Virus record (IMG/VR): IMGVR_UViG_3300036832_000373
Coordinates: 1 to 35,975 of that record
Length of the DNA: 35,975 nucleotides
From: a virus
Reading direction: 5' to 3' (one strand)
Position numbers and translations under genes: made by a program. The notes under the pieces are model-generated. The model had not been told where the DNA came from, made no database searches, and saw only the letters and a list, made by a program, of their open reading frames with translations. This document shows, in pieces, positions 1-35,975 of this stretch (its first letter is position 1; each line of letters begins with the position of its first letter).

Positions 1-1
1 C

Positions 2-1855
2 ACGTCTGTTCAGAGTACCGGCATTGCCGACGTGCTGACTCAGGGCGCCAATTACATTGTCGATCAGTGTAACGGCGACCAAGAGGACACGGATGCTTTC
101 TTGGACGCCCTGACGTGCGGCATTGGCTGGACCGAAACGCGGGTCGAGGTCGAGAGCGAGACAGCGACGATTCTGAAGGAGCGGGTGGACCCGCTTCAGA
201 TGAAAGCCGATCCGGCGTCACGGAAGCGCTGTTTCGAGGATGCGCGCTACCTGAAGCGCGAAATCCCGATGAGCGAGGACGAATTTGACGACTTCAAGGA
301 AGAAATTGGCCAGCCTGACTTAGACATTGGCGAAATGGACGGGTCGGACGCGACCGGCAAGCGGCTGACGGTGGTCAATCCCCGCCAACGTTATACCCAC
401 GGAATGCTTGGGACTACTGAGGACCCGGAAGTGATCGTGTCCGAGTGGCAATGGTGGGAGCGGCAAGAGGTCCACGTCGCGCCGATGCCGCACCCGACTG
501 ATCCGACCATCACGAAGCTGACGCCCATGTCCAAGGCCGATTTCAATAAGGCCAAGGGCGTCAATCCCAATCTGCGTTCAGTGAAAAGCACAACCAAGGT
601 CTATTACCGGGCCTTCACTGGCCAGGGGTCCGTCTTGTTCAAGGAAGTCATGCCTGAACAGGCGTTCAGGTATCAGGCGATTACGGCGAAGAGGGACCGC
701 AACAAGGGGACTTACTACGGCTTGGTCAAGCCGATGGTGGAACCCAATAAATTCGTCAACAAGCTGTTCTCTGAAGTGCTGCATATCGTCCGGACCAATG
801 CCAACGGCGGCATGATGCTGGAAGAGGATGCGGTCGCCGACGTTCGCCAGTTTGAAAAGACCTGGGCGAACACGGCCAAAGTGACCTGGGTCAAGTCAGG
901 GGCGCTCAGCGGCCAACATGGGTCGAAGATGGCCCCCAAGACGCCGCCTCAGGTCCAGCCCGCCCTGTTCCAGTTGATGTCGTTCGCCAAGGACATGGTG
1001 ACGGCCTGTACTGGCGTGAACGAAGAGATTCTGGGGCTGGCCAGCCGTGAACAGGCGGGTGTTCTGGAGCTGCAGCGGAAGCAGGCGGCTTATGGAATCC
1101 TGTCGTCGTTCTTCGACGCCAAGCGCCGCTATCAGCGCAACCAAGGCAAGCTGCTGCTGTCGATGATGCGGCTCTATCTGCCTGACGACTTCATGGTCCG
1201 GATCGTGCTCGACGGCGAGCAACAGTATGTCCCGCTGGCCATGAATCAAGCTGGCGAAGAATATGACGTGGTTGTGGACGAGGCGCCGGCGGCGCCCAAT
1301 ACCAAGGCGCGCGTCGCGGCGATCCTGATGCCCCTGGTGCAGCAACTTCTACAGGCGCAACTCATTTCGCCGACCGTGCTGGCCGATCTTGTCCAGTACC
1401 TCGATATCCCGGCCTCGGTGGCGCAAACCCTGGCTCAGGCGATCACGCAACAGGTCCAGGTCATGTCTCAGCCGAACCCGGCTGTCGTGGCCAGCCAACA
1501 AGCGGAATTGGACAACAAGAACGCCGACACGGCTGAGAAAAAGGCGTCGGCTCAGGCGCATCAGGCCAAGGCGTTCAAACAGGTCACGGATGCCCACACG
1601 GCGCACGTCGGCCTGGGGCTCGGGTTCATGCGCGACACGACTCCACCCGGCCCGCCTGCGCCGGGTCCTGGCGCCCCCGGTCCGTCTGCTTCTCCTGCCG
1701 GGCTTGCGGCGCCGGGCGCTCCTCCGCGCGGCGCTCCCCGCCTGCCGTCCGGAGGGGCGGGGATTCGCCCTGGGCCGCCTCAGGCGCCCGCCGCGCCGGT
1801 TGGACAGGTCACGCCAGGCGGATCGTCACAACCCGGAGGCGCGGGCCGTGTCTGA
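2..1855 (+). CDS. Portal protein, 5' end outside window (partial)
   Basis: Portal protein: the dodecameric ring at one capsid vertex through which DNA is packaged and leaves. The frame is open from base 2, so 617 residues are visible and the start lies outside. The visible part begins near a segment ending in CGIGWTETRVEV, which in this portal type follows an N-terminal region of roughly 100 residues, so that much is probably missing. The last ~70 residues are a Pro/Gly/Ala-rich tail. Scaffold and capsid genes follow and terminase lies at the far right end, as expected for a terminase-portal-scaffold-capsid order. The family call rests on recognised sequence character plus position. A methionine at position 32 is internal, not the start. 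Confidence 0.8.
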   Translation, partial: TSVQSTGIADVLTQGANYIVDQCNGDQEDTDAFLDALTCGIGWTETRVEVESETATILKERVDPLQMKADPASRKRCFEDARYLKREIPMSEDEFDDFKEEIGQPDLDIGEMDGSDATGKRLTVVNPRQRYTHGMLGTTEDPEVIVSEWQWWERQEVHVAPMPHPTDPTITKLTPMSKADFNKAKGVNPNLRSVKSTTKVYYRAFTGQGSVLFKEVMPEQAFRYQAITAKRDRNKGTYYGLVKPMVEPNKFVNKLFSEVLHIVRTNANGGMMLEEDAVADVRQFEKTWANTAKVTWVKSGALSGQHGSKMAPKTPPQVQPALFQLMSFAKDMVTACTGVNEEILGLASREQAGVLELQRKQAAYGILSSFFDAKRRYQRNQGKLLLSMMRLYLPDDFMVRIVLDGEQQYVPLAMNQAGEEYDVVVDEAPAAPNTKARVAAILMPLVQQLLQAQLISPTVLADLVQYLDIPASVAQTLAQAITQQVQVMSQPNPAVVASQQAELDNKNADTAEKKASAQAHQAKAFKQVTDAHTAHVGLGLGFMRDTTPPGPPAPGPGAPGPSASPAGLAAPGAPPRGAPRLPSGGAGIRPGPPQAPAAPVGQVTPGGSSQPGGAGRV

Positions 1856-2066
1856 GGAAGCGATCATCGTACTGGAGCGGGAAATCAACTGGCTCAGCAA
1901 CTATGAACGCCAGTTGGACCGGCAATTGGAGGTCTATGCGGACGAGTCGAAGGACGCCCTGGGCGCCCGTCAGGCCAAGGAGTCCGTGCAAGGCCGTATC
2001 AAGGTGATCCAGGGCGCGATTGACGCCCTGAAGCGCCTTAGTCCGACGAAAGGGAGTCGTCCATGA
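1848..2066 (+). CDS. Small charged coiled-coil protein, unknown function
   Basis: This is a 72-residue protein read from a GTG start, with GGAGG at 1835-1839 placed 8 bases before it. It overlaps the portal stop by 8 bases and the next gene's start by 4. It is almost entirely helical and charged (NWLSNYERQLDRQLEV), with no Cys and no membrane segment. Its place between portal and scaffold suggests a head-assembly accessory, but I do not recognise a family. A longer reading from base 1389 only shadows the portal gene in another frame; the ribosome site and the change in composition support the short form. Confidence 0.6.
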   Translation: MSEEAIIVLEREINWLSNYERQLDRQLEVYADESKDALGARQAKESVQGRIKVIQGAIDALKRLSPTKGSRP

Positions 2067-2935
2067 GCGGCGAACGCGAAGCGGCTGAAGGCGCCGACGA
2101 AGGCTTTGACGAAGGCGTCGAAGATACCGGGCTCGAAACGGGTGAAGACCAGGGCGGCGAAGGCGAGGAAGAGGGCGAGACCAAGCCGTCAACCGACTGG
2201 GAGAAACGGGCGCATAACCATGCCGGGCAAGCGGCGCGCGAGAAGTCGCGGCGCCGGGCCGCCGAGGCGCGGGCTCAGGAACTAGAGGGGCGGCTGGCCC
2301 AACTGGAGCGCCGTTTCGGCGGCGAGGCCACGGAAGACGAGCTGCTGGCCCTGATCGGGTCGCTTCCGGACAACGAAGATGATCCGGTGGGCGATATCGC
2401 GGCGGTGAAGCGGGCTCTGCGCATCTATCGCCAGCGCGAAATGTCGGCTGGCCAGCAAAATCAGCAACAAGCGGCCTTTGAACGCGAAGTGAGCAAGCTG
2501 CGGTCTTCGATGACGGAATCCGAAGAGGATTTCGCGACCGAACACCCTGATTATTACGAGGCGGCGAAGCATTACCGTCAGTCGCGCGTCGATGAACTGC
2601 GCGAAGCGGGCTATTCGGGGCGTCATCTGGAGCAAAAACTGGCCGATGACCTGTTCGGAGTGGTCCGTTTCGCCATGGAGAGCGGACAGGACCCGGCTGA
2701 GCGGGTTTACGCCCTGGCGGGCCGCCGCGGCTTTCGGCCTGGAACGAAAGCGGCCAACGCCAACCTCGATAAGCTGGCGTCAGCGGCCAATACCGGGGTT
2801 CGGGCGGTCGCCCGGCAAGGCGGAAGCGTCATGACCATGGGCGACGTGGCCAAACTCGACGGCGCGGCGCGGGAAAAGGCTTACGCCAAGCTGCGGGCGC
2901 GCGAGCTGGCCAGGGACAAGACGCATCGAGGCTGA
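2063..2935 (+). CDS. Putative capsid scaffolding protein
   Basis: A 290-residue protein that probably acts as the internal scaffold for procapsid assembly. The first ~45 residues are strongly acidic (Glu/Asp/Gly). Residues ~48-90 are a charged, coiled-coil-like helix with many Arg and Glu, and further helical segments follow. The C-terminus is basic (KLRARELARDKTHRG), where scaffolds usually contact the coat protein. Acidic start, helical middle, basic end and a place between portal and capsid fit scaffolding proteins of short-tailed phages. The start overlaps the upstream gene as ATGA. No protease motif is visible. Function is inferred from composition and position. Confidence 0.65.
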   Translation: MSGEREAAEGADEGFDEGVEDTGLETGEDQGGEGEEEGETKPSTDWEKRAHNHAGQAAREKSRRRAAEARAQELEGRLAQLERRFGGEATEDELLALIGSLPDNEDDPVGDIAAVKRALRIYRQREMSAGQQNQQQAAFEREVSKLRSSMTESEEDFATEHPDYYEAAKHYRQSRVDELREAGYSGRHLEQKLADDLFGVVRFAMESGQDPAERVYALAGRRGFRPGTKAANANLDKLASAANTGVRAVARQGGSVMTMGDVAKLDGAAREKAYAKLRARELARDKTHRG

Positions 2936-2952
2936 CCCTGCGGGAGACGGTG

Positions 2953-4008
2953 ATGAGAGCTTTGAAGACGGACGTGAAGCCGGTTTTTGAAGATGATTTC
3001 GACGCTCTGGATTGGTCGAAATACCTGTCTCGCTGGTGGTATGTGGATGCTGGCGCTCCGGGTTGCTCACTGCCCTCCAACGGCGAGTGGCAACTCTACG
3101 TCAACAAGGACGGGCCGTTGCCGCAAACGCCCTGGACGGTGGCGGATTCGATCCTGAGCCTGACCTGTGAGCCCTGCCCGCCGACTGACGACGGCTGGGG
3201 CAACACCTACACCTTCACGTCGGGGATGCTGAACAGTTGGCCGTCGTTCTGGCGCATCTACGGGTTCTTTGAGGCCCGCATGAAGATGCCGCCCGGCAAC
3301 GGCATGTGGCCAGCGTTCTGGCTGCTGCCGACTGACGGGTCCTGGCCCCCTGAAATCGATACGGTCGAATGGCTAGGGCGCGAGCCCTTGACCCGCTATT
3401 GCGGCACACACTCCAACTCGGGCGGCTGGCATTGGACGCAAGGCGGCCCGTTCCCGATCCCCGATGGCTCGGCGGATTTCCACAATTACGGCGTCGATTG
3501 GCAGATGAACGACATGGCGTTCACCTTTGACGGTGAGACGGTGTTCACCTGTGCGACCCCGCCTGACATGCACAAGCCGATGTACTGGATTCTGAATCTG
3601 GCGCTCGGCGGCGGCTGGGCCGGGGCGCCTGACGACACGACGCCGTTCCCGGCGTCGCTAGGGGTCGATTGGGTCAAGGTCTACGACTCCAACCCCTATC
3701 AGCCGAACGGCGGCGGTGGGGGTGAGGTCATCCCGCCGCCTGGGGTCGAATACGTCTTGGACAACCCCTGGAGCGCGGTCGATCTGCAAAACACCTACAA
3801 GCCTGGGGACCGGGTGCGGTTCAACTTCGCCTATGACTTCTATCAGACGATTTTCGATGGCGCCGCGAGCTATGTGTGGGTGCGTCAGGCGAGCAACATC
3901 ACCCTGGCCTGCATCCTGCCGGGCCGGTTGGACATGCTTGGCGTGTCGTCGCCCGATCAGGTCGGTTTCAGCCGTGGGATCGGCGGGATGCAGAAGGGGA
4001 AGCCATGA
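2953..4008 (+). CDS. Family 16 glycoside hydrolase (GH16), phage-encoded
   Basis: A 351-residue retaining endo-glycosidase. The GH16 signature EIDTVE is present: Glu134 (nucleophile), Asp136 (helper) and Glu139 (acid/base). Upstream of it are RIYGFFEARMKMPPGNGMWP and FWLLP, and downstream FHNYGVDWQ and MYWILNLALGG, all typical of the GH16 jelly roll. GH16 enzymes cut beta-1,3/1,4-glucans, galactans or succinoglycan-type exopolysaccharide; the substrate cannot be read here. A Gly/Pro-rich linker (~249-262) leads to a ~90-residue C-terminal domain I do not recognise. There is no signal peptide. ATG 2953 is preferred to GTG 2950 because of its spacing from GGGAG (2942-2946). It lies inside the head operon and may be a virion depolymerase against host capsule or slime. 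Confidence 0.9.
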   Translation: MRALKTDVKPVFEDDFDALDWSKYLSRWWYVDAGAPGCSLPSNGEWQLYVNKDGPLPQTPWTVADSILSLTCEPCPPTDDGWGNTYTFTSGMLNSWPSFWRIYGFFEARMKMPPGNGMWPAFWLLPTDGSWPPEIDTVEWLGREPLTRYCGTHSNSGGWHWTQGGPFPIPDGSADFHNYGVDWQMNDMAFTFDGETVFTCATPPDMHKPMYWILNLALGGGWAGAPDDTTPFPASLGVDWVKVYDSNPYQPNGGGGGEVIPPPGVEYVLDNPWSAVDLQNTYKPGDRVRFNFAYDFYQTIFDGAASYVWVRQASNITLACILPGRLDMLGVSSPDQVGFSRGIGGMQKGKP

Positions 4009-4184
4009 TTAGCCTGCTGATAAGCCTGCTCGTTCTGGTCCTGATTATCGCCATCGTCTGGTGGGCGCTTCAGCAACTCAGCCTGCCGCCCCCGATCCGC
4101 ATGGTGGTGGTCGTGGTCGTGGCGCTGATCGCCATCCTGATCCTGTTGCAGTACGTCGGCTTACCGGCGCTGCATCTGCGATGA
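4005..4184 (+). CDS. Two-helix small membrane protein, holin candidate
   Basis: A 59-residue protein made almost entirely of two hydrophobic helices: ~2-22 (Leu/Ile/Val-rich, ending VWWAL) and ~33-52 (a Val run, then ALIAILILLQ). A short Pro-containing turn joins them. It overlaps the stop of the GH16 gene (ATGA) and the start of the next gene, so the three are co-translated. Size and topology fit a class II holin, but small membrane proteins of other function look the same, and no endolysin is recognisable nearby. There are no Cys residues. Confidence 0.6.
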   Translation: MISLLISLLVLVLIIAIVWWALQQLSLPPPIRMVVVVVVALIAILILLQYVGLPALHLR

Positions 4185-4402
4185 ACAAGGCTCTACAAAA
4201 AGCCCTGGTGCGCGTCGGTATCGCCGAATCCGGGCTGAAGCGGGTGCGTGCGGCGGCGAAAGCCTTGGTGAACGTCTCACGAATGCAGCACGCTTCAATG
4301 TGCCCGGCCAACCGCTGCACCTGTGATCTGGACGATACGCGCGCCCAATGGGCGGACAATCTGGAGGCGGCGCTCAGGGTGACTGAAGGCGAAAAGCCCT
4401 GA
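4181..4402 (+). CDS. Small Cys-containing protein, unknown function
   Basis: A 73-residue protein starting at an ATGA overlap with the membrane peptide. The first half is a basic helix (MNKALQKALVRVG). The middle holds a cluster of three Cys and a His-Ala-Ser stretch (HASMCPANRCTCDL) that could bind a metal or form a disulfide. The C-terminal half is an acidic helix. No family is recognised. It ends the first virion-gene block: a strong terminator lies about 75 bases downstream. Confidence 0.5.
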   Translation: MNKALQKALVRVGIAESGLKRVRAAAKALVNVSRMQHASMCPANRCTCDLDDTRAQWADNLEAALRVTEGEKP

Positions 4403-4477
4403 CCGGCTCACGCCTAGCCTCGGCGGCTTGATCGGCGTATGTCTCGCCTCGGGTTGTGATAGGCCCAAACCAACTTG

Positions 4478-4518
4478 CAGCCCGCCCCCGGCTCCCCGCC
4501 TGGCGGGCTGTCTTTTTT
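4478..4518 (+). terminator. Rho-independent terminator
   Basis: A perfect 9-bp stem (CAGCCCGCC at 4478-4486 with GGCGGGCTG at 4502-4510), a 15-base loop and the tail TCTTTTTT at 4511-4518. It lies between the portal-to-Cys-protein block and the capsid gene, so the major capsid gene probably has its own promoter or depends on partial read-through. Confidence 0.85.
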
Positions 4519-4534
4519 CCGCCTTGACCTTCAG

Positions 4535-4688
4535 TTGACAGGCCGCGCGCACGCCCCCAGGGGTGCGGCTCTCGCGTGGCCTGCGTCAAAAGGCCGGTGC
4601 AGCCGCTAGGGGCGGAAAAGCCTAGTACCGGGGACCGCCACGTCAGGCGCGGTGAAGCAAACACCTTCATCCCTGACGAGGCCCGACA
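4535..4688 (+). promoter_or_regulatory. Structured 5' leader of the major capsid gene
   Basis: About 150 non-coding bases between the terminator and the capsid start hold three nested or tandem hairpins. The first spans 4535-4589: TTGAC/GTCAA, then AGGCC/GGCCT, GCG/CGC and CGCAC/GTGCG, with small bulges. In the second, CCGGT (4594-4598) pairs with ACCGG (4627-4631) around an inner CCGC/GCGG stem. In the third, CGTCAGG (4641-4647) pairs with CCTGACG (4672-4678), with GGTG/CACC inside. The ribosome site GAGG (4678-4681) directly abuts the last stem, 7 bases before the ATG, so the fold may control capsid translation or mRNA stability. Pairings are read by eye. Confidence 0.55.
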
Positions 4689-5759
4689 ATGGCCACAACC
4701 AATTATGGCGTGAACGCGCCTGAAGCCGTCAAACTCTGGCGGTCACAACTCGCTCGGGAAGCCCTCAAGGCGACGTGGATTCAAAAATTCATTGGAGATA
4801 GCTCAGACGCTATTATCCAAGTCTTCGGGGAAACCTCGAAAGGCGCCGGGGACCGGGTGACGGTCACACTGCGGATGCAGTTGAACGGCGATGGCGTCCA
4901 GGGTGACGCGACCCTTGAGGGGAACGAAGAACCCCTGACCACCTACACGGACAATCTGCTGGTCGATCAGTTGAGGCATGGCGTTCGTTCGGGTGGCAAG
5001 ATGACCGAACAAAGAATTCCGTGGTCAATTCGAGAGGAGGCCATGCTGGGCCTCAAGGATTGGTGGGCGGGTAGACTCGACACGTCCTTCTTTAATTCTG
5101 TATGTGGGTTCACGCCGCAAATCGATGTGCGTTATACCGGCATGAATGCGGTGATAGCGCCTGATGTGAACCACGTTTATCGCCCGAACGCCAAGGTTGC
5201 CGATGAGGCCCTGGCGGCGGGCGATGAAATGAACCTCGCGATTATCGACAAGCTGGTTGAGGCCGCGAAACTCGGCTCCACGACCGGGGTCGGGCCGGTG
5301 GTCCGTCCGGTGAACGTGGACGGGGAAGACCGGTACGTCGTGGTCATGCATACCCGGCAAGTCACACAGCTTCGTTCGTCGGCTGGCGCCGGGTCCTGGC
5401 TCGATATCCAGAAGGCCGCGATGACCGGCGACGGTTCGGAGCGCAACCCGATCATGACCGGCGCGCTCGGCATGTATAACGGCGCGGTTCTCCATGAATC
5501 GACTCGCGTCACCAATGGCGTGAACAGCACAACCGGTGTGTCTGTGGCAACGGCGCGGCGCGCGGTGCTTCTGGGTGCGCAAGCGTGCGCCATTGGCTTT
5601 GGCGAAGGTCAATCGTTCAAGTCATTCGACTGGAACGAGGAGTTATTCGACTATGGAAATCAACTTGGCGTCGAAGCCGGGGTGATCCATGGGCTGAAGA
5701 AACTTCGTTTCAACGCGCAAGACTTCGGCGTAATTGTCGCCGGTACTTTCACCAACTAG
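4689..5759 (+). CDS. Major capsid protein, N4-gp56/DUF4043-like
   Basis: A 356-residue coat protein that forms the icosahedral shell. I recognise the DUF4043/N4-gp56 type from the N-terminus (YGVNAPEAVKLW), the stretch GDRVTVTLRMQLNGDGVQGD followed by LEGNEEPLTTY, then LLVDQLRHGVRSGGKMTEQR and WWAGRLDTSFFN. Length is usual for the family. It is preceded by a structured leader and GAGG 7 bases before the ATG. A ribosome site and a small head protein follow at once. Nothing suggests truncation or a protease cleavage site. Confidence 0.88.
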   Translation: MATTNYGVNAPEAVKLWRSQLAREALKATWIQKFIGDSSDAIIQVFGETSKGAGDRVTVTLRMQLNGDGVQGDATLEGNEEPLTTYTDNLLVDQLRHGVRSGGKMTEQRIPWSIREEAMLGLKDWWAGRLDTSFFNSVCGFTPQIDVRYTGMNAVIAPDVNHVYRPNAKVADEALAAGDEMNLAIIDKLVEAAKLGSTTGVGPVVRPVNVDGEDRYVVVMHTRQVTQLRSSAGAGSWLDIQKAAMTGDGSERNPIMTGALGMYNGAVLHESTRVTNGVNSTTGVSVATARRAVLLGAQACAIGFGEGQSFKSFDWNEELFDYGNQLGVEAGVIHGLKKLRFNAQDFGVIVAGTFTN

Positions 5760-5768
5760 GAGGGTCCG

Positions 5769-6146
5769 ATGGCAACCGGTGGTCGGAAGACCCAACTTCA
5801 AGTCGTCCATCAGATTTCGGCGCTTATCACGTTCGCTTCGCCCGCATCAGTCGTGCTCGGCGTGCTGCCTGCGGGCGCGCTGCTGCTGACGACGCACCTG
5901 AGCGCCACAACCGCGTTCAATTCCACGACCAACACGGTCGCGGTGGGCAACGTGGCGGGCGGCGCGCAACTGCTGGCCGCGACGGACCTGAAGACCGTCG
6001 CGCGGACGGACACGGTGGCTCCTATCGGCGCGCAAGGGCCGCTGGCGGCGGATACGCCGATCTATCTGACCCTGGCCTCAACCGGCGCGGCGCCCACGGC
6101 GGGCTCGGCGGTGGTGGCGCTCGATTACATCGCCGGTATCGGCTGA
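5769..6146 (+). CDS. Small head protein, capsid decoration candidate
   Basis: A 125-residue protein, rich in Ala, Thr and Val with few charges, as in a compact beta-sandwich. It has a strong AGGAGGG site (just after the capsid stop) before ATG 5769. Its place directly after the major capsid gene, small size and beta-rich composition fit a decoration or capsid-stabilising protein. No known family motif is visible, so the role comes from position. There is no membrane segment or signal peptide; the hydrophobic stretch VVLGVLPAGALLL is short and probably buried beta-strand. Confidence 0.55.
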   Translation: MATGGRKTQLQVVHQISALITFASPASVVLGVLPAGALLLTTHLSATTAFNSTTNTVAVGNVAGGAQLLAATDLKTVARTDTVAPIGAQGPLAADTPIYLTLASTGAAPTAGSAVVALDYIAGIG

Positions 6147-6164
6147 GCGTCAGGCGGTGCGCCG

Positions 6165-6803
6165 ATGGCTGACACGCTCGGGGACCTGAAAGCCCGGATT
6201 GTTGACGAAACCATCCGCGACGATCTGGCCGACAATCTGGCCAATGCGCTCAAGACCTGTATCACCAAGTCGATCAATCACTATGAGTGGGAACGGTGGT
6301 GGTTCAACGAATCCCTGACGACCGTCTTCTGCACGCCCGGTTCCCAGTACGTCCCGATTGATCCGACTGTCCTGCGTATAGACACGATCAGGGCGGTGAT
6401 CGGCGGCGTCCGTTACAAGATGACGGAACGACAATTGGATTGGGTACTGGCGGCCTATTCGACGCCTGTGGCAGGCCAGCCGACTGAATGGGCCACGCTG
6501 GTCGATCAAATCATCGTCTACCCGAATCCGAACGTGGCTTATCCCCTGCTCATGGAGCAAATCGTACAGGTTCAGCCGCCGCTCGATTTCACCAACGATA
6601 GTTCCAGCAACCGTTGGACGAACGAGGGCGCGGACCTGATCGTGTCGCGGACGAAAATCCGGCTTTACCGGGATTATCTGTCGGCCACGGCTCAGGACCC
6701 GCGCATAGCCAACGCCATGGCTCAGGAAGACGAAGCCTATACTCGGCTGCGGAGCCAATCGAACCGGCGTCAGTCGGTGGAAACGGTAGAACCCGGATGG
6801 TGA
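6165..6803 (+). CDS. Head-tail adaptor (P22 gp4-like)
   Basis: A 212-residue protein that probably binds under the portal ring after packaging and starts tail assembly. The N-terminal helical region (TLGDLKARIVDETIRDD, then INHYEWERWWFNE), the middle PGSQYVPIDPTVLRID segment and the later helix with LYRDYLSATAQDP match the pattern of gp4-type tail accessory factors in podoviruses. Usual length is ~150-220 residues. It lies between capsid and tail genes, as expected. Its stop overlaps the next gene. I see no lysozyme motif. Confidence 0.65.
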   Translation: MADTLGDLKARIVDETIRDDLADNLANALKTCITKSINHYEWERWWFNESLTTVFCTPGSQYVPIDPTVLRIDTIRAVIGGVRYKMTERQLDWVLAAYSTPVAGQPTEWATLVDQIIVYPNPNVAYPLLMEQIVQVQPPLDFTNDSSSNRWTNEGADLIVSRTKIRLYRDYLSATAQDPRIANAMAQEDEAYTRLRSQSNRRQSVETVEPGW

Positions 6804-7057
6804 CGACCGTACCCGCAATTTCGGCCTTGGTGGAGCCTGCGGCGCCAATGTGGGCGCAACGCATGGTGCTTCACTTCCTCGATTTCTTCATGCCGCTGCA
6901 ACAGCGCGCGCCAATGCAGATTTGGGCCTGCAAGAAAGCCGCTCTGCCGCCTGCGAGCGATTATCCCTTCAGCCTCGTCATCGTGAGCGACATAGGGGAA
7001 TTGGCCATCTCGCTCGGGGGAACGTGGATGAAAGTCGTCACATCAGGACCGGTCTAA
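6797..7057 (+). CDS. Small virion-region protein, unknown function
   Basis: An 86-residue protein overlapping the end of the adaptor gene by 7 bases; ATG 6797 is chosen, with GTG 6800 as an alternative. It has a hydrophobic-aromatic helix (VLHFLDFFMPLQ) and a possible beta-rich end. No family is recognised. Co-translation with the adaptor and the next two genes suggests a small structural or assembly role. Confidence 0.5.
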   Translation: MVTTVPAISALVEPAAPMWAQRMVLHFLDFFMPLQQRAPMQIWACKKAALPPASDYPFSLVIVSDIGELAISLGGTWMKVVTSGPV

Positions 7058-7302
7058 TGGCTAAGAAACCAAACTTTCCGAAATTCAGGACGCCGGGCGC
7101 GGTGGCCTCCAAACCGGCTCAGGGTCAAGGGCTGCTGGGGACGGTTCAGACGCCAATCAACCCGATGCCGATGGCCATGAGCGTCAAGCCGCCGCTCGGC
7201 GCCATGCCGTCTGTCGGCGGCGGGCCAGGCGTGCCGTCACAAATCAAGCGCCCGAAGATGATGCGGATGCCGGGAGCCCCGCGAGGGAGGAACACGCGAT
7301 GA
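7057..7302 (+). CDS. Small Pro/Met-rich basic protein
   Basis: An 81-residue, disordered-looking protein starting at a TAATG overlap with the gene before. It is rich in Pro, Gly, Met and Lys (PMPMAMSVKPPLGAMPS) and ends in a basic stretch. It has no predicted domain. Low-complexity small proteins like this occur in the adaptor-to-tail interval of related phages, but I cannot name a function. Confidence 0.5.
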   Translation: MAKKPNFPKFRTPGAVASKPAQGQGLLGTVQTPINPMPMAMSVKPPLGAMPSVGGGPGVPSQIKRPKMMRMPGAPRGRNTR

Positions 7303-7490
7303 AAAAGGGGACTCCTGTTCGCAAATCCGGATCGTTCGGCGGCAAGAGCAACAAGCTGGGGTTCGGGGGCCGGGCGGCGCAACTGAAGGCTCAGGGCGTC
7401 CCTGGGGGCGTCATCGGCAACCTCGCCCGCAAGGCGCACGCCGCGCCGGGTCAAAAGAATTTCCACGGAGGCGCGAAGCGTAAGGGCTGA
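7299..7490 (+). CDS. Small, very basic Gly/Lys-rich protein
   Basis: A 63-residue protein starting at an ATGA overlap and ending in a TGATG overlap with the tail fibre. It is Lys, Arg and Gly-rich throughout (MKKGTPVRKSGSFGGKSNK), with almost no acidic residues, suggesting nucleic-acid or membrane contact. No family is recognised. It may be a virion-associated basic peptide. Confidence 0.5.
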   Translation: MKKGTPVRKSGSFGGKSNKLGFGGRAAQLKAQGVPGGVIGNLARKAHAAPGQKNFHGGAKRKG

Positions 7491-9289
7491 TGCCTTCCAG
7501 CTACACAGCATCGGCGCGGTTCACGCTCCAGGCGACGGGCGAGAACAACAACACCTGGGGCGTGATCCTCAACAACGGTGTGTTCCAGCTTGTCGATGAC
7601 TCGATCAATGGTCGGATCGGGCTGGCCCTGTCAGGGGCGCACACTCTGACCACCAACCTGGGCGCGACTGATGAGGCGCGGATGCGCTTTATTGACGTGA
7701 CTGGCGGCTCGGGCGGCACGATCACCATTCCCTCGGTCCCGAAGGGCTATTTCGTCCGCAACGGCGCCTCGGGGCCGGTCACGGTCTCGGCGGGCGGCAC
7801 GGCGGCGGTCTATCAACCGGGCGAGGCCGGGGCCTGCCATACGGACGGAACGAAGGTCTACCCGGCGCAAATCAACGGCCTGACGGTCAAGGGCTACGTC
7901 GATCAGCAAATCCTGGCGTCCACGATCACGACGCCCCCGGTTTTGGGCCAATCTGGCAAGGTGCTATCGAACGACGGGGTTTCAACCCTTTCGTGGGTGA
8001 ACAGCCTGCCGGGCCTGACGCTCGGGACTCTGACCGTTACCGGGGCGACGACTCTTGCGGCTCTGACTACGACCGGCGCCACGACCCACAACGGTACGCT
8101 GCTGGTGACGGGGGCGAGCCTGACGGTTGCCCCGGCGGCTGGCAACGCGACGTTTTCGTTATCTACGGTCGCCGGGGCAAGCTCATTCCTGTCGATTGCA
8201 GCTAATGGCAATGTTCCAGGCACAACGTCTTTCGACCTTCTACAGGACGCGACAAATACCGCCTATATGTGGAACCGCGCCAACGGGCCGATAAACTTCG
8301 GCACGAATAATATTTCCAGAATGGGAATTGCGGCGACGGGCGCCGTGTCGATGACGGGCGCCCTGACTGTTGCGGGAACGGTTAGCGCCGGTCAGTTCAA
8401 CTTCCCGGCGAACGCCGTCAATTACATATCGGCGGATGCTGGCTCGGCGTCGCAGATTATCCTTCAAGCAAACAGCGTAAACAGCCTCACTGTTAGTGGT
8501 ACGGCCTGTAATATTGCGGTTCCAATCACGTCTACTGGCGGGGATATGCATGTAAACAATGGTGATATCTATACACAACGGGCGGGTGGAGCGGCAAATT
8601 CGGGCGTCATCTTCCTCGGGAACACTAACGCCTATCTCTATTTTGACGGGACGAACTACAACTTCAACGGCGTGCATCAAATTATTGCCGCTGGGGGAGC
8701 CTTCCAGACAGGACCGGGCGGGTGGAACGGGACGGGGTGTGTGTCGGCCCAAGGGGCGGCGGGTGGCCCGCTTGGCTATGCGTTCAGCGCCTATGCGCCA
8801 GCCACGGCCTACGGTTGCCTTATTTCGCGGGTCGATACGACGCCGGTATATCTCAACCTTTTCTCTTATTCCGGAACGGTGGTCGGCTCGATCACGACTA
8901 ACGGAAGCGCTATTTCCTACAACACCTCGTCAGACGAACGGCTGAAGATTTTCACGGGCGCCTACAGCGCGGCGGAAGCCGTGGCGGTTATCCAGGCGGA
9001 CCCGGTGCGGACCTTCAACTGGAACGAATTTTCCGCCTCGCCCGGTGTGGCGGCTATCGGTTGGGGCGCGCAAACCTCTTACGAGATATCACCTGATCTG
9101 GCGCATCCCGCCGCCGATGAAACCACGGATGAAAGCGGCAAGCCGAACCATCATTGGGGCATGGATCAATCCCGGCGCACGCCGTACCTGTGGGCGGCGC
9201 TCGGCGCCGAAGGCGGAATCCTCGACCGGCTGGCGGCCCTAGAGGCGACCGTGGCGAGGCTGGAACGGAAACACGGGGTATTCCGGTGA
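7490..9289 (+). CDS. Tail fibre/spike with S74 auto-processing chaperone
   Basis: A 599-residue receptor-binding fibre. The N-terminus (~1-125) looks like the head-binding part of phage fibres (GENNNTWGVILNNGVFQLVD). It is followed by a Thr/Gly/Ala-rich repetitive shaft (GTLTVTGATTLAALTTTG) and a probable receptor domain. The C-terminal ~119 residues are an intramolecular chaperone of the endosialidase type (Peptidase S74): the SDERLK motif gives Ser481 and Lys486, the expected Ser/Lys pair. The family cuts itself just before that Ser after trimer folding. The chaperone ends in a short coiled coil (LDRLAALEATVARLERKH). It overlaps the next gene as GTGA. Confidence 0.88.
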   Translation: MPSSYTASARFTLQATGENNNTWGVILNNGVFQLVDDSINGRIGLALSGAHTLTTNLGATDEARMRFIDVTGGSGGTITIPSVPKGYFVRNGASGPVTVSAGGTAAVYQPGEAGACHTDGTKVYPAQINGLTVKGYVDQQILASTITTPPVLGQSGKVLSNDGVSTLSWVNSLPGLTLGTLTVTGATTLAALTTTGATTHNGTLLVTGASLTVAPAAGNATFSLSTVAGASSFLSIAANGNVPGTTSFDLLQDATNTAYMWNRANGPINFGTNNISRMGIAATGAVSMTGALTVAGTVSAGQFNFPANAVNYISADAGSASQIILQANSVNSLTVSGTACNIAVPITSTGGDMHVNNGDIYTQRAGGAANSGVIFLGNTNAYLYFDGTNYNFNGVHQIIAAGGAFQTGPGGWNGTGCVSAQGAAGGPLGYAFSAYAPATAYGCLISRVDTTPVYLNLFSYSGTVVGSITTNGSAISYNTSSDERLKIFTGAYSAAEAVAVIQADPVRTFNWNEFSASPGVAAIGWGAQTSYEISPDLAHPAADETTDESGKPNHHWGMDQSRRTPYLWAALGAEGGILDRLAALEATVARLERKHGVFR

Positions 9290-10794
9290 ATCAGCCGTTT
9301 CAGCCGCCGCCGGGCCTGAACGGCGCCGACACGACGTTTGCGGAAGAGGGTCAATGGCTCACAAGCTCGCTGATCCGCTTCTATAACGGCTCCTGGCAAA
9401 CGAAAGGCGGGTGGGAGCGGCTGACGCTGCAAAATCTAAAAGGCGTCTGCCGTTCGGCGATCAGTTGGACCGATTTCACCGATGTCCTGGCGTTCGCCTT
9501 CGGCGAGCATAACGGCTTGGAGGTGTGGCGGGACGGGCTGATTTACGACCTGACGCCTGCCGGGTGGACGAACGGCCAAATCGACGGAACCGGCGGACGC
9601 GGTTACGGAACCGGCGCCTGGGGCGTCGGCAATTATGGGGTCGAAAGCGCGACCGAATATTGGCCGCTGACGTGGAGTCTCGCGACCTGGGGCGATCAGT
9701 TGATAGCCAACCCGCGCAACCGGGGAATCTATCAATGGGACGGCACGTCGGGCCACGTGCTGACCCTGATTCCGAACGCTCCGGCGCAAGTGACTTACAC
9801 GCTGGTTGTGCCACAACGGCAAGTCCTGGCGCTTGGCTGCAATGAGGAAGTGTCTGGGGTTTTTGACCCTCTTTGCGTGCGCTGGAGCGATATCGAGGAC
9901 AATACGGATTGGAGTACGCTGCCGTCGAACAATGCCGGTGAATATATCCTTGAGAGTTTCGGCCGGATCGTGTGCGGCCGGGTGATCGGTGACTACGTTT
10001 TGATTTGGACGGCGACAAGCCTTTTCCTCGGAACCTTCCTCGGCAATCCCGGCCAAACCTGGAAATTCGAGCATATCGGGTCGAATTGTGGTGCGATTTC
10101 GCCCGGCGCCCCACTCGTCAAGAATATGAACGTCATGTGGATCGCGCAGGACTTGACGTTCTGGTCCTACAGCCTCGGCGGCGAACCGCAACAAATCACC
10201 TGTCCAATCCGCTCCGATTTTGCGGACTACATAACAGCCGGGCAGGCGGACAAGATTGTCTCTAGCGCGGTTTCTACGTTCCAAGAGATAGGGTGGTTCT
10301 ATCCGGATACCCGCGACGGCTTCGAATGTTCCCGCCAAGTCTGCCTAGGGCCGGACGGGTGGAACCGCGATCTGTTAGCGCGCACCGCGTTCATTGACGC
10401 CGGGCCACAATCGAACCCGGTCGGGGTGACGCCAACCGGGACGATCTATCTTCACGAAAAGGGTAATTCGGCGGACGGCGGCGCGATAACCGGATTCATC
10501 GAGAGCGCGGATTTCTACCTGGGCCAAGCTGAAGGCGGATTGATGGTCAATGGGGTGTGGCCGGACTTCAAGGATCAACAAGGGCCGGTCTCGATGACCC
10601 TGTATCTGCGCGATCATCCGCAAGCGGCGACGGTCCGCACGAAAGGGCCATTTGTCCTGACGCCGGGGATGGAACGGAAATCCCTGCGGGCGGCCGGGCG
10701 CATCGCTCGCTTGCGGTTTGACTTCTCGTCGTCTCCGGCCTTCGTGCGGGGCGGCAAGCCTGAGTTTGACCTTCAGCCTATCGGTGGCCGTTGA
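9286..10794 (+). CDS. Tail hub/head-closure protein candidate (P22 gp10-like)
   Basis: A 502-residue structural protein read from GTG 9286 (GTGA overlap with the fibre stop). The N-terminus NQPFQPPPGLNGADTTF, then SLIRFYNGSWQTKGGWERL and repeated short beta-strand units with aromatic residues, resembles beta-propeller-like tail proteins such as P22 gp10 and T7 gp12, which seal the portal and form the tail nozzle. P22 gp10 is about 470 residues. Its place next to the fibre and before ejection proteins agrees. The call is by pattern, not alignment. A longer reading from 9154 overlaps the fibre and lacks support. Confidence 0.6.
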   Translation: MNQPFQPPPGLNGADTTFAEEGQWLTSSLIRFYNGSWQTKGGWERLTLQNLKGVCRSAISWTDFTDVLAFAFGEHNGLEVWRDGLIYDLTPAGWTNGQIDGTGGRGYGTGAWGVGNYGVESATEYWPLTWSLATWGDQLIANPRNRGIYQWDGTSGHVLTLIPNAPAQVTYTLVVPQRQVLALGCNEEVSGVFDPLCVRWSDIEDNTDWSTLPSNNAGEYILESFGRIVCGRVIGDYVLIWTATSLFLGTFLGNPGQTWKFEHIGSNCGAISPGAPLVKNMNVMWIAQDLTFWSYSLGGEPQQITCPIRSDFADYITAGQADKIVSSAVSTFQEIGWFYPDTRDGFECSRQVCLGPDGWNRDLLARTAFIDAGPQSNPVGVTPTGTIYLHEKGNSADGGAITGFIESADFYLGQAEGGLMVNGVWPDFKDQQGPVSMTLYLRDHPQAATVRTKGPFVLTPGMERKSLRAAGRIARLRFDFSSSPAFVRGGKPEFDLQPIGGR

Positions 10795-10829
10795 AATCCT
10801 AAACGAACGCGCGCACCCGGCCTGAGCTT

Positions 10830-11255
10830 ATGGACGGTGAGCCTTTCGACCTTCCGACTGAAGACGCCATTGACCTGAATACGACGGTCGATCCGCTGCT
10901 ATCGCAATGGTCGCGGTTCCGCGACGGTTTCGCCGAAGCCATGACCGACGCGGGCTTTTGGACAATCGAGGAATTAGAGGCGCGGGTCGCGTCGCGGCGG
11001 GCATTCTTTTTTCCCGGCGCCAACGCGGCGATGGTCGCGCAAATCGAGGGCTATCCCGGTGGGGCGAAGGTGTTTCAAGTCCTATGGGCGACCGGCAACG
11101 CTGAGGAATTGCTTCAGATGGCGCCGGGGATCGAATCCCTAGCGCGGATGATGGGTTGCACGGAAACGCTGATCGAAGGGCGCGAGGCCTGGAAACGGCT
11201 GTTGGCGCCGCTGGGCTATAGTCTGTTCTCCGTGACGATGCGGAAGACGCTCTGA
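10830..11255 (+). CDS. GNAT-like small virion protein candidate
   Basis: A 141-residue protein. Its second half has the layout of a GNAT fold (AEELLQMAPGIESLARMMGC, then TLIEGREAWKRLLAPLGYS), the form seen in small internal virion proteins of podoviruses, such as T7 gp13, that seem to have lost acetyltransferase activity. A clear acetyl-CoA loop is not visible. It lies just before the internal protein genes, with a one-base TGATG overlap to the next. Ribosome site is weak. Function is inferred from position and pattern. Confidence 0.5.
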   Translation: MDGEPFDLPTEDAIDLNTTVDPLLSQWSRFRDGFAEAMTDAGFWTIEELEARVASRRAFFFPGANAAMVAQIEGYPGGAKVFQVLWATGNAEELLQMAPGIESLARMMGCTETLIEGREAWKRLLAPLGYSLFSVTMRKTL

Positions 11256-12214
11256 TGTCCAGCAAGAAAACCACGACCGACACCAGCGGGACGCAATCGC
11301 AACAAAGCACCTCGACGCCGAACGTTCCTGATTGGATTTCCCAACCCGCGCAGGCCATGGCCGGGAACATCAATTCCCTGATCGCGCAGGGACCGGGCGG
11401 CTATACGCCGCAAATGTCGGCGCTACAAAAACAGGCGGTTACAGGAGCGGCGGGCTTAACGACGCCGGACGCCTACGGGCAGGCGTCGGATACGCTGAAC
11501 GGGGTTCCGAACGTCCAGGGCCAAAGCGTGCTGGATAACCTCAGCGCGTATTACAACCCCTTCCAAAGCCAAGTCTTGAACCCGGCTATGGCCGATTACG
11601 ACTATCAGGCCGGGCAGACACGGGCGGCGCAAGCCGCGCAGGCGGCCCAAGGCGGCGCCTTCGGGGGATCGCGGTACGGGGTTCAGGCGGCGCAAACGGA
11701 GGGCGACCTAGCGCGCGGCCGGGCCGCGACAGAGGGCGGACTCCTTAACCAAATGTATACGCAGGCGACCGGGCTTTCCGCTGGGGACGCCGCGAACCGG
11801 CAAGCGGCGATGCTGGCCAATCAAAACGCGGCGCTGCAAAAAGGCGGGTTGCTGACGAATTTGGGAACGGCTGAAGCGACCACGGCGGGCAAGAATGTAG
11901 AGCTTCAAAATGCTGTTGGTGGTGAGGCGACGGCGCAAGAGAATGCGGCGCGACAATACCCATTGCAGTATCAGCAACAAGTCGAAGGCTTGTTACAGGG
12001 GCTCAATCCGCAAATGTATACCGGTCAGTCAACGCAAGGGAGCGGAACCGAAAGCTCGCACGCAACCACGGTTCAGGACCCCGGCCTGCTCGCTTCTATC
12101 GGCCAAGGGCTGGGGATAGCGAGTACGCTGTTCGGCAATCCGGCGGGGGGCTTGGCGGGCATGGTAGGGGGCGGCGGCGGTGCTGGCGCCGTAGGCGGCG
12201 CTTTACCGTTCTAG
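11255..12214 (+). CDS. Internal virion / DNA ejection protein candidate
   Basis: A 319-residue protein of Ala, Gln, Gly and Ser-rich helices (AAQAAQAAQGGAFGG). The N-terminus is Ser/Thr/Gln-rich and disordered, and the C-terminus is a Gly-rich hydrophobic tail (GLGIASTLFGNPAGGLAGMV followed by a Gly run). Such composition is typical of pilot proteins (P22 gp7/gp20 class) that leave the capsid with DNA and form a conduit through the cell envelope. No enzymatic motif is visible. Position after the hub and before other internal proteins supports the role. Confidence 0.55.
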   Translation: MSSKKTTTDTSGTQSQQSTSTPNVPDWISQPAQAMAGNINSLIAQGPGGYTPQMSALQKQAVTGAAGLTTPDAYGQASDTLNGVPNVQGQSVLDNLSAYYNPFQSQVLNPAMADYDYQAGQTRAAQAAQAAQGGAFGGSRYGVQAAQTEGDLARGRAATEGGLLNQMYTQATGLSAGDAANRQAAMLANQNAALQKGGLLTNLGTAEATTAGKNVELQNAVGGEATAQENAARQYPLQYQQQVEGLLQGLNPQMYTGQSTQGSGTESSHATTVQDPGLLASIGQGLGIASTLFGNPAGGLAGMVGGGGGAGAVGGALPF

Positions 12215-12221
12215 GTGACGC

Positions 12222-13280
12222 ATGGGAATCCTCGATAATCTCGACCTATCGAAATTCCTGGCTCCGGCCGGATACGCACCTCAAGCGTCGCCGCCGGGGC
12301 CGCTGGCGAGCACGTTCGCCGCGCAAAACGTCCTGCCGCCAGGCGGGGCGCCGCAATCGCCTCCAGGGGCGCCGCTGGATGCGGCGCCATCGAATATCGC
12401 GCCATTCGGCGGCCCGGTTCCTCAGGCGCCGGCGCCGGCGCCTAACCCGATGGCGGGGGTGAATCCAGGCGCCTTGCAAAGCGGATTCACGCCTTCAACG
12501 GCGATACCGGATTTGCCTGGGGGCGTTGGTCAACGCGGATTACCGGCGGGGCTGACCTTAGATCAAACTGGCGCGTCTGCGCCGCCTGTCGGGGAGGGTG
12601 GGCCGTCACAAGGACTGTTGACCGGCGGCGGGCCGGATATAGCGCCGCCGTCGCGGGCTGGATGGCGCGGGCTGCTAGACCGGCTAACGGCGACCGATCC
12701 GGAAACCGGGCGAACCTTCAATGACCGGCTGATGGCGATAAGTCAGATTATGCAGGGCGATACGCCCGGCGCGCAGGCTTACCTAGAGAAGCAACAGGAA
12801 AAGGTCATCAATCAGCGCGCCATCAACCTGAAGCAACAAATCGCCTCGGCGCAATCGCAAGCTTTCGCTAAGTCATTCAGGCCGGACGGAACATTCGATG
12901 CACAAGCTTATGCACGAAACCTGCCGAATGGCGCGTTCGATATTGGCGACCTCGGCAAGCTGCAACAATCGTTTGAGCCGAAAGCGCAACTTGTGACGGA
13001 TCGCCAAGGCAACGCTTACCTATTCGACCCGGCGGCGCGCACCTATAAAATGATCCATCAGGCGGCGCCGAAGCTCGATGAAAAAGTCATCATGGGGCCG
13101 AACAATCAGCCGATCCCGAACCCGGCGATGGTGAGCTATGACAAACAAGTCAGTCAATCCAAGGAACAAGAGGCGGAGTCGCTAGCCGAAGCGCGAGCGG
13201 CGGCGGCGGAACGGCATAGGGCGCCGCCGAAAGCTACAAATACGCCCCCACAGCCGCGCGCGACGGGGCGACGTTTCTAG
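12222..13280 (+). CDS. Internal virion protein candidate
   Basis: A 352-residue protein with a Pro/Ala/Gly-rich, disordered first ~130 residues. A helical Gln-rich middle follows (EKQQEKVINQRAINLKQQIA), then a segment with RQGNAYLFDPAARTYKM and a charged helical end. It has no recognised domain. By place in the operon it is probably part of the set ejected into the host, alongside the genes on both sides. Confidence 0.45.
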   Translation: MGILDNLDLSKFLAPAGYAPQASPPGPLASTFAAQNVLPPGGAPQSPPGAPLDAAPSNIAPFGGPVPQAPAPAPNPMAGVNPGALQSGFTPSTAIPDLPGGVGQRGLPAGLTLDQTGASAPPVGEGGPSQGLLTGGGPDIAPPSRAGWRGLLDRLTATDPETGRTFNDRLMAISQIMQGDTPGAQAYLEKQQEKVINQRAINLKQQIASAQSQAFAKSFRPDGTFDAQAYARNLPNGAFDIGDLGKLQQSFEPKAQLVTDRQGNAYLFDPAARTYKMIHQAAPKLDEKVIMGPNNQPIPNPAMVSYDKQVSQSKEQEAESLAEARAAAAERHRAPPKATNTPPQPRATGRRF

Positions 13281-13289
13281 GGGAAGGTC

Positions 13290-14150
13290 ATGGCTAGCGG
13301 CGGGACGAAAAATCAAAATTTCATGGTCGGTTACGAATACGACCTAGGCAACGGCACGACCGGGGTTTGGAGCGGCAAGAATTTTGTGTCGCCAAATGAC
13401 TACTTGGCGCAGAAGGCGGGGGGAAAGCGGGACTTTAGCGACAATCAAGCGGATTTGGGTCGCCTTAATGAAGCGGCTGCGATGGCGCGGGCGCATCCAA
13501 GCGCAACCGGATTTTTGGGTGGCATGGAAAGCGGAGAGGGCGCCCCGTCATGGTCGCCGTTTCACGGTATTGGTGGAACGCCCGGCTATGACCTGAACGC
13601 TAAAATTCAGCCTGTTCGTTCAAATGCGACTCTCAATGCGATCAAGGAAGCAAAAAGCGGCAACGCTGAAGGATCGAGTCCTTTTGCTAAAGTGACCAAT
13701 TACGAGGCGCAGATTCTTCAATCTAAAGACGCGATGCTAGATACTCGGCAATCGCAGGATCAATTTGTGGATGAGGTCAACGCGGCGAAAACGGCTTTAA
13801 TCCGCCATACGCCGGGCCTGCATCCGTCAAACCCGATTGATCTTTCGGGAGTCGATCCGAACGACGTTCCCGAAGGCGCCTATTGGCGGGCGCCCAACGG
13901 CACGGTGTATCAGCAACGCAAGGGCTATGCGGGTGGCCAACCTATCGGGGCGGCGCCCGCTCCGGCGCGTCCGCCTCCGCCGTCTCGGGCGCAGAAAAAC
14001 GCGGCGCTCAACACCATGTCGCAATCAGCGCGGACGGCAACGGCTCTGCAAACCGCTACGCCCGCCGCTCCGGCGCCTGCTCCGGCGACGGCTGGCCCTG
14101 CGGCGCCAATGACCATTGATTGGTTGGGGCGCCCGGTTTCCGGGGGATGA
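13290..14150 (+). CDS. Internal virion protein candidate, Pro/Ala-rich tail
   Basis: A 286-residue protein with a clear GGGGAAGG ribosome site before ATG 13290. The first half is mixed alpha/beta (FMVGYEYDLGNGTTGVWSG). The last ~75 residues are Ala/Pro-rich and low complexity, ending TIDWLGRPVSGG. DPNDVPEGAYWRAPNGTVYQ resembles short folded repeats seen in phage structural proteins, but I assign no family. It sits between two internal-protein candidates. Confidence 0.45.
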   Translation: MASGGTKNQNFMVGYEYDLGNGTTGVWSGKNFVSPNDYLAQKAGGKRDFSDNQADLGRLNEAAAMARAHPSATGFLGGMESGEGAPSWSPFHGIGGTPGYDLNAKIQPVRSNATLNAIKEAKSGNAEGSSPFAKVTNYEAQILQSKDAMLDTRQSQDQFVDEVNAAKTALIRHTPGLHPSNPIDLSGVDPNDVPEGAYWRAPNGTVYQQRKGYAGGQPIGAAPAPARPPPPSRAQKNAALNTMSQSARTATALQTATPAAPAPAPATAGPAAPMTIDWLGRPVSGG

Positions 14151-14153
14151 TGG

Positions 14154-16988
14154 ATGGCGGCCCAAGGGATCACGGTTCAACTCCCTGATAAGCGTTATGT
14201 CACGGTGCCGACCAATGATCCGCAACTGGCGGCCAAGGCGGCGCGGCGGTTTCTGGCGCGTGAATCCCTGGCCAAAAACGCGCCGAATACGTTCGCTGAC
14301 AAACAGAACGCCTTTGACCAATTTACGAACCGGGCGGCGGCGGGCGTTACGTTCGGCCTGTCCGATCTGGTTCCGGCGGCGACCGAAGCCCTGGTTACAG
14401 GCGCCAAGAACTTAGTGACGCCGGGTCCGGCGTCTTACACGGCGGGGGACGCCTATGCGGTGCAACGGCAACTGGATAAGGACCGGGCGGACGCTTTTGC
14501 GAAGGCGCATCCGGTTGCTGCTTTAAGCGGCGGCCTGCTCGGCGGCTTGGGGGCGCCCGGCGCAAAACAAGTCGGCGGGTTCGTCGCCAAGGGTATCGGG
14601 GAAGAGGCGGCGGCCAAGGCGCCGGGTTTCCTGCGCGGTTTGCTATCGAGCGAGGCGGTTCCTACGGCGGCCCTGCGGAGCGTGATTCCGGGTGCGGCGA
14701 CGGGCGGAGTCATGGGCGCGACTGAAGCGGCGCCGGGGCAAGAGGCTTCGGGCGCCAAAAAGGGCGCGATCCTGGGCGGACTGGTGGCGCCTGCTGTGAC
14801 GGTCGCGGCGCCTGCTGTCGCCTCTGGCGTGGTCAAACCGGTGTGGAACACTGGAAAAACCTTGCTGCGCGGTGCGGGCAACCTAACCGGTCTGCGGACT
14901 GTGGACCCGGCGGTATCGGGGGAAGTCGAGTTAATCAAGGCGCTACGGGCGGACGGCGCCACGCAAAAGCAAATGCTCGATGCACGGGCCGGGTGGCGGA
15001 AAAACGGGGTGTCGAATCCGTCGCTGGTTGATCTGGCAACCAAGCTTCCAAGCGGCGGCCCAAACACCTTACGGCTGCTGACCGGGGCGGCGCTGAAGGG
15101 CGGCGGGCGCGGGGTGGCTGCTCAACACGCGGAAGACGTGGCGACGGCGCTCCCCGAAAACGCGCAAGATTTGCTTGGGCGGCTACAACCGGGTGGTAAG
15201 ACGGCTCGCCAGGCGGAAAGCCAAATAACCGGCGAAAAGCGCGCGCAGGCGGCGCAACTGTATCCGGAGGCGCATCAAACGCCGGTCAATCAATACATGA
15301 CGCCGGATGCACGAACGGCGCTGGCGGACGATCATGGCGTAGCGGCGATCAATCAGGCGATTGATGCGGCGACGGCGGATCGCGATTACGAGAGCGCGGC
15401 CCGGCTGAAAGCGTTGCTGCCAAATGCGCCGAAGCCGCAAGCGGCGCCCTCGCCGCCGCCAGCCGCACCGCCGCCCGCCGCCGGTCCGGCGCCGGAACCG
15501 ATGAATACGCCTCCGCCGTTCACGCCTCCAACACCGCGAACGCAGGACGTGATCCGGGCGGAAGAGGATGCGGCGGTCCTGTCGAACGCAAAGCGGGATG
15601 TCGCCACCTACGGCCAACCCCGCAAAAACAGCCTCTTCCCCCGGATTTGGGCGGAGGGCGGCGTCAATCTCGACTCCGGCGGCGCCGATCTGAAGCCGCT
15701 TGCTGAGGGGCTGCGGCTCATGCCTGGGATGGTGCATAAGGGCGGCGCCAATATCGAGGACATGGCGGAGCGGATGGCCGATCAAGGCATGTTCGGCTGG
15801 CCTAGGCCTGCGGACCCGACGCCCCATTTTGCGGCGGCGTTTGAACGCGAGGCGCTCGGCAAACCGGTTTATCACCCGGATACTTACGGCTCGGATTGGG
15901 AACAACGGGCGCAAGGGCTGGATCAAGAGCTTTCGGACGCTGGTGCGCTGGCGACTGACCGGAGTAGCGTGAAGGCGGCAAAGCTGGCCGAGTTCCGCAA
16001 CGCCGATACAGTCGAGCAACGGGCAGTCGCGGATGAAGCTGACGCCAATGATCCGGCCGGGCTGGAATTCGACCGGCTGGCGCGGACGCCGGTTCGCGGC
16101 CCGGCGCCGCCTCCGCCCGCGCTGCCGCCCGCGCCTCCGCCGGAAACGCCGATCCTGGCCGGTGATTTGGACCGGATACAACAAGCCATGGGGCAACGCG
16201 GCGCGAACCTGCAAGGCGTGGCCGGACAGAGGGACGTGGCGCGCGGCCTGTTCAAACGGCAAACCGACCTGAATTCGGTTTTGGAAAACGTGCCTGAATT
16301 GGCGCCCGCGCGAGCGAATTACCGGGCCAATATCGCACGGCAAAACGCGCTAGAGCTTGGCCAAGCTGGCTTGCGAACCGGGTCTGACGAATACGGCGCG
16401 CAACTGGCGGAACATACCGGCATGGCCACGGCGCCGGACAACGCCTATCCGATCAGCGCTGATGATATCCGGAACGCGGCGGGAACCGGCTACGCGCAAG
16501 CGGCCCGCGAGGCAATCGAGACTCCCCCGGCGGGATTCACGTCGCCGCTTAGCAAGCTGTCGCGCTCGCCACGCCAAATTCTCAATCAGGACGCGACCTT
16601 TGGTCCGGCGGACGCGGCCAATTTCCGTGAAGGCCTGGGCAACGAGTTATTGCGGGCGCGCAACGCGAAGATGATAGACCCAACAACGAATTCCGCCTCG
16701 GCGGTGCGGTTGGATGCGCTGGCCAATCTGGAAGTGCCGAAGATATCGTTACACGGGTTGGTTATGAGCGGGCTTAACAAGGTCTATCAGGGCGCCGCTC
16801 TGACGGATGCGGAGCGCACGGCAATCGTGAAAACCGGGCTCGGGTCGGCTGATGCGAGTGGCCTAATGACGAAGTTGGACCCGATCACGCATCCCCTGAT
16901 ACGGGCATGGTACAAAGCCGGGCAGGCCTCGCCTGCGGGCGTGAGCGGTTCAATACAGTTGCAGCCTTCGGATCAAACCGGTCCGTAG
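14154..16988 (+). CDS. Large internal/ejection protein with polyvalent-like region
   Basis: A 944-residue protein, the longest in the window. Residues ~120-240 carry several hydrophobic Gly-zipper stretches (ALSGGLLGGLGAPGAKQVGG and KKGAILGGLVAPAVTVAAPA) able to insert in membranes. A UvrB-like pairing helix (RDYESAARLK) precedes a Pro-rich linker (~425-465). The next part (GGADLKPLAEGLRLMPGMVH, DMAERMADQGMFGWPRP) resembles domains shared by large polyvalent phage proteins. A second Pro-rich linker (~645-665) leads to a helical C-terminus. Position and layout suggest an injected protein forming a DNA channel or acting in the host. No transglycosylase or protease motif is visible. Confidence 0.55.
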   Translation: MAAQGITVQLPDKRYVTVPTNDPQLAAKAARRFLARESLAKNAPNTFADKQNAFDQFTNRAAAGVTFGLSDLVPAATEALVTGAKNLVTPGPASYTAGDAYAVQRQLDKDRADAFAKAHPVAALSGGLLGGLGAPGAKQVGGFVAKGIGEEAAAKAPGFLRGLLSSEAVPTAALRSVIPGAATGGVMGATEAAPGQEASGAKKGAILGGLVAPAVTVAAPAVASGVVKPVWNTGKTLLRGAGNLTGLRTVDPAVSGEVELIKALRADGATQKQMLDARAGWRKNGVSNPSLVDLATKLPSGGPNTLRLLTGAALKGGGRGVAAQHAEDVATALPENAQDLLGRLQPGGKTARQAESQITGEKRAQAAQLYPEAHQTPVNQYMTPDARTALADDHGVAAINQAIDAATADRDYESAARLKALLPNAPKPQAAPSPPPAAPPPAAGPAPEPMNTPPPFTPPTPRTQDVIRAEEDAAVLSNAKRDVATYGQPRKNSLFPRIWAEGGVNLDSGGADLKPLAEGLRLMPGMVHKGGANIEDMAERMADQGMFGWPRPADPTPHFAAAFEREALGKPVYHPDTYGSDWEQRAQGLDQELSDAGALATDRSSVKAAKLAEFRNADTVEQRAVADEADANDPAGLEFDRLARTPVRGPAPPPPALPPAPPPETPILAGDLDRIQQAMGQRGANLQGVAGQRDVARGLFKRQTDLNSVLENVPELAPARANYRANIARQNALELGQAGLRTGSDEYGAQLAEHTGMATAPDNAYPISADDIRNAAGTGYAQAAREAIETPPAGFTSPLSKLSRSPRQILNQDATFGPADAANFREGLGNELLRARNAKMIDPTTNSASAVRLDALANLEVPKISLHGLVMSGLNKVYQGAALTDAERTAIVKTGLGSADASGLMTKLDPITHPLIRAWYKAGQASPAGVSGSIQLQPSDQTGP

Positions 16989-17096
16989 CGCCGCCAGGAA
17001 GGGCGCTAGAAGCCTTTCCGCGACTCCTCGGCTATCCAAGAGCGTCCGCCACGGGCGAGGCCTATACGGGCTTTATTTTCGGTTTTCGGAAATGTC

Positions 17097-17130
17097 GCGG
17101 CCCCGCTCCGATCAGGGAAAGCGGGGCCGC
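17097..17130. other. Long perfect hairpin after the virion operon
   Basis: An 11-bp perfect inverted repeat (GCGGCCCCGCT at 17097-17107 with AGCGGGGCCGC at 17120-17130, 12-base loop) lies 108 bases after the last large virion gene. Neither side has a run of T, so it is not a standard Rho-independent terminator. It could protect mRNA 3' ends or act in Rho-dependent termination. The remaining bases between 16989 and 17251 show nothing else I can name. Confidence 0.5.
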
Positions 17131-17251
17131 TAGTCCCGGCGCGGGCTATCTTGGGGAACGGCATCAGGCCGGGACGGGCGGACCCTATCAAACCCGGATG
17201 CGGCTTCCAAGCGGTGGATTTCGTGGCTACGGTCTCGCTACGAGGTGCATC

Positions 17252-17473
17252 ATGGCTGACTTATTCGCATGGCTGGTGAAGGAAGAGGATGGGCGCGAGG
17301 GACCGGTGTGCGCGGTTCTTCCTGGCTTGGGCCTTGTAGCGGTGCCGCTGGTGTCGCTGGATCGAAGGCTGATGGAAGCCATAAAACCTGTCGCGCAGGC
17401 GCATGGGGATCGGAGCGGCAAGCCGGTGCGGTTCGTCCGATTTACGGAAGCCGAAACCCTGGATCGGGTCTAA
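17252..17473 (+). CDS. Small hypothetical protein
   Basis: A 73-residue protein starting at ATG 17252 with GAGG a few bases upstream. It reads like a compact alpha/beta protein: MADLFAWLVKEEDGREG, then a hydrophobic VCAVLPGLGLVAVPLV stretch and a charged C-terminus. It stands alone between the virion operon and the integrase region. A longer upstream reading is not supported. Function unknown. Confidence 0.5.
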   Translation: MADLFAWLVKEEDGREGPVCAVLPGLGLVAVPLVSLDRRLMEAIKPVAQAHGDRSGKPVRFVRFTEAETLDRV

Positions 17474-17520
17474 CCAACTGTTTCGCTACGGATCGCCCCC
17501 GCCCGGTTAAATTGGTGGAA

Positions 17521-17542
17521 TTGTGTGGCAAACGGGTCACAA
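17521..17542. other. Candidate integrase core (attP) site
   Basis: TTGTG (17521-17525) and CACAA (17538-17542) form a short inverted repeat with a 12-base spacer, about 200 bases before the integrase. Tyrosine integrase crossover sites have this form and attP usually lies beside int. The repeats are short, so this is only a candidate within the non-coding stretch 17474-17748. Confidence 0.25.
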
Positions 17543-17601
17543 AGACAAAAAAGCCTAGGGAAATCAACGTCCCGGTTCTCCTGCACAAGGATATTTTCGG
17601 G

Positions 17602-17666
17602 GTCTAGGCGGCTCTACGGCGGTCCAGAGAAGTCCAGCAAGCCGTTGAAAAACAAGATGCATATTG
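17602..17666 (+). repeat. Four 10-bp direct repeats plus TGCATATTG box before integrase
   Basis: Four contiguous 10-base units lie head to tail: GTCTAGGCGG, CTCTACGGCG, GTCCAGAGAA and GTCCAGCAAG (17602-17641). The box TGCATATTG follows at 17658-17666, then ACCCG. The same arrangement occurs at 24519-24570. The 10-bp phase puts each unit on the same face of the helix, as expected for cooperative protein binding. The units could be an operator or activator site for int, or integrase arm-type sites. Confidence 0.65.
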
Positions 17667-17748
17667 CACCCGACGGGTAAGCCGTTCTATTCCCTTCTGA
17701 ACGCGGTTCCGCCCGTCCTGGGGGGAAGTTTTGGGAGGAAGGTCGGCC

Positions 17749-19083
17749 ATGGCGATTGAGAAAAAAGAGTTCAGGGCGCTGATGGGCGACGCGCCGAAAA
17801 TCAGCCGCAAAAACGGCGCCCCGCAAGCGACCGGCAAGGTCCATGACGGCGACGGGCTCTATCTGATCGTGGGCGAGAAAACGCAACGGTCCTGGCTGTT
17901 CCGGTTCACGTTCAACGGCAAGTCGGAAGACATGAATCTCGGGTCGGCGCACAAGCTCGATCTGAGCGGCGCCCGTAAGGAACGCGAGCGGTGTGAGGGA
18001 CTGATCGCCCAAAACATCAATCCGAAAAGCGAGCGCCAGCGGAGCAAGGCGGCCAAGCTGACGCCCGATCCGAAGTTGAAACATACGCTCTACGCGGTGG
18101 CCAAGCTGGCGGTCGTCAAGCTCGGGCCGAAGGGTGACGAACGGAAACACGAAGATGGGCGCCGCTATTGGCTGAACCGGCTGAAGCCGGAAAATACGGC
18201 GGGCCTGGGCGACATGCGCCCGGCGGATATCACCCGTATGGATGTGGTCCGCTGCCTCCAGGCGGTGCGCGAGCGCACGCCGAAGGGCGAGCAAATGCGG
18301 AAGGTGGAACAGCAACTTCGCCTGCTGTTCGAATGGTGCGCGGCGTCGGGCTACATTTCGGAAAACGCGCCCAATCCGGCGGATTTCAGGGCCGAACGGT
18401 TTCGCATGTTGGTGCCTGACGTGGCGCCGTCCGTGCCTCGTCCGGCGGTGCCCTGGCGTAAGGTCGGCGCCGTGGTGGCCGATCTGCGGGCGGGCGGTTC
18501 GATGTCGGCGCTGTGCACGGAATGGCTGCTGCTGTCGGTCGTGCGGGCGAGCAACGCGCTGTCGGCAAATTGGTCGGAAATCGACCTAGAGCGGAAGCTG
18601 TGGACGATCCCGGCGCATAAGATGAAGGTCAAGAAAGTCGGACCGCATAAGGTCCCGCTGACGGCGCGTCATCTTGAAATCCTGCAACTCGTCATGCCGA
18701 AGGATGGCAAGCCGCAATCCGGCCTGATTTTCCCGTCGCGCATCAACGGCGAAGTTATGGACGATCAAGCGCTGATCTACATTTTGAAGGAGGCCTATCC
18801 CGAACCGGTCGAACAAAGTGACGGGACGTTCGCCCAAGTGGTTCCGCATGGCCTGCGGACCACGTTTCGGACCTGGGGCGGTCAGCAAAATGACCCGGTG
18901 ACAGAACTGCCGATCTATCCGGAAAGCGTGTTGGAAGAGTGCATGGCGCACATTGTCGGCAATGCCGCCCGTAATGCCTATGTCCACGAAAACAACCTTC
19001 AGGCTCGGCGGACGATTCTAGAGGCGTGGGCCGCCTACGTGAGCAACCCGAACCCGAACGTCGTCGCGTTCCGCGCGGCCTAA
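17749..19083 (+). CDS. int: Tyrosine integrase, P4 type
   Basis: A 444-residue site-specific recombinase that inserts the phage into the host chromosome and, with an excisionase, removes it. The N-terminal arm-binding domain (DUF4102 type) shows GDGLYLIVGEKTQRSWLFRF and LGSAHKLDLSGAR. The catalytic domain has Arg266 (SVVRASNALSANWSEIDL), a Lys-containing turn before PHKVPLT, His367 and Arg370 (PHGLRTTFRTW), His401 (MAHIVGNAAR) and the nucleophile Tyr411 in the ARNAYVHENN context. Length is normal and all key residues are present. ATG 17749 is preferred to an upstream TTG because GGGAGG lies at 17733-17738. It converges with the - strand gene after it, overlapping by 4 bases. Confidence 0.93.
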   Translation: MAIEKKEFRALMGDAPKISRKNGAPQATGKVHDGDGLYLIVGEKTQRSWLFRFTFNGKSEDMNLGSAHKLDLSGARKERERCEGLIAQNINPKSERQRSKAAKLTPDPKLKHTLYAVAKLAVVKLGPKGDERKHEDGRRYWLNRLKPENTAGLGDMRPADITRMDVVRCLQAVRERTPKGEQMRKVEQQLRLLFEWCAASGYISENAPNPADFRAERFRMLVPDVAPSVPRPAVPWRKVGAVVADLRAGGSMSALCTEWLLLSVVRASNALSANWSEIDLERKLWTIPAHKMKVKKVGPHKVPLTARHLEILQLVMPKDGKPQSGLIFPSRINGEVMDDQALIYILKEAYPEPVEQSDGTFAQVVPHGLRTTFRTWGGQQNDPVTELPIYPESVLEECMAHIVGNAARNAYVHENNLQARRTILEAWAAYVSNPNPNVVAFRAA

Positions 19084-19280
19084 CGCTTCGTCTTCCTTTG
19101 GGCCGCTCGTTCGCGGGCGGCCTGAAGGTCGGACTTCCACATGACCCGGCGCCCGGTCATCGTCAGGTGGGTTTCCAGGGCGCCGGACCGCGATAGCTGG
19201 AAGAATTTCGCCCGGCTCATTTTCAGCACCGCGCAGATTTCCTTGACGGGAATTTCCTCGTCGTCCCGATGGTCGGACAT
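19080..19280 (-). CDS. Small HTH protein, excisionase candidate
   Basis: A 66-residue DNA-binding protein: an HTH of the MerR/excisionase type (PVKEICAVLKMSRAKFFQL) followed by a wing-like beta segment (THLTMTGRRVMWKSDL) and a basic tail. The last 4 bases overlap the integrase gene on the other strand, a common place for a recombination directionality factor. It is last in the leftward regulatory operon. Excisionase role is inferred from fold type and location; a second similar gene lies at 21009-21218. Confidence 0.6.
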   Translation of the reverse strand: MSDHRDDEEIPVKEICAVLKMSRAKFFQLSRSGALETHLTMTGRRVMWKSDLQAARERAAQRKTKR

Positions 19281-19894
19281 TAGTGCGAGTTCTTTTTCAA
19301 AAGCGGACGGATATCCTGCTGTAACTCGCGCAGGGAATCGGCGTGGATGTGCTTCGCCTCCAGCGCATAAATCGTATTCGGCAACCGTTGGTCTAGCTCG
19401 CGCGCAAGGCGCATGAACCGGGCGATAAGCTGGTGAACCTGTTCGGGCTCTGGGATGGGTTCTTCGTGAGCTTTGATCCCGGCCTCGATGCCGCCAAGGG
19501 CGACGGCGACGGCTTCACTAACGAGGCTGCTAAGGTCATCCTCCAGGGCTTCCACAAACTTGTGTTGCGAGTGAAGCCGTTCCACGAGCCGGGCGACCTG
19601 GGCGCCGCTCAAGGTGGCGAAAATGAACAGGAACGGAATCCACGCCAGCGCGGCATAGAACGCGAACCCTGGCCGGTCACGGGTGGCGAGCAACCATCCG
19701 AAAAGGGCCGGGGCGATCAGGAAGACGAAAACAGCGTTGTAGACGGGGGCGATCCGCGCAAGCCAACGCTCGGGGATGGCCAATAGCAGGCGGGCGAGCC
19801 AAGTCGGGGCGCCGACGCGCCGATTGAAACTCAGATGAATGGTGATGTGGAATTGAGGCGCGGGCGGCGGCCCTAGTGGGTTTGTGTCGTCCAT
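19280..19894 (-). CDS. Membrane protein with cytoplasmic coiled-coil region
   Basis: A 204-residue protein with two hydrophobic helices close together (~52-70, VFVFLIAPALFGWLL; ~77-95, FYAALAWIPFLFIFATL) joined by a short RDRPG turn. A ~105-residue, mostly helical, charged C-terminus follows (ARLVERLHSQHKFVEALEDD). It has no signal peptide. It sits among lysogeny genes and starts one base from the excisionase candidate. Superinfection exclusion is possible for a prophage-expressed membrane protein, but no motif shows it. Confidence 0.5.
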   Translation of the reverse strand: MDDTNPLGPPPAPQFHITIHLSFNRRVGAPTWLARLLLAIPERWLARIAPVYNAVFVFLIAPALFGWLLATRDRPGFAFYAALAWIPFLFIFATLSGAQVARLVERLHSQHKFVEALEDDLSSLVSEAVAVALGGIEAGIKAHEEPIPEPEQVHQLIARFMRLARELDQRLPNTIYALEAKHIHADSLRELQQDIRPLLKKNSH

Positions 19895-19919
19895 CCCGCG
19901 CCTCTTCCCCTCGCCGGTC

Positions 19920-21005
19920 CTATGCCGTGCGCGCGTTCCAACCCTTTTTGCAGGGCGGGAACACGGCGCCGCGCGCTTTAGCCTCTTGCAAAGTGTCCTT
20001 CACGAATATCGGGGATTCCCCTGAGTTGGTGACGATTTGCGTCGGGTTGACTCCGGCCATGCGCTGTCGGGCGACGCTCTCTTTCACGTCTAGGTAAGCC
20101 TGGGGCGTGAGGTTACGGCGCTCGGCGGCTCGGCGGACCATGGCTTTGCTGGCGCCGGACAGGGCGTCAAAAGCGGCGAATACGGGCGTTAGCTGATGAA
20201 TGGTAGCGGAAGGCCGGTCGGGCGCCGGATCGGCCTGTACGGGCTTCTCTGGGGCACTGGCGGCCTGTTCAGCCTGGAAGCTCATGACACGCTCGGCATA
20301 GGGGACCTTCAACCCGGCGGCTCTGGCGTTGCTAAGCCAAAGGCTGATGGTCTTCTGATCGGTCTTTGTCGCCTTCTCCATTTCGTCGTAGCTGGCGCCC
20401 TTCTGGGCCATGTCCACGGCGAGTAACTTGCGGTCTAGGTACTGCTGCGGGCTGATCCCGCGAGCGGCGGCGGCAGCCTCAACGCGGCTGATCCCCTGGC
20501 CGCGCATGGTGTCCAGGGAGGTATGCCATTCTTTCCGCTCCATGGGCTGGCCGGTGTAGGAACCGCGCAGGCTGGGAAAGGTGATCCCAGCCTTTTTTGC
20601 CTCTGAAAGCATCCGGTCCACGTGAGAGCGGGGGATATGAAGGTCGGCCGCGATCTTCTGGGCGTGCTGACCCTTTTTCCGGCGCCGGATAACTTCGGCC
20701 TCGGGACTGTTTTCGACGGCTGATTTTGTCCCGCCTGGTGGCTTGCCTTGTTTGGCGGGTGACTCAAGCTGAGTCACGGGCGGCGCCCCGGCGGCGGTCA
20801 ATAGGGGGTCCGGCATGGCATACTCGGCCGGGGCGTTGCTGTACTGATCGGCGAGGGTCTTTGCGAGGTGGATCACGCTGGCGCGCATCGGACCCGGTGG
20901 GATGCGGCCGAAGGCGTCCAGTAGGTCGTTGAGGCCCGGCATGACGATGAATCGGGCGAAGGTGATCGGGTCGATTGCGTCGGTGGGCGGGGTCGGCTTG
21001 GTCAA
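19920..21005 (-). CDS. DNA-binding protein with three tandem HTH-like modules
   Basis: A 361-residue protein in which I see three related ~50-residue modules: ~101-146, ~184-238 and ~299-353. Each has a helix ending in a Gly turn (RRKKGQHAQKI, DMAQKGASYDEM, RQRMAGVNPTQI), a recognition-type helix and an end of the form LxxAKxxGxxFP (SEAKKAGITFP, SNARAAGLKVP, QEAKARGAVFP). Modules two and three are each preceded by AA-x(2)-RG/RN-x-S/T-PQ-x-YLD. Ala/Pro-rich linkers join them. It may bind repeated or extended sites as a regulator of lysogeny. The start is TTG 21005, with GGAG 8 bases upstream; an internal ATG at residue 22 is an alternative. No named family is recognised. Confidence 0.6.
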   Translation of the reverse strand: MTKPTPPTDAIDPITFARFIVMPGLNDLLDAFGRIPPGPMRASVIHLAKTLADQYSNAPAEYAMPDPLLTAAGAPPVTQLESPAKQGKPPGGTKSAVENSPEAEVIRRRKKGQHAQKIAADLHIPRSHVDRMLSEAKKAGITFPSLRGSYTGQPMERKEWHTSLDTMRGQGISRVEAAAAARGISPQQYLDRKLLAVDMAQKGASYDEMEKATKTDQKTISLWLSNARAAGLKVPYAERVMSFQAEQAASAPEKPVQADPAPDRPSATIHQLTPVFAAFDALSGASKAMVRRAAERRNLTPQAYLDVKESVARQRMAGVNPTQIVTNSGESPIFVKDTLQEAKARGAVFPPCKKGWNARTA

Positions 21006-21008
21006 GGG

Positions 21009-21218
21009 TTAGGCTCCGTGTGGTCGATGGGCTTTCGGGTATCTCGCGCGCCACGCTTCTAGGTCTTTGACGAAGTACCGGGTTTTGCGCGGGCTGGGCT
21101 GGTAATAGACCGGCCCCCGGCCAAGGCGCCGGAGGCGGAACAGGGACGCCGGGCTTATATCGAGATAAGCGGCGGCTTCCCTGGTCGATAGCGAACGGTC
21201 GTTGGCGAGACTAGGCAC
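21009..21218 (-). CDS. AlpA/excisionase-like HTH protein
   Basis: A 69-residue protein with an HTH of the HTH_17/AlpA type: LSTREAAAYLDISPASLFRL, then RRLGRGPVYYQPSPRKTRYF and VKDLEAWRA. Such proteins serve as excisionases or as small transcription factors. GTG start 21218 lies 3 bases after the upstream gene's stop. Two candidate excisionases in one operon means their roles cannot be told apart by sequence. Confidence 0.7.
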   Translation of the reverse strand: MPSLANDRSLSTREAAAYLDISPASLFRLRRLGRGPVYYQPSPRKTRYFVKDLEAWRARYPKAHRPHGA

Positions 21219-21221
21219 GGC

Positions 21222-21485
21222 TTACAGCCAAGTTTCGAGGATGACCGGATCATCGGACGGATGCCGGGCAAGCCTCACAAGGCCGAGAGATTCAAGGGTT
21301 CGCCGTAAGCGATCTAGGTCGGGGTCGGCCATGAATATCGGCGCAATTTCGTGATCTGGTAGGCTAAAGCATAGCCGGGCCACGTAATCGTTCGGAAAGT
21401 CGGTCGGATGATCGGTCACGGTGAACATGGGCAAGCGGTGATGCTTGACCGTGAGAATTTCGCGAAGGTCATCGAGACTAGCCAC
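21222..21485 (-). CDS. Small hypothetical protein in regulatory operon
   Basis: An 87-residue protein with a GTG start overlapping the stop of the repressor candidate by 8 bases. It looks like a mixed alpha/beta fold (RLPMFTVTDHPTDFPNDYVA) with a C-terminal helix and strand. Two His in VKHHRLP could be structural. There is no DNA-binding motif. Co-expression with the HTH genes is implied by spacing. Function unknown. Confidence 0.45.
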   Translation of the reverse strand: MASLDDLREILTVKHHRLPMFTVTDHPTDFPNDYVARLCFSLPDHEIAPIFMADPDLDRLRRTLESLGLVRLARHPSDDPVILETWL

Positions 21486-21915
21486 GGCGAATCCAAGGCC
21501 GTTCCCAACCGATGACCGCCATGACCGTGTTCATGGTGATGTTCTGGGGGCGACGGGTCTCGCCATAATACCAATTCAGGAGGGTATAGCGGCTGACCTT
21601 GTGGCCGGTCTTTTCGGTCTCGGCCTCGATCTGCTCCAGAGTCATCCCGCTCTCTTCGATGGCGAATTTCACCATGTCCAATTCGGGGTCCTTATCCACG
21701 AAGGAATAAGCAAGCCAACTTTGCGCGGGGATGAAATTCGCATGACTGTGCGGAAGAGGCTTGGCCCATTTCGCGTTGCTGCGGTGCGCGGCGAGTTGCG
21801 GGTTCGTGGTCGTCGTCGGCATGGCGCCGCCTTTCTTCGCGGCGGTCTGAGCGTCGCGCTGTTCTACCTTGGCGAGGAAAGCGCTGTGGTCCGTAATCCG
21901 GGCCTGACCTTGCAT
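21478..21915 (-). CDS. XRE-type HTH protein, repressor candidate
   Basis: A 145-residue protein with a disordered first ~60 residues and a C-terminal HTH resembling Cro/CI-type proteins: SGMTLEQIEAETEKTGHKVS as the first helices, RYTLLNWYYGETRRPQNITM as the recognition helix and turn, then NTVMAVIGWERPW. ATG 21915 has AAAGGAA at proper spacing. No protease-type C-terminal domain (LexA/CI S24) is present, so, if it is the lysogeny repressor, it is not cleaved in the usual SOS way. It faces leftward, opposite the Cro-like gene at 24650. Confidence 0.6.
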   Translation of the reverse strand: MQGQARITDHSAFLAKVEQRDAQTAAKKGGAMPTTTTNPQLAAHRSNAKWAKPLPHSHANFIPAQSWLAYSFVDKDPELDMVKFAIEESGMTLEQIEAETEKTGHKVSRYTLLNWYYGETRRPQNITMNTVMAVIGWERPWIRRG

Positions 21916-21943
21916 CTAGAGAGTTCCTTTCAGTGGGTGGGGG

Positions 21944-22579
21944 TTAAGCGGCCGGAAGCAACTGAAGCGCTTCGGCATGACACTTGTGGAAATGGGCGAG
22001 GGCTTCGGGACTTTCGGATTCCGCCATGTCGCGGAGGATCGGAAGGCCGGAGTCGATGCTCTCTAAAACTTCGTCGCGGCTGGCTAGGCGCCCGTGGGCG
22101 AACCACAACGTCCGGTGCGGCGCTCCGATCTTGAAGAGGGCGCCATTGTCCACTTTGAAAAGTTCATAGCGGAGCGTCCACCAAACGAGGGTGACGCCGG
22201 GATTGCGCTCGATCATTTCCCCTGGCGGCGGCGCATATTGGCCGGGCGTAACCGGCGCCCGCTTGGCGAGGGGTCGGGTGAGGAAGGGGCAAGCCCTGGC
22301 CGCATACTCGGCGCAAAGCGGATGCGATGGCGGCTCTGCGCTAATCCGGTTCACGGCGCACATAGGGCCGATGACGAAAGCTTTGATCCGGCCGAGTTTG
22401 CCGCCGCATATCCAACACCGCCCATGGCGAACGGCGTCGCGGACCTTGTTGTGCCCCATAACCGGAAAGTGCGGTGTCCCGGCTTCGTCTATGTGGACGA
22501 ACCACGGGATCGGGAACCCGCGCACGTCGCACGGAAGCGCCTGAATACCGGGCGGGGCGATTGGCAAATCTGGGCGCAC
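21944..22579 (-). CDS. Cys-containing phage/plasmid protein of unknown function
   Basis: A 211-residue protein from GTG 22579 with AAGGGGA upstream. A CWICGGKLG motif followed by FVIGPMCAVNR and EPPSHPLCAEYAARACPFLT gives five or more Cys plus a His that may form a zinc site. The second half is helical. I recognise the CWICG...GPMCAVNR pattern from uncharacterised proteins in phages and actinobacterial or alphaproteobacterial genomes but know no function. It lies between the methyltransferase and the repressor candidate. Confidence 0.55.
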   Translation of the reverse strand: MRPDLPIAPPGIQALPCDVRGFPIPWFVHIDEAGTPHFPVMGHNKVRDAVRHGRCWICGGKLGRIKAFVIGPMCAVNRISAEPPSHPLCAEYAARACPFLTRPLAKRAPVTPGQYAPPPGEMIERNPGVTLVWWTLRYELFKVDNGALFKIGAPHRTLWFAHGRLASRDEVLESIDSGLPILRDMAESESPEALAHFHKCHAEALQLLPAA

Positions 22580-22614
22580 CTAGTTCCCCTTAGGTAAGCT
22601 CAACCGTGAATAAA

Positions 22615-23772
22615 CTACAGGGTGAGCGGGTTGTTGTCATCCGCGATAGTGCAAGCCGTAGCTGTGCGGTTGGAATCCATCATCCGAACAAGTCGAGTTG
22701 CGCCGGAAGAGGTTCTAGCAAGCTCTGCTGCAAGAGCGCGGAACGCATAAGCCGCCGCCAGCGGGACAACACCGCCGCCGAGTAGACGCAACCGGTCCAA
22801 GCGTGCGGTTCTGGCGTGGCGCGTCCAATCGCTAGAGCGCTCCAACCGGGTGGCCAATTCATAAGACTTTCCACAAATAACGGGTTCAAGGTGAGGCCAA
22901 ACCGCGAGAACGGCGAACCATCCGTCAAGGTCGTCGGGTCCTGGCGGGAATGCAATAAAAGCGCCTGTCCACGCATCAGTAGCTCGCCGCTCCGTTCCTT
23001 GCTCCGGTTCGCTCGGCCGCCCTCGGTGTCCGCCACGGTCGGAGTCGACCATTTCGCCGCTTGACCCGGAAGACTCGTGTTCCCCCGGCCGAAGGCCTGG
23101 GCCGCCGATCCCTTCTCGCCATTGCTGCTCAACGGCGTGGCCCATCGCCCGGCCGCCTCCGATAGTGGGCGGGCATTGCGGCTGTGCATGTCCGGCGAGG
23201 CGTAGACGCTGCGGTGATCCCGTTCGGTCGGGGTCGGCCAAAGCGTCGTTTGTGGCGAGAAGAAAAAGCCGCTCGCGCTCATGCGATCCGCCAACCTCTG
23301 CCGCCGTGAATAATCCGCCCGCAACCTGATAACCCATGCGGCGTAATTCTCGGTGAATCCGGTAGGCGCCGCCCGTGTGTAGCATTCCGCCGACGTTTTC
23401 GATGAACACGCTCCAGGGCTGGGCCTGGGCGATGATCCGGCGGGTATCAGGCCATAGGTCGCGAGGATCGGCGCGGCCTCGGGCGGCTCCGGCCTCGCTG
23501 TGCGGCTGGCACGGGATGCCGCCAAATAGGAGGTCCACGCATCCGCGAAATCTTCGCCCTCTGAGGGTGCGGGTATCCGACCATATAGGCGCCGGAGCCA
23601 GATAACCCGCTTCAATCGCTTGTACCAAAGTCGCGGTCGCGAACGCTTCCCTCTCCACGTACAGGACCGGACGAACCGCCGGAATTGCGAGTTCAAGGGC
23701 CAAGTCGAGCGCGCCCGATCCGGTGCAAAGGCTAATGGCGGTGAGGTCGTCGGCCGGGGAATGTAAATCCAC
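22615..23772 (-). CDS. DNA (cytosine-5) methyltransferase
   Basis: A 385-residue C5-cytosine methyltransferase that transfers a methyl group from S-adenosylmethionine to cytosine in a DNA site. Motifs in order: I (AISLCTGSGALDLALEL, ~12-28), IV with catalytic Cys88 (GGIPCQPHSEAG), VI (FIENVGGML, ~123-131), VIII (GGSHERERLFLLA, ~161-173), a variable target-recognition region, and X (LLGGGVVPLAAAYAFRALA). GTG 23772 with AAGGAG 8 bases before it is chosen over a TTG 33 bases upstream. No restriction endonuclease lies beside it, so it is probably a solitary enzyme protecting phage DNA or affecting gene control. The target site is not readable. Confidence 0.92.
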   Translation of the reverse strand: MDLHSPADDLTAISLCTGSGALDLALELAIPAVRPVLYVEREAFATATLVQAIEAGYLAPAPIWSDTRTLRGRRFRGCVDLLFGGIPCQPHSEAGAARGRADPRDLWPDTRRIIAQAQPWSVFIENVGGMLHTGGAYRIHRELRRMGYQVAGGLFTAAEVGGSHERERLFLLATNDALADPDRTGSPQRLRLAGHAQPQCPPTIGGGRAMGHAVEQQWREGIGGPGLRPGEHESSGSSGEMVDSDRGGHRGRPSEPEQGTERRATDAWTGAFIAFPPGPDDLDGWFAVLAVWPHLEPVICGKSYELATRLERSSDWTRHARTARLDRLRLLGGGVVPLAAAYAFRALAAELARTSSGATRLVRMMDSNRTATACTIADDNNPLTL

Positions 23773-23789
23773 AAGGCGGACTCCTTCGG

Positions 23790-24071
23790 CTAGACGTGGC
23801 CCCAACGGGCGCGGGCCGCCTGTCGGGCAATCTCTCGGCGGCGCTCGGGCGTAAGGTTTTCGGCGCGTTTATGGCCGCCCGCCTGGCGGCCGGGGATTTT
23901 CGGTTTCCGGGGCGCGCAGATAACGCACATGACGCCGTGTATTTCGTACTCCGTGCCGGGGTGCTTCCTGGCGCGGGCTTCGGCGATGTGGGCGGCAAGG
24001 TGGAAGCTGCTCCACTCGCCGGGAATCCATCGGCCGCCGGTCTTCCAGATTTTGAAATAGAGCGGCGTCAT
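23790..24071 (-). CDS. Small Cys-Arg-rich protein, paralogue A
   Basis: A 93-residue protein; ATG 24071 overlaps the preceding gene's stop as ATGA and has AGGA upstream. Order: aromatic N-terminus (YFKIWKTGGRWIPGEWSSF), AHIAEARARKHPGTEYEIH, a CVIC pair (VMCVICAPRKPKIPGRQAG) and a basic helical tail (ERRREIARQAARARWGHV). It shares layout with the neighbouring gene 24068-24400, so the two are probably duplicated. The Cys pair could hold a metal; no family known. Confidence 0.5.
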   Translation of the reverse strand: MTPLYFKIWKTGGRWIPGEWSSFHLAAHIAEARARKHPGTEYEIHGVMCVICAPRKPKIPGRQAGGHKRAENLTPERRREIARQAARARWGHV

Positions 24072-24400
24072 GATCCTGACCAATGAACGGCGGCGCCGGT
24101 CCGGCACGCCTCACAGTAGCGCTCGGCGGTATCCCATCGCCCGTCTGGTTGCTTCCATCGCGCTTCCGCCGCGACGCGCGAGGCACGGCGCCGCCGTTGG
24201 ACGTGGGTGTTGACGAGGGCCGTTTCGGCGGCGAGGTCGGGCGGATAAGGCGGGCGTTTTTCGCTGGCGCAAATGACATATTCCATGCCGCGATTGCGCT
24301 GGGCGAGGCGGGCGATAGCTAGTCCGGCCGGACCGGCGCCATAGTGGACATTCACGGGCGGGCTCCCCTTCCGGTAAACCCAAAAAAGTTGCTGGGGCAT
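24068..24400 (-). CDS. Small Cys-Arg-rich protein, paralogue B
   Basis: A 110-residue protein starting at ATG 24400 (an upstream extension lacks support). It shares layout with 23790-24071: aromatic start (LFWVYRKGSPP), helix with AIARLAQRNRGMEYVICASE, a Pro-rich turn, then a basic helix (RRRRASRVAAEARWKQP). A second Cys pair (RYCEAC) follows near the C-terminus. First gene of the leftward operon, so probably expressed from a promoter in 24401-24649. Function unknown. Confidence 0.5.
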   Translation of the reverse strand: MPQQLFWVYRKGSPPVNVHYGAGPAGLAIARLAQRNRGMEYVICASEKRPPYPPDLAAETALVNTHVQRRRRASRVAAEARWKQPDGRWDTAERYCEACRTGAAVHWSGS

Positions 24401-24649
24401 GGTGCTGCACCGCGACAATCCGCACCTGTCGGAATTAGACCCGAAATCAGGACGAGGCGATAACCTGCATCCCGGTTTCACAGGAATGTTATTCCCTGCA
24501 ATCTGGTAGATTTAGAGTGTCCAGAGGCGTCTAGTGGCGTCTAGCGGCGCTCTGTGGCTGGTGCATATTGTAACCCGGAACAAATCGGGGGGCGTCGGGT
24601 GAATCTCTGCTTGATGTAACCCGCTGGCCGGGCGGAATATCGCACCCTT
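24401..24649. promoter_or_regulatory. Divergent control region (genetic switch)
   Basis: A 249-base non-coding stretch between divergent operons: leftward lysogeny genes and rightward early genes. It holds a direct-repeat array (24519-24570) and two copies of TGTAACCCG (24569-24577 and 24615-24623) 46 bases apart, as expected for operators. An AT-rich stretch with ATTCCCTGCAATC lies before the array. I could not place a clear sigma-70 -35/-10 pair on either strand. This is the best candidate site for repressor/Cro competition. Confidence 0.55.
24519..24570 (+). repeat. 10-bp direct repeats plus TGCATATTG box, second copy
   Basis: Units GTCCAGAGGC, GTCTAGTGGC and GTCTAGCGGC and a degenerate fourth, GCTCTGTGGC, lie back to back at 24519-24558; TGCATATTG follows at 24562-24570 and then TAACCCG. 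This matches the array before the integrase in unit length, core GTCYAG and following box. The box ends 79 bases before the Cro-like start, against 82 bases before the integrase start. Confidence 0.65.
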
Positions 24650-24865
24650 ATGCGCTCCCATGCTCAAATCATTCGCGACGCGGGCGGCTATCGCGCCGTG
24701 TATGTCAAGTTGCACTGGAAAGGCAAAATCCACACGGTCAAGTCGTGGGTGCTACGCGACAATATTCCGGCGGAACACTGGCGCGCGTTGGTCGATCTGG
24801 GGCTTTGCACCCTGGATGAATTGGCGACGGCGCTAGCGATCAAAAAGTATCGGGCGGCAAGCTGA
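24650..24865 (+). CDS. Cro-like HTH protein
   Basis: A 71-residue, probably DNA-binding protein and the first gene of the rightward operon. The pattern AQIIRDAGGYRAVYVKLHWK, then HTVKSWVLRDNIPAEHWRAL fits the YdaS/Cro-like small repressors, where an HTH is followed by a W-containing helix and IPxEHW. With a repressor candidate on the opposite strand it probably forms the lytic side of the switch. No clear ribosome site precedes ATG 24650, so a leaderless transcript is possible. Confidence 0.7.
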   Translation: MRSHAQIIRDAGGYRAVYVKLHWKGKIHTVKSWVLRDNIPAEHWRALVDLGLCTLDELATALAIKKYRAAS

Positions 24866-24960
24866 TGGGAAAGGGCTCGGGCATTGACTGGCTGATTGTT
24901 GCTTGCCTGAGCGTCGCGGCGGCCTGTTTCGGTCTGATCCTGCGGGGAATGTTCCGATGA
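24865..24960 (+). CDS. Tiny single-helix membrane peptide
   Basis: A 31-residue peptide, TGATG overlap with the gene before and ATGA overlap with the one after. A single hydrophobic helix (WLIVACLSVAAACFGLIL) spans residues ~9-26, with a basic end. Tight overlaps on both sides support expression. Function unknown. Confidence 0.55.
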   Translation: MGKGSGIDWLIVACLSVAAACFGLILRGMFR

Positions 24961-25475
24961 CGGGGCGCCTGATCCTGGGCATTGATCCGGGGCTAAACGG
25001 CGCCCTGGCCCTGGTCGATCTGGAGTCCGGCGCCCTGGTCGATGTCGGCGATATGCCGACCTTGAAGCTGAAGAACGGGCGGATTCCGGATACCTACCAA
25101 CTCGGCGGCTGGATGGATCGGGAAGCGAAGGAAATCGCGGAGGCGTGGCTTGAACGGGCATGGCCGCGACCGGGCGAGGCTTCGACTCTGAGCTTCACCC
25201 TTGGCCGGAATTACGGCGAGCTGCGGGGCGTGATCGCCGCGAATTTCGTGCCGCTTCACGAAGTGACTCCCCTGGCCTGGAAACGGGCGATGGGGGTGAA
25301 GGCGGACAAGGACGAAGCGCGGGCTGCGGCCTCGATCCTGTGGCCGCGCGAAGCGCTGAAATGGGCCTTGAAGAAACATCACGGGCGGGCAGAAGCGGCG
25401 CTGATCGCCGCCTACGGGCGCAAACAGTTTCACGTGAAACATTCAATTGAACGGGCGGAGATTGCTCATGTCTGA
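24957..25475 (+). CDS. RuvC-like Holliday junction resolvase
   Basis: A 172-residue nuclease of the RNase H fold that cuts four-way DNA junctions formed in replication and recombination, easing packaging. The first motif, ILGIDPGLNGALALVD, holds the metal-binding Asp10. Later segments LGRNYGELRGVIA, TPLAWKRAMGVKADKDEARA and HGRAEAALIAAYG match RuvC-type phage enzymes, the last with the usual C-terminal acidic site. ATG 24957 overlaps the membrane peptide; a longer reading from 24903 is not supported. Confidence 0.8.
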   Translation: MTGRLILGIDPGLNGALALVDLESGALVDVGDMPTLKLKNGRIPDTYQLGGWMDREAKEIAEAWLERAWPRPGEASTLSFTLGRNYGELRGVIAANFVPLHEVTPLAWKRAMGVKADKDEARAAASILWPREALKWALKKHHGRAEAALIAAYGRKQFHVKHSIERAEIAHV

Positions 25476-25662
25476 CGTGATGGAGCGGGGGCCGGTGCGC
25501 CTGAACGAAATGCTGAAGTGTGCGGAACGCGAATTGGCGATGCGTCGCAATGTGTATCCGAAAATGGTTGCTCGGATGGCGATGGATCAAAGCCATGCGG
25601 ACCGCGAAACGATACTGATGCAAAACATAGTCGATTACCTGAAAGCCGATTTGGAGGCGTGA
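25468..25662 (+). CDS. Small helical protein, paralogue of the next gene's C-terminus
   Basis: A 64-residue protein; ATG 25468 has GGAG at 8-base spacing. The core LNEMLKCAERELAMRRNVYP, then RETILMQNIVDYLKADLEA, matches the C-terminal ~60 residues of 25686-26339 (RDLLMCAEDELKRRKRSYPE ... EIWLMSQIVELLN). It is probably a single-domain copy of that module. No function is known. Confidence 0.6.
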   Translation: MSDVMERGPVRLNEMLKCAERELAMRRNVYPKMVARMAMDQSHADRETILMQNIVDYLKADLEA

Positions 25663-25685
25663 ACACCTGAAAACAGGAGGCTGAA

Positions 25686-26339
25686 ATGTCTGATCCTGTA
25701 CAATTGCGGAACAATAAGTCGGCAAAGCCACGCCTGACTGATCGTGGATTGTCTTGGCTGAAGATGCTTCACAGCGGCCCGCAACGGGTCCGTATCGAGG
25801 ATTCCGTACAAAAGCGATGCGTGGCCATTGGCCTAACGGAACGGGCTTTGGCTAAGGGGAATGAGTTTGTCGGCCATGCTGCCGCTGGTCGGCGTTACGG
25901 CAGTCTCGATAGGGCGAAGGCCGAAGGCTGGCATGATTACGGTTATCATCAACTAACCCAAGCTGGGCGAACGGCTGTCGAGGACCGGATTTATAAGGAA
26001 CGGGCTAAAGAGGCGATTGCGGCACGGGATAGGGAGCGGTACGCGAACCGGGCGGCGGCGACGGAACCCATGCCGGAACCTATGCCGGAACCCATGCCGG
26101 AATTGCCGATAGAACCGCAACCCGAACTGCCGCCTGAAATCCCGGCGCTCGAAAAGTCGCCTATCGAGGCGCGGACTCGCGATTTGCTGATGTGCGCCGA
26201 AGATGAATTGAAGCGGCGCAAAAGAAGCTATCCCGAATTGGTCAAGAGGCGGTGGAAATCACAGGCCGAGACTGAGCGCGAAATCTGGCTGATGTCGCAA
26301 ATTGTCGAGCTTCTGAACCGGATCGAGTTCGGGGAATAG
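25686..26339 (+). CDS. Early protein with PMPEP repeats and helical C-terminal module
   Basis: A 217-residue protein with a strong AGGAGG site. The first ~85 residues may form a winged-helix-like fold (RLTDRGLSWLKMLHSGPQRV, later LTQAGRTAVEDRIY). A charged helix leads to a Pro-rich linker (PMPEPMPEPMPELPIEP). The last ~60 residues repeat the module of the upstream small gene. A linker joining two small domains suggests an adaptor or regulator of early genes, but I know no family. Confidence 0.55.
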   Translation: MSDPVQLRNNKSAKPRLTDRGLSWLKMLHSGPQRVRIEDSVQKRCVAIGLTERALAKGNEFVGHAAAGRRYGSLDRAKAEGWHDYGYHQLTQAGRTAVEDRIYKERAKEAIAARDRERYANRAAATEPMPEPMPEPMPELPIEPQPELPPEIPALEKSPIEARTRDLLMCAEDELKRRKRSYPELVKRRWKSQAETEREIWLMSQIVELLNRIEFGE

Positions 26340-26343
26340 GCCT

Positions 26344-26622
26344 ATGGGCGACCGCCTGATTGATGTTTGTAACGAGATACACGGCATGAACGACGCGATG
26401 GTTTTGCGAGCCGATGGGTACTCGCCGTCACAGTCGGTTTTGGTCTCGGCGGACGGGCTGTGGATACGGCTGAACAAAACGGAGGGATCGGCCTTTCCGG
26501 CGGGCCTGACGCCCGTGCAAGCGCGCTATCTGGCCACGAAGCTGCGCCGCTGCGCCGCCTTGGTCGAACGGCGGCGGTCGGCGGCGCACGCCGAGCTTAG
26601 GCAAATCAAAGCGGGAGCATGA
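26344..26622 (+). CDS. Small hypothetical early protein
   Basis: A 92-residue protein in the early operon, 4 bases after the previous stop. It has a beta-rich first half (SVLVSADGLWIRLNKTEG) and a basic helical end (QARYLATKLRRCAALVERRR). No motif I recognise. Confidence 0.5.
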   Translation: MGDRLIDVCNEIHGMNDAMVLRADGYSPSQSVLVSADGLWIRLNKTEGSAFPAGLTPVQARYLATKLRRCAALVERRRSAAHAELRQIKAGA

Positions 26623-26625
26623 GCC

Positions 26626-26886
26626 ATGGGCGCGCTGCTGAAAGCCCTATCCCGGCCTAGCGCCTATGCGGCGAAAAAGACTCCGCTCTGGGATGACCTG
26701 TGCGACCGGATCGCGGGCGCCTTGTGTTCGCGTGATCTGGATATCATCGAGGTCTGGTGCGAAATCAACGAACTGAACATTCCGGGCGGTTGGGTCGAAC
26801 CGATAGAAGAGTTGATTGAGAAGCGGCGCGCGGAACTGCGCGACGAAGACATCAGCCAAATCATGCTGGATAAGTACGATTTCTAG
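26626..26886 (+). CDS. Small hypothetical early protein
   Basis: An 86-residue protein following 3 bases after the previous stop, with GGGAG upstream. Helical, with acidic and basic patches (LWDDLCDRIAGALCSRDLDI) and an acidic C-terminus. No known family. Order in the operon suggests a replication- or host-control-related role, unproven. Confidence 0.5.
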   Translation: MGALLKALSRPSAYAAKKTPLWDDLCDRIAGALCSRDLDIIEVWCEINELNIPGGWVEPIEELIEKRRAELRDEDISQIMLDKYDF

Positions 26887-26944
26887 GGCGCCGCCCCCTG
26901 GTGCTTGGCGGAACGTGTAGCTGTGCAGACGTGAGGACGTGACG

Positions 26945-27601
26945 ATGGCATTGAACCTGCCGCAAAGGGGTTCCGGCGAAGATAGAACCCCAATCGTGAA
27001 GTATGACGCCCGCGCTGGGCGCCTGTTCCGGGTGGATCGGACGCAAAGCGACGGCAGTTGGGAGTCCAACACTGTCGAGATTACGCCCGTCTTCCAAGCG
27101 GTCATGGACCTAGAGAACATCGAGCTTGGGTGGCTGTATTTCCCGACGAATGGCGCCCCGGAAATCGACGTGGCCGTCTACGGCAAGCCGTTACCGGTGA
27201 AGCCGTCTGACAAAGCGCGGCCGGGATTCCGGGTGCATATGAAGCTCGGCAAACAGGCGGGCGGCGATATCCGCGAAATGGCGGCCAATGCCGCTGTCTC
27301 GATTCAGGGGATGGACGATCTGCATGACCTGTATCTGAAGGATGCCAAGGCGAACCCTGGCAAGCTGCCGGTTGTGCGCCTGGATCGAACGACGCCGATA
27401 GTCTCGACGGGCAAGGGCGCAGACGGTAAGCCGGTGTCGAGCCAGAACTATCAACCGGTGTGGGCAATCGTCGGCTGGGCGGACCGTCCGCCCGATCTGC
27501 TGCCGCCGGGCGTCGCCAAGCCGAATCCAACGGCGGCGAACGACGGCGCGACGGATCAGGGCAAGGCGTTGGCTCCGGCCTCGATTGAAGATGATTTTTA
27601 G
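26945..27601 (+). CDS. Putative single-stranded-DNA-binding protein
   Basis: A 218-residue protein with an ATG start and GAGGA at 8-base spacing. The first ~180 residues look beta-rich with few Cys (YDARAGRLFRVDRTQSDGSW). A disordered Ala/Pro/Asn tail follows and the protein ends SIEDDF, like the acidic tip with which SSB proteins recruit partners. It lies just before the primase-helicase, which would need an SSB. No OB-fold signature was verified, so the role is inferred. Confidence 0.55.
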   Translation: MALNLPQRGSGEDRTPIVKYDARAGRLFRVDRTQSDGSWESNTVEITPVFQAVMDLENIELGWLYFPTNGAPEIDVAVYGKPLPVKPSDKARPGFRVHMKLGKQAGGDIREMAANAAVSIQGMDDLHDLYLKDAKANPGKLPVVRLDRTTPIVSTGKGADGKPVSSQNYQPVWAIVGWADRPPDLLPPGVAKPNPTAANDGATDQGKALAPASIEDDF

Positions 27602-27608
27602 CGCTAGG

Positions 27609-27635
27609 GGGCCGGGTGAAAACCTGGCCCTTTTT
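27609..27635 (+). terminator. Rho-independent terminator/attenuator before primase
   Basis: A stem of about 9 bp (GGCCGGGT at 27610-27617 with ACCTGGCC at 27622-27629, one G-T pair, plus G27609-C27630), the stable tetraloop GAAA and the tail TTTTT (27631-27635). It lies between the SSB-like gene and the primase-helicase, 15 bases before the latter's earliest start, so it may set the ratio of the two. Confidence 0.85.
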
Positions 27636-27655
27636 GTTGAGGTTTCCGATTGGGT

Positions 27656-29776
27656 ATGTCCGGCACGTTTAACGACGAATGGGCCACAACGCCCCAATGG
27701 GCGGCGATGTACCGTGAGCTTGGACTCCAAGTCGTTCCGGCGCATCGGCCGGGCGAAGGCGCCCAATGGAAACGCCCGTTCGGTGATTGGCTGGAATTCC
27801 GCGACAATCTGACAAGCGACGCTGTGTTCGCCCGCTGGTTCGATCCGGATAACGGTGAACACCGCGCCCGGCGGAACATGGGCCTGATCCTGGGGCGAGC
27901 CTCGGGCGGGGTGTTCGCAATCGACCTAGACCGTAAGGAAGGGTCCGGCGCCTTCGATTGGTGGGCGCGGATCATCAACGTCCATGCGGGCGGCGTCGAA
28001 CCTGTGACCTGGGCGCAAACGACCGGCGGCGGCGGCAGGCAACTGCTGTTCAAGGCGCCGGAAGGCTGGAGTCCGCCGACCTTCAAAACCGGCCTGTGCG
28101 TCGATCTGAGGGGGCAAGGCGGGTTCATTATCGTGCCGCCAAGCCTGCACGCCTCGACCCGGATTTACGATTGGGAGTCCGGCCGTGAGCCGTGGGTAAT
28201 CCCGATCCTTGAGGCGCCGGACTGGCTGATCGAGGAAATCGAAAGCCTGCGCGAGGAATACGGCGGCCCGCCTGGCGGCGAGGCAAGGGAGTCGGCGCCG
28301 GTTGAGGACGTGAAATCGGGCTTCGGCCTGACGGTCGATGGCCGCGAGTCCAAGCTGCGCGATGTGGTGTGGGCGGCGGTTGTGGACCTGTTCAGGGAAT
28401 CCCCGATCCCGCCGACGCAGGACGCGCAGGAAGCCGAAATTCAGCGGATATGGACGCAGTATCAGGTGACGACGAAAACCCGCCTAGAACGGCGCCCTGG
28501 CGAGAGCAACGGCGAGGCTTTGGAGCGCGAGGGGCGGGGGCTAAGCGAGCTTCGCCGCAAGTTCGCCTATGCGATGAAAAGCTGGGATACGAAGGTCGCG
28601 GACGCTGCGGGAGAGCCAAGGCCGGGAAAGCCTGATCCGGCGCCGGTCGTGGCGTCGGAATCCTTCCTCGGCGCCGATGCGACGGATTCGACTCTCGATG
28701 ACGCTGAACACTCGGACCCGATTAGCGCGGCGGATTTCCACGGGTCGGCGCCGGAGCAATTGTGGCTGGCGGATGATTGGATCGTACAGGACGAGGTGAA
28801 TAGCCTTTACGGCATGGGCGGACTCGGGAAATCCCTGCTGGCGCAACAACTCGTCTATGCGGCGGCGGCCGGGGAGTCCTGGCTTGGGCTCCACGTGAAA
28901 CCATGCGAACGCGCCTTAGCGGTGTTCTGCGAGGACCGGCGCGATGAACTGCATCGGCGGCATGACGCGATCCGGCGCGGGAATGGCCATGCAATCGGGA
29001 ATCCTTACGGTGGCGCCTACCTGTGGGCGCGGTATGGGTTCAACAACTCGCTGCTGACCTATCAGCAAGGGCGGCCGATCCTCGGCGCGTTCCACGACCG
29101 ACTCCGCGCGACTCTGGAATCCCTGAATCCCGGCCTGCTGATCCTCGATACGATCAGGGATGTGTTCACGGGCGAGGAACGCGACCCGGCGCAAGTGAAC
29201 ACGTTCCTGAAAACGGTCCTGGGCGGACTGATCCTGGCGCAACTGGAACGTGGCCACAGCCTGACAATCCTGCTGCTCGGTCATCCGTCCAGGGTCGGCA
29301 AGCAAGAGGGCGACGGTCTAGCCGGGTCGCTGGCGTGGGAGAACGGAGTCCGGTCCCGGCTTTACCTGTCGAAACCGGAAACTGGCGACGCGAACGAGCG
29401 GACGCTGATGCGGGGCAAGGCGAACTATTCGGCGAGCGGCGAGCAAACCGGTCTGCCGATCCTGTGGCGGGACGGGATTTTCGAGGCGTGCGGGGGCGCC
29501 GCGGTCAAGGCCTCAGTTCGCGAGCAAAACCTTGTCGGGCTGGTCAAGAGCAAGGTCGAATTCCAGTGGTCGGTTGGGCGCCCGTATATGGACCGGCGGG
29601 GGCACGACCGGAACCTGCACACCCTGCTTGTGCAGCAACTTTGCGATGGCGCGGGAATCGGTGTGGCGACGGCGCTGCAAGCGATCCGCGAGGCTATCGA
29701 GGACGGCGAAATTTACCTGAGCAAAAACACCGCCAAGCGCGGTTGGAGGACGGGTCGGGATGAACCGTCACAGTGA
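27656..29776 (+). CDS. Primase-polymerase/helicase (replication protein)
   Basis: A 706-residue two-part replication enzyme. The N-terminus (~1-200) is a primase-polymerase of the bifunctional DNA primase type: VFAIDLDRK gives the acidic pair Asp90/Asp92, and TTGGGGRQLLF and DLRGQGGFIIVPPS follow. The C-terminal part is an ATPase of the RepA/AAA_25 helicase type: Walker A GMGGLGKS (386-393, Lys392), a FCEDRRDELHRR segment and Walker B LLILD (Asp498). It makes primers and unwinds DNA at the phage origin. Start is ATG 27656; TTG 27650 is better spaced from GAGG (27639-27642) and is possible. An iteron cluster follows at once. Confidence 0.85.
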   Translation: MSGTFNDEWATTPQWAAMYRELGLQVVPAHRPGEGAQWKRPFGDWLEFRDNLTSDAVFARWFDPDNGEHRARRNMGLILGRASGGVFAIDLDRKEGSGAFDWWARIINVHAGGVEPVTWAQTTGGGGRQLLFKAPEGWSPPTFKTGLCVDLRGQGGFIIVPPSLHASTRIYDWESGREPWVIPILEAPDWLIEEIESLREEYGGPPGGEARESAPVEDVKSGFGLTVDGRESKLRDVVWAAVVDLFRESPIPPTQDAQEAEIQRIWTQYQVTTKTRLERRPGESNGEALEREGRGLSELRRKFAYAMKSWDTKVADAAGEPRPGKPDPAPVVASESFLGADATDSTLDDAEHSDPISAADFHGSAPEQLWLADDWIVQDEVNSLYGMGGLGKSLLAQQLVYAAAAGESWLGLHVKPCERALAVFCEDRRDELHRRHDAIRRGNGHAIGNPYGGAYLWARYGFNNSLLTYQQGRPILGAFHDRLRATLESLNPGLLILDTIRDVFTGEERDPAQVNTFLKTVLGGLILAQLERGHSLTILLLGHPSRVGKQEGDGLAGSLAWENGVRSRLYLSKPETGDANERTLMRGKANYSASGEQTGLPILWRDGIFEACGGAAVKASVREQNLVGLVKSKVEFQWSVGRPYMDRRGHDRNLHTLLVQQLCDGAGIGVATALQAIREAIEDGEIYLSKNTAKRGWRTGRDEPSQ

Positions 29777-29794
29777 AAACCTCAATGAAATCAA

Positions 29795-29950
29795 GAAAGC
29801 GTTCGCGAAAGCGTTCGTGCGAAAGCGTTCAAGCGTTGGGCTGAAAGCGGTGCAGATTGTCGCGAAAGCGTTCAAACGGAAAAGTCCAATGAAACCAATG
29901 AATTCAGGCCTGAAATTCAAACCGATTGAACGCTTTCGGGGTGCAGATTG
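29795..29950 (+). repeat. Iteron cluster, candidate replication origin
   Basis: Four direct copies of GAAAGCGTTC at 29795-29804, 29807-29816, 29821-29830 and 29864-29873, and an inverted copy GAACGCTTTC at 29929-29938. GTGCAGATTG occurs twice, at 29850-29859 and 29941-29950. Between 29880 and 29935 the bases are AT-richer than nearby. Repeats just after the replication gene, with an easily melted stretch, are the usual form of an origin bound by its own initiator or helicase loader. Confidence 0.6.
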
Positions 29951-29991
29951 CGCGCTTTGTTGTTTCCTGCGCGCGGACACGCGCGGGCGCC

Positions 29992-30035
29992 CCTTTTCCC
30001 TCCTTCCCCTAACGGGGAAGGTAAGGGGGAAAAGG
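29992..30035. repeat. Long imperfect palindrome beside the iterons
   Basis: CCTTTTCCC (29992-30000) pairs with GGGAAAAGG (30027-30035) and CCTTCCCC (30002-30009) with GGGGAAGG (30014-30021) around a 4-base loop TAAC, 17 bp in all. It resembles REP-like palindromes scattered in alphaproteobacterial chromosomes but could also be part of the origin. The stretch 29777-30187 holds no gene I trust; this, the iterons and GC-rich bases are all I see. Confidence 0.6.
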
Positions 30036-30187
30036 AAAGGAAACAGAGGGAAAGACGATCCCCTAACCCCGTGGATTTCCGCCGGTCGAATAGCGTTCGG
30101 CGTCGGGCTTTGGGCTCCGTCTGCGCCGTCGCCCTCGCCCAACGCTTTCGCCTCGGCGGCGGGCGGTTGTGATCCGAGGAACCGGCG

Positions 30188-30463
30188 ATGAGCATGAACC
30201 CTGAAAGCGTCGCCATGCGGCGATGGCAAACCTACGTGCGGCGGCTGGGCTACTGGCGGAAGTCGAACACGGTCACGGCTATTGTGAGGCTCCAGCGCAA
30301 AATCGAACGGTCGAAAGCCCATGTCGTGAAACCGCGACCGGCGGATTTCGACCGGTGGCGCCAGATGGAAGCGCACCTAGCGGAGCTTAAAGCCAATTTG
30401 GCCGGTATGCCGGAAGGCGGCGATCCCCCCCTAAATCCCCCCGTGAGGTCCCCCCATGCCTAG
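30188..30463 (+). CDS. Small basic helical protein
   Basis: A 91-residue protein with GAGGA 8 bases before ATG 30188. Basic and helical (RRWQTYVRRLGYWRKSNTV, then a charged coiled-coil-like middle), with a Pro-rich end. Overlaps the next gene by 8 bases. Possibly nucleic-acid-binding. No family recognised. Confidence 0.5.
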   Translation: MSMNPESVAMRRWQTYVRRLGYWRKSNTVTAIVRLQRKIERSKAHVVKPRPADFDRWRQMEAHLAELKANLAGMPEGGDPPLNPPVRSPHA

Positions 30464-31073
30464 TCCCGAAGATGCGGCGCGGCTTGGTGCGTTCGGTGAG
30501 GCGGTGGAAGCGGCCAAGCGTGAGTGTGAGGCGAAGTGGGGGCTTGGGCGGCTGGAACGGCTGGCGGCGCTCGGGTCAACTGATCTGCTGGCCAAGTTCC
30601 GGCGGCAAGAAACGACGTGGCGGGCGGCGATAGAGGCGGCCTGGGCGCCGCCGATGGTCCCGGCCGATGTGCTGGCGGCGGCGCAAGCCAAGGCGGAAGC
30701 GATGCAACGGGCATGGTGGGCGCTGAACGCCTGGGCGGAAGCGGAAGGGCATCGGCCGATAGCGCCTTGGGTGTGGGAGGTGCGGTTAGCGGACGGGACC
30801 GTTGCGGCCCTGGTTGAGGACGATGCGGCGGCGAGCAAGGTGATTGCCGAAGGGCGGGCGGTGTCGGTGTACACGGCGCGGGAAATCGGCGCGGTTCTCG
30901 ACGCGCTGCCGGACGCGCTGAAGTTGGCGAAAACCTATTGGACGGGCGCGAAATTCCAGGGGCCTGACTTGCCACGAAGCAAGGGCGAGTGGGTGGAACA
31001 TGGCGAAGAAATCCCCTTTGGCGAGTCGCCGCCTGGTGGCTTGCCTCAATCCTGGCAGGATGATTTGGCATGA
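30456..31073 (+). CDS. Hypothetical protein upstream of GcrA-like gene
   Basis: A 205-residue protein with GAGG upstream, overlapping both neighbours. The first ~110 residues are Ala/Glu/Arg-rich helices (EAVEAAKRECEAKWGLGRLE). A beta-like segment follows (VRLADGTVAALVEDDAAASK), then a helical end and a disordered tail. No catalytic motif. It is co-translated with the GcrA-like gene (ATGA), hinting at a linked function. Confidence 0.45.
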   Translation: MPSPEDAARLGAFGEAVEAAKRECEAKWGLGRLERLAALGSTDLLAKFRRQETTWRAAIEAAWAPPMVPADVLAAAQAKAEAMQRAWWALNAWAEAEGHRPIAPWVWEVRLADGTVAALVEDDAAASKVIAEGRAVSVYTAREIGAVLDALPDALKLAKTYWTGAKFQGPDLPRSKGEWVEHGEEIPFGESPPGGLPQSWQDDLA

Positions 31074-31519
31074 ACGCGACGTGGAATCCCGATCAGGTCG
31101 GGATGCTGGTGCGGGCTTGGGCAAGCGGGCAACCGGCGGTGGACATAGCGCGGCTGGTCGGCATGACGGCGGCGGCGGTACGGGGCAAACGGCTTCGGCT
31201 CGGGTTGCCAAGGCGGGTGCAAACGCCCCTGTCGGAAGAGTTTCGCGACAAGGGCGCGGCGGGTGTGGCGCCGAAGGCGTATCAGCCGCCGATCCCGGCG
31301 CCCTTGGCCGGGTCGATGCCGCGCCCGTGGTCGCAACGCGAGGCGGACGAATGCTGCTGGCCGGTGCTGGGCTTTGGTGAGGAAACCCTAAGCTGCTGCC
31401 TGCCGGTGGAGGGGCGGACGCGGTATTGCGCCGGTCATCTGGCGATGCTGCGGCGCGAGCGGTGGCCTGCGGTTGATCCGGGTAACGTGGTGCTGTTTCG
31501 TCAACGCTCCGCTTGCTGA
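31070..31519 (+). CDS. GcrA-like cell-cycle regulator, phage-encoded
   Basis: A 149-residue protein. Residues 1-49 match the GcrA DNA-binding domain: ATWNPDQVGMLVRAWASGQ, then DIARLVGMTAAAVRGKRLRL ending GLPRR. The C-terminus has the family's Cys/His end: ECCWPVLGFGEE, LSCCLPVEGRTRYCAGHLAM. In Caulobacter GcrA binds the housekeeping sigma factor and promotes transcription at CcrM-methylated (GANTC) promoters. Host GcrA is ~170 residues, so this is near full length. A phage copy next to terminase genes could drive late genes or redirect the host cycle. ATGA overlap with the gene before. Confidence 0.8.
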   Translation: MNATWNPDQVGMLVRAWASGQPAVDIARLVGMTAAAVRGKRLRLGLPRRVQTPLSEEFRDKGAAGVAPKAYQPPIPAPLAGSMPRPWSQREADECCWPVLGFGEETLSCCLPVEGRTRYCAGHLAMLRRERWPAVDPGNVVLFRQRSAC

Positions 31520-31565
31520 TTCAAACGAACGTGCCCAAGGGCGTTGACCGGCAAGGAGTCCGGTC

Positions 31566-31760
31566 ATGGCGAAAACCCGTCCGCCGCGCGATACGATCAT
31601 CAACGCGCCTAGTTCGTCGTCGCAATCGGTCAAGCGTTCTGATCTGCTGAACGGTAAGCCGCGAACCACGTCGGCCGGGTCCAAGGGTCCGGCGTTCACG
31701 GGTGGCGATGACAAGACTTCCTGGCCCTGTCCGGGCGATCCCTATGGCGCCGAGGATTAG
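31566..31760 (+). CDS. Small hydrophilic protein before terminase
   Basis: A 64-residue Ser/Thr/Lys-rich, probably disordered protein (NAPSSSSQSVKRSDLLNGK) with AAGGAG before ATG 31566. No motif. It starts the packaging gene block, 5 bases before small terminase. Confidence 0.5.
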   Translation: MAKTRPPRDTIINAPSSSSQSVKRSDLLNGKPRTTSAGSKGPAFTGGDDKTSWPCPGDPYGAED

Positions 31761-31765
31761 CGGCG

Positions 31766-32230
31766 ATGTCGCGGGCGGTGCTGGTGCTGCCGGTCAAGCC
31801 GGTCGATTACTCGGAAGAGGTGGCGGCGGCGATCTGCGAGGCTATCGCCACGACGCCAAGGGGGTTGGATTACCTGTGCGCGGCGTATGACGGATTCCCC
31901 AATCGGCGGACCGTGACGGATTGGCTGAATGTGCATCCGGAGTTCCGCCAGCAATACGAAATCGCCAAGGACCGGCAGGCGGATTTGCTGGCTTACGAAT
32001 GCCTCGAAATCTCGGACGATTGTTCGCGGGACACGAAAACGGTCAAGCGCAACGACGGGCAGGAAATCGAGGTGTTGGACCGTGAGTGGGTGGAGTCGAA
32101 AAAGCTGCGGGTCCAGACCCGGCAATGGATGGCGGGCAAGCTGGCGCCGAAGAAATACGGACCAAAGCTTGGCGTAAGCGCGGCGTTTGGCATGATTTCC
32201 CATGAGGACGCGCTCGATCAACTGACTTAG
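31766..32230 (+). CDS. terS: Terminase small subunit
   Basis: A 154-residue protein that recognises the phage packaging site and loads the large subunit. The N-terminal HTH region (EEVAAAICEAIATTPRGLDY, then FPNRRTVTDWLNVHPEFRQQ) and the helical middle (YEIAKDRQADLLAYECLEIS) are typical, as is WMAGKLAPKKYGPKLGV. It is followed by large terminase 8 bases later. Ribosome site weak. Confidence 0.85.
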   Translation: MSRAVLVLPVKPVDYSEEVAAAICEAIATTPRGLDYLCAAYDGFPNRRTVTDWLNVHPEFRQQYEIAKDRQADLLAYECLEISDDCSRDTKTVKRNDGQEIEVLDREWVESKKLRVQTRQWMAGKLAPKKYGPKLGVSAAFGMISHEDALDQLT

Positions 32231-32238
32231 GCGCCGCC

Positions 32239-33813
32239 GTGTCCGTCGTCCTGCTGACCGAGGAACAACAACAACGAAAGCAACGGCTCAAGGATGAGTT
32301 GCCGCACTATGCGGCCGAATGCCTGCGGATACGGACTAAGGCGGGCGACCTGGCGGCGCTGCAATTCAACGGCGTTCAGGATTACGTCCACGCGCGGTTA
32401 GAGGCGCAACGGCGGGAAACCGGTAAGGTTCGCGCGTTGGTGCTGAAGGCGCGGCAAGAGGGGCTGTCCACCTATATCGGCGCCCGGTTCTATCATCGGG
32501 CGACGTTCTACAAAGGCGTTCACGTTTACATCCTGACGCATGAACAAGATGCGACGGCGACGCTGTTCGCGATGGTCGAGCGGTTCCATCGGCATTTGCC
32601 GCCGGACGTGCGGCCGACAACCGGCGCCAGCAATGCCAAGGAACTGTATTTCCCTCGGTTGGATAGCGGGTATTCGGTCGGGACGGCGGGATCGAAGGCG
32701 GTCGGCCGGTCGAAAACGGTGCAGCTTTTCCACGGTTCGGAGGTGGCTCACTGGCCGAACGCGAAAGAGCATATGGCCGGGGTTCTCCAGACGGTCCCCG
32801 ATCTGCCGGGAACGGAAATCGTGTTCGAGTCGACGGCGGCGGGGATCGGCGGCGAATTTCATGAACGATGGCAACAGGCGGAGGCGGGCGACGGCGACTA
32901 TCAGGCGATCTTTGTGCCGTGGTTCTGGTCGCTGGATTATCAGCGCCCGGCGCCGCTCGGCTGGGAACTGAACGATGAGGAGGAGGAATACGGGCGGCTG
33001 TACGGGCTGACCATTCCGCAACTCGTATGGCGCCGGGCCAAGCTGGCGGAACTGAAGGACCCGAACCTGTTCCGGCAAGAGTATCCGGCGACGGCGGCGG
33101 AAGCGTTCCAGGCCACGGGGCATGACGCATTCATCGCGTCGTCGTTGGTCGTCCAGGCGCGCAAGCGGACTTGTGAAGGGGTCGGGTCGCTGATCGTCGG
33201 GGTCGATCCGGCGCGGTATGGGGATGACTCGTTTGCGGTGGCGTGGCGCCGGGGGCGCAAGTTGGAAAGGATCGAACGGCGATACAAGCTCGATACGGTC
33301 CAGGGGGCCAATTGGGTGCGGTCGATTGTCGAACAGGATCACCCGGCAAAGGTGTTCCTCGATGTCGGCGGGCAGGGCGCCGGGGTGGTCGATCTGCTGC
33401 ATGATTGGGGCGAGCCGTGGTCGAAAATCTGCGAGGGGGTCAACTTTGGCGGGGCGCCGTATCAGCCGATGCGGACGGGGGCGCATGGGGAGATTCAACC
33501 CGGACCCCGCAACCGGCGCGCGGAAATGTGGATGGCGTCGAAAGAGTGGCTAGAGGACGAGGGCGGCGCGGACATTCCGGACGATGACGCCTTACATGCG
33601 GATGCGGTGTGCCCTGGTTACAAGTACGACGCGCGGCAATTTGTAGTGTTGGAGTCGAAAGACGATATCCGCAAGCGCGGGATGCGGAGTCCGGACGGCT
33701 GGGATGCGGTGGCGCTGACGTTCGCGGCGCCGGTCGCTACAAAAGTCGAGAGCGGCGACCGTTACCGGCGCCGCTCTCTGTCGAACCTGCTAGAGGATAT
33801 CTGGGGCCGTTAA
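32239..33813 (+). CDS. terL: Terminase large subunit (ATPase and nuclease)
   Basis: A 524-residue motor that cuts concatemeric DNA and pumps it into the capsid through the portal. The ATPase P-loop is the non-classical form KARQEGLST (Lys70, Gln73, Gly75, Ser77). A Glu-containing segment (FHGSEVAHW) follows where Walker B is expected. The RNase H-like nuclease shows VGVDPARYGDD (Asp323), FLDVGGQG (Asp375) and GWDAVALTFA (Asp489). Length is usual. Start is GTG 32239. It ends in a 4-base convergent overlap with a leftward gene. Confidence 0.92.
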   Translation: MSVVLLTEEQQQRKQRLKDELPHYAAECLRIRTKAGDLAALQFNGVQDYVHARLEAQRRETGKVRALVLKARQEGLSTYIGARFYHRATFYKGVHVYILTHEQDATATLFAMVERFHRHLPPDVRPTTGASNAKELYFPRLDSGYSVGTAGSKAVGRSKTVQLFHGSEVAHWPNAKEHMAGVLQTVPDLPGTEIVFESTAAGIGGEFHERWQQAEAGDGDYQAIFVPWFWSLDYQRPAPLGWELNDEEEEYGRLYGLTIPQLVWRRAKLAELKDPNLFRQEYPATAAEAFQATGHDAFIASSLVVQARKRTCEGVGSLIVGVDPARYGDDSFAVAWRRGRKLERIERRYKLDTVQGANWVRSIVEQDHPAKVFLDVGGQGAGVVDLLHDWGEPWSKICEGVNFGGAPYQPMRTGAHGEIQPGPRNRRAEMWMASKEWLEDEGGADIPDDDALHADAVCPGYKYDARQFVVLESKDDIRKRGMRSPDGWDAVALTFAAPVATKVESGDRYRRRSLSNLLEDIWGR

Positions 33814-34112
33814 CGGCGCCGCCTGTTCCGGCTCGGCGATTTCCAGGGCGCCACGGGCTTGAGTTTCGGCGCGGGCTCTAGGGCAAGGGCGGGCGGCGCA
33901 AGGGCCTCAGGCGGGCTCGCCTGGGGCGCGGCGGCCCGTTCCAGTAAGAGAGTCGCGGCGACCTGAACGGGTCCAGGGACGGCGAGGGCGCCGGTTTCCC
34001 ATTCGCGGACATAGCGGCCGGGGTCGCGGCCGGGAAGCAAGAGGCGACGGCCAAGCGCGGCGGCGGTCATGCCAAGCTTACGGCGGATGGATTCCAGTTC
34101 GGCGCCGGTCAT
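33810..34112 (-). CDS. XRE-like HTH protein
   Basis: A 100-residue protein from ATG 34112 with AAGGA upstream. It carries an XRE-type HTH (ELESIRRKLGMTAAALGRRL, then YVREWETGALAVPGPVQ) and a Pro/Ala-rich, basic tail. It resembles the antitoxin/regulator class of small HTH proteins; no toxin is recognisable nearby. Last gene of the leftward right-end cluster, joined to the next by ATGA. Confidence 0.65.
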   Translation of the reverse strand: MTGAELESIRRKLGMTAAALGRRLLLPGRDPGRYVREWETGALAVPGPVQVAATLLLERAAAPQASPPEALAPPALALEPAPKLKPVAPWKSPSRNRRRR

Positions 34113-34393
34113 TGTTGGCGGTCCTTCCGGATGGGGTAGGCGTTGGCGAGTCTGTCGAGTAAGTCGGCGGCGCCGCCAAACAAGCCAAGGCCGATGGCGG
34201 GGGCGAGGATGACGCCAAGGCCTTGAAGCGCGTTGAGGTGGGTGTGTGGAATCTCGATGTAGGTCAGGGCGGACCCTATGCCGAAAAGGACGGCTAGGGC
34301 GGTCAAGAATGCGATCAGGACGAGAACCCATTCCCAAAAGCGGACGGCGAGGAAGCCAAGGAAGAGTCCGGCGGCGATTTCGAGGATCAGCAC
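34109..34393 (-). CDS. Membrane protein with about three helices
   Basis: A 94-residue protein from GTG 34393. Hydrophobic stretches at ~2-18, ~22-46 (WVLVLIAFLTALAVLFGIGS) and ~57-77 (LGVILAPAIGLGLFGGAADL), with a basic end. Three helices fit a class I holin, but it lies away from any lysin and in a leftward, probably early cluster, so this is only one option. Confidence 0.55.
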   Translation of the reverse strand: MLILEIAAGLFLGFLAVRFWEWVLVLIAFLTALAVLFGIGSALTYIEIPHTHLNALQGLGVILAPAIGLGLFGGAADLLDRLANAYPIRKDRQQ

Positions 34394-34395
34394 GG

Positions 34396-34674
34396 CTAGG
34401 ACCCTTTCGGGGCGACGGCTTCAACGTCGCTGTAGGTGTTGAGGGCCGCGACAACAGCGCGGGCGAAGGACTCCTGATCGGAGTCGGTGGTGCGCCATGC
34501 TTCGCCGCGCTTGGGGCGGGCGCGCATCGGGATCGTGAGGACGGGCGCCGGGTCGCCTTCGTCGTCGTGGCCCATGATAATCATGGCGCCGTCCGTCATG
34601 CGGTGCGGCTGGACTCCACGGTCGCGGGTTGGTGTAACGGCGATGGTGTACGGGCCTTTGTAGTTCGGGTGCAT
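34396..34674 (-). CDS. Small hypothetical protein, right-end cluster
   Basis: A 92-residue protein 3 bases from the gene before and 2 from the next. It looks like a beta-rich fold (GPYTIAVTPTRDRGVQPHRM, AMIIMGHDDEGDPAPVLTIP) with a helical end. Ribosome site AGGAG. No family recognised. Confidence 0.5.
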   Translation of the reverse strand: MHPNYKGPYTIAVTPTRDRGVQPHRMTDGAMIIMGHDDEGDPAPVLTIPMRARPKRGEAWRTTDSDQESFARAVVAALNTYSDVEAVAPKGS

Positions 34675-34677
34675 TAG

Positions 34678-34860
34678 TTAGGACTCCTGGCGGCTGGCGT
34701 GACGGTGGGCGGCGGCTGCGGCCTGGGGCTCGGTGCGCCAAGCTTCGCTGTCATAGTCGCCGCGCGGGGTGGTGAACCGCCAGCGGTTCCCGTGGGCGTC
34801 GGGCTCGGAGTCGCGCCAAACGATATAACTGGGCGGCAGTTGGTTGGGCTTGTCGGGCAT
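34678..34860 (-). CDS. Small hypothetical protein with repeated leader
   Basis: A 60-residue protein (SYIVWRDSEPDAHGNRWRFT) with a short beta pattern and a basic end. It is preceded by AGGAG in the conserved block CCAGATCAGGA and a hairpin leader (34886-34935), both repeated elsewhere in this cluster. Function unknown. Confidence 0.55.
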   Translation of the reverse strand: MPDKPNQLPPSYIVWRDSEPDAHGNRWRFTTPRGDYDSEAWRTEPQAAAAAHRHASRQES

Positions 34861-34885
34861 GGCGTGCGGTCTCCTGATCTGGCGG

Positions 34886-34935
34886 TTCCTACGCCTTTAG
34901 GCCCGCCAGCGCTTTCGCGTTCGGGCCTTCGGGCG
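34886..34935 (-). promoter_or_regulatory. Repeated hairpin leader, copy 1
   Basis: Between leftward genes. GGCCCG (34900-34905) pairs with CGGGCC (34922-34927), enclosing GCG (34909-34911)/CGC (34916-34918) with a 4-base loop. About 20 of 21 bases at 34887-34908 match copy 2 at 35628-35649, and the inner stem is swapped there in a way that keeps pairing. The block CCAGATCAGGA (34872-34882, reverse strand) lies next to it. Confidence 0.6.
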
Positions 34936-34957
34936 CTAGGGCGCGATGTGCTGGCGG

Positions 34958-35341
34958 CTAGAACTCGAATTCCGAAAAATCCGGTTCGCGGAAGCTATTC
35001 AGCCATTCGGGTTCGTCGGGCATGGTGAGGTCCGGCGCGTCCAGGGCTTTGCCCATGGAGTCGGCGATTTCGCGCAGGCGGTCTTTCCATTCGGAATAGG
35101 CTTGGCCGCGCTCGCCTTCCTGCCATTTCTCGGATTTTTCGTCGTAGTAGGACTCGGCCTCGTTGGCGGCGTCTTCCATGATCGCGCAGGCTTCGTTTTG
35201 GATTTCGGCGAATTTCTCCATCAAGCGGGTGGTGTCGGCCTCAAAGATTTCGGCGAGGTTCGATAGCTCGGTGAACACGTCGGCGGCGGCGTCGCCAAAG
35301 TCCGCGAGCTTATCGAGGTCGGTGCGGCTGATCTTCAGCAT
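34958..35341 (-). CDS. Acidic coiled-coil protein
   Basis: A 127-residue, mostly helical protein, strongly acidic (LAEIFEADTTRLMEKFAEIQ, EDAANEAESYYDEKSEKWQE), ending in aromatic-acidic EFEF. AAGGA upstream. Acidic coiled-coil proteins of early phage genes often inhibit host enzymes or mimic DNA, but no such family is recognised here. Confidence 0.5.
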   Translation of the reverse strand: MLKISRTDLDKLADFGDAAADVFTELSNLAEIFEADTTRLMEKFAEIQNEACAIMEDAANEAESYYDEKSEKWQEGERGQAYSEWKDRLREIADSMGKALDAPDLTMPDEPEWLNSFREPDFSEFEF

Positions 35342-35345
35342 TGGC

Positions 35346-35591
35346 TTAGGCTTCCTTGGCGGTGTTGCGGGTCATCAGTTCCAGGGCGCGGGCGCGCAGG
35401 CCGTAGGGATCGGGGCGCCCGGCGAGGCCTAGAACGGTCATGGCGAAATCAATCGCGGCCTCGGCTTCGTTGTTGTTCGGGCCGAAGGGTTCGGAGGCGC
35501 CGGTATCGGCGCGGGTCATGGCGACCTGTTGCAACACAGTGAGGGTGTGCAGCGATTTCGCCACGGGCGTTGAGGCGGTGGGAAGGGCCAT
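35346..35591 (-). CDS. Small hypothetical protein with repeated leader
   Basis: An 81-residue protein (STPVAKSLHTLTVLQQVAMT), helical and uncharged to mildly acidic. AGGA in the conserved block CCAGATCAGGA (35603-35613, reverse strand) precedes ATG 35591. Four bases before the acidic coiled-coil gene. Function unknown. Confidence 0.5.
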   Translation of the reverse strand: MALPTASTPVAKSLHTLTVLQQVAMTRADTGASEPFGPNNNEAEAAIDFAMTVLGLAGRPDPYGLRARALELMTRNTAKEA

Positions 35592-35627
35592 AGGGGTTCG
35601 ATTCCTGATCTGGGGCGCGGGGTGCGC

Positions 35628-35678
35628 TCCTACGCCTTCAGGCCCGCCACGCTGTCGCGCTCGGGCCTTGGGCGGGTT
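35628..35678 (-). promoter_or_regulatory. Repeated hairpin leader, copy 2
   Basis: GGCCCG (35641-35646) pairs with CGGGCC (35662-35667), enclosing CGC (35650-35652)/GCG (35657-35659). It is the same element as copy 1 with the inner stem sequence inverted but pairing kept. It precedes the gene starting at 35591 and follows the stop of the gene at 35698. Confidence 0.6.
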
Positions 35679-35697
35679 CTCCGCGAGGGTAGGGCGG

Positions 35698-35928
35698 TTA
35701 GCGAGCGAAAGCCCAAGCTAAGGCCTCTTCCTTGGTGCGCTGCGGGCAAGCGCTGCGGATGCTCCGGCCGCACACTTCAAAGCGGGCGTCGCGCAGGGTG
35801 TCGGCTTCGACCTGTTCGCGCCACACGGTGTAAAAATCCCAAAGGTCGTTCGGGTCGGCGAAGGTGGCGAGGGCGCGGGTCCTGCCGGTCCAGCTACAGA
35901 GGACAAGAGCATAAGGGAGGTTGAACAT
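35698..35928 (-). CDS. Small hypothetical protein, first of right-end cluster
   Basis: A 76-residue protein (WTGRTRALATFADPNDLWDF, then YTVWREQVEADTLRDARFEV) of mixed alpha/beta look with three Cys. CCAGATCAGGA (35939-35949, reverse strand) precedes ATG 35928. The window ends 47 bases upstream, so a third hairpin leader may lie outside. Function unknown. Confidence 0.5.
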   Translation of the reverse strand: MFNLPYALVLCSWTGRTRALATFADPNDLWDFYTVWREQVEADTLRDARFEVCGRSIRSACPQRTKEEALAWAFAR

Positions 35929-35975
35929 TCGGGGAGTGTCCTGATCTGGGTTTGAGGTTACAGGATGCGCGGGAG

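Follow-up and report, generated by a model that had tools for sequence, protein, structure and literature searches.

Matched 10-bp repeat arrays upstream of the integrase and cro-like genes of P22/Sf6-type phages as candidate operators of an excisionase-type protein

Why would a phage carry the same array of short direct repeats upstream of both its integrase gene and its cro-like gene? The stretch of DNA in which this arrangement was noticed (the window) spans a whole IMG/VR virus record, which is 35,975 bases long and has no terminal repeats, and we refer to its phage as W and to its relatives, or their IMG/VR loci, by L-numbers. W encodes an Sf6-type small terminase, a large terminase and a P22-type portal, as well as a primase/helicase, a RuvC-like resolvase and a C5-cytosine methyltransferase. 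A tyrosine integrase, which by profile match carries Arm-DNA-bind_3 (P4-type), is encoded at 17749-19083 (plus strand, ATG at 17749), and a gene at 24650-24865 (plus strand, ATG at 24650), which opens the rightward early operon, encodes a 71-aa Cro-like protein. The leftward genes, read from the cro side towards int, are p105, the methyltransferase, p211, p145, a 69-aa HTH_17 gene, a gene for a protein with three HTH modules, a membrane-like gene and a 66-aa AlpA-like gene that converges on the int end. On the cro side, leftward reading frames at 24068-24481 and 23790-24107 (both minus strand) overlap, and from the weak likeness of the upstream stretch to p105 (35% identity) it appears that p105 may have been duplicated in W.

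The int-side array occupies 17602-17641 (plus strand) and consists of four contiguous 10-bp units, GTCTAGGCGG CTCTACGGCG GTCCAGAGAA GTCCAGCAAG, which we regard as putative RDF operators in attP or at the int promoter. The cro-side array at 24519-24558 (plus strand) points towards cro and reads GTCCAGAGGC GTCTAGTGGC GTCTAGCGGC GCTCTGTGGC. The original prediction had counted four GTCYAG-N4 units at each locus, and while its coordinates hold, only three of the four units per array are exact, starting at 17602, 17622 and 17632 at int and at 24519, 24529 and 24539 at cro. The misfits are the second int unit, CTCTAC (GTCTAC in L004), and the fourth cro unit, GCTCTG; each locus has three good units at a 10-bp period, which at int are units 1, 3 and 4 of the four. 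A TGCATATTG box indeed follows each array, at 17658 and 24562, and is itself followed by ACCCG 1 and 2 bases downstream, both as predicted. The claim of equal spacing is borne out from the box to the start codon (82 and 79 bases) but not from the array to the box, where the gap is 16 bp at int as compared to 3 bp at cro when four units are counted.

These repeats are well in excess of what the composition of the window would provide. GTCYAGN4GTCYAG with at most one mismatch was observed three times in the window against 0.21 expected, always within the two arrays, which also account for 6 of the 25 plus-strand GTCYAG words. A matrix of the int array scored 17.6 at the cro array and 10.8 at the next-best site in the window. 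Taken alone, the cro array lies beyond all of 300 dinucleotide shuffles, and the int array is of modest significance by the same kind of shuffling (P 0.033); it becomes convincing because it is conserved at the same position in relatives.

These relatives form a syntenic family of temperate, uncultured phages that was gathered by searches with Int and then with p145, using tblastn maps. No match for p145 was found in the bacterial genomes, isolated phages or prophages searched, nor was the three-HTH protein matched in the isolated phages, among which Int identity was below 30% in the matches listed; a scan with Cro for more members of the clade found none. Within the family, 10-bp direct-repeat arrays are present at both the int and the cro places in six syntenic IMG/VR phages, and the absence of the arrays from related phages, which the original prediction had named as grounds for giving it up, was not seen. 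An int array lies at the matching place in L004, L005, L008, L009, L010, L011 and L038. In an automated search the best three units at a lag of 10 fell between -150 and -127 from the int start in W, L004, L008, L009, L010, L011 and L038, with single-phage P values of about 0.03-0.05 except for L009, the arrays of L010 and L011 not being significant on their own. None of 300 shuffles reached the cro-side arrays of W, L008, L009 and L011. An int array is also present in L014 and L013, in which cro is, by our reading, flanked by a divergent CI-like gene, and no cro array was found in these two phages.

The spelling of the unit changes from phage to phage, being GTCYAG in W, TGACGT within GCCCTGACGT in L009, GGTCGG/GTTCGG in L011, GTTCGTAA in L008 and GTTCGT in L005, and it changes at both places together. 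When the int matrices were scored against the cro regions, the assignment of each matrix to its own phage was the best of 720 permutations and was still the best of 120 with either L004 or W left out; this matching rests on the six phages having both arrays, with units that were picked by eye before scoring and whose array position agrees with the automated scan. Indeed, the best site outside the int array was upstream of cro in W, L008, L009, L011 and L005, and scans of the DNA available for each phage returned int, cro and little else beyond arrays at p211. The latter are weaker arrays that precede the p211 operon in L005 (L024 8489-8528) and L011 (L031 14431-14460). L004 is the weak case, with an int array nearly identical to that of W and a different cro array (GTCCAT/GTTCAT; own score 9.3, shuffle P 0.07), which fits the L008 matrix better than its own. 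The common position of the two arrays and the own-phage spelling that they share are direct observations, as is the conserved attP-like anatomy described below. Agreement in spelling between two separate sites, with a spelling that differs from one phage to the next, marks the action of a single sequence-specific protein at both, and the predicted link between integration and the switch through a shared regulatory site is supported by the six phages with arrays of own-phage spelling at both places.

Orientation at the switch varies as well. A single cro-side array oriented towards cro is found in W and L004, and two cro-side arrays, leftward-pointing and about 90-123 bp apart, are found in L005, L008, L009 and L011; the far one lies ~90-100 bp before p105 in L005, L009 and L011. 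It had also been proposed that recombination between the two copies could exchange the intervening 6.9-kb block as a cassette, an idea that we reject, since the longest exact word that the copies share in the same direction is 9 bp and the arrays are opposed in four of the six phages (L005, L008, L009 and L011). In two cousins, L022 and L023 (records G008 and G007), the place of the array beside cro is, by our reading, taken by palindromic motifs and a divergent CI-like gene, hinting that one switch type was replaced by another.

Which protein, then, reads the arrays? Our best explanation, to which we give a probability of roughly 0.6, is that they are operators of a single small winged-helix protein of the excisionase type (RDF) that the phage itself encodes, most likely the 66-aa AlpA/HTH_17-like product of 19280-19080 (minus strand), whose gene is convergent with int. 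In W this protein has weak profile scores (HTH_17 E 0.1; phrog_2907 E 0.007), and its relatives reach significance, for example L025 with HTH_17 (5e-8), L038 with phrog_4691 (4e-5) and L033 with phrog_66 (5e-5). Its AF2 model (pLDDT 82) has Foldseek/VIA matches that include BldC, in a complex bound to direct-repeat DNA, the GIsul2 excisionase, RdfS and Pukovnik Xis, at structural Z values below 8 and with MerR-like proteins scoring alike. The recognition helix is variable and the gene adjoins int in relatives; the L004 protein is 62% identical to that of W despite the differing cro array. The gene closes the leftward operon and is not first in the early lytic operon, the first rightward gene being the Cro-like one; an RDF gene in that first position is the rule in P2-like phages and P4, not among RDFs at large. 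We infer the identity of the binder, its binding to the arrays and the direction of the regulation. The DNA contacts of such a binder should vary along with the arrays, and because the recognition regions of the XRE-like p145 (145 aa, 21478-21915, minus strand) and of the Cro-like protein hardly vary, both are disfavoured as readers of the variable array. Mantel tests of protein distance against array distance were significant through the close pairs W/L004 and L010/L011 only, and are thus uninformative, singling out no protein.

A second HTH_17 protein of 69 aa (21009-21218, minus strand), assigned to phrog_66 (excisionase and transcriptional regulator), could instead bind one or both arrays of W, leaving the 66-aa protein as RDF only or as neither. 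Its HTH_17 and phrog_66 matches are stronger than those of the 66-aa protein, and its gene was found only in W and L004, the two phages in which the cro array is directed towards cro; the cro arrays of these two are not alike. However, int and cro arrays still match in relatives that lack this gene, and a different protein must therefore be the general binder. We accordingly think it unlikely that the 69-aa protein explains the arrays, and nevertheless take it seriously as the runner-up for the cro array.

The surroundings of the int array resemble an attP site. In an alignment of the region upstream of int from nine phages, the order of elements is constant: a pair of G-rich repeats that comes with an inverted repeat (TGTGGGAAA..GCCACA type), then AAATCAACG, the 10-bp array, the ATTGCACC box, in several phages a GTAAGTCGTTC-like sequence, and a second G-rich pair directly before the int start codon. 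In W the left pair of ~12-bp repeats (GGTGGAATTGTG TGGCAAACGG) lies at 17514-17535 (plus strand) and overlaps an inverted repeat TTGTG...CACAA at 17521-17542, and the right pair (GGGGGAAGTTTT GGGAGGAAGG) lies at 17721-17742 (plus strand). Left and right pairs match within phages (permutation P 0.002; 20/22 in L042), and by analogy with known attachment sites these pairs flanking the array are probably Int arm-type sites. The conserved AAATCAACG at 17561-17569 (plus strand) corresponds to one half of a motif that we take to be like the IHF consensus WATCAAnnnnTTR, and it is assigned as an IHF-like site by analogy. The int array would thus probably be situated inside attP, between the P and P' arm pairs. 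We deduce attP from this anatomy because a search for prophages and hosts with Int and p145 across bacterial genomes found none; neither attB nor an att core was found. A C-run/G-run stem-loop just before the int start codon (17710-17725) overlaps the right G-rich pair; it is conserved in relatives through changes in both of its arms (CACCCATTTTGGGTGG in L004, CCCCCGATCCGGGGG in L005) and possibly exerts translational control of int. In L050 a tRNA-Thr(TGT) gene lies at 9964-10039, ~1.9 kb upstream of int, and its anticodon arm shares GTAAGCCGTT with positions 17677-17686 of the window; a role for GTAAGCCGTT as an att core in a tRNA anticodon loop was unsupported in a scan of the viral contigs, which found no tRNAs at the loci scanned.

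This anatomy bears on the alternative, raised in the original prediction, that the arrays are themselves integrase arm-type sites, with the N-terminal domain of Int binding the array in attP and Int also binding upstream of cro. Contiguous arm-type direct repeats near int are found in lambda as P'1-P'3, which the 10-bp repeats recall, yet here it is the other, G-rich pair that is present on both flanks and that matches left to right within phages, as expected of an arm layout, and the 10-bp array forms a single block upstream of int instead of lying on both sides of a core. Arm sites would also suit the presence of IHF-like AAATCAACG between the left repeats and the array, and the finding that W and L004 have nearly identical int arrays and Int proteins that are 94% identical while their HTH proteins have diverged. 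At cro, however, the G-rich pairs are absent, so that the protein shared by the two places need not be Int, and we know of no precedent for Int arm sites at a lysis-lysogeny switch. We favour the RDF reading since the spacing of the array and the spelling in relatives match known RDF sites, and consider it improbable that the arrays are arm sites.

The box that follows the arrays appears to be a separate element, either an operator or a part of a promoter. It is located at 17658-17666 near int (plus strand; near-palindromic ATGCATATTGCAC, kept in relatives as approximately CATATTGCACC) and at 24562-24570 before the Cro-like gene (plus strand; GTGCATATTGTAACC). There are just two exact copies of TGCATATTG in the window versus 0.12 expected, and four of TGCAKATTG versus 0.31 expected, at int, at cro, and at 29851 and 29942 in a repeat-rich stretch past the primase gene. 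The box is almost palindromic (GTGCAnnnTGCAC), and perfectly so before cro in L011. Because its spelling is constant while that of the arrays varies, the box probably has a conserved reader other than that of the arrays; the GTGCAnnnTGCAC-like sequence is more likely to be recognized by another conserved protein, for which p145 is a candidate, or by RNA polymerase. The repeat-rich stretch itself (29795-29950), just after the primase/helicase gene, contains four copies of GAAAGCGTTC (29795, 29807, 29821 and 29864), one more in inverted orientation at 29928 and two GGTGCAGATTG boxes (29849 and 29940), and resembles an origin of the iteron type or an operator region.

Were the TGCATATTG box a promoter -10 element, the arrays could be sites of a CII-like or other activator with no role in excision. 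The arrays are placed about 90-115 bp before the int and cro starts and comparably before the leftward p105 operon (L005, L009 and L011) and p211 (L005 and L011), a similar box follows the far array in L009, and slightly less than 30 bp separate the start of the last int unit from the box; however, the sites of TorI and Apl at the promoters of int and of the switch explain the same geometry. Scans for sigma-70 promoters at the int and cro loci found none, and array orientation relative to cro varies, leaving an activator very unlikely. Finally, the three-HTH-module protein (361 aa, 19920-21005, minus strand) is family-wide and could in principle match its three modules to the three good units per array, one module for each of three consecutive units, but this is highly improbable given that L010 and L011 share an int array and differ in module 2 (and module 1), and that W, L004, L009 and L010 have a nearly invariant module 2 (KTISLWLSNAR) despite differing arrays. 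A comparison of the L010 (L028 990-2114) and L011 (L031 12040-13200) versions of this protein, whose ends are alike and whose modules 1 and 2 are very different, is suggestive of a module swap.

If the arrays are operators of an excisionase-type protein, this RDF would stack head to tail on the 10-bp direct repeats, with one molecule per turn. At int it would bind within attP beside the int promoter, bending the DNA for excision and repressing int, and at cro its binding site would lie immediately ahead of the lytic promoter, whose activity the protein would tune or repress. One protein would thereby govern both excision and the switch, as Apl does in 186. A bolder possibility, which we regard as doubtful, is that RDF arrays have replaced the usual operators as the main switch operators in this clade, which has no divergent CI-type gene and palindromic operators beside cro, making an excisionase-type filament the master early regulator. 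On that reading RDF arrays might, tentatively, also serve two leftward promoters in some members, and, just as speculatively, site spelling and orientation might evolve in concert at all RDF promoters.

The known cases of dual-use excisionases are mostly from P2/186 and P4, and the candidates described here come from P22/Sf6-type phages with a P4-type integrase, with a layout that can be traced through at least six genomes. Operators that change their spelling jointly at int and cro, and even flip direction, amount to a natural experiment on the co-evolution of an RDF and its operators. The family also informs how a phage runs its switch without the usual CI beside Cro.

The proposal has several parallels among known systems. 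RDFs bind direct repeats one helical turn apart, and some bind both att and the switch (PMC7498355). For example, Apl of 186 has five sites at att and seven between pR and pL, represses both promoters and requires three adjacent sites for binding (PMC7498355). Like those of the W family, these sites are direct repeats of a short operator at 10-11 bp; they are found at the lytic/lysogenic switch and at attP, within which the int array of the W family probably lies, and one RDF does both jobs, as is proposed here. Apl differs in its face-to-face promoters, whereas the W family has 3-4 units per array, divergent genes round the switch and up to two arrays there; moreover, the candidate gene of the W family is next to int, where the leftward operon ends, whereas apl and cox each head the lytic operon. 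PMC7498355 also cites P2 Cox and P4 Vis as RDFs that regulate promoters away from att through recognition sequences similar at both places, but they belong to other phage families and have other RDF sequences, and P2 int is on the lysogenic transcript.

TorI of KplE1 recognizes three consecutive sites, spaced by 2 nt (GTTCG, GATCG and GTCCG), in the att region upstream of intS, which it represses (PMC2951348), and a TorI RDF is also found in the recombination module of HK620 and Sf6 (PMC3509656). Similarly, the units of L005, L008, L011 and L014 contain TorI pentamers, units of the relatives including GTTCG, GTCCG and GACCG, and W carries P22/Sf6-type packaging genes. W differs in its GTCYAG unit and in its AlpA/HTH_17-like RDF candidate, and the parts of PMC2951348 and PMC3509656 used here describe no TorI array at a switch. 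RdfS of ICEMlSymR7A binds attP upstream of intS plus other promoters (PMC11963761). While no consensus repeat was found for RdfS and the W arrays have clear repeats, RdfS is, as is proposed for the 66-aa candidate, a small winged-helix RDF, and one that forms head-to-tail filaments (PMC11963761).
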